A stretch of 64,000 nucleotides of DNA from Stutzerimonas degradans (GTDB taxonomy: Bacteria > Pseudomonadota > Gammaproteobacteria > Pseudomonadales > Pseudomonadaceae): NCBI RefSeq assembly GCF_024448505.1, contig NZ_JAMOHV010000003.1, forward strand, positions 186,001 to 250,000. The letters run 5' to 3'. A program made the position numbers and the translations under genes. The notes beneath the pieces were generated by a model. The model did no database searches, was not told where the DNA came from, and saw only the letters and a program-made list of their open reading frames with translations. Below, one piece after another: positions 1 through 64,000 of this stretch. How positions within the stretch are numbered: the first letter of the stretch is position 1; every line of letters starts with the position of its first letter.

Positions 1-189
1 GCCACCGGGTGGCGCCGGCTGCGTCGGCCGGGAGAGGAAGATCTGGTAGTCGCGCCCGGTGTGGCGCGAATGCAGCACGCGCTGCTCGGTCTGCGGCAGC
101 GTCACGGGCAGCCAGGCGGACGCCGCTGGCGTAGCCGCCTGGGTCGGCACGCTCAGCAGCGTGAGCGTGGCCAGGGCGAGGCGCTTCAT
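1..189 (-). CDS. Alpha/beta-hydrolase esterase, siderophore-esterase-like (N-terminal fragment, runs off the window)
   Basis: Only the first 63 codons are inside the window. The product begins with a typical Sec signal peptide (MKRLALATLTLLSVPTQA) and then reads HSRHTGRDYQIFLSRP, the strand that opens secreted esterases related to IroE-type siderophore esterases and other esterase-D-like hydrolases. The catalytic Ser and His lie beyond the window edge. Its ATG overlaps the stop of the upstream DUF2218 gene (ATGA), so the two are translationally coupled and follow the TonB receptor on the same strand. I infer that it hydrolyses an imported or periplasmic ferric-siderophore ester. A different small-ester substrate is possible. 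Confidence 0.6.
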   Translation of the reverse strand, partial: MKRLALATLTLLSVPTQAATPAASAWLPVTLPQTEQRVLHSRHTGRDYQIFLSRPTQPAPPGG

Positions 190-491
190 GCGTGAGTCAG
201 CGGCAGCGCGCCGTCCTGCCAGTGCACCTTGAGCGCTTCCTCGCCGGAGAAGCGTTCGAGGTGGTCGGCTATGACCAGACTCAGGCGCTTCTGCGCCTCG
301 CCGGCCTCGGACTGGCAGTCGATCAGCAGACGGTCGGCTTCGGCGAGCATGCGGCAGCTGCCGAAGGGGAACTGCACGCGGGCGCGGGTTTCGTCGAGTT
401 CGACCTCGCCCTTGTGGGCGAAGTGCTTGAACAGCCGGGTCATGTTGCGCGCGGCGCGCGGGGTGAGTACGACGGCATGGAACTGGGGCAC
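186..491 (-). CDS. DUF2218 family protein
   Basis: A 101-residue cytosolic protein without signal peptide. The sequence (ARNMTRLFKHFAHKGEVE near the N-terminus, then a Phe-Pro-Phe-Gly stretch) matches what I know as DUF2218, a small alpha/beta family with no established biochemistry that often sits beside siderophore or iron-uptake genes. The start is a GTG at 491 with a good ribosome site (AAGGAG) seven bases upstream. It lies between the TonB receptor and the esterase, with a 4-base overlap into the latter, which suggests a role in iron handling. That role is inference from context only. Confidence 0.7.
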   Translation of the reverse strand: MPQFHAVVLTPRAARNMTRLFKHFAHKGEVELDETRARVQFPFGSCRMLAEADRLLIDCQSEAGEAQKRLSLVIADHLERFSGEEALKVHWQDGALPLTHA

Positions 492-513
492 GGGTAATCT
501 CCTTGCAGGGTGG

Positions 514-531
514 GCCGGCCCGCAGGCCGGC
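514..531. terminator. Short GC hairpin between TonB receptor and DUF2218 gene
   Basis: Perfect inverted repeat GCCGGCC / GGCCGGC with a CGCA loop, lying just after the receptor stop (543) and before the DUF2218 start. There is no U-tract, so it may attenuate or stabilise the mRNA rather than terminate fully. Confidence 0.35.
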
Positions 532-542
532 AGTGGGGTGGC

Positions 543-2681
543 TCAGAATTCGTAGCGCGCGCCGACGACGAAATTGCGCGACGGGCCGTAGAAGTTGAAG
601 GTGCCGACGCTGCCGACCCGCGAGTAGTACTTGCGGTCGAGCAGGTTGTTGGCGTCGAAGGTGGCGGTCAGCTTGTCGGTGAGCGGGTAGGACAGCTTGG
701 CGTCGACCACCGCGTAACCCGGCGCGCTCAGTCGCGGGCTGCCGGCGCGTTCGATGCTGAAGTCGCTCATGGCGCTGATGCCGGCGCCGAGGCCGAGGCC
801 GCGCAACGGGCCGCCGGGCAGCGTGTACTTGCTCCACAGCGAGGCCTGGTGGCGCGGCATCAGCGCGAACAGCGCGTTCTCGTCGCCGGCCAGGTTCTCG
901 CTCTTCATGTAGGTGTAGCCGGCCAGCAGCTCCCAGTCGGGCGTCAGGTAGCCGCTGACTTCCAGTTCGCCGCCGCGGATGCGGGTCTTGCCGGTGGCTT
1001 CGTAGACGCCGTTGAGCGGCACGCCGAAGTCGTCGATAGCGCCGGTGGCGCGGTTCTCGTCGGTGAGCTGGAAGGCGCTCAGGCGCGCATTCAGATCGCC
1101 GCCGTAGTAGCTGCCCTTGATGCCGACCTCGTACTGCTCACCTTCGCGTGGCTCGATGATGCGCCCACCGGCGTCGGCCTCGGTCTGCGGCTTGAACACC
1201 TGCGAGTAGCTGGCGTACAGCGAGTGCTGCGCATCGAGGTCGAACACCAGCCCACCGTAGGGCGTGACATGGCCGCTTTCGCGCACATCATGCGCGGCCG
1301 TGCTGTTTTCGCCGGTGTAGCTGCTGACGCGGGCGCCGCCGATCAGCGCCAGGCGCTCGAACGGACGGAATGTCAGCTTGGCGTACAGCCCGGCCTCGCG
1401 CTCGTCGGTTTCGGTGGGCGTGCCGAAGGTGACGCTCGGCCGCGGCTTGTCGCTCGGGTGGTAGCTGTCGACGTCGATCACGCCGAGGTTGCCGCGCGCA
1501 TCGGCGTAGTCGGTCTCGTAGCGCTTGAAGTCGGTACCGACGACGAATTCGCTGACCTGGCCGAGCAGGGCGAACGGCTGGCTGTAGTTGGCGTCCACCG
1601 CGAGGGTGTCCTGCTCTAGGTCGCGCGCGGTGTAGGCCAGGTTGGTCACGCCGGTGCTGGCGTTGCGTCCGGTGAAGGCATACAGGTAGTCGGTGGCGCG
1701 CTTGGAGCCGCGCACGGCAATGCGCCCGTAGCCGCCGTTGTCGAAGCGGTGGGTCAGCTCGGCGATGGCATCGGTGCTGCGGCCGTCGAAGTCGCCCCAG
1801 TCGGCGCCCAGGTAGGTCGAGCGGCTGAAGTGCTGCAGACTGCCGTCGGTGGCGGCGGGGTAGCCGTTGTGCGGGACGATGTCCTTGGTCTGGTGGATCA
1901 ACCCGAAGGACATCACCGTGGCGTCGCTGAGGTCGACGTCGAGCGCGCCGTAGAAGCTCTCGCTGGTGTTGGCGTTGTAGTCGACCTCGCCGTTGGTATC
2001 GGCGCGCGAGGCGACCAGGCGCCCGCGCACGCGCCCGTCCGCATCGAGCGGGCCGGAAAAGTCAGCTTCCTGGTAGTTCTGGTCCCAGCTGCCGTAGCGG
2101 CCGGTGAGGCTGCCCTGGAATTCGCGGGTCGGGCGCTTGCGCACCATGTTGACGATGCCGCCCATCTCGCTGGTGCTGCTGAACAGGCCCGACGGTCCAC
2201 GCATGATCTCGACCCGGTCGAATGGCGACAGCGAGGGCAGCGTGCCGTTGATGCTGGCCATCGGCGCGGGCAGGCCGTCGATGTTGAATTCGTCGTACTC
2301 GTAGCCGCGCGCGTAAATCGACGAGCGCCCGCTGTCGTTGGTCAGAGTGCGCAGGCCGGCGGTGTACTTGGCGAGGTCGTCGAGGTTCACGAACTGGCGG
2401 TCGCGGATGTAATCGCTGGTGTAGACGGTGATCGACTGCGGAATGTCGCGCAGCTCGGCGGGCGTCTTGGTGCCCACGGTGGCGGCCGGCACGGTGTAGC
2501 CGCCACTCTGCTCGGAGGGCGCCATGTCGTACAGGCGATTGCCCTCGACGGTGATGCTCTCCAGCTCGACTGCCTGCTGCGGGGTGACGCTCTGCGCCAA
2601 GGCATTCAGCGGGAACGGTGCGAGCAGCCCGAGCAGCAGCCAGCGGCGGGAAAAAGGGGAACGGCGGGTGGTGCGATCCAT
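543..2681 (-). CDS. TonB-dependent siderophore receptor
   Basis: A 712-residue outer-membrane receptor. The start chosen is the ATG at 2681, preceded by AGGAG and followed by a signal peptide that ends near NALAQ; an upstream extension exists in frame but has no such features. A TonB-box-like segment (ELESITVEGN) follows, then the plug domain (IPQSITVYTSDYI, DRVEIMRGPSGLFSS, GGIVNMVRKRP), then a 22-strand barrel ending in the aromatic terminal residue ARYEF. The plug motifs place it in the FhuE/FpvA-like ferric-siderophore receptor group; the ligand cannot be read from sequence. It faces an AraC regulator across a Fur-box candidate and leads into the DUF2218 and esterase genes. Confidence 0.88.
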   Translation of the reverse strand: MDRTTRRSPFSRRWLLLGLLAPFPLNALAQSVTPQQAVELESITVEGNRLYDMAPSEQSGGYTVPAATVGTKTPAELRDIPQSITVYTSDYIRDRQFVNLDDLAKYTAGLRTLTNDSGRSSIYARGYEYDEFNIDGLPAPMASINGTLPSLSPFDRVEIMRGPSGLFSSTSEMGGIVNMVRKRPTREFQGSLTGRYGSWDQNYQEADFSGPLDADGRVRGRLVASRADTNGEVDYNANTSESFYGALDVDLSDATVMSFGLIHQTKDIVPHNGYPAATDGSLQHFSRSTYLGADWGDFDGRSTDAIAELTHRFDNGGYGRIAVRGSKRATDYLYAFTGRNASTGVTNLAYTARDLEQDTLAVDANYSQPFALLGQVSEFVVGTDFKRYETDYADARGNLGVIDVDSYHPSDKPRPSVTFGTPTETDEREAGLYAKLTFRPFERLALIGGARVSSYTGENSTAAHDVRESGHVTPYGGLVFDLDAQHSLYASYSQVFKPQTEADAGGRIIEPREGEQYEVGIKGSYYGGDLNARLSAFQLTDENRATGAIDDFGVPLNGVYEATGKTRIRGGELEVSGYLTPDWELLAGYTYMKSENLAGDENALFALMPRHQASLWSKYTLPGGPLRGLGLGAGISAMSDFSIERAGSPRLSAPGYAVVDAKLSYPLTDKLTATFDANNLLDRKYYSRVGSVGTFNFYGPSRNFVVGARYEF

Positions 2682-2735
2682 GTTGCGGCTCCTGTCGCAA
2701 GCGGCGGGGCAGGTTGGCGACTGTCCCACGATTGC

Positions 2736-2754
2736 ACAAATGATAACGATTTGC
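2736..2754. promoter_or_regulatory. Candidate Fur box upstream of the TonB receptor and AraC gene
   Basis: The 19 bases centred on ATGATAA-CGATTT match about 12 of 19 positions of the Fur consensus GATAATGATAATCATTATC. It lies about 55 bases upstream of the receptor start and 100 bases upstream of the divergent AraC gene. Fur repression of both genes is inferred. Confidence 0.55.
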
Positions 2755-2853
2755 ATCCGAGAATGACGGCGCGTAGTCTGCCACCACGGCCTGGGCCGAA
2801 CCTTTGCGCGAGCGAACATTTGCTTTGCGATCCGTCTTCCGGGGATTTGCGCC

Positions 2854-3807
2854 ATGCAGCAACCTGATCACCTCATCCGTCGCGGCGAGCTGCCGGCAGC
2901 CAGCCAGCCGGGGCTGCGCCTGGCGCGCCCGGAGGACGACCGCCTGTTCTTCGGCAGGGTGGGCTGGGTGCAGCTGCGCGAGGGGCTGTCGCTGCACTGG
3001 TCGGATTACCAGGAGCTGCAGGATTTCGTCGCCGAGAATCCGGTGCAGCCGCGCCTGTCGTTCGTGCTGTTCCTCGACGGCCAGAGCGAGGTGAACTACG
3101 GCGACCTGGCGCTCACCTTCGGCCAGACAGATCGCCGCCAGCGTCCGCAAGGCGTGGCGCTGGCGATGACCGAGCCGGTGCTGTTCCGTCGCCAGGCCCG
3201 GCGCGGTCGGCATATCCGCAAACTGGTGGTGAGTCTGGCGCCGGAATGGTTCGACCACGCCGGCGCCGAGGCCGGCAGCGCGGTGCGGCGCTTTATGCAG
3301 AGCCATCTGACGCCGCGTGTGTGGCAGCCATCGGCACGGCTGCTGACGCTGGCCGAACAGATGCTCAGCCCGACGGGCTACGACCCGCTGCTCGAACGGC
3401 TGTATCTGGAAAGCCGCGCGCTGGATATCGCATGCGAGGCGCTCGGCAGCCTCGGTGAGGCGGCGCCTGAGGCGGGGCTGCGTCCGCAGGAAGGATTACG
3501 CCTGCAGCGGTTGCAGGAGTTGCTCGACAGCGGCGCGGCAGATGCCTGGACGCTCGAGCGCATCGCCCGCGAGATGGGCGTCAACGCAGGCACCCTGCAG
3601 CGCCAGTTCCGCAGCTCGCGCGGCATGACGATCTTCGAGTACCAGCGCGCCCGCCGTCTGCTGCAGGCCCGGCAGGCGCTGGAGCGCGAAGGGATCAGCG
3701 TGAACGAGGCCGCCTGGCGCGCCGGCTACAACAGCCCGGCGAACTTCGCCACGGCATTCAAGCGCCAGTTCGGCATCAGCCCGCGGCAGGTGCGCGGGCG
3801 CCTGTGA
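2854..3807 (+). CDS. AraC-family transcriptional regulator, PchR-like
   Basis: 317 residues. The C-terminal third carries the double helix-turn-helix of AraC/XylS proteins: first helix pair around residues 228-250 (LERIAREMGVNAGTLQRQF), second around 275-305 (VNEAAWRAGYNSPANFATAF), ending FGISPRQVRG. The N-terminal two thirds resemble PchR-type regulators that sense ferric siderophores. It is transcribed divergently from the TonB receptor, the usual position of a siderophore-responsive activator of the receptor gene. It probably activates the receptor operon when the cognate siderophore is imported, under Fur repression. The inducer is unknown. Confidence 0.82.
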   Translation: MQQPDHLIRRGELPAASQPGLRLARPEDDRLFFGRVGWVQLREGLSLHWSDYQELQDFVAENPVQPRLSFVLFLDGQSEVNYGDLALTFGQTDRRQRPQGVALAMTEPVLFRRQARRGRHIRKLVVSLAPEWFDHAGAEAGSAVRRFMQSHLTPRVWQPSARLLTLAEQMLSPTGYDPLLERLYLESRALDIACEALGSLGEAAPEAGLRPQEGLRLQRLQELLDSGAADAWTLERIAREMGVNAGTLQRQFRSSRGMTIFEYQRARRLLQARQALEREGISVNEAAWRAGYNSPANFATAFKRQFGISPRQVRGRL

Positions 3808-3829
3808 CGGCCGCGGCCTGACAGGCTGG

Positions 3830-5023
3830 CTAGTCGACCACGCTGGCGAAGGCGCGGGCCAGCTCATCCAGTCGCTCGGCATCCAGCCCGGCGACGCTGG
3901 CGCGGCCGCTTTCGACCAGATACACCGAATGCTCGGCGCGTAGCCGGCGCACCTGGGCAGCGGTCAGGCCGGTGTAGGAGAACATCCCGCGCTGCTCGGC
4001 GATATGCGCGAAGCGCTCGGCCAGCCCGTACGGCGTCAGCGCCTCCACCAGACCCTGGCGCAGGCTGGCGATGCGCTGGCGCATGCCTTCCACTTCGTCC
4101 TGCCAGATCTGCCGCAGCGCGTCGTCGGCGAGAATAGTCGTCACCACCGCGGCGCCGTGCGCTGGCGGCGTGGACCACAGCCCGCGGGCCAGCGCGGCGA
4201 GCTGGCTGCGCACATCCAGCAGTTGCTCGTGACCGGCGGCGATGACGATCAGCGCGCCGGTGCGCTCGCGGTAGAGGCCGAAGTTCTTCGAGCAGGAGCT
4301 GGTGATCAGCACTTCCGGCAGCGTTTCGGCGAACAGCCGCACCGCCCAGGCATCTTCCTCCAGCCCTTCGCCGAAGCCCTGGTAGGCGAAGTCGAAGAGC
4401 GGCAGCAGTTCGCGGCTGCGGACGATCTCCAGCACACGCAGCCAGTCGTCGTGGCTCAGGTCGAAGCCGCTCGGGTTGTGACAGCAGGCGTGCAGCAGCA
4501 CGACGTCGCCTGCTGGGATGCGCTCCAGCGCGGCGAACAGGCCGTCGCGATCCAGGCGGTTGTCGGCGCCGACGTAGGGATAGTGCTGCAGCGGCACGCC
4601 GGCGGCAGCGAACAGCGTCTGGTGGATCGGCCAGGTCGGGTCGCTCAGCCATAGCGTGCGCCCCGGCAGGCAGCGGGCGATGAATTCGCCAGCCAGGCGC
4701 AGCGCGCCGGTGCCGCCGGGTGCCTGGGTGCAACCGGCTCGATCCTCGGCGAGCGCCACGGCGCGCGGGCTGAGCACCAGACGCATCAGCAAGGCGCCGA
4801 ACTGCGCATCGCCGTGGCCGCCGATGTAGCTCTTGGTCTTCTCGCTGTCGACCAGCCGCTGCTCGGCCAGCTTCACCGCGCGGGGAATGGGCGTCTGTCC
4901 GTGCGCGTCCTTGTAGACGCCGACGCCGAGGTCCAGCTTGGCCGGGTTGGCGTCGGCGCGAAACGCATCCAGCAGGCCGAGGATCGGATCGCCGGGGACG
5001 CGGGGTATCTGGCCGAAATGCAT
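3830..5023 (-). CDS. phhC: Aromatic amino acid aminotransferase PhhC
   Basis: 397 residues, fold-type I PLP aminotransferase of the AspC/TyrB type. N-terminal DLGVGVYKDAHGQTPIPRAV, the ACCHNPSG cofactor-loop motif, the Schiff-base lysine in SSCSKNFGLYRERTG, and the substrate Arg region near the C-terminus (VYLVESGRASVAGL). The start is the ATG at 5023, which overlaps the stop of phhB (ATGA). An upstream in-frame extension would run into phhB and is rejected. It transaminates tyrosine and phenylalanine, the catabolic step after phenylalanine hydroxylation. It is the third gene of phhABC and ends convergently with the AraC gene. Confidence 0.88.
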   Translation of the reverse strand: MHFGQIPRVPGDPILGLLDAFRADANPAKLDLGVGVYKDAHGQTPIPRAVKLAEQRLVDSEKTKSYIGGHGDAQFGALLMRLVLSPRAVALAEDRAGCTQAPGGTGALRLAGEFIARCLPGRTLWLSDPTWPIHQTLFAAAGVPLQHYPYVGADNRLDRDGLFAALERIPAGDVVLLHACCHNPSGFDLSHDDWLRVLEIVRSRELLPLFDFAYQGFGEGLEEDAWAVRLFAETLPEVLITSSCSKNFGLYRERTGALIVIAAGHEQLLDVRSQLAALARGLWSTPPAHGAAVVTTILADDALRQIWQDEVEGMRQRIASLRQGLVEALTPYGLAERFAHIAEQRGMFSYTGLTAAQVRRLRAEHSVYLVESGRASVAGLDAERLDELARAFASVVD

Positions 5024-5379
5024 CACTTGCGCCCCTCGGCAGTGGCGGCGAGCTGGTCGGTGCGCGCGGCCATGATGAAGTCGTTGCGGTGCAGGCCGCG
5101 CATCTCGTGGCTCCACCAGGTCACGGTGACCTTGCCCCATTCGGTGAGCAGGGCCGGATGGTGGCCGACTTCCTCGGCAATGGCGCCGACCGCGTTGGTG
5201 AACGCCAGGGCGTGACGGAAATTGCGGAACAGGAACACGCGCTCCAGCTCCATGTGGTCGCCGCGCACCTCGATGTTCCAGTCGGGAATTTCGCGGATCA
5301 GCTCGGCCAGTTCTTCATCGGATACCTTCGGCGCATCGGCGCGGCAGGCTTCACATTGGGCTTGGGCGAGAGCGGTCAT
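5023..5379 (-). CDS. phhB: Pterin-4a-carbinolamine dehydratase
   Basis: 118 residues, DCoH/PhhB family. The core reads [16 protein letters not shown], then the conserved HHP ([18 protein letters not shown]) and the terminal [11 protein letters not shown]. It dehydrates 4a-hydroxytetrahydropterin made by phenylalanine hydroxylase and so recycles its cofactor. The start is the ATG at 5379, in line with homologues; the longer in-frame version adds unconserved residues. It is coupled to phhC by a 4-base overlap and separated from phhA by about 220 bases that hold an inverted-repeat element. Confidence 0.9.
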
Positions 5380-5440
5380 GGTGTCGGTCCCTTCTGTCTG
5401 TTGGGTGAAAGTCGTTGGCAAAGCCTAGGTGAATACAAAG

Positions 5441-5604
5441 CGTAGGGTGGACAACGCTGCGGGCTTGTCCACGCGTTGGGTTCGTCCGCCACTCCGTCGA
5501 AAGATCTCGTCGCGGTTGGGAGATAAGCCTTGCGGCGTCATTCAACCAGCGGAGTCGTGACCGAACCGGCGCGTGGAAAACGCTCTGCGGTTTTCCACCC
5601 TACG
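5441..5604. repeat. Composite inverted-repeat (REP-like) element between phhA and phhB
   Basis: The outer arms are CGTAGGGTGG (5441-5450) and its exact complement CCACCCTACG (5595-5604). Inside each end is a hairpin: GGACAA/TTGTCC around 5449-5470 and GTGGAAAA/TTTTCCAC (5573-5580 with 5591-5598). The GTAGGGTGGA...TCCACCCTAC signature is, to my knowledge, a common extragenic element of pseudomonads. Its right arm reaches into phhA and supplies that gene's stop codon. It probably acts as a transcript-processing or attenuating structure between phhA and phhBC, and looks like a later insertion. Confidence 0.75.
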
Positions 5605-6385
5605 CCGCCTTGGGCGGAAACTTCGGCTGGTGCAGGCCCAGGCGCATGGCCTGGTGAACCAGCGTCATGATGTCCTGGTGGGCCAGCTCGAACAGCCGGT
5701 GCAGGTCCGGCAGCACGAAGTACAGCGGCTGCAGGATGTCGATGCGATAAGGCGTGCGCATCGCCTCAAGCGGGTCGAACGGCTGGTGCTCGGGCGCGGC
5801 GGACAGGCTGTAGAGCGTTTCCTTCGGCGAGGAAAGAATGCCGCCGCCATAGATGCGCCGGCCTTCGGGCGTGTCCACCAGGCCGAACTCGATGGTCATC
5901 CAGTACAGCCGCGCAAGGTAGACGCGCTCCTCCTTGCTCGCCGCCAGGCCCAGCTGGCCATAGGTGTGGGTGAACTCGGCGAACCACGGGTTGGTCAGCA
6001 GCGGACAGTGGCCGAAGATTTCGTGGAAGATGTCCGGCTCCTGCAGGTAGTCCAGTTCCTCCGGCGTGCGAATGAAGGTGGCAACCGGGAAGCGCTTGCT
6101 CGCCAGCAGCTCGAAGAAGGTCTGGAACGGGATCAGCGCCGGCACGCGAGCGACCTGCCAGCCGGTGGTGGCCTGCAGCACGCGGTTGATTTCGCTGAGC
6201 TGCGGAATGCGCTCGCGGGGCAGGTCGAGTTGCTCGATGCCGGCCAGGTATTCCGGGCAGGCGCGCCCGTCGAGCAGCTTCAGCTGGCGTTCGATCAGGG
6301 TCTGCCAGACGGCGTGCTCGGCGTCCGGGTAGTGGATGTGGCCGTGCGCGTCCGGTTCGCGGGCGACATAGGGCGTGGTGTTCAT
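5600..6385 (-). CDS. phhA: Phenylalanine-4-hydroxylase
   Basis: 261 residues, the usual size of bacterial aromatic amino acid hydroxylases. The iron-binding motif is plain: FHEIFGHCPLL holds the two His ligands (HEIFGH), with the downstream Glu in YWMTIEFGL. It converts phenylalanine to tyrosine with tetrahydropterin, iron and oxygen. The start ATG at 6385 has AGGAGG a few bases upstream. The stop codon (TAG, 5602-5600) lies inside the right arm of the inverted-repeat element. It is divergent from phhR, whose protein should activate it through the PhhR-box candidate at 6507-6524. Confidence 0.93.
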   Translation of the reverse strand: MNTTPYVAREPDAHGHIHYPDAEHAVWQTLIERQLKLLDGRACPEYLAGIEQLDLPRERIPQLSEINRVLQATTGWQVARVPALIPFQTFFELLASKRFPVATFIRTPEELDYLQEPDIFHEIFGHCPLLTNPWFAEFTHTYGQLGLAASKEERVYLARLYWMTIEFGLVDTPEGRRIYGGGILSSPKETLYSLSAAPEHQPFDPLEAMRTPYRIDILQPLYFVLPDLHRLFELAHQDIMTLVHQAMRLGLHQPKFPPKAA

Positions 6386-6506
6386 CGGACCTCCTGAGCG
6401 GGTGGCCGCCTGAGTCTTGTTGTTATGGATGCCTCATCTGAACGTGCCGGCGCGGGCGTTGGGTAGTAGGCGTGCGAAGGCCGAGCGCACTTCGCTTGCG
6501 GCTGGA

Positions 6507-6524
6507 TGTAAAGAAAGTCTTACG
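6507..6524. promoter_or_regulatory. Candidate PhhR/TyrR box
   Basis: TGTAAA-N6-CTTACG, close to the TyrR/PhhR consensus TGTAAA-N6-TTTACA (10 of 12 fixed positions). It lies in the divergent phhA-phhR region, about 120 bases upstream of the phhA start, where an activator site is expected. Confidence 0.6.
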
Positions 6525-6580
6525 AATCCGCCCGGCGGCGTGGTGATCGCCTTGTATGCGGCTGCGTTCGTCAAATAATC

Positions 6581-6594
6581 TTGACGATAATCAA
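6581..6594 (+). promoter_or_regulatory. FNR/ANR-type palindrome upstream of phhR
   Basis: TTGAC-GATA-ATCAA, nine of ten matches to the ANR/FNR consensus TTGAT-N4-ATCAA. A -10-like CATAAC at 6619-6624 is placed so that the box centre would sit near -41.5, the class II activator position, with a start point about 12 bases before the phhR ATG. This suggests oxygen-responsive control of phhR. Confidence 0.5.
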
Positions 6595-6640
6595 GCCTGG
6601 CTTGCGAATAACTCGCCGCATAACAACAAAAGGGCCGCGT

Positions 6641-8197
6641 ATGCGTATCCGAATCCTTTGCCAGAACCGCGTCGGCATCCTGCGCGACATGCTCAACCTG
6701 CTCGTCGATTACGGCATCAACGTGGCGCGCGGTGAGGTCGGGGGCGAGCAGGGCAATGCCATCTACCTGCACTGCCCGAACCTGATGAACCTGCAGTTGC
6801 AGGCCCTGCGGCCGAAGATCGAGGCGTTGCCCGGCGTGTTCGAGCTGCGCAAGGTCAGCCTGATGCCCAGCGAGCGGCATTCGCTGGAACTCAACGCGCT
6901 GCTCGGCGCACTGGACTTTCCGGTGCTCTCGGTCGACATGAGCGGCGCCATCGTCGCGGCGAATCGCTGCGCGGCGCAGCTGCTCGGCGTGCGGGTGGAC
7001 GAGGTGCCGGGGCTGAGCCTGTCGCGCTATGCCGAGGATTTCGATCTGCCCGAGTTGGTGCGGGCGAACAAGGCGCGCATCAATGGCCTGCGGGTACAGG
7101 TCAAGGGACAGGTGTTCCTCGCCGACATCGCGCCGCTGCAGTCGCAGCACGACGACAGCGAGGCACTGGCCGGCGCGGTGCTGACGCTGCACCGCGCCGA
7201 TCAGGTCGGCGAGCGCATCTACAACGTGCGCAAGCAGGAGCTGCGCGGCTTCGACAGCATCTTCCAGAGCTCGAAGATGATGGCCGCGGTGGTGCGCGAG
7301 GCCCGGCGCATGGCGCCGCTGGACGCACCGCTGCTGATCGAGGGCGAAACCGGCACCGGCAAGGAGCTGCTGGCGCGCGCCTGTCACCTGTCCAGCCCGC
7401 GGGGGCAGGCGCCGTTCATGGCGCTCAATTGCGCCGGCTTGCCGGAGTCGATGGCCGAGACCGAGCTGTTCGGCTACGGCCCTGGCGCCTTCGAGGGCGC
7501 GCGCCCGGAAGGCAAGCTGGGGCTGCTGGAACTTACCGCCGGCGGCACGCTGTTTCTCGACGGCGTCGGCGAGATGAGTGCGCGCTTGCAGGCCAAGTTG
7601 CTGCGCTTTCTGCAGGACGGCGGCTTTCGCCGGGTCGGCAGCGACGAGGAGGTCTATCTGGATGTGCGGGTGATCTGCGCAACGCAGGTCGATCTGTCCG
7701 AGCTGTGCGCCAAGGGTGAGTTTCGCCAGGACCTGTACCACCGGCTCAACGTGCTGTCGCTGCACATTCCGCCGCTGCGCGAGTGTCTCGACGGCCTGGA
7801 GCCGCTGGCGCTGCACTTCATCGACCAGGCCAGCCGGCAGATCGGCTGTCGGTTGCCGACACTGTCGGCCGCCGCGCTGGCGCGCCTGGGCGGCTATCAC
7901 TGGCCGGGCAACGTGCGCCAACTGGAGAACACGCTGTTTCAGGCGGTCTCCCTCTGCGACGACGAGCGCATCGAGCCCGAACACATCCGCCTGCCGGCCT
8001 ACGGTGCAGCGCAGCCGCTGGGCGACTTCGCCCTGGACGGCGATCTGGCAAGCATCGTCGGGCGCTTCGAGAAGGCGGTGCTGGAAAGCCTCTATCAGCA
8101 GCATCCCAGCAGCCGGCTGCTGGGCAAGCGGCTGGGCGTATCGCACACCACCATTGCCAACAAGCTGCGCGAGTACGGCATTGGTCGAGAGGACTGA
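6641..8197 (+). CDS. phhR: TyrR-family transcriptional regulator of aromatic amino acid catabolism
   Basis: 518 residues with TyrR architecture: an N-terminal ACT domain (about 1-72, MRIRILCQNRVGILRDML), a PAS domain (about 78-190), an AAA+ domain (about 205-430; Walker A GETGTGKE near 235, Walker B GGTLFLDGVGEM) and a C-terminal Fis-type HTH (LGKRLGVSHTTIANKL). The sigma54-contact loop GAFTGA reads GAFEGA here, consistent with TyrR/PhhR proteins that work with sigma70. The ATG at 6641 is chosen because the ACT domain begins there; an in-frame upstream ATG would add unconserved residues. It activates phhABC in response to phenylalanine and tyrosine. Confidence 0.9.
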   Translation: MRIRILCQNRVGILRDMLNLLVDYGINVARGEVGGEQGNAIYLHCPNLMNLQLQALRPKIEALPGVFELRKVSLMPSERHSLELNALLGALDFPVLSVDMSGAIVAANRCAAQLLGVRVDEVPGLSLSRYAEDFDLPELVRANKARINGLRVQVKGQVFLADIAPLQSQHDDSEALAGAVLTLHRADQVGERIYNVRKQELRGFDSIFQSSKMMAAVVREARRMAPLDAPLLIEGETGTGKELLARACHLSSPRGQAPFMALNCAGLPESMAETELFGYGPGAFEGARPEGKLGLLELTAGGTLFLDGVGEMSARLQAKLLRFLQDGGFRRVGSDEEVYLDVRVICATQVDLSELCAKGEFRQDLYHRLNVLSLHIPPLRECLDGLEPLALHFIDQASRQIGCRLPTLSAAALARLGGYHWPGNVRQLENTLFQAVSLCDDERIEPEHIRLPAYGAAQPLGDFALDGDLASIVGRFEKAVLESLYQQHPSSRLLGKRLGVSHTTIANKLREYGIGRED

Positions 8198-8623
8198 GGC
8201 CCGCGCGGGGCAAACGCCGCGCTGGGGATTGCTGCAGCGTTAGCAATTCAAGTGCGCAGGATGCGTCTGGGCGCTTGTCTCATCGCGTGCCCGTAAAGTG
8301 ACTGACTGGTCAATTTTCTTTCGCTGCCTTTCTGTGTGCAATGGCGTGACCGGGTTCGCGAAACCGGCGCCGACCAAGTCGCTTGCGCTTGTCTGCCGCA
8401 GCCGCTTGCCGAAGACTCGCCGCGGCCTGCGCCGCGACTGGTTGTCGTGGCGCAGGCAGTACCACACGCCAATAAAGACCGGTCGGCAGCCCTGGTTGCC
8501 ACGAACCGGCCATTCGCCCGAATGGATCGCGCCGCCTGGCCGCGCCATTGCACTTATCCGATCAACGACGCGACCGGCGCTCACGAGGCACCGTCGTCGC
8601 GCAGCCGTTTCTGGGAGCTTTCG
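8198..8623. other. Intergenic region phhR-dctP
   Basis: About 425 bases without a convincing gene. It holds a weak GC hairpin right after phhR (8203-8222) and a sigma54-type promoter at 8537-8552 upstream of dctP. In-frame extensions of the dctP reading frame and antisense frames through this stretch lack ribosome sites and recognisable protein sequence. Confidence 0.6.
8537..8552 (+). promoter_or_regulatory. Sigma54 (-24/-12) promoter candidate for dctP
   Basis: TGGCCGCGCCATTGCA has the diagnostic GG-N10-GC spacing and a TTGCA -12 element. It lies 71 bases upstream of the dctP ATG. C4-dicarboxylate uptake genes in pseudomonads are known to be RpoN/DctBD-dependent, which fits. Confidence 0.65.
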
Positions 8624-9616
8624 ATGTTCAAGTCTTGTGTCACCGCGCTGGTCGCGACGCTGTCTCTGCTGGGGCTGTCGGCCGCCAGCGCCGCGGAGCC
8701 GATCGTCATCAAGTTCGCCCACGTGGTGGCGGACGATACGCCCAAGGGCAAGGGAGCGCTGCTGTTCAAGCAGCTGGTCGAGCAACGTCTGGCCGGTCAG
8801 GTGAAGGTCGAGGTCTACGCCAATTCCAGTCTCGTGGGCGATGCCGACGAGATGCAGGCACTGCTGGACAACCGGGTGCAGCTGCTGGCGCCCTCGCTGT
8901 CGAAGTTCGAGAAATACACACGCAAGCTGCAGGTGTTCGATCTGCCGTTCCTGTTCGATGACGAGGCAGCGGTCAAGCGTTTCCAGAGCCGCGAAAAGAG
9001 CCGCGAGCTGCTGCGCTCGATGGCCGGCAGCGGTATCTATGGGCTGGCCTACTGGAACAACGGTCTCAAGCAGCTTTCCGCCACCCAGGCGTTGCGCCTG
9101 CCGAGCGACGCCAGCGGCCTGGCGTTCCGCGTGCAGCCGTCGGCGGTACTGGAGGCGCAGTTCGCCGCCGTGGGCGCCAAGTCGGTGCGCCTGCCGTTCG
9201 CCGACGTGTTCAAGTCGCTGCAGAGCGGCGTGGTGCAGGGGGCGGAGAATCCCTGGTCGAACATCGCCAGTCAGAACATGCACAGCGTGCAGCCATACAT
9301 CACCGAAACCAATCACGGTGTGCTCGCCTACATGCTGGTCACCAATGCCGAGTTCTGGCGCAGCATTCCGTTCGCGACGCGCTCGGAGCTGGAGAACATC
9401 ATCGTCGAGGTGACCGCGGTGGTGAACGAGGAAGCGGAAGCGCTGAACCGCCGCGATCGCGAGCGCGTTCTCGCCAGCGGCAGCAGCAAGCTGATCAGCC
9501 TGTCGCCGGAGCAGCGCCAGGCCTGGCGCGAGAAGATGCAGCCGGTGTGGCAGGCCTACGAGGCAGACATCGGTGCCGACGTGATCCGTGCGGCGCTGAC
9601 CGTCAACCGGCGCTGA
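8624..9616 (+). CDS. dctP: TRAP transporter solute-binding protein, DctP type
   Basis: 330 residues with a signal peptide (MFKSCVTALVATLSLLGLSA, cleavage near ASAAEP). The mature protein follows the DctP pattern: IKFAHVVADDTPKGKGA, VEVYANSSLVGDADEMQAL, the carboxylate-clamp strand with Arg (LAFRVQPSAVLEAQF) and VVQGAENPWSNI. It should bind a C4-dicarboxylate in the periplasm for the membrane pair DctQM. Those genes are not beside it: the next gene is a convergent DUF488. So it is either an orphan binding protein that shares a distant DctQM or a second copy. A sigma54 promoter lies upstream. Confidence 0.85.
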   Translation: MFKSCVTALVATLSLLGLSAASAAEPIVIKFAHVVADDTPKGKGALLFKQLVEQRLAGQVKVEVYANSSLVGDADEMQALLDNRVQLLAPSLSKFEKYTRKLQVFDLPFLFDDEAAVKRFQSREKSRELLRSMAGSGIYGLAYWNNGLKQLSATQALRLPSDASGLAFRVQPSAVLEAQFAAVGAKSVRLPFADVFKSLQSGVVQGAENPWSNIASQNMHSVQPYITETNHGVLAYMLVTNAEFWRSIPFATRSELENIIVEVTAVVNEEAEALNRRDRERVLASGSSKLISLSPEQRQAWREKMQPVWQAYEADIGADVIRAALTVNRR

Positions 9617-9623
9617 GCGCGTT

Positions 9624-10025
9624 TCATTCCAACGGCTTGCCGGCGTAACAGGTCGGCGAGCTGGGATCGGCGCGGCGTTCCAGTTCCTCTTCCAGCCATT
9701 CGGCGAGCACCCGCGCGTTGTTCTCGCGTTCGTCCCGCGCGGCGTAAACCAGTGTGAGCGTGCCACCCGCGGCACGCTCCAACAGCGGCCACCAATGCTC
9801 GGGATGCGCCGCGAGTTCCTGCCGGTAGCGCTGGCGGAACGTGGCGAAATCCAGCAGCCCTCCTTTGAACTCGCGTCGCAGCGCCGTGGTGGGCGCCAGC
9901 TGCGGCAGCCAGCCATCGAGTGGCAAATCTTCCTTGCGGCAGTTACGCGGCCAGAGTCGATCGACCAGCACGCGCTGACCATCCTCGTCGGCCGCTGGCA
10001 GATAGGCGCGTTTGCACTGGATCAT
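9624..10025 (-). CDS. DUF488 family protein (YeaO-like)
   Basis: 133 residues. The signature VLVDRLWPRNCRKEDLPLDGW, then FRQRYRQEL and TLVYAARDERENNARVL, is that of the DUF488/YeaO family of small cytosolic proteins of unknown function. The ATG at 10025 is preferred because AAGGAG stands at the right distance; the in-frame start at 10049 would place that ribosome site inside the gene. It ends convergently with dctP, 7 bases apart. No operon partner is visible. Confidence 0.8.
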   Translation of the reverse strand: MIQCKRAYLPAADEDGQRVLVDRLWPRNCRKEDLPLDGWLPQLAPTTALRREFKGGLLDFATFRQRYRQELAAHPEHWWPLLERAAGGTLTLVYAARDERENNARVLAEWLEEELERRADPSSPTCYAGKPLE

Positions 10026-10239
10026 CGGCAGACTCCTTCTTTTCGGCATCGGGTGGTAAAGACCGAGCGTCTTACTGGGTATTAAGTACCTCGATGAATT
10101 GTTATTTAGACCCTGATGTCGCAGGTAATATTCACCACCTAAAATGTTAAGTCTTTGATTTTATAAGGCTATAAAAGCGGCACGCTTCGTGAAGTGTTCT
10201 TGGGGTGCGACATCTCACAAACGTCAAAGGAGCATCCCC

Positions 10240-10590
10240 ATGAAAAAGTTGATCGTAGCAGCAGCCAGCGCCGCCATTCTGATCTCGGCAACCGTTCACG
10301 CCGACGAGATTCTGGAAGTCCATCCCGATCACGCGGTCGGTGGTGGTTTCGGTGGGCTCAGTGGCTTCATGGTCGGCGCGGTAGGCGGGCCGATAGGCGC
10401 GCTGGTTGGTGGCGGGCTGGGCTGGCTACTGGGTAGCGGTGTGCAGGACGCCGCCGGGCTGGAGCAGACGCTGTACGTGGTGCGCAAGGACGATGGCAGC
10501 ATCGACCGTATCCGCAGCTCCGACGGCAGTTTTCTGGAGGGCCAGCATATCCGCCGCGACGGCGCCGAGATCACCGCGATGCGCCCTTGA
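10240..10590 (+). CDS. Small exported glycine-zipper protein
   Basis: 116 residues, starting at the ATG at 10240 with AAAGGAG upstream. Signal peptide MKKLIVAAASAAILISATVHA, then a Gly-rich segment with GxxxG-type spacing (GGLSGFMVGAVGGPIGALVG) and a hydrophilic tail. Such glycine zippers form membrane-associated oligomers or outer-membrane-facing helices. No enzymatic family is recognised. The upstream 190 bases are distinctly AT-rich compared with the rest of the window, which suits a strong or stress-controlled promoter. Confidence 0.6.
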   Translation: MKKLIVAAASAAILISATVHADEILEVHPDHAVGGGFGGLSGFMVGAVGGPIGALVGGGLGWLLGSGVQDAAGLEQTLYVVRKDDGSIDRIRSSDGSFLEGQHIRRDGAEITAMRP

Positions 10591-10699
10591 GCGGTAGTGC
10601 GACGGGACTGTCGTCAGCCGGTCGATATGCCCGCAGCGCTTGGCCTCCCGGGTAACGCTGAGGGATGATCGTGCGCCTGTCTTGTCCGAGGAGCCTGCG

Positions 10700-11140
10700 A
10701 TGACCTATTCCGTGCTGCATGTTGTGCACCTGCTGGCAGCGATCTTTTTCATCGGCACGCTGTTCGTCGAAGTGGCGATTCTTGCCAGGATTCGTCCGCA
10801 GCTCGGCGAGTCGGTCGCGCAGCAGCTGGATAGAGCGGTCGGCGCGCGCTCGCGGGTGGTGCTGCACTGGGTCGTGTTGTTCGTCTACGGCGCCGGCATC
10901 GGCCTGGCCTGGTTTCACCGCCAGGCGCTGGCCGAGCCGTTTGCCGGCAGCTTCGGGATGCTGCTGAGCCTGAAGATCCTGCTGGCCGTCGGCGTGTTCT
11001 TCACCTTCGGCCTGGTGGCGATCCTGCTGCGCAGCGGGCGGATGACGCCGGCGCGCTACAGCGCCATCCATTGGGCGATCTTCCTGCAGATGGTCGGCAT
11101 CGTGGTGCTGGCCAAGGCGATGTTCTACGTCCACTGGTAG
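10700..11140 (+). CDS. CopD-like integral membrane protein
   Basis: 146 residues with about four transmembrane helices (around 3-23, 51-71, 82-103 and 122-142). His residues in the first helix (LHVVHLLAA), in the loop (WFHRQA) and in the last part (IHWAIFLQMVGIV) resemble the CopD/YphA-like small membrane proteins that may bind heme or copper. The start at 10700 follows GAGGAG. It stands alone between the glycine-zipper and acyl-CoA dehydrogenase genes. The metal or heme role is inference. Confidence 0.6.
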   Translation: MTYSVLHVVHLLAAIFFIGTLFVEVAILARIRPQLGESVAQQLDRAVGARSRVVLHWVVLFVYGAGIGLAWFHRQALAEPFAGSFGMLLSLKILLAVGVFFTFGLVAILLRSGRMTPARYSAIHWAIFLQMVGIVVLAKAMFYVHW

Positions 11141-11313
11141 TCGCGTCGGTGTGCGGGCCTAGCAGGTTCGCCGCCGCTGATGATGATTTCCGTCAAGACC
11201 GATGCCGCTTGTCGCGACGCTGATTGCGCCCGATTCAGCCGCTGCAGGCTCATTGCGTTCGTCGTTGCCCCGGCTAAGGTGGCTGCATCGCACTCGATCA
11301 GCAGGGGTACCGC

Positions 11314-12564
11314 ATGAACTTCGCCTACAGCCCGCGCGTGGAGGCGCTGCGTCAGCAGCTCCGCGCCTTCATGGATCAGTACATCGTGCCGCGCATCGGT
11401 GCCTGGCATGCCGAAGTGGCGGCGGGTCGGTATCCGGTATCGTTCATGGACGATCTCAAGGCGCTGGCGCGTGCCGAAGGGCTATGGAACCTGTTCCTGC
11501 CGTCACTGCACGAAGACGAACCGGGCACTGCGCTGAGCAACCTGGAGTACGCACCGCTGGCTGAGATCATGGGGCGCGTGCACTGGGCCTCCGAGGTGTT
11601 CAACTGCAACGCGCCGGACACCGGCAACATGGAACTGCTGCACCTGTTTGCCACGCCCGAGCAGCGTGAACGCTGGCTTCTGCCGCTACTCGAGGGGCAG
11701 ATCCGCTCGGCCTTCGCCATGACCGAGCCGGACGTACCGTCGTCCGACGCCACCAATATCCAGACGCTGATCCGCCGTGACGGCGACGATTACGTGATCA
11801 ATGGTCGCAAGTGGTTCATCACCAACGCCTCGCACCCGGACTGCCGGTTGCTGATCGTGATGGGCAAGACCGATCCCGCCGCCGAGCCCCACCACCAGCA
11901 GAGCATGATCCTCGTGCCGTTCGACACCCCCGGCGTGGAGCTGGTGCGCAACATTCCGGTGATGAACCACATCGCCCCGGAAGGCCATAGCGAGCTGCTG
12001 CTGAGGAATGTGCGAGTGCCGGCAAGCAATCTGCTCGGGCGCGAGGGCGACGGTTTCATGATGGCTCAGGCCCGCCTCGGACCGGGACGCATCCATCACT
12101 GCATGCGCTCGATCGGCCAGGCGGAGCTGGCGCTGGAGCTGATGGTCGAGCGTTGCCAGGAGCGCAAGGCGTTCGGCAAGTATCTGCAGCAGTATTCCAA
12201 TGTCGCCGACTGGATCGCCGAGTCGCGCATCGAGATCGAGCAGGCGCGTCTGCTGGTGCTCAAGACGGCGTGGATGATCGATGAAGTCGGCGCGAAGGCG
12301 GCACGCCGGGAAATCGCGATGATCAAGGCGCTGGTGCCGCGCATGCATACCCGCGTGGTGGATCGCGCGATCCAGGTCTACGGTGCGATGGGGCTGACGC
12401 CGGATACGCCGCTGGCCGATATGTGGACGGGTGGCCGCGCGCTGCGCTTCGCCGATGGCCCAGATCAGGTACATCTGCGCAGTGTGGCGAAGATGGAGCT
12501 CAAGGCCAGCGAGGCCAATCGTGGTGCCACGGCCGCGTACCTCACCCCGGGGCGGCATCACTGA
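11314..12564 (+). CDS. Acyl-CoA dehydrogenase family protein
   Basis: 416 residues, full-length acyl-CoA dehydrogenase of the ACAD10/11-like type. N-terminal helical domain (about 1-130), FAMTEPDVPSSDATNIQT with the FAD/substrate motif, the beta-domain GRKWFITNASHP, and the C-terminal helices [15 protein letters not shown]-like ([16 protein letters not shown]) and VYGAMGLTPDTPLADMW. The family oxidises acyl-CoA to enoyl-CoA with FAD, passing electrons to ETF. The substrate chain is not evident. It is monocistronic here; the following 270 bases lead to nosR. Confidence 0.85.
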   Translation: MNFAYSPRVEALRQQLRAFMDQYIVPRIGAWHAEVAAGRYPVSFMDDLKALARAEGLWNLFLPSLHEDEPGTALSNLEYAPLAEIMGRVHWASEVFNCNAPDTGNMELLHLFATPEQRERWLLPLLEGQIRSAFAMTEPDVPSSDATNIQTLIRRDGDDYVINGRKWFITNASHPDCRLLIVMGKTDPAAEPHHQQSMILVPFDTPGVELVRNIPVMNHIAPEGHSELLLRNVRVPASNLLGREGDGFMMAQARLGPGRIHHCMRSIGQAELALELMVERCQERKAFGKYLQQYSNVADWIAESRIEIEQARLLVLKTAWMIDEVGAKAARREIAMIKALVPRMHTRVVDRAIQVYGAMGLTPDTPLADMWTGGRALRFADGPDQVHLRSVAKMELKASEANRGATAAYLTPGRHH

Positions 12565-12754
12565 GCGGAGCCGGACATACGGCCTTCCGGCGGTTAACCC
12601 GTCCGTCACGCGAGCGGATTAATCTGCACGACCATCACCCGGTAGCACTTAGAGCGATAAGGCGTACCCTGAAATTCATCCGGATGGTCAGATGTCCGCC
12701 TGTCGAGGCACTTGTTGACATGGCTCAATGGAATCCGTGATGGCCTGCCCAGGC

Positions 12755-12768
12755 TTGATTGCAATCAA
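12755..12768 (+). promoter_or_regulatory. FNR/DNR box upstream of nosR
   Basis: Perfect palindrome TTGAT-TGCA-ATCAA. A -10-like TACTAT lies at 12792-12797, so the box centre falls about 42 bases upstream of the likely start point near 12804. NosR starts at 12834. This is the classic class II arrangement for DNR/ANR activation of nos genes. Confidence 0.88.
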
Positions 12769-12833
12769 GGGGCGGAGATGCTTGACTCCCCTACTATGCG
12801 CGGCACATCCCGCCGTGGAAGTAAGGTAACTCT

Positions 12834-15014
12834 ATGAAACCCCATTGCTTTTCTTTTCGCAGCCTGCTGCGCTCATGGGGGAACGGCCTCGTAGTGCTCC
12901 TTGCCGTGGCTCTCTGTGCCGTTCAGGCGCAGGCCAAGGACTACGCCGTTGAGCAACAGCGAATCGAGCAGTTTTTCCCGAAAGCTACCCACATCTCCGA
13001 GCCTGAAGGCGAGTATCAGGTGCGAACGCTCGCCGACGGTGTGGGCACCGTCTATGGCTACGCCTACCAGAGCATCAACGTCACCCAGATCCCTGCCTAC
13101 TCCGGCAAGCCAATCAACATGCAGGTGCTGCTCGATCCGCAGGGCGTGATCGTCGACGCCTACGTGCTCGAGCACCACGAGCCGATCCTGCTGATCGGTA
13201 TTCCCGAGCAGAAACTGCACGACTTCGACCTGAAGTACGCCGGCATCAAGGCCGACCAGCGCGTGGTAGTGGGGCGTTCCAGCGATAAGAACGCGGTGAC
13301 GGTCGACGCGGTGACCGGCGCTACGGTGACCGTGATGGTGGTCAACGAGATCATCATGGGCTCGGCCCACAAGGTTGCCGCGTCGCTCGGTCTGGTCAAA
13401 GACAACCTCGAGGCGCGGCAGAAGCCTGCGCTGGTGCGCGCGGATGTCTATAAGCCGGCCAGTTGGGCTGAGCTGACCGGCAACGGCGCCATCCGTCGGC
13501 TGCACCTGACCAATGGCCAGATCAACGAGGCCTTCAAGGGCACCGCAGCCGAAGGCATCGACGAGGCGCCGGCCGAGGAGCTCGACGAGACGTTCATCGA
13601 TCTCTACGCCGCGCCTCTGAATCCGCCGACCATCGGTCGCAATCTGCTGGGCGACAACCAGTACCGCTTCCTCATGGAAGAACTCAAGCCGGGCGAGCAC
13701 GCGATTGCCGTGCTCGGCAGCGGCGAATACTCGTTCAAGGGCTCGGGCTACGTGCGCGGCGGCATCTTCGATCGGGTGCAGGTGCGCCAGTTCGGCAACA
13801 TCATCAGCTTCCGCGATCTGGACTTCCAGCGGCTCAACGACGTGTACGCCGAAGGCATTCCAGAGTTCAAGGAGATGGCGATCTTCATCATCCGCGAGAA
13901 GACCGGCTTCGATCCGGGTACGCCGTGGACGCTGGAGCTGCTGGTGCGGCGTCAGACCGGCCCGGTCGACGGCATCTTCACCAGCTTCGAGCTGCCGTAT
14001 CAGATTCCCGAGGAATACATCGAGCGTCCGCAACCGACCGCCGAAGAACTCGCCATTATCGAAGAAGCCAATCGGCCGATGTGGGTCAACATCTGGTACC
14101 AGAAAAGCTTCCAGATCGGCGTGATCCTCGTCGCGCTGGGCCTGCTGACGGTGATCCTGTTCCTGCAGGACAAGCTGACCAAGCACCCGACCTTCCTCAA
14201 GCGGCTGCGTCACGGCTACCTGGTGTTCACCGTGGTGTTCATCGGCTGGTACGCGCTGGGACAGCTGTCGGTGGTCAACGTGCTGACCTTCGTCCATGCG
14301 CTGGTCCAGGACTTCCGCTGGGAACTGTTCCTTACCGACCCGGTGATCTTCATCCTCTGGGTGTTCACCGCGGCGAGCATCCTGCTCTGGGGGCGCGGCG
14401 TGTTCTGTGGCTGGCTGTGCCCGTTCGGCGCCCTGCAGGAGCTGATCAACGAGGCTGCGCGCAAGCTGAAGATTCCGCAGTACGACGTGCCCTTCGCGGT
14501 GCACGAGCGGCTCTGGGCGATCAAGTACATCGTCCTGCTGGTGCTGTTCGGTATCTCGCTCGAGTCGATGATGATGGCGGAGAAGGCCGCCGAGGTGGAG
14601 CCGTTCAAGACCGCTATCACGCTCAAGTTCGACCGCCAGTGGTGGTTCGTGCTCTACGCAGTGGTGCTGCTGGTGGTGAACATCTTCACCCGCAAGGTCT
14701 ACTGCCGCTACATCTGCCCGCTGGGCGCGGGTCTGGCGATCACCGGTCGCTTCCGCCTGTTCGACTGGCTCAAGCGGCGCAAGGAATGCGGCAACCCCTG
14801 CCAGATCTGCGCCAATGAATGCGAAGTGCAGGCGATTCATCCGGATGGGCACATCAACCACAACGAGTGCCACTACTGTCTGGACTGCCAGATGACCTAC
14901 CACAACGAGAACAAGTGTCCTCCGTTGGTGAATAAGAACAAGCGCAAGAAGCGTGACAAGAAGGCCCCGGTCGGGCCTGAAATGATCCCTGTAGTTGAAG
15001 TGGTGGAACCCTGA
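12834..15014 (+). CDS. nosR: NosR, flavoprotein/iron-sulfur membrane protein for N2O respiration
   Basis: 726 residues. After a signal peptide, the periplasmic part holds an FMN-binding domain with the threonine flavinylation motif (DAVTGATVTVM). Several transmembrane helices follow (from about residue 425), with two cysteine-pair motifs on the inner side (CGWLCPFGALQE and CRYICPLGAG). The C-terminus has two [4Fe-4S]-type clusters (CGNPCQICANECEV and CHYCLDCQ). NosR is needed for nosZ expression and for electron delivery to N2O reductase. It heads the nos cluster behind a DNR box. The ApbE/NosX flavin transferase needed to load FMN is not encoded nearby. Confidence 0.96.
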   Translation: MKPHCFSFRSLLRSWGNGLVVLLAVALCAVQAQAKDYAVEQQRIEQFFPKATHISEPEGEYQVRTLADGVGTVYGYAYQSINVTQIPAYSGKPINMQVLLDPQGVIVDAYVLEHHEPILLIGIPEQKLHDFDLKYAGIKADQRVVVGRSSDKNAVTVDAVTGATVTVMVVNEIIMGSAHKVAASLGLVKDNLEARQKPALVRADVYKPASWAELTGNGAIRRLHLTNGQINEAFKGTAAEGIDEAPAEELDETFIDLYAAPLNPPTIGRNLLGDNQYRFLMEELKPGEHAIAVLGSGEYSFKGSGYVRGGIFDRVQVRQFGNIISFRDLDFQRLNDVYAEGIPEFKEMAIFIIREKTGFDPGTPWTLELLVRRQTGPVDGIFTSFELPYQIPEEYIERPQPTAEELAIIEEANRPMWVNIWYQKSFQIGVILVALGLLTVILFLQDKLTKHPTFLKRLRHGYLVFTVVFIGWYALGQLSVVNVLTFVHALVQDFRWELFLTDPVIFILWVFTAASILLWGRGVFCGWLCPFGALQELINEAARKLKIPQYDVPFAVHERLWAIKYIVLLVLFGISLESMMMAEKAAEVEPFKTAITLKFDRQWWFVLYAVVLLVVNIFTRKVYCRYICPLGAGLAITGRFRLFDWLKRRKECGNPCQICANECEVQAIHPDGHINHNECHYCLDCQMTYHNENKCPPLVNKNKRKKRDKKAPVGPEMIPVVEVVEP

Positions 15015-15085
15015 GCGTCGTCTGCGGGCGAGCCGTTCGGAACTGATCGTCTGATCTGTGTTAAGCGATAAGGAGCAACACCCCC

Positions 15086-16999
15086 ATGAGTGACAAGAGC
15101 AAGAACAATCCCGAAACGCTGGAGAAGGGTGGTCTGAGCCGCCGTGGCTTCCTCGGCGCAACCGCCATGACCGGTGCGGCTGTTGCCGCCACCGCTCTGG
15201 GTACTTCCGTCATGACCCGCGAGTCCTTCGCGGCGGCAGTCAAGGACGCCCAGTCCAAGATCCACGTCGGACCGGGCGAGCTGGACGAGTACTATGGCTT
15301 CTGGAGCGGCGGCCACCAGGGCGAAGTGCGCGTACTGGGCGTGCCGTCGATGCGCGAGCTGATGCGCATCCCGGTATTCAACGTCGACTCGGCTACCGGC
15401 TGGGGCCTGACCAATGAGAGTAAGGCGGTGCTGGGTGACAGCGCCAAGTTCCTCAACGGCGACTGCCACCACCCGCACATCTCGATGACCGACGGCAAGT
15501 ACGACGGTAAGTACCTGTTCATCAACGACAAGGCCAACACCCGCGTCGCGCGTATCCGTCTGGATATCATGAAGTGCGACAAGATCCTGACCGTGCCGAA
15601 CTGCCAGGCCATTCACGGCCTGCGCCTGCAGAAGGTGCCGCACACCAAGTACGTCTTCGCCAATGCCGAGTTCGTCATTCCGCACCCGAACGATGGCAAG
15701 GTGTTCGATCTGCAGGACGAAAACAGTTACACCATGTACAACGTGATCGACGCCGAGAAGATGGAAATGGCGTTCCAGATCATCGTCGACGGCAACCTCG
15801 ATAACACCGACGCTGACTACACCGGCCGCTTCGCCGCCTCCACCTGCTACAACTCGGAGAAGGCCTTCGATCTGGGCGGCATGATGCGCAACGAGCGCGA
15901 CTGGGTCGTGGTGTTCGACATCCACGCGGCTGAGAAAGCCGTCAAGGCTGGCAAGTTCATCACTCTCGGCGACTCCAAGGTGCCGGTCCTCGACGGCCGC
16001 AAGAAGGGCGAAAAGGACAGCGAGTTCACCCGCTACATTCCGGTGCCGAAGAACCCGCACGGCTGCAACACCTCGCCGGACGGCAAGTACTTCATCGCCA
16101 ACGGCAAGCTGTCGCCGACCTGCTCGATGATCGCCATCGACATGCTGCCTGACCTGTTCGCCGGCAAGCTCAAGGACCCGCGTGACGTTGTTGTCGGCGA
16201 GCCGGAGCTGGGCCTTGGCCCGCTGCACACCACCTTCGACGGCCGCGGCAACGCCTACACCACGCTGTTCATCGACAGCCAGCTGGTCAAGTGGAACATG
16301 GAGGAAGCCCGTCGCGCCTACAAGGGCGAGAAGGTCAACTACATCAAGCAGAAGCTCGACGTGCACTATCAGCCGGGCCACAACCACGCCTCGCTGTGCG
16401 AAACGCGCGACGCGGACGGCAAGTGGGTCGTCGTGCTGTCGAAGTTCTCCAAGGACCGCTTCCTGCCAACCGGCCCGCTGCACCCGGAGAACGATCAGCT
16501 GATCGACATCTCCGGCGACGAGATGAAGCTGATGCACGACGGCCCGACCTTCGCCGAACCGCACGACTGCATCATGGCTCGCCGCGACCAGATCAAGACC
16601 AAGAAGATCTGGGACCGCAACGATCCGTTCTTCGCTGAAACCGTGAAGCGCGCCGAGAAGGACGGCATCAACCTGACCGCCGACAACAAGGTCATCCGCG
16701 ACGGCAACAAGGTACGCGTGTACATGACCTCGATGGCGCCGGCGTATGGCATCAACGAGTTCACCGTCAAGCAGGGCGATGAAGTCACCGTGACCATCAC
16801 CAACATCGACCAGATCGAGGACGTGTCCCACGGCTTCGTCATGGTCAACCACGGTGTGAGCATGGAGATCAGCCCGCAGCAGACCTCTTCCATTACCTTT
16901 GTGGCCGACAAGCCCGGTCTGCACTGGTACTACTGCAGCTGGTTCTGCCACGCGCTGCACATGGAGATGGTCGGCCGCATGATGGTCGAGCCGGCGTAA
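15086..16999 (+). CDS. nosZ: Nitrous oxide reductase
   Basis: 637 residues, clade I NosZ. A Tat signal with the twin Arg at residues 19-20 ([11 protein letters not shown]) shows folded export to the periplasm. The seven-bladed propeller carries the CuZ histidines (for example DCHHPHISM). The C-terminal cupredoxin domain has the CuA site [12 protein letters not shown]: Cys617, Trp619, Cys621, His625 and Met628. It reduces N2O to N2, the last step of denitrification. The start has AAGGAG upstream. A strong hairpin follows the stop, separating it from nosDFYL. Confidence 0.98.
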
Positions 17000-17006
17000 G
17001 CCGAAC

Positions 17007-17037
17007 TTCCTGCCCGACCCCTTCGGTCGGGCAGGAA
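17007..17037 (+). terminator. Strong hairpin after nosZ
   Basis: A perfect 13-bp stem (TTCCTGCCCGACC and complement) with a 5-base loop begins 8 bases after the nosZ stop. There is no clear T-run. It probably protects the nosRZ mRNA 3' end and reduces read-through into nosD, lowering accessory-gene expression relative to nosZ. Confidence 0.75.
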
Positions 17038-17132
17038 TTCCTGCAATAACCTTTCCTTAGATTTGTTCCGGCACCCTTGCCGGCACTGAGAAACACCCGC
17101 AATCTGCCTGGACGCTGAATAAGGTAACTGTC

Positions 17133-18443
17133 GTGCTCAGATCTCAGGCTGTCGATGTGCTCTCTCCGTGGGCACTCTGCATTTTTCTCCTATTCGGTGG
17201 CGTGGCTCAGGCGGCGCCGCAACCCATCACCGCTCTGCCGTTGCAGGCGGAGGGTGAAAACCTCTGGCGGCTGCCGGCCGGCGAATACGCCGGGCAGTTC
17301 CGCATAGACCAGCCGATGCACCTGCGCTGCGAACCTGGAGCGGTGATTCGGGCGCAGGGCGAAGGCAATGCGCTGAACATCAGGGCGTCCGACGTCACGG
17401 TCGAAGGCTGCACGCTTCTCGATTGGGGGCGCGACCTCACCGCGATGAACTCGGCCGTGTTCATCGAGCGCAACGCGCGTGGCGCGCAGATCAAGGACAA
17501 CCGTCTCGAAGGCGCCGGTTTCGGCATCTGGGCCGACGGGACGCAGGATGTGAGAATCGTCGGTAACCGCATCGTCGGTGACCCCAGCGTGCGTTCCCAG
17601 GATCGCGGCAACGGTATCCATCTGTATGCGGTGCATGGCGCAGAGGTTGTCGGCAATCACGTCCGCGACACACGCGACGGTATCTATATCGATACGTCCA
17701 ATGGCAACCATCTGGAGGGCAATGTTCTCGAGGACCTGCGTTACGGCGTGCACTACATGTTCGCCAACGACAACAGCGTGATCGGCAACATAACGCGGCG
17801 CACCCGTACCGGCTATGCGCTGATGCAGAGCCGCAAGCTGGTAGTGACTGGCAACCGCTCCGAACAGGATCAGAACTACGGCATCCTGATGAACTACATC
17901 ACCTACTCGACGCTGAAGGACAACTTCGTCAGCGACGTGCAGCGTGGCGATACCGGTGGCGACAGCATGATCAGCGGCGGCGAAGGCAAGGCGCTGTTCA
18001 TCTACAACTCGCTGTTCAACACCATCGAGAACAACCACTTCGAGCACAGCAATCTGGGGATTCACCTGACCGCGGGCTCGGAGGACAACAAGATCAGCAC
18101 CAATGCCTTCGTCGGCAACGAGCAACAGGTCAAGTACGTCGCCACCCGTACCCAGGAATGGTCGGTGGACGGGCGTGGCAACTACTGGAGCGACTACCTG
18201 GGCTGGGATCGCAACGAGGATGGCCTGGGCGACGTGCCCTACGAGCCCAACGACAACGTCGACCGCCTGCTGTGGATGTATCCGCAGGTGCGGCTGCTGA
18301 TGAACAGCCCCAGCATCGAGGTGCTGCGCTGGGTGCAGCGCGCCTTCCCGGTGGTCAAGTCGCCGGGGGTGCAGGACAGCCATCCGTTGATGCATCTGCC
18401 GACCAAGAAACTGATGAACACCACGCAGGAGCCGTCCTCATGA
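17133..18443 (+). CDS. nosD: NosD, periplasmic copper-site assembly protein
   Basis: 436 residues. Signal peptide to about residue 28 (GVAQAAPQP). The body is a right-handed beta-helix with repeated N-x-I/V-x-x-N steps (for example [18 protein letters not shown]), the CASH/NosD fold. It works with the NosF-NosY ABC transporter in maturing the CuZ sulfide-bridged cluster of NosZ. The start is a GTG at 17133 with AAGG eight bases upstream. The stop overlaps the nosF ATG. Confidence 0.95.
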
Positions 18444-19366
18444 ATGCGGTAGAGATCCAGGGCGTCAGCCAGCGTTACGGCAGCATGACGGTGTTGCACG
18501 ATTTGAACCTGACCCTCGGTGAAGGCGAGGTGCTGGGCCTGTTCGGCCACAACGGCGCCGGCAAGACCACCAGCATGAAGCTGATCCTCGGCCTGCTGCA
18601 GGCCAGCGAAGGGCAGGTGCGGGTGCTCGGCCGCGATCCGCGCACCACCGACGTGCGTCGCCAGATGGGTTATCTGCCGGAGAACGTGACCTTCTACCCG
18701 CAGTTGACCGGCCGCGAAACGCTGCGCCATTTCGCCCGGCTGAAGAGCACGCCGCTGGGTCAGGTCGACGATCTGCTCGAGCAGGTCGGCCTCGCCCATG
18801 CTGCAGATCGGCGGGTGAAAACCTATTCCAAAGGCATGCGCCAGCGTCTCGGCCTGGCCCAGGCAGTGCTCGGCCAGCCGCGCCTGCTGCTGCTCGACGA
18901 GCCGACGGTCGGCCTCGACCCGATCGCCACGCAGGAGCTGTATCTGCTGATCGACCGCCTGCGTCAGGGCGGCACCAGCGTCATCCTCTGCTCCCACGTA
19001 CTGCCGGGTGTGGAATCGCACATCAACCGTGCGGCGATCCTCGCCAAGGGCCGCTTGCAGGCGGTCGGCAGCCTGGGCCAGCTGCGCGCCGAAGCCGGCC
19101 TGCCGGTGCGTATCCGTGCCAGCGGCATCGGCAGCAGCGAGCACTGGCGGCAGCGCTGGAGCGATGCGGGCCACAGCGCCCGCGCGCTGAGCGAGACCAG
19201 CATCGAAGTAGTCGCGGTCAACGGCCACAAGTTGGTGCTGCTGCGCGAACTGCTCGGCGAAGGCGAGCCGGAGGACATCGAGATCCACCAGCCCTCGCTG
19301 GAAGACCTGTACCGCTACTACATGGAACGCGCCGGCGATGTACGCACCCAGGAGGGCCGAGCATGA
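18440..19366 (+). CDS. nosF: NosF, ABC transporter ATPase
   Basis: 308 residues. Walker [11 protein letters not shown] near residue 38, signature region [13 protein letters not shown], Walker [14 protein letters not shown], and the H-loop His in [10 protein letters not shown]. The ATG at 18440 overlaps the nosD stop; a longer in-frame version inside nosD is rejected because the ABC fold starts at this ATG ([12 protein letters not shown]). With NosY it forms the inner-membrane transporter thought to supply sulfur to NosD and NosZ. Its stop overlaps nosY by 4 bases. Confidence 0.95.
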
Positions 19367-20193
19367 ACCAGATCTGGAATATCGCCCGCAAGGAACTCAG
19401 CGACGGCCTGCGCAACCGCTGGTTGCTCGCCATCAGCCTGCTGTTCGCTGTACTCGCGGTGGGCATCGCCTGGCTCGGTGCCGCGGCGTCCGGGCAGCTG
19501 GGGTTCACCTCGATCCCGGCAACCATTGCCAGCCTGGCCAGTCTGGCCACCTTCCTGATGCCACTGATCGCGCTGCTGCTGGCCTATGACGCGATCGTCG
19601 GTGAGGACGAAGGCGGCACGCTGATGCTGCTGCTGACCTATCCGCTCGGCCGTGGGCAGATCCTGCTCGGCAAGTTCGTCGGCCACGGGCTGATCCTCGC
19701 CCTGGCGGTGCTGATCGGCTTCGGCTGCGCGGCACTGGCGATTGCCCTGCTGGTCGAGGACATCGAACTGGGCCTGCTGCTCTGGGCGTTCGGCCGCTTC
19801 ATGATCTCCTCGACGCTGCTCGGCTGGGTGTTCCTCGCCCTGGCCTACGTGCTCAGCAGCAAGGTCAGCGAGAAGTCCAGCGCGGCCGGGCTGGCGCTGG
19901 GCGTCTGGTTCCTCTTCGTGCTGGTCTTCGACCTCGTGCTGCTGGCGCTGCTGGTGCTCAGCGAGGGCAAGTTCAGCCCTGAACTGCTGCCCTGGCTGCT
20001 GCTGCTCAACCCCACGGACATCTATCGCCTGATCAACCTGTCGGGCTTCGAGGGTGCCGGCAGCGCGATGGGCGTGCTGTCGCTGGGCAGCGATCTGCCG
20101 GTTCCCGGCGCGGTGCTCTGGCTGTGCCTGCTGGCATGGGTCGGCGCCTCGCTGCTGCTGGCCTATGGCATGTTCCGTCGGCGTCTGACCTGA
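19363..20193 (+). CDS. nosY: NosY, ABC transporter permease
   Basis: 276 residues with six predicted transmembrane helices (around 20-40, 53-73, 106-128, 140-160, 177-199 and 246-268), ABC-2 type permease. The N-terminus [18 protein letters not shown] is typical of this permease group. It pairs with NosF, with a 4-base overlap and translational coupling. The operon order nosDFYL is complete. Confidence 0.94.
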
Positions 20194-20215
20194 TCCCAAC
20201 TTACAAGGAGTCTCT

Positions 20216-20791
20216 ATGAATCGGCTTTATCATCACGGTATTCGCGCGCTGTTGCTGCTGGCCCTAGGCCTGGGGCTGGCCGCCTGCGGTGAAAAGGAAG
20301 AGGTCAAGCAGACGCTCGATCCGGTGGCCTTCCACGAGAATGACGAATGCCACGTATGCGGCATGGTCATCAGCGATTTCCCCGGGCCGAAAGGCCAGGC
20401 GGTGGAGAAGGGCGGCGTGAAGAAATTCTGTTCCACCGCCGAGATGCTCGGCTGGTGGCTGCAGCCCGAGAACAAGCTGCTCGATGCCAAGCTGTACGTG
20501 CACGACATGGGCAAGAGCCAGTGGGAGCACCCGGACGACGCCTACCTGATCGACGCGACCAGCGCCTATTACGTGATCGGTACTTCGCTCAAGGGCGCGA
20601 TGGGCGCGTCGCTGGCGACCTTCTCCGACGAGGCGGCTGCGCAGAAACTTGCGGCCGAGCATGGCGGTCGCGTGCTGCGCTTCGAGCAGATCGACCAGGC
20701 CCTGCTGCAGGAGGCCGCGAGCATGCAGCACGGGGCGATGCACGATGAGCACGCGCCAGCGCAACACGACAACGCACACGCCGGTCACTGA
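20216..20791 (+). CDS. nosL: NosL, copper-delivery lipoprotein
   Basis: 191 residues. Lipoprotein signal with lipobox LAAC (Cys24). The metal site is the conserved [17 protein letters not shown] (Cys45, Cys48, Met50), which binds Cu(I). The C-terminal extension is rich in His and Met ([22 protein letters not shown]), longer than in many NosL proteins and suited to copper capture. NosL delivers copper to apo-NosZ. The start has AAGGAG. tatE follows after about 30 bases. Confidence 0.94.
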
Positions 20792-20820
20792 CCGCGACAA
20801 TCCAACGAGGTGAGCTAATT

Positions 20821-21006
20821 ATGGGTATCAGCATCTGGCAACTCCTGATCATCCTCCTGATCGTCGTCATGCTGTTTGGCACCAAGCGCCTGCGCGGCCT
20901 GGGCGCCGATCTGGGCAGTGCGATCAGCGGGTTCCGCAAGTCGATCAACGACACCGATAGCGCCTCGTCGACCGAGGCGATTAAGCAGGACGCCAATCGG
21001 GTCTGA
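20821..21006 (+). CDS. tatE: TatA/TatE-family twin-arginine translocase subunit
   Basis: 61 residues: one N-terminal transmembrane helix ([18 protein letters not shown]), the hinge [14 protein letters not shown] and an amphipathic helix. It is a TatA-type pore subunit; its place after nosL is the P. stutzeri arrangement and suits NosZ, a Tat substrate. The C-terminal tail is short. A hairpin terminator follows. Confidence 0.93.
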
Positions 21007-21028
21007 GACCAGCGCGTCTGGACCCGTC

Positions 21029-21057
21029 ATCGCCTGGCCTGTTTCGGGCCAGGCGAT
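21029..21057 (+). terminator. Terminator hairpin of the nos operon
   Basis: ATCGCCTGGCC / GGCCAGGCGAT, a perfect 11-bp stem with a 7-base loop, 22 bases after tatE, followed by a C/T-rich stretch. Confidence 0.7.
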
Positions 21058-21239
21058 TCCTCCCGTTCCCCCGCAGCACCTGCGGGCATCTTCGCTGCGC
21101 CGCGCAACGCCTCGCGGTGATCCGCGTGCGGGATTAGCCGCCGCGACACGATTCCTCTTCGATCTGCTCCCGTTCCGCCTACAGCGTCGCCGTCTCAGTC
21201 ACCGGCGCGGTGGGGGATTTCCGACCGTCCGGAAAAAAG

Positions 21240-21253
21240 CTGATTGCAATCAA
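21240..21253 (+). promoter_or_regulatory. FNR/DNR box upstream of nnrS
   Basis: CTGAT-TGCA-ATCAA, nine of ten consensus positions, 130 bases before the nnrS start. The -41.5 rule would put the transcript start near 21288, leaving a leader of about 95 bases. Confidence 0.78.
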
Positions 21254-21382
21254 GTCTGTCGAGGGCTTCTAACCTGTAGAAAGTAACCCTGGCTCCCGAT
21301 GTCGTGGGAGCGCACATGGTTCCGGTCAGCTTGCACCATCCAGGCGCATCTGCCGGGCATGAGAACGATCTGGAGGCCTTCC

Positions 21383-22573
21383 GTGCAAGTTATCGATCGG
21401 CGAAAAGCCCTGAGTATCCCGCCCATCTGGAGGCTCGCGTTTCGCCCGTTCTTTCTCGCCGGCAGCGTCTACGCGCTGCTGGCAGTTCCGCTCTGGGTCG
21501 CCGCCTGGACCGGCTTATGGCCGGGCCTGCAACCCACCGGCGGCTGGCTCGCCTGGCATCGCCACGAAATGCTGTTCGGCTTTGCGATGGCCATCGTGGC
21601 CGGTTTTCTGCTCACCGCGGTACAGACATGGACCGGCCAGGTCGCGCCTTCCGGCAACCGGTTGATGGCGTTGGCGCTGGTCTGGCTGGCGGCGCGTCTG
21701 GGCTGGCTGTTCGGTTTGCCGCTGGCGTTGCTGGTGCCGCTGGAACTGCTGTTTCCGCTCGCCGTCGCGCTGCTGATGGCGCAGATGCTTTGGGCGGTGC
21801 GGCAGAAGCGCAATTACCCGATCGTGGCGGTGCTGTCGCTGATGATCGCAGCCGACGTGCTGGTGCTGGTGGGGCTGCTGCAGGGCGATGATGGTCTGCA
21901 ACGCCAGGGCGTGTGGGCCGGGCTGTGGCTGGTGGCCGCGCTGATGGCGCTGATCGGCGGACGGGTGATCCCGTTCTTCACCCAGCGTGGTCTGGGCTGG
22001 GTCGAGGCGATCAAGCCGTGGGTCTGGCTGGATATCGCCTTGCTGGTCGGCACAGCGCTGATCGCGATTCTCTACGCGATGGGACTGGGGCTGCAGGCGC
22101 ATCCGCTGCTGGGGCTGCTGTTCGCCCTGGTCGGTGCCGGGCACCTGCTGCGTCTGGCGCGCTGGTACGACAAAGGGATCTGGGGCGTCGCGCTGCTGTG
22201 GTCGTTGCATCTGGCGATGCTCTGGCTGGTGGTGGCGGCGTTCGGTCTGGCGCTCTGGCATTTCGGCCTGCTGGTCAATGCCAGCCCGGCGCTGCACGCG
22301 CTGAGCGTCGGCTCCATGAGCGGCCTGATCCTGGCGATGATCGCGCGGGTCACCCTGGGGCATACCGGCCGGCCGCTGCAGCCGCCGGCGGGAGTCGTCG
22401 CCGCCTTCGTACTGTTCAATCTGGGCACGCTGGCGCGGGTGTTTCTCGCGGCGGTCTGGCCGGTCGCCGGACTCTGGCTCGCGGCGCTGTGCTGGACGCT
22501 GGCCTTCCTCATCTACGCTTGGCGCTACGCACCGATGCTGGTGAGGGCGCGGGTCGATGGCCATCCGGGCTGA
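21383..22573 (+). CDS. nnrS: NnrS family heme- and copper-containing membrane protein
   Basis: 396 residues, about twelve transmembrane helices, opening with the family hallmark WRLAFRPFFLAGS and LAWHRHEMLFGFA (conserved His residues), later VIPFFTQRGLG and GMILAMIARVTLGHTGRPL-like sequence. NnrS proteins relieve nitrosative stress during denitrification. I chose the GTG at 21383: GGAGG stands seven bases upstream and the protein then has 396 residues, the size I recall for ORF396 at this place in P. stutzeri. A longer in-frame start at 21299 is less likely. Controlled by the DNR box at 21240. Confidence 0.9.
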   Translation: MQVIDRRKALSIPPIWRLAFRPFFLAGSVYALLAVPLWVAAWTGLWPGLQPTGGWLAWHRHEMLFGFAMAIVAGFLLTAVQTWTGQVAPSGNRLMALALVWLAARLGWLFGLPLALLVPLELLFPLAVALLMAQMLWAVRQKRNYPIVAVLSLMIAADVLVLVGLLQGDDGLQRQGVWAGLWLVAALMALIGGRVIPFFTQRGLGWVEAIKPWVWLDIALLVGTALIAILYAMGLGLQAHPLLGLLFALVGAGHLLRLARWYDKGIWGVALLWSLHLAMLWLVVAAFGLALWHFGLLVNASPALHALSVGSMSGLILAMIARVTLGHTGRPLQPPAGVVAAFVLFNLGTLARVFLAAVWPVAGLWLAALCWTLAFLIYAWRYAPMLVRARVDGHPG

Positions 22574-22718
22574 TTTTCACCGACGTCGGCGAATTCGCCG
22601 GCGCCACGGAGGACGGGCTGAGCGAGCGATGGCCGTCTTTCCTTCTGAGGCACCAATCCGCTGTCGGCCGCCGTGCCGGCAGCCGTGGGCTCGGCCGCGC
22701 CGGGCAATGGAGTAAACG

Positions 22719-23462
22719 ATGAAAAGCGAATTCCTCGATCGTCTGGCGGTGATCACCGGTGCCAGTTCCGGTATCGGTCTGGCGCTGTGCGCCGCGTTGC
22801 TGCAGCGCGGTGCGCGGGTACTGGCGATGTCGCGCACGCTGGGTGGGCTCGAGCCGCTGCTGCAGTCCTACCCCGATCAGCTGGTCTGGCTGCAGGGTGA
22901 CGTGACCCGTGCCGACGACCTGCAGGCATTGTGCCGGCGGGCCGCGGAAATGGGGCCGGTCAGCTATCTGGTGCCCAACGCCGGCATTGCCGAGCTGGCC
23001 TGCGGACTGGACATGCCAGCGTTCGACCGCCAGTGGGCGGTCAACGGTGCCGGTGCGCTGAATACCCTGAATGCTCTGCGCGGCGAGCTGGCCAAGCCGG
23101 CCTCGGTGGTCTTCATCGGTACCTTCCTCACCCGTTCGGCCTTCCCGGGGCTGGCGGCCTACATCGCCAGCAAGGCGGCGCTGGGCGCGCAGGCACGGAC
23201 CCTGGCGGTGGAATTCGCGCCGCTGGATGTGCGCATCAACATGGTCTCGCCCGGGCCGACCGCGACCGCAATCTGGGGTAGCCTCGGGCTGACCGACGAG
23301 CAGCTCGACGAGGTCGCCGAAAGCGTCACCAAGCGCCTGCTGCCGGGGCATTTCCTTGAGTCCTCGGCGGTTGCCAACGTGATCCTGTTCCAGCTCTCGC
23401 AGGGCGCGCGGGGCGTTTATGGTCAGGATTGGGTGGTCGACAACGGCTACACCGTCAGCTGA
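22719..23462 (+). CDS. Short-chain dehydrogenase/reductase
   Basis: 247 residues, classical SDR. Cofactor motif TGASSGIG near residue 12 with an Arg at the end of strand 2 (SRT), suggesting NADP(H); the NAG motif appears as VPNAGIAE; the catalytic YxxxK is YIASK. The catalytic Ser, 13 residues before the Tyr, is replaced by Thr (IGTFLT). I recall an SDR of this size, ORF247, at this place in the P. stutzeri denitrification cluster, of unknown substrate. It sits between nnrS and the chemoreceptor gene, 12 bases before the latter. Start ATG at 22719. Confidence 0.85.
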   Translation: MKSEFLDRLAVITGASSGIGLALCAALLQRGARVLAMSRTLGGLEPLLQSYPDQLVWLQGDVTRADDLQALCRRAAEMGPVSYLVPNAGIAELACGLDMPAFDRQWAVNGAGALNTLNALRGELAKPASVVFIGTFLTRSAFPGLAAYIASKAALGAQARTLAVEFAPLDVRINMVSPGPTATAIWGSLGLTDEQLDEVAESVTKRLLPGHFLESSAVANVILFQLSQGARGVYGQDWVVDNGYTVS

Positions 23463-23474
23463 AGGGGTGATCCC

Positions 23475-24581
23475 ATGTGGTTCAAGAACAAGGCGGCGCT
23501 GCGGCTGCAGCAGGAGCTGGACGCACTGCGCGCCAGCCATGCCGAGCAGGCCACGCGCATTGCCGGGCTGGAGCAGCAGCTGCAGCAGGCCGAAACCGCC
23601 AGCCGGGGCCGCCAGCGCCAGCTCGATTATTACCGCGGCGTGTCCGCCAGCCTGACACGCTTCAGTGTGTCGGTTGCGAACCTGAGCGAATCCTTCGAGT
23701 TCCTCACCGGTCAGTTGGGCGAGAACAAAGGGCGCGCCGGTGAAGTTGCGGCGGCCGCGCTGAGCAACCAGAAGCACTTCGGTGAGCTGCAGAGCCGTGC
23801 CGCGGAGATGGAAAGCGGTCTGGACCTGGCGTCGCGCAAGGTCGATACCCTGGCCGAGCGCTCGCAGGAGATCAACGGCATCGTTGACCTGATCAGCGGC
23901 ATCGCCAGTCAGACCAACCTGCTGGCGCTCAACGCGGCCATCGAGGCGGCGCGTGCCGGCGAGGCAGGCCGTGGCTTTGCGGTGGTCGCCGGGGAAATCC
24001 GCAGTCTGGCGGAAAAGACCGCGCTGGCGACCGACGACATCGTGCGCAAGATCGGCGAGGTGCAGGCCGAGATTCGCAACGTGCACGACTACATTCAGCT
24101 GCAGGGCGCCCACGCGCAGGGCTTCAGCCGTACCACCGAGGAGGCGGTCGGCGCGATGCGCACCCTGCACCAGCTGGCCGGCGCGATGCGCGAGAGCAGT
24201 TCGGCGGCTTCGCTGCGCGCCGGGGTCGAGCTGGCCAACCTCGACGAGTTGTCGCTGAAGTTCGTCGTCTACAACCACCTGCTCGGCGAGCGCTCGCAGC
24301 AGGCGCCACAACTACCCGGCGAGCGCGATTGCCGCTTCGGGCGCTGGTACTACGGCGAGGGCAATCGGGACATCCAGGCGCTGGATTGTTTCGCCCAGAT
24401 CGAGCGGCCCCATACCGCGGTGCACGCGCAGGGACAGGCGGCGATCGACGCATTCGGACAGGACTCGCTGGAGAACGCGCTGCGCCATCTGGAGCGGATG
24501 GAGGAGGCCAACCTGGAGGTGATGCGCATCGTCAACGCCGTGATCGAGCAATACGAGCGAAGCGTAACGCGGGCTGCCTGA
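23475..24581 (+). CDS. Soluble methyl-accepting chemotaxis protein with CZB domain
   Basis: 368 residues with no transmembrane segment. An N-terminal coiled coil (about 8-60) leads into a shortened MCP signalling domain; the tip motif is [32 protein letters not shown]-like (here in pieces [20 protein letters not shown] and [18 protein letters not shown]). From about residue 250 a CZB zinc-binding domain follows ([34 protein letters not shown]), with the His and Cys ligands. CZB domains sense zinc or hypochlorite-type oxidants via the zinc-cysteine. It sits 12 bases after the SDR gene and probably shares its mRNA. A cytoplasmic redox or zinc chemoreceptor within a denitrification island is notable. 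Confidence 0.88.
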
Positions 24582-24640
24582 GCCAGCGAGGCGTTGCGAA
24601 GCACGATTGGTCGGTCGTAAAAATGACCAAACGCATGTTT

Positions 24641-24657
24641 GTGCAATTTTATTGCAC
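24641..24657. promoter_or_regulatory. Palindromic operator candidate upstream of orphan ccoN
   Basis: GTGCAAT-TTT-ATTGCAC, perfect 7-bp arms, followed 6 bases later by a further half site TGCAAT (24664-24669) and a -10-like TACTAT (24669-24674). It lies in an AT-rich stretch between the chemoreceptor and ccoN. A regulator-binding site overlapping the promoter is likely; the regulator is unknown. Confidence 0.45.
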
Positions 24658-24874
24658 TCTACCTGCAATACTATTCGTTAGAGATTATTCAACCGTCCGC
24701 TGACAATGCGCAGGCATTCCGTCTGCGCGACTCACCGTCGCGTCCGAACATGAACCGGTCCCTGGAGGAGCGGCGAGTGAGTGCGGTGTGCCGGTCCGTC
24801 GACCATTGGAAGTGTTGCGCCTGCAGATTTCTATGCTCGTTCACCCGGTGCCCGTGCTGGCCCGCCCAGCGAGC

Positions 24875-26317
24875 ATGAGCGAACAGCACAACCCTGAAGC
24901 GATCGCCTACAACTACCACGTGGTGCGGCAGTTCACCCTGATGACCCTGGTCTGGGGCGTAATCGGCATGGGGCTCGGGGTGTTCATCGCGGCGCAATTG
25001 GTGTGGCCCCAGCTGAACTTCGATTTGCCGTGGACCAGTTTCGGGCGGCTGCGGCCCATCCATACCAATCTGGTGATCTTCGCCTTCGGCGGCGGCGCGC
25101 TGTTCGCTGCGTCGTTCTACGTCGTGCAGCGCACCAGTCACGCCCGGCTGATTTCCGATCGCCTGGCCAGCGTGGTGTTCTGGGGCTGGCAGGCCGCCTG
25201 CGTGGCGATGCCGGTCACCTATGCGCTGGGCTACACGACATCCAAGGAATACGCCGAGATGGAGTGGCCGATCGCGCTGTGGGTCACGCTGATCTGGGTG
25301 CTCTACGCCTACCTGTTCTTCGGCACCATCGCACGCCGCCGGATCGGCCACATCTATGTCGGCAACTGGTTCTTCGGCGCGTTCATCATCGTCACCGGCA
25401 TGGTGCACATCGTGAATCACGCGCTGATCCCAGTGAGCCTGCTCAAGTCCTATTCGCTGTACTCCGGCGCGACCGACGCGATGGTGCAGTGGTGGTACGG
25501 CCACAGCGTGGTGGGCTTCATCCTCTCGGTGGGCTTTCTCGGCATGATGTATTACTTCGTGCCGAAGCAGGCGGGGCGCCCGATCTATTCCTACCGGCTG
25601 TCGATCGTGCACTTCTGGGCGATCATCTCCATCTACATCTGGGCCGGCCCGCACCATCTGCACTACACCGCTCTGCCGGACTGGGCGCAGAGCCTGGGCA
25701 TGGCGATGTCCATCATCCTGCTCGCACCGAGCTGGGGCGGCATGATCAACGGCATGATGACCCTGTCGGGCGCCTGGCATAAGTTGCGCACCGATCCGAT
25801 CCTGCGCTTTCTGGTGGTGTCGCTGGCCTTCTACGGCATGTCCACCTTCGAGGGCCCGATGATGGCGATCAAGACCGTCAACGCCCTGTCGCACTACACC
25901 GACTGGACCATCGGCCACGTACACGCGGGTGCTCTCGGCTGGGTGGCGATGATCTCCATCGGTTCGCTGTATCACCTGATTCCGCGGCTCTGGGGTCGTG
26001 AGCAGATGTACAGCGTCGGCCTGATCAACGCGCACTTCTGGTTGGCGACCATCGGCACTGTGCTCTACATCGCCTCGATGTGGGTCAACGGCATCACCCA
26101 GGGCCTGATGTGGCGCGCGGTCAACGAGGACGGCACGCTGACCTACTCCTTCGTCGAGGCGCTGGAAGCCAGTCATCCCGGCTACCTGGTACGCATGACC
26201 GGCGGCGCGATCTTCGCCACTGGCATGTTGCTGATGGCGTTCAATACCTGGCTGACCGTGCGCACTGCGCGCGAAGAGCCACTGACCGGCGTGCCGCCGC
26301 TGACCGTGGCCGGCTGA
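24875..26317 (+). CDS. ccoN: Orphan cbb3-type cytochrome c oxidase subunit I (CcoN)
   Basis: 480 residues, twelve transmembrane helices. All metal ligands are seen: His in [12 protein letters not shown], the CuB His in [11 protein letters not shown], the pair in AGPHHLHYT, and [10 protein letters not shown] near 345. The cross-linked Tyr region (IYSYRLS) is present. The usual QWWYGHN reads QWWYGHS here. No ccoO, ccoP or ccoQ follows: the next gene is HPP-CBS. In P. aeruginosa, orphan CcoN subunits swap into cbb3 complexes encoded elsewhere, some induced by nitrite or cyanide. I chose the ATG at 24875 ([17 protein letters not shown]), where homologues begin; the longer in-frame start adds 29 unconserved residues. 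Confidence 0.9.
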
Positions 26318-26410
26318 CCGTCTCACCGTTTTCCTCACCTGTCCAAGGACGGACTTTTTTATTCGCGCGCCCTCGCGGCGCCCCCCCGATCGATCCGCCA
26401 AGCAGTAAAC

Positions 26411-27550
26411 ATGCACGACTCCCTCAGCCTGTGGTTCCGCTCGTTCATCCCCGCTCCCCTGAATGCTTCACCGAAGGAATGGCTGCGCGCCGCCTTCGGC
26501 ATCGCCCTGGTCATGCCGCTGGTGTTCTGCGCCGGCTACTGGACCGTCGGCACGCCGCTGACCCTGCAGATCATGGGGCCGGCCGGGGCGTCGGCGGTGC
26601 TGGTGTTCGTCGCCTCGTCCAGCCCGTTCGCCCAGCCGTGGGCACTGATGGCTGGCAATGTGGTCGCCGCGCTGATCGGTATCGGGCTGGGCATGAGCGG
26701 CCTGCCGAGTGTGCTTTCGCTGGCGCTGGCGGCCTGTCTGTCGCTGATCTGCCTGTTTTCCCTGCGCTGTCTGCATCCGCCGAGCATCGCGCTGTCGCTG
26801 GTGGCGGCGGTCGGCGGCGCGGAGGTGCATCAGCTGGGGTTCGCGCTGATCGGCCCCGTGCTGTTCTATTCATTGCTGCTGGTGGCGGTTGCGCTGGTCT
26901 ACAACAACCTCACCGGGCATCCCTATCCGAAGCCGCGGCTGAGTCGCGAGAACGTCCATCACACCCATGACCTGTCGCCCGGTGAGCGCATGAGCTTCAC
27001 CCATGATGACGTCGACCAGGCGTTGCGGGAGTTCGGCGAATACGTCGACGTCACCCGCGACGACCTCGAGCGCTTGATCAAGCAGACCGAGAAGCACGCG
27101 CTGCGCCGCAGCATGGGGGAGATCACCGCGGCGCACGTGATGTCGCGCGATCTGCGCTGGCACACCCCGGATACCTTCATCGAGCAGGCCTGGCAGACGC
27201 TGCAGGCACATCGGCTGCGCTCGCTGCCGGTGGTGGAGGGCGACGATCATCGACTGGTCGGCATCGTGACGCAGGTGGATCTGCTCAAGCACTTCCACCC
27301 GCAGCCGGGGCGGCTCAGCTTCGGCCAGTTGAACTTCCTGCGCGGCACCAAGCTGCGTGCCATCATGACGTCGCCCGTGGTGTCGGTGACGGCCGATACG
27401 CACATGGTCGAGCTGGTCTATCTGCTCTCCGACCGCGGCTTGCACTGCCTGCCGGTGATCGATGCGCAGCAGCGGCTGATCGGCATGATCACCCAGACTG
27501 ACCTGATCGCCGCGCTGTACCGTAACTGGCTCAAGCATCTGCCGGACTGA
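26411..27550 (+). CDS. HPP family membrane protein with C-terminal tandem CBS domains
   Basis: 379 residues. The first half is an HPP domain: four or more hydrophobic helices (about 25-170) with LHPPSIALSLVAAVGG near residue 120, which names the family. The second half has two CBS domains (about 237-295, VMSRDLRWHTPDTFIEQAW to GIVTQVDLL, and about 314-375, IMTSPVVSVTADTHMVELV to GMITQTDLI). Plant and cyanobacterial HPP proteins have been linked to nitrite transport; CBS pairs bind adenine nucleotides. In this island a nucleotide-gated nitrite carrier is a reasonable guess, unproven. It follows ccoN by 93 bases. Confidence 0.82.
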   Translation: MHDSLSLWFRSFIPAPLNASPKEWLRAAFGIALVMPLVFCAGYWTVGTPLTLQIMGPAGASAVLVFVASSSPFAQPWALMAGNVVAALIGIGLGMSGLPSVLSLALAACLSLICLFSLRCLHPPSIALSLVAAVGGAEVHQLGFALIGPVLFYSLLLVAVALVYNNLTGHPYPKPRLSRENVHHTHDLSPGERMSFTHDDVDQALREFGEYVDVTRDDLERLIKQTEKHALRRSMGEITAAHVMSRDLRWHTPDTFIEQAWQTLQAHRLRSLPVVEGDDHRLVGIVTQVDLLKHFHPQPGRLSFGQLNFLRGTKLRAIMTSPVVSVTADTHMVELVYLLSDRGLHCLPVIDAQQRLIGMITQTDLIAALYRNWLKHLPD

Positions 27551-27563
27551 GCCGGCGCGCCAA

Positions 27564-28424
27564 TCAGATCTCGTAGTACCAGCGCGACCAGTCGAAGTCG
27601 TCGCGGGCCACTTCGCGCAGCAGCTCGATGGCCTTGGCCAGCGCCGGCGACTCGCTGGCGCGGGCGTGGACCAGGTAGATCGGGTAGGAAAACTCCGGCG
27701 CCTGCTCCACCCGCTTGAGAACGCCGCTCTCCAGATAGCGCTGGACCACGCGGGTGCGGAAGTAGCCGCGCCCGCCGCACTGCACCAGATACTGCAGCGC
27801 CAGCGGGCCGAGGCCGAACGACAGCGCGGCGCGGGTGTACTCGGGCAACGCCTGGTTGTGCTGCTTGCGGAACGCCGGGCCCCAGTCGACATACAGGTAG
27901 GGTGTGGGGTTTTCTGCCTGCACCACCTGGATCAGCTTTTCCTCCAGCAGTTGTTCGATCTGCAGGCCCGGCCAGTATTCCGGCTGGTGCACCAGTGCGG
28001 CATCGAGCACGCCGAGGTCGAGCTTCTTCTGCAGCTCCTCGCCGCTACCGACCTCCAGCCGTACCGCATGGCTCGGCAGGCTCTGACGCAGGCGCTGGAC
28101 CCACGCCAGCATCAGCGGATTGCACAGGCTCACTTCGGAACCGAGGGTCAGCAGCTTGCCGCCGCCCTGCGACAGCGGCAGATCGCGCCGTGCGGCTTCC
28201 CAGGTCTGCACCAGTTGGTTGGCGTAGGCGACGAAGCGCTCGCCGTCGTCGGTCAGCCGCGCGCCGGCACGGTTGCGCACGAACAGGCGGCAGCCCAGCT
28301 GGCTTTCGAGGTTGTGCACCCGCGCGGTCACCGCCGTCTGGGTGATATGCATGCGTTCGGCGGCACCGATGAAGCTGCCGCTGCGGATGATCTCAAGAAA
28401 GGTACGGGCAAGATCGATATCCAC
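27564..28424 (-). CDS. LysR-family transcriptional regulator
   Basis: 286 residues. N-terminal winged HTH (TFLEIIRSGSFIGAAERMHITQTAVTARVHNLE, residues about 7-40), then a periplasmic-binding-like effector domain. The start is a GTG at 28424 with GAAGG nine bases upstream. It is on the minus strand, downstream of nirJ-nirE-nirN and convergent with the HPP-CBS gene. I recall ORF286 of this size here in P. stutzeri. Its effector and targets are unknown. Candidates are the neighbouring ccoN/HPP transcript or its own promoter. Confidence 0.88.
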   Translation of the reverse strand: MDIDLARTFLEIIRSGSFIGAAERMHITQTAVTARVHNLESQLGCRLFVRNRAGARLTDDGERFVAYANQLVQTWEAARRDLPLSQGGGKLLTLGSEVSLCNPLMLAWVQRLRQSLPSHAVRLEVGSGEELQKKLDLGVLDAALVHQPEYWPGLQIEQLLEEKLIQVVQAENPTPYLYVDWGPAFRKQHNQALPEYTRAALSFGLGPLALQYLVQCGGRGYFRTRVVQRYLESGVLKRVEQAPEFSYPIYLVHARASESPALAKAIELLREVARDDFDWSRWYYEI

Positions 28425-28550
28425 TAACGCGCCTTCAGTGCAAGAAAAATGATTCGACTGAAGATTGTATAGCGGTCGTGGTGAATTGTGGTTGCTACGT
28501 TAGGCTATCAGCCCAAAGTGCCGCTCCGCGTGGGGAGCGGCAGAGCGGGG

Positions 28551-30074
28551 TTAGTGCGAGGTGCCTTCGGCGAATTCGATCTTGTTGCCGACGTTGTACT
28601 TGCCGGAGGGCTTGTTCATCGGCAGGCGCTTGATCTCTTCCAGCGTGTTGGCGTCGTAGACGATCAGGGCGCCGTCCTTGTCCCAGACACTGAGCAGGGC
28701 GTAGCGACCGTCGTTGGTGAATTCCACGTGGGCGGCGATCTTGCCGGGCATCGGCCGCAGCGTGTGGGCGACTTCCAGGCGCTGCTTGTCGATCAGGTGC
28801 ACGACATCGTTGTTCGGACCGAAGAACACGTCGGTCCAGGCATAGGGCGAGTTCTGCTGGCTGCGCATGAAGAAGCCCGGACCCTGGGTGGGGATTTCCT
28901 TGATCAGCTTCCAGGTTTCCAGATCGAGCACCGAGATCAGCCCCTTGCTGATGTTCGGCGTGGCGAATACCCACTTGCCGTCGCGCTTCCAGTAAATGCC
29001 CGAGCCCAGGTGCGGCATGCCCGGCAGCGGGATGTCGGTGACCACCCGGCCGCTGTCCAGTTCGATCACCTGACCGCCGTGGGCCTGACGCGAGGTGGCC
29101 AGCAGATGGCTGTAGTCAGGGGTGAAGGAGAAGTCGTCGAGGAAGTCTTTCGCCTTGATCCGCCGCGGCTCGAAGGTCGGCTCGCCGGCATAGGACAGCT
29201 CCCAGGCTTCCTTCACGTCCTTCAGGGCGACCACGAAGCTGTTGCGCGGCGGCGCGGTGTAGACGGCGCTGACCCGCGACGGGGTGCCGTCCTCGGCGAC
29301 TGCCGGGATGTGCTTGACCAGCGACAGGTCGCGGGCGTCGAGCAGCACCAGATTGCCCGGCAGGTAGTTGCCCACCAGTACCCAGCGGCCGTCGTTGCTG
29401 ACTGCCAGGTTGCGGGTGTTCAGTCCGGCGCGCACCTCGGCGATCTTGGTCAGGTTGTGCAGGTCGTACTTGCTGATCCAGCCATCACGCGAGGCGAAGT
29501 AGACGAAGCGGCCGTCCGGCGAGAACTTCGGCCCGCCATGCAGGGCGAAATGCGACTGGAAGCGTGTCAGCGGCTCGAAGCGGTCGCCGTCGAGGATGGT
29601 CACGTGGTGGTCGCCGGCTTCCACCACGACGAACAGGTTCAGCGGATCGGCGCCGTGCTGCGGGGTGGTGGGCAGCTTGGCCAGGTCGGCAAGCATGCGA
29701 TGGCTGGCGCGGATGTCGGCGTCGCTCCAGCTCGGCGGGGTGGCCGGCGGCTGGTACAGATAGGTCACCAGACTGGCGATCTGCGTTTCGTCCAGCACGC
29801 TGGAAAACGCCGCCATCTGGCTGGCCGGGCGCCCGTCGCGGATCACCTTGTGCGCTTCGGTCGGCTTGATCCGTCCGAGGCTTTCGGGCAGCAGGGCCGG
29901 GCCGGCGCCGCCCAGGCGGTTGACGCCGTGGCAGCTCTGGCAATGTTGTTCGTACAGCGCCTGGGCCGTATCCGCGGCTTCGGCGGCGGCCGCTCGCGGC
30001 ACGGCCAGATCGAGTGCGACGAAGGTGGCAGCCGGCAGCGCGGCTGCCAGCAGCAGGGCAGGAATCAGCCGCAT
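28551..30074 (-). CDS. nirN: NirN, dihydro-heme d1 dehydrogenase (c-type cytochrome)
   Basis: 507 residues. After a signal peptide (to about residue 30, AAAAEA) comes a cytochrome c domain with CQSCHG and then an eight-bladed propeller like that of NirS (for example HGGPKFSPDGRFVYFASRDG, LGSGIYWKRDGKWVFA, HVEFTNDGRYALLSVW). NirN binds heme d1 precursor and introduces the acrylate double bond in the periplasm, the last step of heme d1 synthesis. It is the last gene of nirJ-nirE-nirN; its ATG lies 10 bases inside nirE. Confidence 0.95.
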   Translation of the reverse strand: MRLIPALLLAAALPAATFVALDLAVPRAAAAEAADTAQALYEQHCQSCHGVNRLGGAGPALLPESLGRIKPTEAHKVIRDGRPASQMAAFSSVLDETQIASLVTYLYQPPATPPSWSDADIRASHRMLADLAKLPTTPQHGADPLNLFVVVEAGDHHVTILDGDRFEPLTRFQSHFALHGGPKFSPDGRFVYFASRDGWISKYDLHNLTKIAEVRAGLNTRNLAVSNDGRWVLVGNYLPGNLVLLDARDLSLVKHIPAVAEDGTPSRVSAVYTAPPRNSFVVALKDVKEAWELSYAGEPTFEPRRIKAKDFLDDFSFTPDYSHLLATSRQAHGGQVIELDSGRVVTDIPLPGMPHLGSGIYWKRDGKWVFATPNISKGLISVLDLETWKLIKEIPTQGPGFFMRSQQNSPYAWTDVFFGPNNDVVHLIDKQRLEVAHTLRPMPGKIAAHVEFTNDGRYALLSVWDKDGALIVYDANTLEEIKRLPMNKPSGKYNVGNKIEFAEGTSH

Positions 30075-30901
30075 ACGGCCTCCGATTCGCGAGAAGTTTG
30101 ACTGCGCAGGCGCGCCGGGTATTCGACCTGCTGGCCGTCGAACAGCCCGACCACCTGACCGATGACCGTCAGGGTCGGCGGCGTCAGGTGTTTTTCATCG
30201 GCCATGCTCGGCAGCTGCTTGAGCGTGCAGCGCACCACCTGCTGATCCTGGCGGGTGCCGTTGCCGATCAGCGCGGCGGGGGTGTCCAGCGGCAGGCCGG
30301 CGGCAATCAGGTTGCGCGAGATTTCGCCAAGGCTGGCCAGGCCCATGTAGAACACCAGGGTCTGCTTGCCTTCGGCCAGGGCGCTCCAGGGCAGGCGCAG
30401 TTCGCCGTTTTCCTGCAGGTGACCGGTGATGAACTGACACGAATGGGCGACATCGCGGTGAGTCAGTGGGATGCCGGCATAGGCGCTGCAGCCGGCGGCG
30501 GCGGTGATGCCGGGCACCACCTGGCAGTCGATGCCGCGCTCGAGCAGGTATTCCAGCTCCTCGGCGCCACGGCCGAAGATGAACGGATCGCCACCCTTCA
30601 GGCGCACCACGCGCTTGTTCTGCAGCGCCAGCTCGGCCAGCAGTGCGTTGATTTCCGGCTGCGGCAGGCTGTGGTAGCCGCTGGTCTTGCCGACGTAGTG
30701 ACGGCTGCAGGCGGCGGGCAGCAGGGCCAGCAGGCCGTCGCTGACCAGACGGTCATAGACCACGGCGTCGGCCTGTTGCAGCAGACTCCAGGCGCGCAGG
30801 GTGAGCAGGCCGGGATCGCCCGGGCCGGCACCGACCAGGGCGACTTCGCCGGGGGCGAACGCGGCGCTCAGCGAGGCGGGTAGCGTGATTGGCTGGTCCA
30901 T
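30065..30901 (-). CDS. nirE: NirE, uroporphyrinogen-III C-methyltransferase
   Basis: 278 residues, SUMT/CobA family. Motifs: VALVGAGPGDPGLLTLRA near the N-terminus, VVRLKGGDPFIFGRGAEE and VPGITAAAGCSAYAGIPLTHR. It methylates uroporphyrinogen III with SAM to precorrin-2, the first committed step toward heme d1. The start ATG at 30901 has AGGAG; the longer frame overlaps nirJ and is rejected. It overlaps nirN by 10 bases. Confidence 0.94.
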   Translation of the reverse strand: MDQPITLPASLSAAFAPGEVALVGAGPGDPGLLTLRAWSLLQQADAVVYDRLVSDGLLALLPAACSRHYVGKTSGYHSLPQPEINALLAELALQNKRVVRLKGGDPFIFGRGAEELEYLLERGIDCQVVPGITAAAGCSAYAGIPLTHRDVAHSCQFITGHLQENGELRLPWSALAEGKQTLVFYMGLASLGEISRNLIAAGLPLDTPAALIGNGTRQDQQVVRCTLKQLPSMADEKHLTPPTLTVIGQVVGLFDGQQVEYPARLRSQTSRESEAVCG

Positions 30902-30972
30902 GGGCTCTCCTGAAAAATTCTCATCGGGCTGCGGTGTGGCGCTACGCGGCACTTGCCGGCCGCTGTAGTCGA

Positions 30973-32154
30973 TCAAATGGCGATGCTGGGAATGCGCTGC
31001 GGCGTCGGTAGGCCGATCTCTTCATCGGTCAGGTAGCAGCCGGGGTCTTCGGCCCACAGGTTGCCCTCGGCCCAGGCGCGGGTGCGGGTGTTGCCGTTGC
31101 AGATCGACAGCCAGCGGCAATCGGCGCAGCGACCTTCGACGGCGCGCGGATGCTGGCGCAGCTGCTGCAGCAGCGGTTGCGGGTTGTCCAGCCAGATCTC
31201 GCGGAAGCTCTGCTTGCGTACGTTGCCGACGGTGTGCTGCCACCAGTAAGTGTCCGGGTGCACGTCGCCGATGTTGTCGATGTTGGCGATGCCGCTGCCG
31301 GAAGCGTTGCCGCCCCAGGCGCGCAGCATGCCTTCGAGACGCGCGGCGTGCTGCGGCAGGTTGGCTTCGACCCACTGCAGCAGCAGGATGGCGTCGGCGT
31401 CGTTGTTGCCGCTGACGAAGTCGGTCTCGCGGCCGTTCTGCACATCGTCCCAGGCCTGCTCGAACAGCTGGCGCATGGCGCCGCGGGTCATCTGATGATG
31501 GGCGTCGGCCTTGCGGCTGCGCTTGCCGCGGCCGCTGTAGTTGAGGTGCGAGAGGTAGAACTTCTGCACGTCATGCTCGCGCATCAGCTCGAGGATGGCC
31601 GGCAGTTGCGGGTAGTTGTTCTGCGTCAGGGTAGTGCGCAGGCCGACGCGGATGTCGTGCTGCCGGCACAGGTCGATGGCATGCATGGAGGCGGCGAAGC
31701 TGCCCTTGAGCTGGCGCCAGTCGTCGTGCACGGCTTCCAGACCGTCGATGCTGATACCGACGTAGTCATAGCGGGCGGCGACGATCTGCTCGATGTTGCG
31801 CTCGTCAATCAGCGTGCCGTTGGTCGACAGCGCAACGAAGAAGCCTTTGTCGCGTGCGTAGTCGGACAGCTCGAAGATGTCCTTGCGCAGCAGCGGCTCG
31901 CCGCCGGAGAGGATCAGCACGCGCACGCCGGCGGCATGCAGATCGTCGATCACCTTGAACGCTTCGGCGGTTTCCAGCTCGTCACGGAACTCGCTGTCGG
32001 CGGAGGTGGCGTAGCAGTGCTTGCAGGTCAGGTTGCAGCGGCGCAGCAGGTTCCAGATCACCACCGGCGGGCGCGCGCCAGCAGTGCTGCGGGCGCCGAG
32101 TACGGGAGTGGTCGGCCGGGCCAGGGCGCGCAGGTAATGGCTGATTCTCAACAT
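30973..32154 (-). CDS. nirJ: NirJ, radical SAM enzyme of heme d1 synthesis
   Basis: 393 residues. Radical SAM motif CNLTCKHCYA near residue 37, LSGGEPLL (SAM contact), and a C-terminal SPASM-like cluster region (CADCRWLSICNGNTRTRAW, then CYLT). NirJ replaces propionate side chains of didecarboxysiroheme with oxo groups. The ATG at 32154 has GAGGAG upstream; a 13-residue longer in-frame start lacks a site. It heads nirJEN on the minus strand, about 220 bases from norF. Confidence 0.94.
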   Translation of the reverse strand: MLRISHYLRALARPTTPVLGARSTAGARPPVVIWNLLRRCNLTCKHCYATSADSEFRDELETAEAFKVIDDLHAAGVRVLILSGGEPLLRKDIFELSDYARDKGFFVALSTNGTLIDERNIEQIVAARYDYVGISIDGLEAVHDDWRQLKGSFAASMHAIDLCRQHDIRVGLRTTLTQNNYPQLPAILELMREHDVQKFYLSHLNYSGRGKRSRKADAHHQMTRGAMRQLFEQAWDDVQNGRETDFVSGNNDADAILLLQWVEANLPQHAARLEGMLRAWGGNASGSGIANIDNIGDVHPDTYWWQHTVGNVRKQSFREIWLDNPQPLLQQLRQHPRAVEGRCADCRWLSICNGNTRTRAWAEGNLWAEDPGCYLTDEEIGLPTPQRIPSIAI

Positions 32155-32253
32155 GAGCGTTTCTCCTCGGGGAGCGCGGGGCTCCGTGGGCACGCCACCC
32201 GCGGTGACCTGCCTCGATGGGGTGCAGGATCAACGAGCGCCCGGAGCCTATCC

Positions 32254-32267
32254 TTGACGAGAAACAA
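32254..32267 (-). promoter_or_regulatory. Imperfect FNR/DNR box upstream of nirJEN
   Basis: Read on the minus strand, TTGTT-TCTC-GTCAA, eight of ten consensus positions, 100 bases upstream of the nirJ start. It is the only such palindrome between nirJ and norF, and nirJEN needs a promoter here since a hairpin follows norF. No convincing -10 was seen. Confidence 0.45.
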
Positions 32268-32341
32268 TAAAAGACCGGATATGCCGCCACCGCGCCAGGG
32301 CGGCGCGACGTGCGGTTGGGAAGAGCGGAGGGCAGGGCCTG

Positions 32342-32363
32342 GCGCCGGCGCTGTCGCCGGCGC
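32342..32363 (-). terminator. Hairpin after norF
   Basis: GCGCCGGCG / CGCCGGCGC, a perfect 9-bp stem with a 4-base loop, 15 bases downstream of norF on the minus strand. It probably separates the nirQ-norE-norF transcript from nirJEN. Confidence 0.55.
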
Positions 32364-32377
32364 GCAGGGGGCTGTGG

Positions 32378-32635
32378 CTAGTTGCCGCGCAGCATCAGCA
32401 GGATGACGATCAGTGCGATCAGCAGCGGCCAGGCGAGCAGCAGCAGGCGCCACAGGCGCGGCGCGTGGCGCAGCTCCATGAAGCCTTCGGTGATCAGCCA
32501 GGCCTTGCCCAGCGCCACCAGCAGAATGGTGCCGCCGAGCAGCAGGGTCGAACCGGCGCTGCCGAGCAGCACGGTGGTGATGGAGAGCAGGGCCAGTCCC
32601 AGCCAGCAGCCAACCAGGACTTTTGAAGCGGACAT
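32378..32635 (-). CDS. norF: NorF-like small membrane protein
   Basis: 85 residues, three hydrophobic helices (about 8-25, 28-45 and 62-82), resembling the NorF / cytochrome c oxidase subunit IV-like family. It lies 10 bases downstream of norE. NorE and NorF accompany nirQ in P. stutzeri and P. aeruginosa; they support NO reductase activity under denitrifying conditions, but the mechanism is not settled. Confidence 0.78.
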   Translation of the reverse strand: MSASKVLVGCWLGLALLSITTVLLGSAGSTLLLGGTILLVALGKAWLITEGFMELRHAPRLWRLLLLAWPLLIALIVILLMLRGN

Positions 32636-32645
32636 GGCTACCTCG

Positions 32646-33233
32646 TCAGTTCAGTACGTACACCAGCGGGAACAGCAACACCCAGACCAGATCGACCATG
32701 TGCCAGTAGAGCACGCCGGATTCCATCCCACCGTGGTGTTGCGGTGAGTAGGCGCGGCGCCGGCAGCGCTCGGCCATCCAGCCGAGGATCACCATGCCCA
32801 GCAGCACGTGCAGGAAATGGAAGCCGGTGAGGATCCAGTAAAGGGTGAAGAAGCGGTTGTGTTCGAGCCCTAGGCCGAGCGAGGCCAGATGCCCGTACTC
32901 GTTCAGCTTGAGCACCACATAGACGCAGGATGACAGCAGCGCGGCGAGCAGCAGCAGGCCGGCGCGGCCCTGGCGGTCGGCGCGTACCTGCTCGACCGCC
33001 AGCGCGGCGAACAGCCCCGAGGTCAGCAGGCTGAGCGTCAGCGCCAGGCCGATGGAGCTGTCCAGCGCCTGCCGGCTTTCGGCGAACATCGCCGGATCGA
33101 GCAGCTGGGTCACGGCGAAGGCGACGATCAGCAGGGCGAACACGGTCAGCTCGGCGAGGATGAAGAACCACATCGCCAGGTCGCCCGGCAGCCGCCGAAC
33201 CGGGCGCGTGAGCACCTCAGCCGAAGTGGACAT
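32646..33233 (-). CDS. norE: NorE, cytochrome c oxidase subunit III-like protein
   Basis: 195 residues, five transmembrane helices, heme-copper oxidase subunit III family (MWFFILAELTVFALL, HNRFFTLYWILTGFHFLHVLLG, HMVDLVWVLLFPLVYV). It lacks the two helices of full-length subunit III. Its start overlaps the nirQ stop by 17 bases. It is taken to assist assembly or function of the NorCB NO reductase. Confidence 0.85.
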   Translation of the reverse strand: MSTSAEVLTRPVRRLPGDLAMWFFILAELTVFALLIVAFAVTQLLDPAMFAESRQALDSSIGLALTLSLLTSGLFAALAVEQVRADRQGRAGLLLLAALLSSCVYVVLKLNEYGHLASLGLGLEHNRFFTLYWILTGFHFLHVLLGMVILGWMAERCRRRAYSPQHHGGMESGVLYWHMVDLVWVLLFPLVYVLN

Positions 33234-34032
33234 CGACGACCTCCATCAGCGCGGCGACGGTTTGCGGGTCGTCCGACAGCGGCTCGGCGAGACAGGCCAG
33301 GCAGGCCTGACGCGGCGTCATGCCGGAGCGGATCATGCGGGCGGTGAAGATCAGCAGACGGGTGGAGGCGACTTCCTCCAGGTCGTGCTGCTCGAGCCGG
33401 CGCAGTGCCTGGCCGAGCTTGACCACCTGCGCGGCGAGCGCGGCATCGACCTGGGCCTCGTTGGCGACGATGCGCTCTTCCTCGGCCTGCGGCGGATAGT
33501 CGAAGCGCATGGCGACGAAGCGCTGGCGGGTACTGGGCTTCATGCCCTTGAGCAGATTCTGGTAACCGGGGTTGTACGACACCACCAGCATGAAGCCCGG
33601 CGGGGCCTTGAGCGCCTCGCCGGTGCGTTCGATGAACAGCTCGCGGCGGTCGTCGGCCAGCGGGTGCAGCACCACGGCGGTGTCCTGGCGTGCCTCGACC
33701 ACTTCATCGAGGTAGCAGATGCCGCCTTCACGCACTGCCCGGGTCAGCGGGCCGTCCTGCCACCAGGTGCCTTGCGCGCCGATCAGGTGACGGCCGACGA
33801 GGTCGGCGGCGGAGAGGTCGTCATGGCAGGCCACGGTATACAGCGGCAATCCCAGACGATGCGCCATGTGCTGCACGAAGCGGGTCTTGCCGCAACCGGT
33901 CGGTCCCTTGATCAGCACGGGCATGCCGTGTTGCCAGGCCTGCTCGAACAACGCCTGTTCGTTGCCCAGGGGCTGATAGAACGGCGCGTCGGGAGTGTCG
34001 GCAACTACGGTCAGTCTTTCGGGCGCATTCAC
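33217..34032 (-). CDS. nirQ: NirQ, MoxR-type AAA+ ATPase for nitrite/NO reductase activation
   Basis: 271 residues. Walker A GPTGCGKTRF near residue 43, Walker B GGICYLDEVVEA, sensor 1 VSYNPGY and an Arg finger region STRQRF. It belongs to the NirQ/NorQ/CbbQ family, which works with vWA proteins (here NorD) to insert non-heme iron or remodel NO reductase and NirS. I prefer the GTG at 34032 because GAGG is eight bases upstream; a TTG two codons earlier has no spacing left. It is divergent from nirS and heads nirQ-norE-norF. Confidence 0.93.
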   Translation of the reverse strand: MNAPERLTVVADTPDAPFYQPLGNEQALFEQAWQHGMPVLIKGPTGCGKTRFVQHMAHRLGLPLYTVACHDDLSAADLVGRHLIGAQGTWWQDGPLTRAVREGGICYLDEVVEARQDTAVVLHPLADDRRELFIERTGEALKAPPGFMLVVSYNPGYQNLLKGMKPSTRQRFVAMRFDYPPQAEEERIVANEAQVDAALAAQVVKLGQALRRLEQHDLEEVASTRLLIFTARMIRSGMTPRQACLACLAEPLSDDPQTVAALMEVVDVHFG

Positions 34033-34120
34033 GGGCAATACCTCACTGCGGTAGTCGGTTAATCACGAACGACAAACTACCGCTCGCATCGCTGCCCCTC
34101 AAGGCATCCGCCGGCAAAGC

Positions 34121-34134
34121 TTGATCGCGGTCAA
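34121..34134 (-). promoter_or_regulatory. FNR/DNR box upstream of nirQ
   Basis: TTGAT-CGCG-GTCAA, 89 bases upstream of the nirQ start in the divergent nirQ-nirS region, ten of ten fixed positions of the DNR consensus TTGAT-N4-GTCAA. The matching -10 for nirQ is poor by eye. Confidence 0.8.
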
Positions 34135-34248
34135 GCCCTGCTCGAATTGGTCGCCGCCGGTCAGGCATTTGCTACTCGCAGCGCCAAGTGCCGGGCTATC
34201 GTCGCCCCCGCGACAAGGCGTCACGCCTAGGGGGTGTCGGGGGGTCTC

Positions 34249-34262
34249 TTGATTGCCGTCAA
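34249..34262 (+). promoter_or_regulatory. FNR/DNR box upstream of nirS
   Basis: TTGAT-TGCC-GTCAA, perfect DNR consensus. A -10-like TAGGAT at 34286-34291 fits a start near 34297, 41.5 bases from the box centre. The nirS leader would be about 80 bases. Confidence 0.88.
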
Positions 34263-34339
34263 GCGCTCGGCGATTTGGGCTCTCCTAGGATGCAACCGCA
34301 CCAATTAATCACTGGAATTGCCGCACCGCCGTCACTTAG

Positions 34340-36088
<1,749 letters not shown>

Positions 36089-36099
36089 GTTTAGCCCCG

Positions 36100-36123
36100 G
36101 GGGCGGGCCTCAAGATCCGCCCC
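36100..36123 (+). terminator. Hairpin between nirS and nirM (partial attenuator)
   Basis: GGGGCGG / CCGCCCC, 7-bp stem with a 10-base loop and a following TTCTTTA stretch. It lies 12 bases after the nirS stop and 24 bases before nirM, so partial termination or 3'-end protection would give extra nirS mRNA. Confidence 0.55.
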
Positions 36124-36147
36124 TTCTTTAGCCTTGAGGAAGTACTC

Positions 36148-36462
36148 ATGAAGAAAGTTCTGCTCCCGCTGCTCGCCCTTGGCGGCGCTCTGGCCCTGCA
36201 GCCAGCGCTGGCCCAGGACGGCGAAGCGCTGTTCAAGAGCAAGCCCTGCGCGGCCTGCCACAGCGTCGACGCCAAACTGGTCGGCCCGGCTCTGAAGGAA
36301 GTGGCAGCGAAGAATGCCGGCGTTGATGGCGCCGTCGATACGCTGGCCGCCAGCATCAAGAACGGCAGCCAAGGCAAGTGGGGCCCGATCCCGATGCCGC
36401 CAAATGCCGTGACCGAAGAAGAAGCCAAGGCCCTGGCTACCTGGGTCCTGAGTCTCAAGTAA
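36148..36462 (+). CDS. nirM: Cytochrome c551
   Basis: 104 residues. Signal peptide to about residue 22 (PALAQD), heme site CAACH, and the C-terminal Met ligand region [21 protein letters not shown], as in Pseudomonas cytochrome c551. It donates electrons to NirS. Here it follows nirS directly: no nirT (tetraheme) or nirB (c552) gene stands between them, unlike the P. stutzeri ZoBell order that I recall. Confidence 0.95.
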
Positions 36463-36479
36463 CACCCCTGGAGGACGCC

Positions 36480-36821
36480 ATGACCCGCTCCCGACACGCA
36501 GTATCACGTTTGGGGCTGACCCTGGCGTCCCTCCTCCTGATTCCTGCGGCCCTGGCCGCGGCGCCCGCCGCCGAACGCCAGGCGCAACTCGAGCATCTGC
36601 TCCTGCAGGACTGTGGCTCCTGCCACGGCCTGCGCATGACCGGCGGCCTCGGCCCGGCGCTGACCCGCGACGCGCTTGCCGGCAAACCCCGCGACAGCCT
36701 GATCGCCACCGTCACCCACGGTCGTCCCGGTACCGCCATGCCCGGCTGGAAGGCCCTGCTCGACGAGCAGGACATCGCCTGGCTGGTCGATCTGCTTCTG
36801 CAAGGATATCCAAAGCCATGA
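36480..36821 (+). CDS. nirC: NirC, periplasmic c-type cytochrome
   Basis: 113 residues. Signal peptide (to AALAAAP), heme site CGSCHG, and GTAMPGWKALLDEQDIAWLV with the Met ligand. NirC is implicated in heme d1 maturation or electron transfer to NirS. ATG at 36480 with GGAGG. Its stop overlaps nirF (4 bases). Confidence 0.93.
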   Translation: MTRSRHAVSRLGLTLASLLLIPAALAAAPAAERQAQLEHLLLQDCGSCHGLRMTGGLGPALTRDALAGKPRDSLIATVTHGRPGTAMPGWKALLDEQDIAWLVDLLLQGYPKP

Positions 36822-37996
36822 ACCGTCCGTCTTTGCTGCTGGCCGCGGCCTGCCTGCTGCTTGGCGCCTGTGCGCAACAACCGCTGCGTGGCAGCGGCGA
36901 TCTCGGCGTGATCGTCGAGCGTGCCACCGGCAGCCTGCAAATCATCGAGAGCAGCGGCCAGACCCGCCTGGCACGGGTCGAGGGCTTGGGCGATCTGTCC
37001 CACGCCTCGGTGGTGTTTTCCCGCGATCAGCGCTTTGCCTATGTGTTCGGCCGCGACGGCGGGCTGACCAAGGTCGACCTGCTCGAACAGCGTATCGACA
37101 AGCGCGTGGTGCAGGCTGGTAACAGCATCGGCGGCGCGATCAGCCAGGACGGCACGCTGATCGCCGTCGGCAACTACGAGCCGGGTGGCGTCAAGGTATT
37201 CGATGCTCAGACGCTCGAGCTGGTTGCCGACATTCCGGCCACGCCGCTGGCCGATGGCAGCCGCAATTCGCGGGTAGTTGGCGTCACCGACGTGCCCGGC
37301 AAGCGTTTCATCTACAGCCTGTTCGATACCAACGAAACCTGGCTGCTGGATTTCAGCCAGGGCAACACCCCGAAGATCACGCGTTTCGACAACATCGGCA
37401 AACAACCCTACGACGCCTTGCTGACGCCCGAAGGCCGCTATTACATCGCCGGCCTGTTCGGCGAAGACGGCATGGGCAAGATCGATCTGTGGCACCCGGA
37501 GAAGGGCGTCGAGCGCATTCTCGATGGCTACGGTCGTGGGCAGGAAAAACTGCCGGTCTACAAGATGCCGCATCTGGAAGGCTGGACGGTCGCCGGTAAC
37601 CAGACCTTCGTCCCGGCGATCGGCCAGCACCGCGTGCTGGTGATGGATTCGCAGAACTGGAAGCAGACCGACGCCATCGATGTCGCCGGTCAGCCGGTGT
37701 TCGTCATGGCACGGCCCGATGCGCGGCAGATCTGGGTCAACTTCGCCCACCCGGACAACCACCGGATTCAGGTCATCGACAGCGAAACGCACAAGATCAT
37801 CGCCGACCTCGAGCCGGGACCCGCGGTGCTGCACATGGAATTCACCGCACGCGGCGACCAGCTCTGGCTGTCGGTGCGCGACGGCAACGAAGTCCAGGTA
37901 TGGGACCCGTACCGCCTGCAATTGCTCAAGCGCCTGCCGGCCGAAAGCCCGAGCGGTATCTTCTTCAGCAGTCGCGCACACGAGACGGGGCTGTGA
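36818..37996 (+). CDS. nirF: NirF, heme d1 biosynthesis lipoprotein
   Basis: 392 residues. Lipoprotein signal with lipobox LGAC (Cys18), then an eight-bladed propeller akin to the d1 domain of NirS, with the conserved His in LGDLSHASVVFSRDQRF. NirF is periplasmic and binds a late d1 precursor. It overlaps nirC by 4 bases and touches nirD (its stop TGA overlaps the GTG two codons before the nirD ATG). Confidence 0.94.
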   Translation: MNRPSLLLAAACLLLGACAQQPLRGSGDLGVIVERATGSLQIIESSGQTRLARVEGLGDLSHASVVFSRDQRFAYVFGRDGGLTKVDLLEQRIDKRVVQAGNSIGGAISQDGTLIAVGNYEPGGVKVFDAQTLELVADIPATPLADGSRNSRVVGVTDVPGKRFIYSLFDTNETWLLDFSQGNTPKITRFDNIGKQPYDALLTPEGRYYIAGLFGEDGMGKIDLWHPEKGVERILDGYGRGQEKLPVYKMPHLEGWTVAGNQTFVPAIGQHRVLVMDSQNWKQTDAIDVAGQPVFVMARPDARQIWVNFAHPDNHRIQVIDSETHKIIADLEPGPAVLHMEFTARGDQLWLSVRDGNEVQVWDPYRLQLLKRLPAESPSGIFFSSRAHETGL

Positions 37997-37998
37997 CC

Positions 37999-38457
37999 AT
38001 GATGATCGACGATCTCAGCCGCCGCCTGATCGACCGCTATCAGCACGGCATGCCCCTGTGCGCCGAACCCTATCGCGCCATGGCCGACGAGCTGGGCTGC
38101 GACGAGAGCGAGGTGCTGGCGCGCCTGGAACAGCTGCAGGAGTTCGGTGGCCTGTCGCGGATCGGTCCGGTGTTCGAGCACAGCCGTGCCGGCGCCAGCA
38201 CCCTGGTCGCGCTCGCCGTGCCGCAAGCGCGGCTGGAACAGGTTGCCGCGCGCATCAGCGCCTTTCCCGAGGTCAACCACAACTATCTGCGCGAGCATCA
38301 CTACAACCTGTGGTTCGTGCTGACCGGCCCGGACCGCCCGCATCTCGATCGCCTGCTGGCCGAGATTGAGGCCGATACCGGCCTGGTGCCGCTTGACCTG
38401 CCGATGCTGCATGCCTACCGCATCGATCTCGGCTTCCCGTTGGGAGAACCGTCATGA
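37999..38457 (+). CDS. nirD: NirD, siroheme decarboxylase subunit
   Basis: 152 residues, Lrp/AsnC-like: an N-terminal HTH-like region ([19 protein letters not shown]) and an alpha/beta sandwich with [20 protein letters not shown]. NirD, L, G and H together decarboxylate siroheme to 12,18-didecarboxysiroheme. It resembles nirG more than nirL. The start may be the ATG at 37999 or the GTG at 37993, which forms GTGA with the nirF stop. The stop overlaps nirL. Confidence 0.9.
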
Positions 38458-38969
38458 GCATTGCGCTGAACGATCTGCAGGCGATGCACCTGCGCCGCCT
38501 GCTGGAGGCCGGCCTGCCGCTGGCGGCACGGCCCTATCGACAGCTCGCCGAGCAGATCGGCAGCAGCGAGGAGCAGGTGCTTGACCAGGTCCGGCGCTGG
38601 CAGGAGGACGGCTTGTTCCGCCGTGTCGGGCTGGTGCTCAAGCATCGCGCGCTGGGTTTTCGGGCTAACGCCATGCTGGTGCTGGATATCCCCGATGCCG
38701 AAGTCGATGAGATCGGTCGCCGGCTCGGCCTGGCTGCCGGCGTCAATCTTTGCTACCAGCGCCCGCGGCGGCTGCCGCAGTGGCCGTACAACCTGTTCTG
38801 CATGGTTCACGGACGGGAGCGCGAGCAGGTCTGCCAGCTGATCGAGACGCTGCTCGCCGAGCATGGCCTCAGCGAGGTGCCGCACCAGTTGCTGTTCAGC
38901 ACCCGCGCCTATAAACAGTGCGGCGGCCGTTACGCCCCGCCGCTGGTCAGAGAGGCTGCGCATGGATGA
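38454..38969 (+). CDS. nirL: NirL, siroheme decarboxylase subunit
   Basis: 171 residues, same Lrp-like fold as nirD. Key stretch [21 protein letters not shown] places it with nirH. Its C-terminal tail reads [18 protein letters not shown] at 38454 overlaps the nirD stop by 4 bases; the stop overlaps nirG. Confidence 0.9.
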
Positions 38970-39405
38970 TTTCGACCGCCAGCTGATCAACCGCCTGCAG
39001 CATGGTCTGCCACTGGTACGGCAGCCGTGGCAAGCGCTGGCCGAGGAGCTTGGCAGCAGTTCCGAGGCGCTGCGCGCACGCGTGCAGGCGCTGCTCGACG
39101 ACGGCACGCTGACCCGCTTCGGTCCGATGTTCGATATCGAGCGCCTGGGCGGCGCCTTCACCCTGGCGGCTTTGTCCGTCCCTGAGGAGCGCTTCGACGA
39201 GGTGGCGGCAATCCTCGACGCCATGCCGGAGGTTGCGCACAACTACCGGCGCGAGCACGCCTGGAACATGTGGTTCGTGCTCGGCTGCGCGACCCCTGAG
39301 GGGATCGCCGAAACCATCGCGCGGATCGAGGCGCAGACCGGCTTGCCGGTGCTCAACCTGCCGAAGGAGGAGACCTATCATGTCGGATTGCACTTCCCCG
39401 TCTGA
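38962..39405 (+). CDS. nirG: NirG, siroheme decarboxylase subunit
   Basis: 147 residues. It pairs with nirD by sequence ([37 protein letters not shown]). The in-frame upstream extension lies inside nirL, so the ATG at 38962 is chosen; it overlaps nirL by 8 bases. Its end overlaps the nirH start by 26 bases. Confidence 0.9.
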
Positions 39406-39886
39406 CGCCCAATTGCAGCGACGTCTGGTCGAACTCACCGAGGCCGGGTTGCCGCTGGTCGACGATCCCTGGGCCTGGCTGGCCGACGAGCTGGGGCTGG
39501 AGGTGGATGCGACGCTCGCCTTGCTGCAGCGCCTGCAGGCGGCAGGAGCGATCCGTCGCATCGCCGCCGTACCCAACCACTACCGGCTGGGTTACCGGCA
39601 CAACGGCATGACCGTCTGGGATGTCGACGATGCCGAGATGGCCCGCCTCGGCCCGCTGATCGGCGCCCAGGCATTCGTCAGTCACTGCTACCGGCGGCCA
39701 CGCCGCGACGGTTGGCGCTACAACCTCTTCGCGATGGTGCATGGGCGCGACGCGCGGGACATCGACGCCTATCGCAACCAGATCCGTGCGCTGCTCGGCG
39801 AAGCCTGCCGAGCGGACGAGATGCTGGTGTCCAGCCGCATCCTGAAGAAGACCGGCCTGCGCGTGGCCGCCCAGCGCGGCGCCTGA
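39380..39886 (+). CDS. nirH: NirH, siroheme decarboxylase subunit
   Basis: 168 residues, paired with nirL (HCYRRPRRDGWRYNLFAMVHG; tail SSRILKKTGLR). ATG at 39380 with GGAGGAG upstream, 26 bases inside nirG. It is the last gene of nirS-M-C-F-D-L-G-H; about 200 bases follow to norC with a DNR box. Confidence 0.9.
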   Translation: MSDCTSPSDAQLQRRLVELTEAGLPLVDDPWAWLADELGLEVDATLALLQRLQAAGAIRRIAAVPNHYRLGYRHNGMTVWDVDDAEMARLGPLIGAQAFVSHCYRRPRRDGWRYNLFAMVHGRDARDIDAYRNQIRALLGEACRADEMLVSSRILKKTGLRVAAQRGA

Positions 39887-40014
39887 GCGTCGGGCTTAAG
39901 CCAGGCCGGCGCACCCACTGCCGGCTGCTCTGGCATCGGAGCTGGCGCATTTTTGCGCAGGCGCCGGCTGATTTTCCCTTCGTGTAATGCCCGACTGTTG
40001 TGTTCAGGTTTTTC

Positions 40015-40028
40015 TTGATTGCCATCAA
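40015..40028 (+). promoter_or_regulatory. FNR/DNR box upstream of norC
   Basis: TTGAT-TGCC-ATCAA, perfect palindromic half sites. TTAAAC at 40051-40056 serves as -10, giving a start near 40063 and a box centre at -41.5. The norC ATG is at 40086. Confidence 0.88.
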
Positions 40029-40085
40029 GCACGTTTCGATAGGCGCCTTCTTAAACTGGCCACGCCAAGCCATGAGGAGGCGACC

Positions 40086-40526
40086 ATGTCCGAGACCTTC
40101 ACCAAGGGGATGGCCAGGAATATTTACTTCGGGGGAAGCGTGTTCTTCTTCCTGGTATTCCTAGGCCTGACCTATCACACAGAACAGACCTTTCCCGAGC
40201 GATCCAACGAGTCGGAAATCACCGAGGCGGTGGTGCGCGGCAAGGCGGTCTGGGAAAACAACAACTGCATCGGCTGTCACAGCCTGCTTGGTGAGGGCGC
40301 CTACTTCGCGCCGGAGCTGGGCAACGTGTTCGTCCGTCGCGGTGGCGAAGAGGCCTTCAAGCCTTTCCTGCACGCCTGGATGAAGGCTCAGCCCCTTGGG
40401 GCACCGGGTCGTCGCGCCATGCCGCAGTTCAACCTGACCGAACAGCAAGTAGACGATATGGCGGAGTTCCTCAAGTGGACTTCGAAAATCGACACCAACA
40501 ACTGGCCGCCAAACAAGGAAGGTTGA
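40086..40526 (+). CDS. norC: Nitric oxide reductase subunit C
   Basis: 146 residues, the standard NorC length. One N-terminal transmembrane anchor (about 11-30), heme site CIGCHS (Cys61, Cys64, His65) and the Met ligand in APGRRAMPQFNLTEQQVDD. It passes electrons to NorB. The ATG at 40086 follows GAGGAGG; an in-frame extension upstream crosses the DNR box and is rejected. Confidence 0.97.
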   Translation: MSETFTKGMARNIYFGGSVFFFLVFLGLTYHTEQTFPERSNESEITEAVVRGKAVWENNNCIGCHSLLGEGAYFAPELGNVFVRRGGEEAFKPFLHAWMKAQPLGAPGRRAMPQFNLTEQQVDDMAEFLKWTSKIDTNNWPPNKEG

Positions 40527-40558
40527 GTTGATGAACGTCTTTGTTTCCGAATCCTTAG

Positions 40559-41995
<1,437 letters not shown>

Positions 41996-42016
41996 GACGA
42001 AGCGTAGCGATGACCG

Positions 42017-42043
42017 ACGGCCCGGCTGGTACTAGCGGGCCGT
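42017..42043 (+). terminator. Hairpin between norB and norD
   Basis: ACGGCCCG / CGGGCCGT, 8-bp stem, 11-base loop, followed by TTCGCTTTTTA. It begins 22 bases after norB and looks like an intrinsic terminator, so norD may be expressed at a lower level by read-through. Confidence 0.65.
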
Positions 42044-42078
42044 TTCGCTTTTTAAATGCCTGTACGGAGTAACCCGCC

Positions 42079-43920
42079 ATGGCCTTTACCATCGAAGTGG
42101 AAGAGTGGGTCGGCAGCGTCTGGCACCGCTTCATCACCCGCCGCGCCAGCCCGGATTTCCCCGAGGCATGCGTCGAGCTGGAAAGCATGCAGCGCTCGTT
42201 GGCCCTGCTGTTTCGCGCGATGGGTGGGGCCAGCGGTGTCGGTGTCGAAGCCGCCGCCGCGCGGGATATGCTGCTGCGGCGCAACCTGCTGCAACAGGTC
42301 GCCGGCACCTGCAAACAATTGCCGGTGGCCTGGTGCGATCGCAACAACCTTCGGCTTCCGCAAAGCCTCTCGGTGTACCCCGAGGCCGCGCTGAACCAGG
42401 ATCTCTACCGCTGGCTGGCGCTGCTCGCAGCGCAGGCCGGTGAGATGCGCCACTGGGCGCGTGACAATCAGCGCTGGACGCAGCAGCTGCTGGAACAGTT
42501 TCCCGCCATGCGTCCACGCTATCAGCGACTGGTCGAGGCTCATCTGGCATTGCGTCCCGATCCTGACCAGCTGCCCAAGGGCGAGGCTGCGCTGGAGCGA
42601 GCGTTGTGCCAGGCGCTGCACGAGCCCGGCAGCGTCAGCCAGTTCCCGCGCAGCGAGCGCGCGCCCTGGCCGCTCCCGCTGTGGCTGTACCCGGCGGAAA
42701 ATCTCGGCGAGCCGCAGGCTGCCGACCGTGGTGAAGACGGCGAGGGCAATCTGGAAACCCCGCCGGGTGGCGAATCGCGCCAGCGCAAGCGCGCCAAGCG
42801 CGTCGAGGAAAGCACCAGCAAGGGCGGGCTGCTGCTGTTCCGCCTGGAAAACCTGTTCAGCTGGTCCGAACACGTCGAACTGGATCGCTGCGGCGACGAT
42901 ACCGAGGATCTGGATGCCGCGCGCGTCGCCGAGGACCTCGACGAGCTGGCGCTGTCGCGCCAGCGCATGCGCCAGGGCGGCGGGCTCAAGCTCGATCTGG
43001 ACTTGCCGGCAGCCGATTTCGATGACCTGCCGCTGGGCGAGGGCATCAAGCTGCCCGAGTGGGATTATCGCAAGCAAACCCTGCAGAAGGACTTCGTCAA
43101 CCTGCAGATGATGCTGCCGCGCGGCTCGGAGGCCAAACCGCTGCCGCTGCATCTTGCGCCGCTGGCACGCCGTCTGCGCCGGCAGTTCGAGCACCTGCGC
43201 AATGACCGGCAGTGGCTGCGCCAGCAACCGCAGGGCTCGGAGCTGGATCTGCAGGCCTGGCTGGATTTCCACGTCGAGCGGCAGAACGGCCAGTGCGCCG
43301 AGCGCGGACTGTTCATGGAGCAACGGCAGAATCGTCGCGACCTGGCCTGTCTGCTGCTGGCCGACCTGTCGATGTCCACCGATGCGCACCTGGACAACGA
43401 GCACCGGGTGATCGACGTGATCACCGACAGTCTGCTGCTGTTCGGCGAGGCGCTGTCGGCGGTCGGTGACCAGTTTGCGCTCTACGGTTTTTCCTCGCTG
43501 CGCCGTCAGCAGGTGCGCATGCAGGAGCTGAAGAGCTTCCGTCAGCCCTATGGCGACGAGACCCGCGGACGCATCCAGGCGCTCAAGCCCGGTTACTACA
43601 CTCGCATGGGCGCGGCGATTCGCCAGGCCACCGAGCTGCTCGGCAACTGCAAGCAGCGGCGCAAGCTGTTGCTGCTGGTGACCGACGGCAAGCCCAACGA
43701 TCTGGATCTCTATGAGGGTCGCTATGGCGTCGAGGACACCCGCCAGGCGGTGATGGAAGCGCGCAAGCAGGGCCTGCTGCCGTTCTGCATCACCATCGAC
43801 CGCGAGGCCGGTGACTATCTGCCCTACATGTTCGGCGCCAACGGCTACACGCTGATCAAGGAGCCGCAGCAGCTGCCGTTCCGCCTGCCGCAGCTGTACA
43901 AGCAGCTGACCCAGCCGTAG
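42079..43920 (+). CDS. norD: NorD, vWA-domain activator of nitric oxide reductase
   Basis: 613 residues, no signal or membrane segments. The C-terminal third is a von Willebrand A domain with the MIDAS motif DLSMST (about residue 430), LLLVTDGKPND and DREAGDYLPYMFG. NorD is the partner of the AAA+ protein NirQ in maturing NorCB. A strong bidirectional terminator follows. Confidence 0.93.
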   Translation: MAFTIEVEEWVGSVWHRFITRRASPDFPEACVELESMQRSLALLFRAMGGASGVGVEAAAARDMLLRRNLLQQVAGTCKQLPVAWCDRNNLRLPQSLSVYPEAALNQDLYRWLALLAAQAGEMRHWARDNQRWTQQLLEQFPAMRPRYQRLVEAHLALRPDPDQLPKGEAALERALCQALHEPGSVSQFPRSERAPWPLPLWLYPAENLGEPQAADRGEDGEGNLETPPGGESRQRKRAKRVEESTSKGGLLLFRLENLFSWSEHVELDRCGDDTEDLDAARVAEDLDELALSRQRMRQGGGLKLDLDLPAADFDDLPLGEGIKLPEWDYRKQTLQKDFVNLQMMLPRGSEAKPLPLHLAPLARRLRRQFEHLRNDRQWLRQQPQGSELDLQAWLDFHVERQNGQCAERGLFMEQRQNRRDLACLLLADLSMSTDAHLDNEHRVIDVITDSLLLFGEALSAVGDQFALYGFSSLRRQQVRMQELKSFRQPYGDETRGRIQALKPGYYTRMGAAIRQATELLGNCKQRRKLLLLVTDGKPNDLDLYEGRYGVEDTRQAVMEARKQGLLPFCITIDREAGDYLPYMFGANGYTLIKEPQQLPFRLPQLYKQLTQP

Positions 43921-43974
43921 CGCAACGCGGAACGGGCGGTTGCGGCCGCGCCACGTGATTCGTTCGATGTGGAA

Positions 43975-44009
43975 AACGACAGAGCCGGGCAAAGCCCGGC
44001 TCTGTCGTT
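43975..44009. terminator. Bidirectional terminator between norD and the TonB receptor
   Basis: A perfect 16-bp stem (AACGACAGAGCCGGGC and complement) with an AAA loop, placed between two convergent genes, with A/T residues at both ends of the stem. It closes the denitrification island. Confidence 0.85.
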
Positions 44010-44022
44010 ATGATGGTCGGCG

Positions 44023-46230
44023 TCAGAACGCCAGGTTGGCGGACAGCCAGAGCCGCCGCCCCTCGGGGATGTAGCCGGAGGTCGAGCGGGTGCTGTGGCT
44101 GTACTCGCTGACGTAGTCCAGGCCGTTGCTGCCGATGTAGGCGTCGCTGCGCAGGAAGTCCTTGTCGAGCAGGTTGTAGATGGCAGCCTGCAGGGTCAGG
44201 TTCTGGCTGGCGCGATAGCTGGCGCCGAGGTGGAACAGGCTGTACGCGCCCAGTTCGTTGCCGACCTGATCGTGGACGGCCGCATCGTCACCGGTGAGCG
44301 TCGAGCGGGCATCGAGGAAGCGCAGGGTTTCGCTGCGGTATTCGTACGCCAGCCAGGTCTTCAGGCGGTCGGTGGCCTGCCAGTTCAGACGCGCGTTGAG
44401 CATGTGGTCGGGCGTGTTGGTCAGCGGCCGGCCTTTGTTGTCGCCACTCTTCTGCTCGCTCTCGGTGTAGGTGTAGTTGGCATTGATCCACCAGGCGTCG
44501 GCCAGCGGAATGCGGGTCGCCAGTTCGATGCCCTGGGTCTTCGCCTCGCCGACGTTGACCTGCTGGCTGTAGACGCTCTGGCCAGTGCCGACCAGCCACT
44601 GGCAGCCGCCGGCGCCGGGCGTGGTGGCACAGTCGACGTCCGGGCCGGACATGATCTTGTCCTTGAAATCGGTATAGAACAGCGTGCCGTTGGCGTTGAA
44701 GCCGGCGAGGTTGTCGTAGTACAGGCCGAATTCGTAGCTGGTGGATTGCTCCGGGTCGAGGTCGGGGTTGCCCAGGGTCAGGGTGCGACCCTGGCGTGTC
44801 ACGCCGTTGATGCCGTCATGCAGGTCGTTGATCGCCGGTGCGCGGTAGCCCTTGCTCACGCCGCCCTTCATCGTCCAGTTGTCGTTGGTGTTCCACACCA
44901 GATAGGTGCGCGGAGTGATCTGCCCGCCGAACTCCTCGTGGTCGTCGTAGCGCGCGCCGACGGTGAGAGCGAGGTCGTCGCGGATGCGCCACTCGTTCTC
45001 GGCGAACAGCGCCCAGGTGGTCTGCTCGAAGGTGTCCAGCGCGATGCCGTCGTCCAACTCGGCCTCCCACCACTGGCCACCGAGCGTCAGCAGGTTGGCC
45101 TCGCCGAGCGGCATCACCAGCTTGCTGTCGAACACCAGGTTGGTGGCCTTCAGTTCGCGATCAGACCCGGCGATCACCCCGGGCAGTACGGCATTGGTGG
45201 GGTTGCCGAGCGTGCCGGGATTGGTACGGCCGATGGTTTCCGTGGTGTTGCGCATCAGACTCGAATCCAGCGTGCCGAAGGCGAAACGCCCGGTGTGCGC
45301 CAGCGTCGCCGATTCGCGCTCGAAACGCAGTTCGTCGCGGTAGCCCCAGGCGCTGGTGGACGCCGTGGTGCAGTCGTCCTGATCGAGCCCGTCCAGGCTG
45401 CCGAGCTGGCAGTTGTCGTTGCCGTAGGTCTGGATCGAGCGATCCAGGTCCAGGGAAATGTCGTGATCCTGGTTGGGGGTGAAGGCCAGCCGGCCGCCGG
45501 CGCTCCAGTTCTCGGCTTCCACCGGCGACGGGCCGCGGGTACTCAGTGGCAGGTGTGAATCGGAGAATTCCAGGCTGGCGCTATCGCGGTCGTAGAAACT
45601 GCCGCGCAGCGCCAGGCCCAGCTTGTCGTCGATCAGCGGGCCGCTGCTGTAGAAGTTGATCTTCGAGCTATCGCCGTAGTCGCTGTGCTCCTGCACGGTA
45701 TGCTCGACGCCAACCGACGAGGCCCATTCCTTGCCGACCTTGCGGGTGATGATGTTGACCACCCCGCCGAGCGCATCGGAGCCGTACAGAGTGGACATCG
45801 GACCGCGGATGACCTCGATCCGCTCGATCGCCGAGGGCGGCGGCATGAAGCTGGTGGAGGTTTCACCGAAGCCGTTGGGCGCAACGTCGCCGGGAGCATT
45901 CTGGCGGCGGCCGTCGATGAGGATCAGTGTGTATTCGCTGGGCATGCCGCGGATGCTGATGTTCAGTCCGCCGGTCTTGCCGGTGTTGCCATGCACGTCC
46001 ACGCCTTCAACGTCCTGCAGTGCTTCGGCGATGCTGCTGAAGCGCTTTTCCTGCAGTTCTTCCCGAGTGATCACGCTGATGCTCGCTGGCGCCTCGGTGA
46101 TCTTCTGCTCGAAGCCGGTGGCGCTGACAACCATGCTGTCCAGCGTGACCGGAGAAGACTGGGCCATGACACCAAGGCTGCTGCCGAGCAGGGCGGCGGC
46201 GAGGGCGGTACGGGCAAAGGGAACGGACAT
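44023..46230 (-). CDS. TonB-dependent receptor, catecholate (FepA/CirA/PfeA) type
   Basis: 735 residues. Signal peptide to about residue 23 (GVMAQSS), TonB-box-like DSMVVSATG, plug with SIAEALQDVEGVDV, ISIRGMPSEYTLILIDGRRQ and IEVIRGPMSTLYGSDALGGVVNI, which is characteristic of catecholate and colicin-I type receptors, and a barrel ending LWLSANLAF. The ATG at 46230 has AGGAG; nine upstream in-frame residues are unlikely. A Fur-box candidate lies 35 bases upstream. The ligand may be enterobactin or a related catecholate. Confidence 0.9.
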   Translation of the reverse strand: MSVPFARTALAAALLGSSLGVMAQSSPVTLDSMVVSATGFEQKITEAPASISVITREELQEKRFSSIAEALQDVEGVDVHGNTGKTGGLNISIRGMPSEYTLILIDGRRQNAPGDVAPNGFGETSTSFMPPPSAIERIEVIRGPMSTLYGSDALGGVVNIITRKVGKEWASSVGVEHTVQEHSDYGDSSKINFYSSGPLIDDKLGLALRGSFYDRDSASLEFSDSHLPLSTRGPSPVEAENWSAGGRLAFTPNQDHDISLDLDRSIQTYGNDNCQLGSLDGLDQDDCTTASTSAWGYRDELRFERESATLAHTGRFAFGTLDSSLMRNTTETIGRTNPGTLGNPTNAVLPGVIAGSDRELKATNLVFDSKLVMPLGEANLLTLGGQWWEAELDDGIALDTFEQTTWALFAENEWRIRDDLALTVGARYDDHEEFGGQITPRTYLVWNTNDNWTMKGGVSKGYRAPAINDLHDGINGVTRQGRTLTLGNPDLDPEQSTSYEFGLYYDNLAGFNANGTLFYTDFKDKIMSGPDVDCATTPGAGGCQWLVGTGQSVYSQQVNVGEAKTQGIELATRIPLADAWWINANYTYTESEQKSGDNKGRPLTNTPDHMLNARLNWQATDRLKTWLAYEYRSETLRFLDARSTLTGDDAAVHDQVGNELGAYSLFHLGASYRASQNLTLQAAIYNLLDKDFLRSDAYIGSNGLDYVSEYSHSTRSTSGYIPEGRRLWLSANLAF

Positions 46231-46264
46231 GCGAACTCCTATCGATGCGCAGTGCAATTTTGCG

Positions 46265-46283
46265 GCGCATGATAATTACTCGC
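46265..46283 (-). promoter_or_regulatory. Candidate Fur box upstream of the catecholate receptor
   Basis: A 19-base stretch built on ATGATAAT, about 12 of 19 matches to the Fur consensus, 35 bases upstream of the start on the minus strand, overlapping the likely promoter. Confidence 0.55.
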
Positions 46284-46411
46284 AGTTGATATGTTGCATC
46301 ATTCGCGCCTGAGAAGTGCTCTCTTAAGCGCTCTTGCACGCTACAAGCCGCGTGACACGCGGGCTTGCAGCGTTGTAAGAAATTGTTGCGATGGTTCGCT
46401 GGTATCTGCCG

Positions 46412-47116
46412 TCAGGGCAGCTGCACTTCAATCGTGCCGTCGGCCGTGACGTTGATCTCACGGGTGCCGGCTTCGATCTCCGGTGTGGGCATGGCGTCCC
46501 GGCTGAACTTCATCGACGCGCTGCGCATCTCCGGCTGGTAACCACCGCCACTGCCGAGGTTCAGGTTGACCAGACGATAGCCCGAGCCGCCCAGCGCTTC
46601 GGTAGCCAGCTGGGCGCGGGCGCGAAAGGCCGCCACGGCATCCTTGAGCAGTGCATCCTCGTTCTGCTTGCGGATCGGATCGGACACGCTGAAACGCATG
46701 TCGCCCATCTTCAGGCTCTTCATCAGCTCGCCGGTCAGCTGCGACAGCGCCGCGAAATCGCCGCTCTCCAGGCGTAGCTCGGCTCGCTCGCGCCAGCCGA
46801 CGATCCGCTGGCCCTTGTCGTCATAGACCGGGTAGCTGCTGCGGCTGCCCTGACTGACGATCACGCCCTTGGCCTGGCGGGCCTGCCGCAGCGCCTGATT
46901 CAGCGAGTGGGTAGTCTGCGCGGCAAGCTGGGCTGGATCCTCATGCTGTGCTTCGCTGTAGAGGGTGACGTGCATGCGGTCGTGCGCCACTTCGCTGCTG
47001 ACTTCGGCGCGCAGCGAGACCTGGTTGTAGCGTGGCTCCGTGGCGCCGGCCGGCAGGCTGGCGCAGCCGGCGAGAACGGCCAGCAGAACGGTGGTGCGAG
47101 AGATGGGGTAGTACAT
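46412..47116 (-). CDS. SIMPL (DUF541) domain periplasmic protein
   Basis: 234 residues. Export signal, possibly a lipoprotein (LLAVLAGC, Cys17). The rest is a SIMPL domain (VSLRAEVSSEVAHDRMHVTLYSE-like start, then QGSRSSYPVYDDKG and the terminal INVTADGTIEVQLP). SIMPL/YggE proteins protect against oxidative stress by unknown means. The ATG at 47116 follows AGGAG. It is divergent from roxS with about 150 bases between. Confidence 0.82.
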   Translation of the reverse strand: MYYPISRTTVLLAVLAGCASLPAGATEPRYNQVSLRAEVSSEVAHDRMHVTLYSEAQHEDPAQLAAQTTHSLNQALRQARQAKGVIVSQGSRSSYPVYDDKGQRIVGWRERAELRLESGDFAALSQLTGELMKSLKMGDMRFSVSDPIRKQNEDALLKDAVAAFRARAQLATEALGGSGYRLVNLNLGSGGGYQPEMRSASMKFSRDAMPTPEIEAGTREINVTADGTIEVQLP

Positions 47117-47222
47117 GAAGGCTCCTGGGCTTGAACGCCGGCGATCGCGACGGCAAGTGGAAACTGTAACCGTGACCAACGTTCCGTGCAGCGAATCTCT
47201 GCGTCGCGTTGCCGCATGGAGA

Positions 47223-47249
47223 TTGTCCGACGGGTGGCTTGGTTATACT
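47223..47249 (+). promoter_or_regulatory. Sigma70-like promoter candidate for roxSR
   Basis: TTGTCC, 15 bases, TATACT, ending 21 bases before the roxS ATG. The -10 is good, the -35 fair and the spacer short. Confidence 0.4.
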
Positions 47250-47270
47250 CGGCGCATCTTTGGAGACTCC

Positions 47271-48524
47271 ATGTACGCATCCGTTCAGCTGCTTTCGGCC
47301 AGCCGTCAGAACCTTCGGCTTCTGATTCTGATACGTGTCCTCGTGCTGGCCGCGCAGGCCGGTGCGGTGGGGCTCGCCTACGCGACCCAGGCGTTGACTC
47401 TGCCTTGGGTAGCGCTGGGCATCACGCTCGCGATCTCCGGCCTGCTGTGTCTTGGCGCGGCGCTGCGCCTGCGAGGCCCCTGGCCGGTGACCGAGCTGGA
47501 ATATGCCGTGCATCTGGGCTTCGATCTGCTGATCCACAGCGCCCTGCTGTATTACTCGGGGGGCTCGACCAATCCCTTCGTCTCCTACTATCTGGTACCG
47601 CTGACCATCGCGGCCGCGACGCTGCCGTGGCTGTATACCCTGGTGCTGGCCGGGCTCGCGCTGGCGGGTTACACGCTGATGCTGGTGTGGTACGACCCGA
47701 TCACCCTGCCATCGGTTGAACGCGCGACGCTGCTGGTCTATGGCATGTGGCTGAGCTTCGCGCTGGCTGCCGCGCTGATCACCTTCTTCGTTGCGCGCAT
47801 GGGCGAACAGTTGCGCAGACAGGCGCAATTGCAGGCGCAGCGTCGCGAGGAAAGCCTGCGCGATCAGCAGCTGCTGGCCGTCGCCACCCAGGCCGCCGGC
47901 GCCGCGCACGAGCTCGGCACGCCGCTGGCGACCATGAGCGTGCTGCTCAAGGAGCTGCGCCAAGAGTACAAGGAGCCGCAGCTGAACGAGGATCTGGGCC
48001 TGCTGCAGTCGCAGGTGCAGCTGTGCAAGGAGAGCCTGCGTCAGCTGGTGCGCGCCGCCGAAGCCGACCGGCGTCAGGCGATCGTCGAGCAGACGGCGCG
48101 CGAATGGGTCGACGCGGTGCTGCAGCGCTGGCATCTGATGCGTCCGGAGGCGACCTATCGCTTCCAGTGTGTCGGCCGTGGCAGCGCGCCGCGCCTGATG
48201 CCGCCGGCCGACCTCAGCCAGTCGTTGCTCAACCTGCTGAACAATGCCACCGATGCCAGTCCCGAGGACCTGGACATCCGCCTGGACTGGGATGCGCAAT
48301 GGATCAAACTGACCATCCGCGATCACGGCGCGGGGGTTCCGCTGGCCATAGCCGAGCAGATCGGCCGCCCCTTCATCACCACCAAGGGCAAAGGTTTCGG
48401 CCTCGGCCTGTTCCTCAGCCAGGCTAGCGTGACGCGCGCCGGCGGAACGGTGAAGCTCTACAATCACGAAGAAGGTGGCACACTTACCGAACTGCGCCTG
48501 CCGCATGGTTCGGTGCGCGCCTGA
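47271..48524 (+). CDS. roxS: RoxS/RegB/PrrB-type redox sensor histidine kinase
   Basis: 417 residues. Six transmembrane helices in the first 175 residues, with the quinone-binding motif GGSTNPF at 97-103 that defines RegB. The phospho-His box is AAGAAHELGTPLAT (His213), the redox-active Cys follows at 252 (QVQLCKES), 39 residues on, nearly as in RegB. The ATP domain has NLLNNATDAS and GLGLFLSQ. It senses respiratory redox state and controls terminal oxidases. The ATG at 47271 follows TGGAG. Paired with roxR. Confidence 0.92.
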   Translation: MYASVQLLSASRQNLRLLILIRVLVLAAQAGAVGLAYATQALTLPWVALGITLAISGLLCLGAALRLRGPWPVTELEYAVHLGFDLLIHSALLYYSGGSTNPFVSYYLVPLTIAAATLPWLYTLVLAGLALAGYTLMLVWYDPITLPSVERATLLVYGMWLSFALAAALITFFVARMGEQLRRQAQLQAQRREESLRDQQLLAVATQAAGAAHELGTPLATMSVLLKELRQEYKEPQLNEDLGLLQSQVQLCKESLRQLVRAAEADRRQAIVEQTAREWVDAVLQRWHLMRPEATYRFQCVGRGSAPRLMPPADLSQSLLNLLNNATDASPEDLDIRLDWDAQWIKLTIRDHGAGVPLAIAEQIGRPFITTKGKGFGLGLFLSQASVTRAGGTVKLYNHEEGGTLTELRLPHGSVRA

Positions 48525-48557
48525 CCTGATCGTGACCCCATTGCGAGGAATGCATAC

Positions 48558-49118
48558 ATGACCGACGAGTTGCAGCACGAGGGCGAAGAACAACCCCACC
48601 TGCTTCTGGTAGATGACGATCCGACGTTTACTCGCGTGATGGCCCGGGCCATGAGCCGTCGCGGCCTGCGGGTGAGCATCGCCGGCTCGGCCGACGAGGG
48701 GCTGGCGCTGGCCCGCCAGGACATCCCGGATTACGCCGTGCTCGACCTGAAGATGGAAGGCGATTCGGGGCTGGTGCTGCTGCCCAAACTGCTCGAACTC
48801 GACGCCGAGATGCGCGTGCTGATTCTCACGGGTTACTCGAGCATCGCCACCGCGGTAGAGGCGATCAAGCGCGGTGCCTGCAACTACCTGTGCAAGCCGG
48901 CCGATGCCGACGACGTGCTGGCCGCACTGCTGTCGCAGCATGCCGATCTCGACAGTCTGGTGCCGGAAAACCCGATGTCGGTCGACCGCCTGCAGTGGGA
49001 ACACATCCAGCGCGTGCTCAACGAGCATGACGGCAATATCTCGGCGACGGCGCGCGCCCTCGGCATGCATCGCCGTACTCTGCAGCGCAAGCTGCAGAAG
49101 CGTCCGGTCCGGCGTTAA
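48558..49118 (+). CDS. roxR: RoxR/RegA/PrrA-type response regulator
   Basis: 186 residues. Receiver domain with the phospho-acceptor Asp63 (VLDLKMEGDSG) and Lys (LCKPAD), a linker and a Fis-like C-terminal HTH (ISATARALGMHRRTLQRKLQKR). This very conserved HTH defines RegA/PrrA/RoxR. It should act with RoxS in redox control of cytochrome oxidases and possibly of genes in this island. It follows roxS by 33 bases. Confidence 0.93.
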   Translation: MTDELQHEGEEQPHLLLVDDDPTFTRVMARAMSRRGLRVSIAGSADEGLALARQDIPDYAVLDLKMEGDSGLVLLPKLLELDAEMRVLILTGYSSIATAVEAIKRGACNYLCKPADADDVLAALLSQHADLDSLVPENPMSVDRLQWEHIQRVLNEHDGNISATARALGMHRRTLQRKLQKRPVRR

Positions 49119-49212
49119 AACCGGCCGCGACGCGGCAGCACTGCTGTCGAAGCTCCAGTTCCCGACGCGGAAGCGTTTACCATAGGCGGCCTCTTCACCA
49201 ACGAGTCCGCCC

Positions 49213-50154
49213 ATGTTCCCTGTCGTCGTCCAGACCCTGAGCGTCACCGCCCCGGTATTCGCCATGCTATTTCTTGGCGTGGTGCTCCGGCGCGTCGGCT
49301 GGATCGATGCGGCGTTCGTCAACACGGCCTCGGCGTTGGTGTTCAAGGGCACCATGCCAACGCTGATGTTCATCTCGATCCTCAAGGCCGACCTGAACAC
49401 CGCCCTGCAGCCGGCCTTGCTCGGCTACTTTGTGCTGGCGACCATCGCCACGTTCGCCGTGGCCTGGGGCTGGGCCATCTGGCGCTGTCCGCGGGTGGAG
49501 CGCGGAGTCTATGTGCAGGGCGCGTTTCGCGGTAACAACGGCATCGTCGGCTTGGCACTGGCAGCCAGCCTGTACGGCGACTACGGCCTGTCCGCCGGCA
49601 GTGTGCTGGCGGGCGTGGTGATCCTGCTCTACAACAGCCTGTCGGCGTTGATCCTGGCGCTCTACAGCGCAGGTGCACGTCCCGATGCGCGCGCGATTCT
49701 CCTCAGCATCGCGCGCAACCCGCTGATCATCGGGGTCGTTTCGGCCATTCCGTTCGCCTACTGGCAGGTCGGATTGCCGGGCTGGCTGATGACGTCCGGT
49801 CAGTACTTCGCGCAGATGACGCTTCCATTGGCGTTGATCTGCATTGGCGCGACGCTGTCGCTGGCGGCGTTGCGTGACAGTAGCGGGATCGCCCTGAGTT
49901 CGAGCCTGATGAAAATGGTCTGGCTGCCGCTTATGGCTACGCTCGGCGCCTGGGCCTGCGGGTTTCGGGGCGCCGAACTGGGCATCCTGTTCCTCTATTT
50001 CGCCAGCCCGACGGCGGCGGCGAGCTTCGTGATGGCACGCGCGGTCGATGCCAACCATCAGCTGGCGGCCACCATCATCGTCATCACCACCCTGATGGCC
50101 GCTTTGAGCATCAATGCCGGCCTGTTCCTGCTTGGCGGGCTGGGCTGGATCTAG
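49213..50154 (+). CDS. AEC (auxin efflux carrier) family transporter
   Basis: 313 residues, about ten transmembrane helices. FRGNNGIVGLALAASLYG and the twofold-repeat pattern (VGLALAA, LPLALICIGATLSL) are those of the AEC/MleP family of bacterial carriers for malate, malonate or other organic anions. It is monocistronic, 94 bases after roxR and before the M23 peptidase gene. Substrate not evident. Confidence 0.85.
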   Translation: MFPVVVQTLSVTAPVFAMLFLGVVLRRVGWIDAAFVNTASALVFKGTMPTLMFISILKADLNTALQPALLGYFVLATIATFAVAWGWAIWRCPRVERGVYVQGAFRGNNGIVGLALAASLYGDYGLSAGSVLAGVVILLYNSLSALILALYSAGARPDARAILLSIARNPLIIGVVSAIPFAYWQVGLPGWLMTSGQYFAQMTLPLALICIGATLSLAALRDSSGIALSSSLMKMVWLPLMATLGAWACGFRGAELGILFLYFASPTAAASFVMARAVDANHQLAATIIVITTLMAALSINAGLFLLGGLGWI

Positions 50155-50294
50155 CGCGACCGCGAGTGACGCTGTGATCGTGATCGGCTTTTCGGCCATC
50201 GGCCGGCGGCGATCGCGCTAATCGCCCAACAGCGCGCAGAAAATTATCTTCCGCTGCCGTCCAATCGCCCTCGGTTTTTCTGGGGGACGCCACG

Positions 50295-51269
50295 ATGTCG
50301 TTTTTTACGCCTTCGAACCGCTCGCTGACGCGTGAGACCAATCGGGTGGTCAATCCGCGGCGACTGCTGGCGCCGTGCCTGGCGCTGTCTCTGCCTTTGA
50401 GCCTGCTGATCTTTGGTGGCGGCGTCTGGGTCGGGAAGGGTCTTGGAATAGCGCGCGCGGCGATCAGCGTCGAGGAGTCGACGCCGCCCAGCGAGGGGCA
50501 TTTCGTCATCGCACGGGTTGGCGAAATGGTCGGGCGGATGAAGTCACTGGAGTCCGATGTGCTCGCCCTGCAGCGGATGCTGAGCGAGCAGCGGGTGCTC
50601 GAGCGCGAGCTGTCCGCGCTGGATCCGGCGCTGCTGCCGGTGCTTGCGCCGGCACCGCTGGCGGGCGCTCAGGGCGGCCTGTTGCTGCCGCCGCGCGGTT
50701 GTGCGCAGGGCCAGACGCCCGCAGTCGAGCGCGAGCCCCTGCTCGATTTGCAGCAAAGCGAAACCTCGGCACGCTGTCTGCGTAGCGTGGTGGATGCGTT
50801 GATGCGGGGCGTGGCCGAGCGTAACGCGGCGCTGATGACGATCCCCTCGCATCGTCCGGTGGGACCGGCGCGGCTGGGTTCGGCCTATGGCAATCGGATC
50901 GATCCATTCCGGCAGCAGCTGGCCTTCCACTCCGGCGTGGATTTCGCGCTGAGCGCAGGCTCCGATGTGTTCGCCGCAGCGGGCGGTCGGGTGCGCTTTG
51001 CCGGTCATCGGGGCGCCTACGGCAAACTGGTGGAAATCGACCACGGCAATCGGCTGGTGACACGCTATGCGCACCTGTCACGCTTGCACGTGCGCGCCGG
51101 CGACATCGTCACACCGCAGCAGCGCGTCGGCGCGGTCGGCTCGACCGGGCGCTCCACCGGTCCGCACCTGCATTTCGAGGTGTTGCACCAGGGGCGCTTC
51201 GTCGATCCGCAGCGCTTCCTCGCCCTCGGTGATCTGCAGCGCGTCGACGATGATCTGGCGGCGGACTAG
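50295..51269 (+). CDS. Membrane-anchored M23 (LytM) peptidase
   Basis: 324 residues. One transmembrane helix (about 27-50), a coiled coil (about 70-105), and a C-terminal LytM domain (about 190-305). Zinc ligands are complete: HSGVDFA (His and Asp) and HLHFEV (second His of HxH), with GNRLVTRYAHLSRL and VGSTGRSTGPHLHF. It probably cleaves peptidoglycan cross-links. The next gene overlaps its end by 20 bases, followed by bactofilin, so it is part of a three-gene cell-wall/cytoskeleton unit. The upstream gap to the AEC gene is about 140 bases. Confidence 0.88.
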   Translation: MSFFTPSNRSLTRETNRVVNPRRLLAPCLALSLPLSLLIFGGGVWVGKGLGIARAAISVEESTPPSEGHFVIARVGEMVGRMKSLESDVLALQRMLSEQRVLERELSALDPALLPVLAPAPLAGAQGGLLLPPRGCAQGQTPAVEREPLLDLQQSETSARCLRSVVDALMRGVAERNAALMTIPSHRPVGPARLGSAYGNRIDPFRQQLAFHSGVDFALSAGSDVFAAAGGRVRFAGHRGAYGKLVEIDHGNRLVTRYAHLSRLHVRAGDIVTPQQRVGAVGSTGRSTGPHLHFEVLHQGRFVDPQRFLALGDLQRVDDDLAAD

Positions 51270-51606
51270 CGCGCATTCCAGCCGCGAGCTGCTGCGCGCC
51301 GAGCATCGGCCGCGGGTGATCCGGCCTCGGCGCCTGCCCTGGTTGCCGCTGCTCCTGCTGGCGGCGATTGCCGGGCTGCTGTGGTTGCGCCACGCCGACG
51401 GCAGCGCGCACGCGCAGCGCGTCGAGCAGCTCACCACGGCGAACCAGGCGCTGCAGGCGACGCTTGCGCAGGGCCGCTTGCAGCGTCAGGAAATCCAGGC
51501 CACCAACGCGCAGTTGCTGCGCCGCAATGCCCAGCTGTCCGCGCAAATCGAGCAATTGCAAACCGAGCTGGCGTTCTTCCGTCAGCAGAAGAAAAAAGCC
51601 CATTGA
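51250..51606 (+). CDS. Small bitopic coiled-coil membrane protein between M23 peptidase and bactofilin
   Basis: 118 residues. Basic N-terminus, one transmembrane helix (about 28-46, LPWLPLLLLAAIAGLLWLR), then a heptad-like coiled coil to the end (VEQLTTANQALQATLAQGRL, AQLSAQIEQLQTELAFFRQQ). The chosen ATG at 51250 overlaps the peptidase by 20 bases; a GTG further in is an alternative. FtsB/FtsL-like in layout only. I infer that it bridges the membrane peptidase and the cytoplasmic bactofilin; the family is not recognised. Confidence 0.65.
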   Translation: MIWRRTSAHSSRELLRAEHRPRVIRPRRLPWLPLLLLAAIAGLLWLRHADGSAHAQRVEQLTTANQALQATLAQGRLQRQEIQATNAQLLRRNAQLSAQIEQLQTELAFFRQQKKKAH

Positions 51607-51620
51607 TCTTGGAGTACCTG

Positions 51621-52046
51621 ATGTTCAGCAAGAAGAAGCCGGCGCCGCGCGTGGTGATCGACCAGTTTTCCAGCCTGATTTGCGGCAACCTCTCGCTGGC
51701 GGGCGACCTGGAGTTCGAGGACGGCCTCAAGATCAGTGGGACAGTGCGCGGCAATGTCCTGCACAAACCGGGCACCCATAGCCTGCTGGCGCTGAGCGCG
51801 GAAGGACGGATCGACGGCAACGTCAGCAGCTTCGACGCGCTGATCGACGGCACGGTGGTCGGCGACGTGGTGGTCGAGCATCTGCTAGAGCTGCATTCCA
51901 ATGCGCGGGTGCGCGGCAACATCCGTTATCGCCAGTTGAGCATGGAGAACGGCGCCGTGGTCGAAGGAGCACTCCAGCTTCTGAGCGACGAGGAGGAGAC
52001 CGCGCAGATCTTCGAGCTGCCGCGGCTGCAGGGGCGCGAGGGCTGA
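51621..52046 (+). CDS. Bactofilin (polymer-forming cytoskeletal protein)
   Basis: 141 residues. Short basic N-terminus (MFSKKKPAPR, a possible membrane-binding tail), then the bactofilin beta-helix (about 15-115: ICGNLSLAGDLEFEDGLKIS, GTVRGNVLH, AEGRIDGNVSS, IDGTVVGDVVVE, NARVRGNIRYRQLSMENG) and an acidic tail. Bactofilins self-assemble without nucleotide and localise cell-wall enzymes. ATG at 51621 with TTGGAG, 14 bases after the coiled-coil gene. Confidence 0.9.
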   Translation: MFSKKKPAPRVVIDQFSSLICGNLSLAGDLEFEDGLKISGTVRGNVLHKPGTHSLLALSAEGRIDGNVSSFDALIDGTVVGDVVVEHLLELHSNARVRGNIRYRQLSMENGAVVEGALQLLSDEEETAQIFELPRLQGREG

Positions 52047-52085
52047 ACTGCACATGCCCGGCCGCAGCGGCCGGGCGGCAGAGGC

Positions 52086-53168
52086 TCAGCGCTGCAGCTT
52101 CCAGGCGCGAGCGCCGATCACCAGTAGCGTGATAAGGGTCAGCGGCAGAACGAACCAAAGCATGGCCTGACTGAACATGGCCAGCCCCGGTGCGTCGGTG
52201 CTGTGCATGATCAGCCAAGTGGTGTAGATCACGTAATAGGCGAAGAAAAGCGCACCTTCCCAGCGGCGAATGCAGTAGCCGGCGAAGAAGATCGGCAGGC
52301 ACGCGGCCGCCACGGCGATCATCACCGGGAAGTCGAAGGCGATGGCGTTGCTCGAGACGCTGATGGCCGTCGGCGAAACCAGCGAGGCGAGGCCGAGCAC
52401 CGCCAGCAGGTTGAAAATGTTGCTGCCGACCACGTTGCCCACGGCGATATCGCGTTCTCCCTTGATGGCGGCGATGACCGAAGTCGCGACCTCCGGCAGC
52501 GAGGTGCCGGCGGCAATGATGGTCAGACCGATCACCAGCTCCGACAGCCCCAGCGCCTTGGCCAGCGTGACCGCCGCGTCCACCAGCAGGCCGGAGCCCT
52601 GCACCAGCAGCACCAGGCCGATGGCGATGAACAGCAGATGGCGCAGGCTGGCGAAGCGTCCGGCCGGCTCATGCAGGCCGTATTCGTCTTCGAATTCCTG
52701 ATTCTCGTTGTTGCGCGACTTCAGGCTGCTGACGATCAGGAAGCCGGTGTAACTCAGAACCGCGCCGAATAGCAGCACGCCATCCAGACGCCCGTACTGC
52801 TCGTCCATCGCCAGAAACCAGGCCAGCAGGCTGGCGCCGATCATGATCGGCACGTCGAAACGGATCAGCTGACGCGACACCAGCATCGGCGTGATCAGCG
52901 CCGAGAGGCCGAGGATGAACAGTACGTTGAAGATGTTGCTGCCGATTACGTTACCCACCGCGATATCGCCCTGGTCGGCCACGGCCGATTGCACGCTGAC
53001 CGCCATCTCCGGCGCGCTGGTGCCGAAGGCCACCACCGTCAGGCCGATGATCAGCGGCGAAATGCCGAACTGCGCGGCCAGCCGCGCCGCGCCGCGCACC
53101 AGCAATTCGGCGCCGGCGACCAGCAGCACCAGGCCGGCGAACAGGTAGACGAAGGTCATCAGGGTCAC
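52086..53168 (-). CDS. Calcium/sodium antiporter (CaCA family, YrbG-like), copy 1
   Basis: 360 residues, two homologous halves of five helices, each with the ion-binding repeat (VAFGTSAPEMAVS with GNVIGSNIFNVLF; AAGTSLPEVATS with GNVVGSNIFNLL). The start is a GTG at 53168 with GGAG eight bases upstream; the resulting N-terminus (MTLMTFVYLFAGL) aligns with the next copy (MTLLTLAYLLAGL). It exchanges cations across the inner membrane. Tandem with copy 2, 28 bases apart. Confidence 0.9.
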   Translation of the reverse strand: MTLMTFVYLFAGLVLLVAGAELLVRGAARLAAQFGISPLIIGLTVVAFGTSAPEMAVSVQSAVADQGDIAVGNVIGSNIFNVLFILGLSALITPMLVSRQLIRFDVPIMIGASLLAWFLAMDEQYGRLDGVLLFGAVLSYTGFLIVSSLKSRNNENQEFEDEYGLHEPAGRFASLRHLLFIAIGLVLLVQGSGLLVDAAVTLAKALGLSELVIGLTIIAAGTSLPEVATSVIAAIKGERDIAVGNVVGSNIFNLLAVLGLASLVSPTAISVSSNAIAFDFPVMIAVAAACLPIFFAGYCIRRWEGALFFAYYVIYTTWLIMHSTDAPGLAMFSQAMLWFVLPLTLITLLVIGARAWKLQR

Positions 53169-53196
53169 GGAACACACTCCATAGGTGGGAAGATGG

Positions 53197-54270
53197 TTAG
53201 CGCTGCCGCCGCCAGGCGCGCCCGGCGATCAACACCAGCGTAATGGCAGTCAGGGGGAAGGCAAACCAGAGCATGGCGTCGCGCAGGCGATCGAGGTCGC
53301 CAAGACCGGTGGTGAACATCACCAGATACAGGCCGTAGGCCAGGTAGTAGGCCAGGAACAGCAGGCCTTCCCAGCGATTGATGCGATAGCCGGAGAAGAA
53401 GATCGGCAGGCAGGCGACGAATACCGCGAGCATCACGGGAAAATCGAACGCCAGCGCATTAGGCGAGATCGACAGGCCGCCGCCGGCCAGCGCGGCACTG
53501 GCGCCCAGCACCAGCAGCAGATTGAAGATGCAGCTGCCCACCACATTGCCGACCGCGATGTCGCGCTCACCCTTGAGCGCCGCCAGCAGCGAGGCCGCCA
53601 GTTCCGGCAGCGAGGTGCCGACTGCCACGACGGTCAGACCGATCACCAGCTCGGAAAGCCCGAACGCGCGCGCCAGCTCCACCGCGCCGATGATCAGCAG
53701 ATGAGCGCCGGCCACTAGCAGGCCGATGCCAGCGATCACCCGCAGTAGTTGCGTGGGCCAGGCCCCAGGCTGCGCATTAAATTCCGCGGCGAACTCATCG
53801 GGGCCGGCGCTGGGGCGCTGACGGCGAGCGGCGCGAATGAGCAGTGCGGTATAGACAGCGAGACAGGCGAGCAGCAAAGCGCCTTCGCCGCGGCCGATGC
53901 GCCCGTCCCAGGCCAGCGCATAGACCAGCAGGCCGGCGCCGAGCATCAGCGGCACGTCCAGGCGGATCAGCTGGCGCGATACCCGCAGCGGCGCAATCAG
54001 TGCGCAGAGTCCGAGGATCAGCAGGATGTTGGCGATGTTGCTGCCGATCACGTTGCCGACCGCAATGTCGCCGCTGCCGGCGAGTGCCGCCTCGAGGCTG
54101 ACCGCAGTCTCCGGTGCGCTGGTTCCGAAGGCGACTACGGTCAGGCCGATTACCAGCGGCGGGATGCCGAGGCGCGCCGCCAGCTGTGTCGCGCCACGAA
54201 CCAGACTGCCGGCTCCGAAGGTAAGCAGAATCAGGCCGGCAAGCAGATAGGCGAGGGTGAGCAGTGTCAT
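53197..54270 (-). CDS. Calcium/sodium antiporter (CaCA family), copy 2
   Basis: 357 residues, same architecture as copy 1 (VAFGTSAPETAVS with GNVIGSNIANIL; AVGTSLPELAAS with GNVVGSCIFNLL). In the second half Cys replaces Ser in GSN (GSCIFN), a change at an ion-binding position that may alter selectivity. ATG at 54270; the in-frame TTG five codons upstream is less likely. It precedes copy 1 on the minus strand, as an operon born by duplication. Confidence 0.88.
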   Translation of the reverse strand: MTLLTLAYLLAGLILLTFGAGSLVRGATQLAARLGIPPLVIGLTVVAFGTSAPETAVSLEAALAGSGDIAVGNVIGSNIANILLILGLCALIAPLRVSRQLIRLDVPLMLGAGLLVYALAWDGRIGRGEGALLLACLAVYTALLIRAARRQRPSAGPDEFAAEFNAQPGAWPTQLLRVIAGIGLLVAGAHLLIIGAVELARAFGLSELVIGLTVVAVGTSLPELAASLLAALKGERDIAVGNVVGSCIFNLLLVLGASAALAGGGLSISPNALAFDFPVMLAVFVACLPIFFSGYRINRWEGLLFLAYYLAYGLYLVMFTTGLGDLDRLRDAMLWFAFPLTAITLVLIAGRAWRRQR

Positions 54271-54343
54271 GGGTGTGGCGTGCAAGAGGCCGACGGCGGC
54301 GTGCTGGCGCCGCGACGATAGCGCCCGGAGTCGTGTGGCGCGT

Positions 54344-54742
54344 TCATTCGACCGTTTCGATCCGCACGGCCACCACGCCCCGCTCGATCATGCCGATCTG
54401 CTGTGCGGCGGCGCGCGAGAGATCGATGATGCGGCCACGGCGAAACGGGCCGCGGTCGTTGATGCGTACGGTGACCTTGCGGCCGTTGGCCAGGTTGGTC
54501 ACCTGCACGCGCGTGCCGAACGGCAGCGAGCGATGGGCGGCGACCAGCGCGTTCTGGTCGTGACGCTCGCCGCTGGCGGTTCGCTGACCGTGGTGCATAC
54601 GTGCGTAGTAGGACGCCTTGCCCTGCTGACTGAAACCGCGTTCCACCGGCGCGTGCGGCGCTGTCGGCGCGGGCTGCCGTTCGGCGCAGCCGGTGACGAA
54701 CGCGAGCAGCAGTAGCGGAGCAAGCAGGCGTACGAGGTGCAT
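54344..54742 (-). CDS. Minimal RlpA-like lipoprotein (double-psi beta-barrel)
   Basis: 132 residues. Lipoprotein signal with lipobox VTGC (Cys19), then directly the RlpA barrel: [47 protein letters not shown] and [16 protein letters not shown]. The catalytic Asp and His region of RlpA lytic transglycosylases is present. The C-terminal SPOR domain that targets RlpA to the septum is missing; the protein ends after the barrel. It probably acts on naked glycan strands. It stands between the antiporters and gatB. Confidence 0.85.
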
Positions 54743-54822
54743 GAACGATCCGTTCCTTGAAGAATTCTGCCGGCGAGTCAGTCGCAGCCGGACGCTGGCG
54801 CGGCGCGCGCATCGACCGCGAG

Positions 54823-54841
54823 CGCCCGGCCCGACCGGGCG
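54823..54841 (-). terminator. GC hairpin downstream of gatB
   Basis: CGCCCGG / CCGGGCG, 7-bp stem with a 5-base loop, about 45 bases after the gatB stop on the minus strand, in a very GC-rich stretch. Probable end of gatCAB. Confidence 0.45.
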
Positions 54842-54884
54842 ACGCTCGGCGCGCAGGCGGCCGGGAGAGCCAGCCGCGCGCTGC

Positions 54885-56333
54885 TTAGCCTTCGAGTTTC
54901 TTCTTCAGCAGTTGGTTCACCTGGCCGGGGTTGGCCTTGCCCTTGGACGCCTTCATCGCCTGGCCGACGAAGAAGCCGAACATCTTGCCGCGCTTGGCTT
55001 CATCGCTGGCGCGGTACTGCTCGACCTGTTCCGCATTGGCCGCCAGCACTTCGTCGAGCATCGCCTCGATGGCGCCGCTGTCGGTAACCTGCTTGAGGCC
55101 CTTCTTCTCGATGACTTCGTCGGCATTCTCGCCTTCGCCGGCCGCGAGGGCTTCGAAGACCATTTTGGCGATCTTGCCGGAGATGGTGTCGTCCTTGATG
55201 CGCAGGATCAGACCGCCAAGCTGCGCGGCGGACACCGGCGACTGTTCGATCTCCAGGCCGTCCTTGTTGAGCAGGCTGGACAGCTCGCCCATCACCCAGT
55301 TGGCCGCCAGTTTGGCGTCACCGCAGACCTGTTGCACGGCCTCGAAGTAGTCGGCCAGTTCGCGACTGGCGGAGAGCACCGAGGCGTCATAGGTGGACAG
55401 GCCGAACTGGCTCTCGAAACGCGCGCGCTTCTCGCCCGGCAGTTCCGGCAGTTCGCCGCGCACCTGCTCGATGAAGCTCTCTTCCAGCACCACCGGCAGC
55501 AGATCGGGGCAGGGGAAGTAGCGGTAGTCGTTGGCTTCTTCCTTGCTGCGCATCGAACGGGTTTCGTCCTTATTCGGGTCGTACAGGCGAGTTTCCTGCA
55601 CCACCTTGCCGCCGTCCTCGATCAGCTCGATCTGCCGCTGCACCTCGTGGTTGATGGCCTTCTCGATGAAGCGGAACGAGTTGACGTTCTTGATCTCGGC
55701 GCGGGTGCCGAACTCGACCTGGCCTTTCGGCCGCACCGACACGTTGCAGTCGCAGCGCAGCGAGCCTTCGGCCATGTTGCCGTCGCAGATGCCCAGGTAA
55801 CGCACCAGCGCGTGGATGGCCTTGACGTAGGCCACGGCCTCTTTGGCCGAGCGGATATCCGGCTCGGAGACGATTTCCAGCAGCGGTGTGCCGGCACGGT
55901 TCAGGTCGATGCCGCTCATGCCGTGGAAGTCTTCGTGCAGGCTCTTGCCGGCGTCCTCTTCCAGGTGCGCGCGGGTGATGCCGACGCGCTTGACCGTGCC
56001 GTCTTCCAAGGTGATGTCCAGGTGGCCCTTGCCAACCACCGGATGATCCATCTGGCTGGTCTGGTAGCCCTTGGGCAGGTCGGGGTAGAAGTAGTTCTTG
56101 CGCGCGAACACGTTGGTGCGGCCCAGTTCTGCGTCGATCGCCAGGCCGAACTTCACCGCCATGCGCACGGCTTCTTCATTCAATACCGGCAGGGTGCCGG
56201 GCATGCCCAGGTCGACCAGGCTCGCCTGGGTGTTCGGCTCGGCGCCGAAGGTCGTAGCGCTGCCGGAGAAGATCTTCGACTGGGTGCTGAGCTGGGCGTG
56301 GATTTCCAGCCCGATCACGGTTTCCCATTGCAT
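54885..56333 (-). CDS. gatB: Aspartyl/glutamyl-tRNA amidotransferase subunit B
   Basis: 482 residues, full length. N-terminal [43 protein letters not shown], and the C-terminal GatB/YqeY domain ending [11 protein letters not shown]. It phosphorylates and delivers the misacylated tRNA for GatA-catalysed amidation. It is 11 bases downstream of gatA. Confidence 0.97.
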
Positions 56334-56344
56334 GTGTATCGTCC

Positions 56345-57799
56345 TCAGAATCCGGCCGGGGTGCGGGTGTGCCAGTCGGTGACCTGCTGGTACTGGTGCG
56401 CCACGTTGAGCAGGCGCGCTTCCTGGAAGTACGGCGCCAACAGCTGCACGCCCACCGGCAGGCCGTCGATGAAGCCGGCCGGCATGGACAGGCCGGGGAT
56501 GCCGGCGAGGTTGGCGGTGATGGTGTAGATATCTTCCAGGTAAGCCGAGACCGGATCGGCGTTCTTCTCACCGAGCTTCCAGGCCAGGTTCGGCGTGGTC
56601 GGGCCGAGAATCACGTCGACCTCGCCGAAGGCGCTGACGAAGTCGTTCTTGATCAGCCGGCGGATGCGCTGTGCCTTGAGGTAATAGGCGTCGTAGTAGC
56701 CGGCCGACAGCGCGTAGGTGCCGACCATGATGCGGCGTTTGACCTCGGCGCCGAAGCCTTCGCCGCGCGAGCGCTTGTACAGGTCTTCGAGGTTGACCGG
56801 GTTCTCGCAGCGATAGCCGAAGCGCACGCCGTCGAAACGCGACAGGTTGGAGCTGGCCTCGGCGGGCGCGATGACGTAATAGGCCGGAATCGCGTGCTGC
56901 AGGTTCGGTAGGCTGATGTCCTTGACCGTGGCGCCGAGCTTCTTCAGCTCTTCGACCACCGCCAGCACGGCATCGGCGATGCGGCTGTCGAGGCCTGCGC
57001 CGAAGTATTCCTTCGGCAGACCGATACGCAGGCCAGTCAGCGGCTGGCTCAGCGTCGCCAGGTAGTCGTCCACCGGCGCGTCGACGCAGGTCGAATCCTT
57101 CGGGTCGAAGCCGGCGATGGCGCCGAGCATCAGTGCGCAGTCTTCGGCGGTACGCGCCAACGGGCCGCCCTGATCGAGGCTGGATGCATAGGCGATCATG
57201 CCCCAACGCGAGACGCGACCGTAGGTCGGCTTGATGCCGGTGAGGTTGGTCAGCGCCGCCGGCTGGCGGATCGAGCCGCCGGTGTCGGTGCCGGTCGCGG
57301 CCGGAACCAAACCAGCGGCCACCGCAGCGGCCGAACCGCCGGAAGAACCGCCGGGCACGCGGGAAGTGTCCCAAGGGTTCTTCACCGCGCCGAAATGGCT
57401 GGATTCGTTGGCCGAGCCCATGGCGAACTCGTCCATGTTCAGCTTGCCGAGGCTGACCGCGCCGGCTGCGGCCAGCTTCGCGACCACGGTGGCGTCGTAG
57501 GGCGCCTGGAAGTTGTGCAGGATCTTCGACCCGCAGGTGGTCAGCACGCCCTCGGTGCAGAACAGGTCCTTGTGCGCTATCGGTGCGCCGAGCAGGGCGC
57601 CGTTTTCGCCGGTGGCGCGGCGTGCGTCGGCAGCCTGCGCCTGGCTGCGCGCCCGCTCGGCGGTGACGGTGATGAAGCTGTTGAGCTGCGGGTCGAGCTG
57701 GGCGATGCGCGCCAGCAGGGCGTCGCTCAGTTCGACGGCAGAGAAGTCCTTGGCGGCCAGGCCGCGGGCAATTTGTGCCAGAGTCAGTCGATGCATCAC
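56345..57799 (-). CDS. gatA: Aspartyl/glutamyl-tRNA amidotransferase subunit A
   Basis: 484 residues, amidase-signature family. Catalytic Ser-cisSer-Lys: Lys in [11 protein letters not shown], and [17 protein letters not shown] with [12 protein letters not shown]. It makes ammonia from glutamine for the transamidation. The start is GTG 57799 or the ATG at 57796; both touch the gatC stop, and the GTG gives the usual 484-residue length. Confidence 0.97.
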
Positions 57800-58083
57800 T
57801 CGATCACCTTGGGAACCAGATAGAGACCGTTTTCCACGGCCGGGGCGATGGCCTGGTACTCGTCGCGGTGGTTGGTTTCGGTCACCTGATCGGCGCGCAG
57901 GCGCTGGGTGGCTTCCAGCGGATGGGCCAGCGGCTCGACGCCGGTGGTGTCGACGGCCTGCATGCGGTCGATCAGGCCGAGGATGTTGTTGAGGGTCTCG
58001 GTGGTGCGCGGCAGATCGCCTTCATCCAGACCCAGGCGGGCCAGGTGAGCGATCTTTTCCACTTCGCAGCGTTCAAGCGCCAT
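57796..58083 (-). CDS. gatC: Aspartyl/glutamyl-tRNA amidotransferase subunit C
   Basis: 95 residues, standard GatC length ([18 protein letters not shown] ... [10 protein letters not shown]). The ATG at 58083 is at the family start; longer frames extend into the promoter region. First gene of gatCAB. Confidence 0.95.
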
Positions 58084-59423
<1,340 letters not shown>

Positions 59424-59445
59424 GCCACAGGCGGCAGTAACCGAT

Positions 59446-59490
59446 GCGGCGAGCCGAAGGCCGAGCCCGACTCTGCTTTCGGCTCGCCGC
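59446..59490 (+). terminator. Hairpin between mreB and mreC
   Basis: GCGGCGAGCCGAA / TTCGGCTCGCCGC, perfect 13-bp stem with a 19-base loop, starting 23 bases after mreB, followed by GTTCAGTTTG. Likely partial terminator that makes mreB more abundant than mreCD. Confidence 0.65.
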
Positions 59491-59523
59491 GTTCAGTTTG
59501 TAGCAGGTAGTTTCGAGGGCTTC

Positions 59524-60525
59524 ACGATCAAACCGCTATTTGCCAAGGGACCTTCGCTCGGCGTGCGCCTGCTGGTGTTCGCCGTGCTCTGTGTCGCGTT
59601 GATGGTGGTGGATGCACGTTTCGATTCTCTCAAACCCGTGCGTAGCCAGATGGGGCTGGTGCTGACCCCGTTCTACTGGCTGGCCGATCTGCCGGTGCGT
59701 GCCTGGAAGGGCGCCACCGAGCAGATCAGCAGCAGCAGCAGCCTGGTCGCGGAGAACGAGAAGCTCAAGGCCGAGGCGCTGCTGCTGCAACGCCGCCTGC
59801 AGAAGTTGGCGACGCTCACCGAGCAGAACGTGCGGCTGCGTGAGTTGCTCAATTCCGCGGCGCTGGTCGACGACAGGGTGATAGTTGCCGAGCTGATCGG
59901 ACTGGACCCCAATCCGTTTACCCACCGGATCCTGATCGACAAGGGCAGCCAGGACGGTGTCTTCGTCGGCCAGCCGGTACTCGATGCCAATGGTCTGATG
60001 GGGCAAGTGGTGGAAGTGATGCCGTATGCGGCGCGGGTGCTGTTGCTGACCGACGTTACGCATAGCATTCCGGTGCAGGTGAATCGTAACGGCCTGCGCG
60101 CGATCGCGGCCGGCACTGGCGATTCGGAATATCTGGAGCTGCGCCATGTCGCCGAAACGGCGGATATAAAGGAAGGTGATCTGCTGGTCAGTTCCGGCCT
60201 CGGCCAGCGCTTCCCCAGCGGCTACCCGGTGGCGCAGGTGAAGGAAGTGGTGCGCGACTCGGGACAACCCTTCGCCATCGTCCGCGCGGTGCCCACCGCC
60301 ATGCTCAATCGCAGTCGCTACCTGTTGCTGGTTTTCAGTGACTCGCGCAGCCCCGAGGAGCGTGCCGCTGCGGCTGCCGAGGCGCAGGCCAGCGCGGATC
60401 GTCAGGCGGCCGAGCGTGCCGAGAAGACCGCCGATCAGTCCGAGGTAAAAGCGCAAGCCGCGCCGGTCGGCGACAGCCAGCCTGCCGTGCCAGCGGAACC
60501 GAGTGCCGATGAGGTGCGGCCATGA
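59524..60525 (+). CDS. mreC: Rod-shape determining protein MreC (non-canonical start codon)
   Basis: About 333 residues. One transmembrane helix (VRLLVFAVLCVALMVVDAR), a coiled coil (LVAENEKLKAEALLLQRRLQ), then two beta domains (IDKGSQDGVFVGQPVLDANG, GQVVEVMPYAARVLLLTDVTHSIPVQ) and an Ala/Glu-rich tail. The conserved N-terminus of MreC (E. coli MKPIFSRGPSL) is encoded here as IKPLFAKGPSLG beginning at 59527, preceded by ACG, with no ATG, GTG or TTG near it. A GAGG lies about 5-6 bases before the ACG (59515-59518). The first canonical start in frame, GTG 59563, would remove these residues. The start is thus ACG or ATC, or the sequence has a base error. The stop overlaps mreD. Confidence 0.8.
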   Translation, partial: TIKPLFAKGPSLGVRLLVFAVLCVALMVVDARFDSLKPVRSQMGLVLTPFYWLADLPVRAWKGATEQISSSSSLVAENEKLKAEALLLQRRLQKLATLTEQNVRLRELLNSAALVDDRVIVAELIGLDPNPFTHRILIDKGSQDGVFVGQPVLDANGLMGQVVEVMPYAARVLLLTDVTHSIPVQVNRNGLRAIAAGTGDSEYLELRHVAETADIKEGDLLVSSGLGQRFPSGYPVAQVKEVVRDSGQPFAIVRAVPTAMLNRSRYLLLVFSDSRSPEERAAAAAEAQASADRQAAERAEKTADQSEVKAQAAPVGDSQPAVPAEPSADEVRP

Positions 60526-61010
60526 TTGCCGGGCGTGCGCACAACGGCTGGGTAATCTGGCTGTCGCTGCTGGTGGCTCTGCTGCTCAGTATCGCGCCGA
60601 TGCCGGCGAGCACCGAGCTGGCCCGGCCGCTTTGGCTCGGCCTGGTGATTGCGTTCTGGTCGCTGGCATTGCCGCATCGCGGTGGCATGGGGCTGGCATT
60701 CGTCTTTGGTCTGATGCTGGATGTGCTGGCCGGTACACTGCTCGGGCAGAACGGCCTGCCGCTGATCCTGATCGCCTTCCTCGTGCTGAGCCTGCAGCAA
60801 CGGCTGCGTATGTTCCCGCTGTGGCAGCAGAGCATGGTGTTGCTGGTCGTTCTCGGATTGGCGCAGCTGGTGCAGTTGTGGCTGAACACCCTGACCGGCA
60901 ATCGGCCGCCGACGCTCATCTTCCTCGTACCGGTGCCCATCAGCGCCTTGCTCTGGCCCTGGATTTTCGTCGTGCTGCACTGGCTGCGTCGTCGTTTCGA
61001 CGTCAACTGA
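60522..61010 (+). CDS. mreD: Rod-shape determining protein MreD
   Basis: 162 residues, five hydrophobic helices (for example WVIWLSLLVALLLSIAPMP, GLAFVFGLMLDVLAGTLLGQ). Integral membrane partner of MreC. The ATG overlaps the mreC stop by 4 bases. Confidence 0.94.
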   Translation: MIAGRAHNGWVIWLSLLVALLLSIAPMPASTELARPLWLGLVIAFWSLALPHRGGMGLAFVFGLMLDVLAGTLLGQNGLPLILIAFLVLSLQQRLRMFPLWQQSMVLLVVLGLAQLVQLWLNTLTGNRPPTLIFLVPVPISALLWPWIFVVLHWLRRRFDVN

Positions 61011-61202
61011 GCCCGGCACAGTAACCTTCCGCCGCCGCGGCATTCGGGCAGGCGTTCGACCAAGGCCCGCATTGAACCCCGCTTGGTTTTCTGAAATCAT
61101 GCCGCCTTCATGGCGCTGGGCCATCATTTGCGTATGGTCCAGGGCTACTTCGATACGGCGCAGACAGAACGCGGGCGAGTGGCTATGGATGCTGAGGTTT
61201 TG

Positions 61203-62288
61203 GTGAGTTCCCGCAGAATGCGGACGTGGCTGGCAGGCGGCGGCGCCCTGGCGATCCTGCTGCTGGTCGGGGGCGGCTATAGCCAGGCCGAAAGCGCCGC
61301 ACCGACCGCTACGGGCTCCGCCTTGCAGTCATCTGTCGGTACGGCGCAGGCCGAGATGACGCGTGAGGAGCAGCTGAACCGCAAGCAGCGCGAGCTGGAG
61401 GCGGCCGGGCAGGAGAAGCAGCAGCTGCAGGAGCGGCTTCGTAGCGAGAAGGGCTCGCTGGATTCCGCCCTGCTGCAGCTTGCCAGCGCCAAGTCGCTGA
61501 TCCACCAGGAGATCGAAGACTTCCTCAAACAACCAGCCGGCCAGGAACGCCTGGACGGACTGCTTGCCGACTACCGACGTGGCTCCGAGGCTGAGCAGGC
61601 CGCGCGGCAGCGCGTGCAGGTGGCCGAAGAGGAGTTGGGGCGGCAGCATCTGAAATACGCTCAGCTCACCCGTGAAGTGGAGCGCCTGACCGCGCTGCTG
61701 GCGTCCGAGGCGCGCGAGCGCAACGCCAAGAAGGTTCAGGCCATTGCCAGGCGCCTGGAGCGTACCCTGCATTTCAACGAGTCGGTGTCGTTCCGCTGTT
61801 CGACCAGCAAGAGCATGGCGGCCTGCCTGGCCGAGCATCGCAACGACAGCCGCATGTCGCAGTGGGTGCAGGAGCGTTACCAGCGCGTGTTGAGTGAGGA
61901 GCTGCGCGACGAGATCGACAGCCTGCAGCTGGATCCGAACTGGTATTCCTATCGCGCCCGGGCAGATTTCTCCGAAGCGAGCATGAACCTGGATGGCACG
62001 GTCAGCGCTGAAGTGATCATCGAGGCGGCGATCAAGCCGAAGAAGGTGATGCCCTGCGCCATCCTCGGCGTGAGCAGCGAACTGTGCGATGCGCGCAGCT
62101 ATTCGCTGATCGTGCGCAGCAACCGCTTCAACGATCAGGTGCGTATCAACGATCAGGTTCACGGCGCGACGCCGGTGTCGTTGATCCTCGAGAGCGGCGA
62201 GTACGATGTGCAGGTGACGCACGAAGGCGTCACTCAGACGCGCAAGTTGTCGCTGGACGACGATCGCGTGGTCAATTTCCGCTTCTGA
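61203..62288 (+). CDS. Exported coiled-coil protein with C-terminal PEGA-like domain
   Basis: 361 residues from GTG 61203, which has GAGG five bases upstream; ATG 61185 and ATG 61218 are alternatives. A signal or anchor helix ([17 protein letters not shown]) precedes a long charged coiled coil (about 65-190: [20 protein letters not shown] onward). The middle has two Cys ([16 protein letters not shown]), later two more ([14 protein letters not shown]), likely periplasmic disulfides. The end ([40 protein letters not shown]) resembles a PEGA surface domain. No named family is recognised. It sits between mreD and maf, a place without a gene in P. aeruginosa as I recall. Confidence 0.7.
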
Positions 62289-62297
62289 TTTCCGCGC

Positions 62298-62319
62298 GCC
62301 CGGCCGATTCCGGCCGGGC
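62298..62319 (+). terminator. Hairpin after the coiled-coil/PEGA gene
   Basis: GCCCGGCCG / CGGCCGGGC, perfect 9-bp stem with a 4-base loop, 9 bases after the stop; followed by CATTTGCTT. Confidence 0.6.
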
Positions 62320-62382
62320 CATTTGCTTCCCTGCAACCAGCGCGTGTGCGACCCTTTCCTGCATTTCTCGACAGGGTCCGCA

Positions 62383-62973
62383 ATGAGCAGCTTGTATCTC
62401 GCATCGGCGTCGCCGCGACGTCGTGAACTCCTGCAACAGATCGGTGTGCCGTTTTCCCTCCTGGCGGTGAGCGTCGACGAGACGCCGTTGCCGCACGAGA
62501 CGGCCGAGGACTACGTCCGGCGCGTGGCGCTGGACAAGGCCCGCGCCGGACTTGCTGTCCTGCCTGACGCGGATGCCTGCGTGCTTGCCGCCGATACCAG
62601 CGTGGTGCTGGATCAGCGCATTCTCGGCAAGCCGGCGGATCGGGCCGAAGGCCTGGCCATGCTGGCGGCGCTGTCCGGGCGCAGCCATCGGGTGTTGACC
62701 GCCATCGTGCTGGCGAACCGCGGCGCCTGCGAGGTGTGCCTGGTCGACAGCGAAGTCGAGTTCCGCGCCATCGATGCGACCGAGGCGCAAGCCTACTGGG
62801 ACAGCGGCGAGCCGCAAGACAAGGCGGGCGGCTACGCGATTCAAGGTTGGGGGGCGGTGTTCGTCAACCAGTTGCGCGGCAGCTATTCGGCGGTGGTCGG
62901 CCTACCATTGTGCGAAACGGCGCAGCTGCTCGACCGCTTCGGATTGCCGCGCTGGAGCAAAAGCGCCGGTTAG
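62383..62973 (+). CDS. maf: Maf-family nucleoside triphosphate pyrophosphatase (YhdE type)
   Basis: 196 residues. Signature [18 protein letters not shown], then [31 protein letters not shown] and [16 protein letters not shown]. It hydrolyses dTTP/UTP-type nucleotides and guards against modified ones. The ATG at 62383 is at the family start. It precedes rng by about 93 bases, as in other gammaproteobacteria. Confidence 0.94.
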
Positions 62974-63066
62974 AGCCTGTGGCTGCGGCGTTTATCTCGC
63001 TAGAATCGGCGCAGACCTGACAGCTGTGGCTGCTTCAAATCCGCTTTTCGGCCGAGAAAAACGACA

Positions 63067-64000
63067 ATGAGCGAAGAGATCCTGATGAACATCACCCCCA
63101 TGGAGTCACGGGTGGCGGTGGTGGAGAACGGCGTCCTGCAGGAGGTGCACGTCGAGCGCACCCAGCGCCGCGGCATTGTCGGCAACATCTACAAGGGCAA
63201 GGTGGTGCGGGTGCTGCCGGGCATGCAGGCGGCGTTCGTCGACATCGGCCTGGATCGCGCGGCGTTCATCCACGCCTCGGAGATTTCCGCGCGCGAAGGC
63301 AACGCCGTCGAGCCGATCAGTGCGCTGGTGCACGACGGCCAGAGTCTGGTGGTGCAAGTCACCAAGGACCCGATCGGCACCAAGGGCGCGCGGCTGACCA
63401 CGCAGCTGTCGATACCATCGCGCTATCTGGTCTACATGCCGCGCACCAGCCACGTCGGCATTTCCCTGCGGATCGAGGAGGAGGCCGAGCGCGAGCGACT
63501 CAAGCAGATCGTCGCCGAGTGCGTCGCCGCCGAAGGGATCGAGGAGGCCGGCGGATTCATCCTGCGCACGGCGGCCGAGGGGGCCGGGCGCGACGAGATT
63601 CTCATGGATATCCGCTATTTGCGCCGGCTGTGGGAACAGATCGCCGGGCAGATGAAGACCGCTGCCGCGCCTTCGCTGATCTACGAAGACCTGACCCTGG
63701 CGATGCGCACGCTGCGCGATCTGGTCAACCCGCGCATCGAGAAGATCCGCATCGACTCGCGGGAGAACTTCCAGAAGGTCAGCCAGTTCGTCGGCGAGCT
63801 GATGCCCGAGCTGCGCGATCGCCTCGAACACTACCCGGGGGAACGGCCGATCTTCGACCTCTACGGCGTCGAGGATGAGATCCAGAAGGCGCTGGAACGC
63901 AAGGTGATGCTCAAGTCCGGCGGCTACCTGATCATCGATCCGGCCGAGGCGATGACCACCATCGACGTCAATACCGGCGCCTTCGTCGGTCATCGCACGC
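63067..64000 (+). CDS. rng: Ribonuclease G (N-terminal part, runs off the window)
   Basis: The first 311 residues are present. An S1 RNA-binding domain (about 38-128: GNIYKGKVVRVLPGMQAAFV, DIGLDRAAFIH) is followed by the RNase H-like and DNase-I-like parts, up to GGYLIIDPAEAMTTIDVNTG, which holds the catalytic Mg-binding Asp. RNase G matures 16S rRNA 5' ends. A -10-like TAGAAT lies about 65 bases upstream. The start ATG 63067 gives MSEEILMNITPMESRVAVV, matching the family. Confidence 0.95.
   Translation, partial: MSEEILMNITPMESRVAVVENGVLQEVHVERTQRRGIVGNIYKGKVVRVLPGMQAAFVDIGLDRAAFIHASEISAREGNAVEPISALVHDGQSLVVQVTKDPIGTKGARLTTQLSIPSRYLVYMPRTSHVGISLRIEEEAERERLKQIVAECVAAEGIEEAGGFILRTAAEGAGRDEILMDIRYLRRLWEQIAGQMKTAAAPSLIYEDLTLAMRTLRDLVNPRIEKIRIDSRENFQKVSQFVGELMPELRDRLEHYPGERPIFDLYGVEDEIQKALERKVMLKSGGYLIIDPAEAMTTIDVNTGAFVGHRT

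Follow-up and report, generated by a model that had tools for sequence, protein, structure and literature searches.

Why does Stutzerimonas degradans keep, with a nos cluster and nnrS on one side and a nir cluster on the other, a gene that joins an HPP membrane domain to a pair of CBS domains? The window analysed here (the whole stretch, 64,000 nucleotides) had first been described in a sequence-only reading as encoding a candidate nitrite carrier, regulated by adenylate charge, that would be new for denitrifiers. The location between nos and nir genes is as that reading described, and the connection it drew between the HPP family and nitrite is found in the literature (PMC4137279, PMC7438415). 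The plastid nitrite transporter NITR2;1 (Maeda et al. 2014) has a Km for nitrite of 13 uM in a cyanobacterial mutant (PMC4137279), two HPP genes of Kuenenia (KSMBR1_2720 and KSMBR1_1075) are upregulated under nitrite limitation (PMC7438415), and the Desulfovibrio desulfuricans HPP gene Ddes_0524 is listed in a table of nitric oxide responses and lies four locus tags away from hcpR1 (PMC5701242). A literature search joining HPP, CBS domain and denitrification returned nothing, and searches on HPP family protein, TM_HPP or PF04982 returned no paper containing the term "CBS domain".

An HPP membrane domain fused to a CBS pair

The open reading frame was confirmed as real, and its composition matches the first description, an HPP membrane half followed by two CBS domains:

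26411-27550, plus strand: HPP-CBS open reading frame, ATG start, 379 aa
26465-26929, plus strand: TM_HPP membrane domain, residues 19-173 (Pfam PF04982, 107 bits against a cut-off of 27.2)
26774-26782, plus strand: HPP motif, residues 122-124, within RCLHPPSIAL and without the HPPGGAT signature
27137-27295 (limits approximate), plus strand: CBS domain 1, about residues 243-295, with GIVTQVD (CBS-bearing models match about 240-295)
27356-27517, plus strand: CBS domain 2, residues 316-369, with GMITQTD (PF00571)

The Pfam CBS model PF00571 matches the protein in two stretches with 94 bits, over its cut-off. HPP-CBS is a core gene of the genus: of 56 genomes searched, 55 gave a match (the poorest of the best hits had E 4.1e-121, and one match spans residues 1-347 only). 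The nearest among the named loci, that of Stutzerimonas stutzeri TS44, is 97% identical. In at least 9 of the 56 genus genomes (G055, G022, G031, G026, G049, G048, G036, G038 and G045; loci such as L106, L107, L110 and L173), a tandem second copy, 52-56% identical to the window protein, adjoins the first.

Among 46 aligned HPP-CBS proteins, H122-P123-P124, C120, A74, P76, W77 and N165 are invariant. The HPPGGAT signature is kept in 1 of these 46 rows, versus 27 of 30 HPP loci sampled at class level; the window protein has HPPSIAL at this point. It is like the HPP family, including NITR2;1 (which we compared by description), in its PF04982 match over the cut-off and its HPP motif, and unlike it in the fusion to two CBS domains and in the replacement of the signature. 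With the Kuenenia proteins it shares family membership and a proposed role with nitrite, but those come from an anammox organism, and the excerpts of their description make no mention of a CBS part (PMC7438415). Both CBS repeats of the window protein contain T-x-x-D, with D290, T361 and D364 kept in at least 90% of the 46 relatives and T287 in fewer. The T/S-x-x-D motif of CBS domains contacts the nucleotide ribose.

AlphaFold2 modelled the HPP part alone (residues 1-186) with a pLDDT of 93.3 and a pTM of 0.85, and the whole chain with less certainty (pLDDT 85.5, pTM 0.63). The predicted helices of the HPP part, which describe its fold and not its insertion in the membrane, span residues 21-45, 48-67, 76-94, 100-117, 123-134 and 137-167; the family is described as having four transmembrane helices (PMC7438415). 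Loops 68-75 and 118-122 of the model carry conserved residues and interrupt helices, and may in this respect resemble the substrate sites of channels. No solved structure fits the HPP part convincingly: Foldseek gave no PDB match at E up to 0.001, and the best VIA-align match, the only one with Z above 8, was the plant anion channel ALMT1 (Z 8.2, rmsd 6.2, 172 aligned), which is below the trust level for helical bundles. PDB sequence matches at E <0.05 fall in the CBS part, which matches AcuB and MgtE structures and has a fold like that of AcuB. A transport part joined to a cytoplasmic CBS pair, as predicted for the window protein, is also the plan of MgtE, of CLC proteins with CBS domains and of OpuCA, from all of which it differs in its membrane part. 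HPP-CBS is probably a transporter; its substrate, the direction of flux and any nucleotide binding or gating are points that we infer.

A regulator and an oxidase subunit are the conserved neighbours

The genes around HPP-CBS in the window are the following:

15086-16999: nosZ, upstream of HPP-CBS
20216-20791: nosL, upstream of HPP-CBS
21299-22573, plus strand: nnrS (PF05940), upstream of HPP-CBS
24788-26317, plus strand: ccoN, orphan catalytic subunit of a cbb3 oxidase (TIGR00780, 704.7 bits), of CcoN3 type according to the tree below
27564-28424, minus strand: LysR-type regulator, convergent with HPP-CBS (best NCBIfam model HdfR, below cut-off)
28551-30074, minus strand: cd1-domain gene, nirN-like, downstream of HPP-CBS
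starting at 34376 and at 36818, plus strand: two further cd1-domain genes

An SDR gene and a CZB chemoreceptor gene likewise lie upstream, after nnrS and before ccoN, and the gap between ccoN and HPP-CBS is 93 bp. Beyond the cd1-domain gene at 28551-30074 are tetrapyrrole methylase and radical SAM genes on the minus strand, which may be nirE- and nirJ-like. Another cd1-domain protein is encoded elsewhere in the same genome (G000:C3:398214-399338, E 1.2e-79), and extra cd1-domain proteins occur similarly in genomes G014 and G007.

We compared the window with 115 further loci (79 mostly named, 36 from further genome stretches, some genomes appearing twice), 116 in all. A convergent LysR gene lies within 700 bp of HPP-CBS in 71 of the 116, and an orphan ccoN is found immediately upstream in 30. 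When HPP-CBS proteins were merged at 95% identity, the LysR gene accompanied 45 and ccoN 18 of 58 Pseudomonadaceae-like clusters, and at 80% identity 21 and 9 of 28. The distant clusters (24 at 95%, 21 at 80%, including the Pseudomonadaceae loci L166-L168) gave neither ccoN nor LysR. An adjacent ccoN was not seen in 86 of the 116 loci (40 of the 58 clusters), where its absence from a few, such as L074 and L075, is no evidence because these loci start at a contig end; the LysR gene and the promoter element described below are retained without ccoN in, for example, L089, L095 and L105.

The embedding between nos and nir genes is lineage-specific among the 116 loci and local to Stutzerimonas and its relatives. 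Genes of the nir type lie within 10 kb of HPP-CBS mainly in Stutzerimonas and close relatives; nosZ does so in a few Pseudomonas too (L091, L100, L108 and L117, for example). Within the same distance, L124 (Leeia oryzae) has a NirS-like hit, and L133, L136-L138 and L151 have weak NirE-like hits, the one in L133 being a sirohaem synthase. The immediate neighbours, ccoN and LysR, had not figured in the sequence-only reading.

Some neighbours recur in smaller groups. Five Burkholderiales loci share a neighbour cluster represented by a CLC chloride channel with CBS domains, its members lying at a median of about 0.5 kb from HPP-CBS, and a MarR-type gene is close to HPP-CBS in five Burkholderiales/Solimonas loci; these neighbour clusters were identified by a Pfam scan on one representative each, after greedy gene calling that is crude in GC-rich DNA. 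Among the five cd1-less genus genomes of the family draw described below, three have nnrS at most 0.6 kb upstream of HPP-CBS. At L173, L174 and L175, from genus genomes without cd1 genes or narG, nnrS still stands within that distance.

The adjacent CcoN falls in a CcoN3 clade

We built a tree from 48 CcoN proteins, having dropped 5 near-copies from a set of 53, and a 100/100 branch divides it. One side holds all 20 HPP-linked CcoN, the window's included, drawn from at least six genera, together with 2 unlinked orphans; the opposite side holds all 20 CcoN of cco operons, 5 orphans and one contig-cut row. Genome G390 (6.6 Mb) has a CcoN1/2 pair, a ccoN4-like locus and an HPP-linked CcoN. Its orphan on the cco side has genes for a GntR-aminotransferase and for a nitrite/sulphite reductase (NIR_SIR) nearby, a setting that we take to be that of ccoN4 with MpaR and NirA. 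MpaR and NirA are covered in PMC10790758 and PMC12688703. Because the other orphan of G390 sits in this ccoN4-like setting, the HPP-linked one is most likely ccoN3. By its place in the tree, then, the window CcoN belongs to a clade outside the cco operons that we call CcoN3, a name that rests on the identification of the ccoN4 locus of G390 and on the gene order of ccoN4.

In P. aeruginosa, ccoN3Q3 is reported to respond both to anaerobic denitrification and, at 2% oxygen, to nitrite, each raising its expression, and to add nitrite resistance (PMC5697931); CcoN3 is also described as nitrite-resistant in PMC12688703, and both papers cite Hirai et al. 2016. The window orphan, of the same clade, is like this partial operon, but the short interval between ccoN and HPP-CBS leaves no room for CcoQ, and the excerpts of the two accounts do not discuss HPP-CBS. 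The order in G390 is ccoN3, an open reading frame of about 73 aa (the size of CcoQ), HPP-CBS and LysR. We suspect that PA1856, PA1855, PA1854 and PA1853 are the ccoN3, ccoQ3, HPP-CBS and LysR genes of P. aeruginosa. PA1856 is listed as a "probable cytochrome oxidase subunit" (PMC3171414); as leads only, PA1855 appears in a biofilm table (PMC6954232) and among raised genes (PMC12472822), and PA1854 is raised in mixed biofilms (PMC5458535). Our literature search on PA1853, PA1854 and PA1855 found, among the article excerpts returned, no paper on their function.

A palindrome recurs before the predicted operon

24651-24681 (core 24652-24668), plus strand: promoter element ATTGC-N9-GCAAT followed by ATTCGTTAG, a predicted LysR operator

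The palindrome TTGC-N9-GCAA was found upstream of ccoN, or of HPP-CBS where ccoN is not adjacent, in 37 of the 116 loci, against a mean of 0.65 and a maximum of 3 in mononucleotide shuffles, counts that are not to be read as probabilities because the shuffles keep base content alone and many loci are related or repeated. It was not seen in the other 79 loci, some of which are truncated by contig ends. Comparison of 16 distinct sites shows a spacer that varies among loci between two conserved arms, with ATTCRTTRG retained after them. Over the 2.15 Mb of sequence from the 115 loci there are 28 copies of the composite of palindrome and ATTCRTTRG, only upstream of the HPP-CBS operon: 27 of the 28 had been scored at the operon start, and the last (L085) lies 516 bp before HPP-CBS. 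The palindrome alone is neither rarer nor commoner in the window than chance (2 found, 1.5 expected). The LysR protein may bind the palindrome and control the operon, and ccoN and HPP-CBS may be co-transcribed. A terminator-like hairpin lies between the two genes at 26339-26352, from a scan that gave 2 sites against 1.8 by chance.

Control by Anr/Dnr from the region before ccoN was considered and set aside, there being no FNR-type box with at least 8 of 10 matches in 24401-24800. The ccoN coding sequence itself contains weak FNR-type boxes, at 25859 (1 mismatch) and at 26075 and 26231 (2 mismatches each), the last of them 180 bp before HPP-CBS, and these may give FNR-type control of that gene; read-through into the HPP-CBS region from a good box at 21240, ahead of nnrS, is also possible. 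Boxes of this type (TTGATNNNNATCAA) are enriched in the window as a whole, with 30 at no more than 2 mismatches against 8.1 expected (12755 and 40015 are examples).

HPP-CBS extends beyond denitrifying genomes

In a family draw of 148 genomes, full-length HPP-CBS occurs in 92. It is present in 35 of 43 genomes with cd1 genes versus 57 of 105 without (p=0.003, kinship and genome size being ignored), and outside the genus in 20 of 28 versus 52 of 100 (p=0.09). With narG there is no association: HPP-CBS is found in 32 of 50 genomes that have narG and in 60 of 98 that lack it (p=0.86). In one genus, all 18 genomes carry HPP-CBS, none has a cd1 gene and one has narG, so that 17 of the 18 have neither. 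Because more than half of the cd1-less genomes carry it and it is independent of narG, HPP-CBS is not a denitrification gene. A general role of that kind was rejected, nir neighbours being confined mainly to Stutzerimonas and relatives and cd1-less carriers being common. Set against nitrite metabolism more broadly, the distribution gives no clean contrast: NirB or cd1 is found in 89 of 92 carriers and 47 of 56 non-carriers (p=0.01, kinship ignored), and NirB alone in 83 and 45 of these (p=0.14).

In a class draw of 232 genomes, an HPP protein of any architecture scored over the cut-off in 93. Such proteins occur in 69 of 134 genomes with a nitrite reductase versus 24 of 98 without (p=4e-5, again ignoring kinship and genome size), an association carried by NirB (59 of 111) and cd1 (31 of 46), not by NirK (5 of 14) or NarG (15 of 36); here cd1 means strong matches only (46 of the 95 genomes with any), and NirK, NarG and NirB mean matches over the cut-off. 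From these genome counts, HPP proteins have a modest link to nitrite reduction as a whole, but not to nitrate respiration.

HPP and CBS as separate genes

Elsewhere the two halves are encoded apart, near nitrite reductase genes in two other gammaproteobacteria. At locus L220 (genome G068), HPP (182 aa) and CBS (209 aa) form adjacent genes upstream of nirS, and a LysR gene lies farther out; L218 (genome G274) has a divergent LysR gene and then the run HPP, nirB, nirD, CBS and molybdopterin reductase. The LysR proteins of L218 and L220 are 66% identical to each other and each 36-37% identical to that of the window; the palindrome was not evident before HPP at either locus. L218-L222 were picked by eye as contigs with both an HPP match and a nitrite or nitrate reductase match, and in L219, L221 and L222 the distance from HPP to the reductase is about 6-12 kb. 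Within a set of 22 HPP loci (L240, L241 and L243 left out), a nitrite reductase is encoded within about 6.5 kb in 2, both chosen for that reason; the gene calls here were again greedy ones, crude where GC content is high. In the class-level sample of 30 HPP loci (L032-L061, each about 3 kb), a separate CBS gene was found in 5 and a fused one in 1; L256 is an additional separate pair. Such separate genes give the best sign that HPP and CBS cooperate with each other and, in some genomes, with nitrite reduction; two of the cases are linked to nitrite, and these were found by looking for such neighbours.

Other arrangements were seen as well. In L047, L048, L051, L053 and L055-L057, the HPP domain is followed by a C-terminal soluble part of about 130 residues without a CBS match, and a DsrC-like gene (L220:11819-12178) immediately precedes the adjacent HPP and CBS genes that stand ahead of nirS.

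Discussion

Because it adjoins a CcoN3-type subunit and a regulator gene, HPP-CBS is probably part of a nitrite-protection set, and not of the denitrification pathway itself. We tentatively favour, while granting that it may well be wrong, the reading that HPP-CBS transports nitrite, or a similar small anion, across the inner membrane under CBS gating, and belongs to a small set (the promoter palindrome, ccoN3, HPP-CBS and the convergent LysR gene) that would allow respiration to go on as nitrite accumulates. CcoN3 would yield a cbb3 oxidase that escapes inhibition by nitrite; HPP-CBS would form a channel or carrier in the inner membrane; its soluble CBS pair would bind adenine nucleotides and open or close the HPP part according to energy state; and the LysR protein would control the ccoN3/HPP-CBS operon. 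We observed the protein and its domains, its conserved neighbours, the conserved promoter element and, near nitrite reductase genes in two genomes, HPP and CBS encoded apart; nitrite transport by HPP proteins in plants and cyanobacteria and the nitrite resistance of CcoN3 are taken from papers. Nitrite is the best single guess at the substrate, and no more than that.

The idea of nitrite thus survives in changed form, because the conserved partners are a nitrite-resistant oxidase subunit and a LysR regulator, not denitrification genes. It has gained from the CcoN3-type neighbour and from the separate HPP and CBS genes beside nirS or in a nirBD operon, and the framing of a carrier for denitrifiers has lost ground to the 57 carriers among 105 cd1-less genomes and to the independence of narG, with the lineage-bound nos/nir setting and the missing HPPGGAT signature also counting against the original interpretation. 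A bolder form, which we regard as rather doubtful, is a self-contained nitrite-resistance unit: the LysR protein would sense nitrite stress and, via the palindrome, induce both a nitrite-proof oxidase and an adenylate-gated HPP channel that clears cytoplasmic nitrite, independently of both NarK and denitrification; its unfused form would be the HPP and CBS genes that stand singly in nir neighbourhoods.

Several other explanations draw on the same observations. HPP-CBS could carry a different small anion (chloride, nitrate or an organic acid) for ion or pH balance, as the CLC-with-CBS gene about 0.5 kb away in five Burkholderiales loci, the loss of HPPGGAT and the many HPP-CBS genomes without cd1 or narG would allow, and as would the structural match to the ALMT anion channel, which is too weak for reliance; what speaks against this is that the gene is paired with CcoN3 and that HPP and CBS occur as individual genes next to nirS and nirB, and we think it rather unlikely. 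The CcoN3 pairing could also mean that HPP-CBS assists the assembly or regulation of the oxidase, through metal or haem delivery or as a nucleotide brake. Such a helper would account for the ccoN gene immediately upstream in 30 loci of several genera, but it is improbable given the 86 loci in which no adjacent ccoN was seen and those in which the LysR gene and promoter element are kept without it.

A membrane sensor, with the HPP part sensing and the CBS part signalling, would fit both the altered signature residues of other HPP proteins and the regulator gene close by in 45 of 58 Pseudomonadaceae-like clusters. LysR proteins, however, commonly sense ligands directly, themselves. HPP relatives, moreover, are reported as transporters (PMC4137279, PMC7438415), and we consider a sensor quite improbable. 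It is very improbable that HPP-CBS is a plain neighbour, functionally tied neither to ccoN3 nor to nitrite and kept in order by descent: the linkage is indeed strongest among close relatives, but the promoter element is kept despite a diverged spacer, and the convergent LysR gene recurs in several genera.

If our preferred reading of a CBS-gated transporter within a set for respiration under nitrite is true, a transport partner and a regulator would be identified for the nitrite-resistant CcoN3 oxidase, and the retention of an apparent "denitrification" neighbour in non-denitrifying bacteria would be explained. The HPP proteins, in turn, would gain a nucleotide-gated form.
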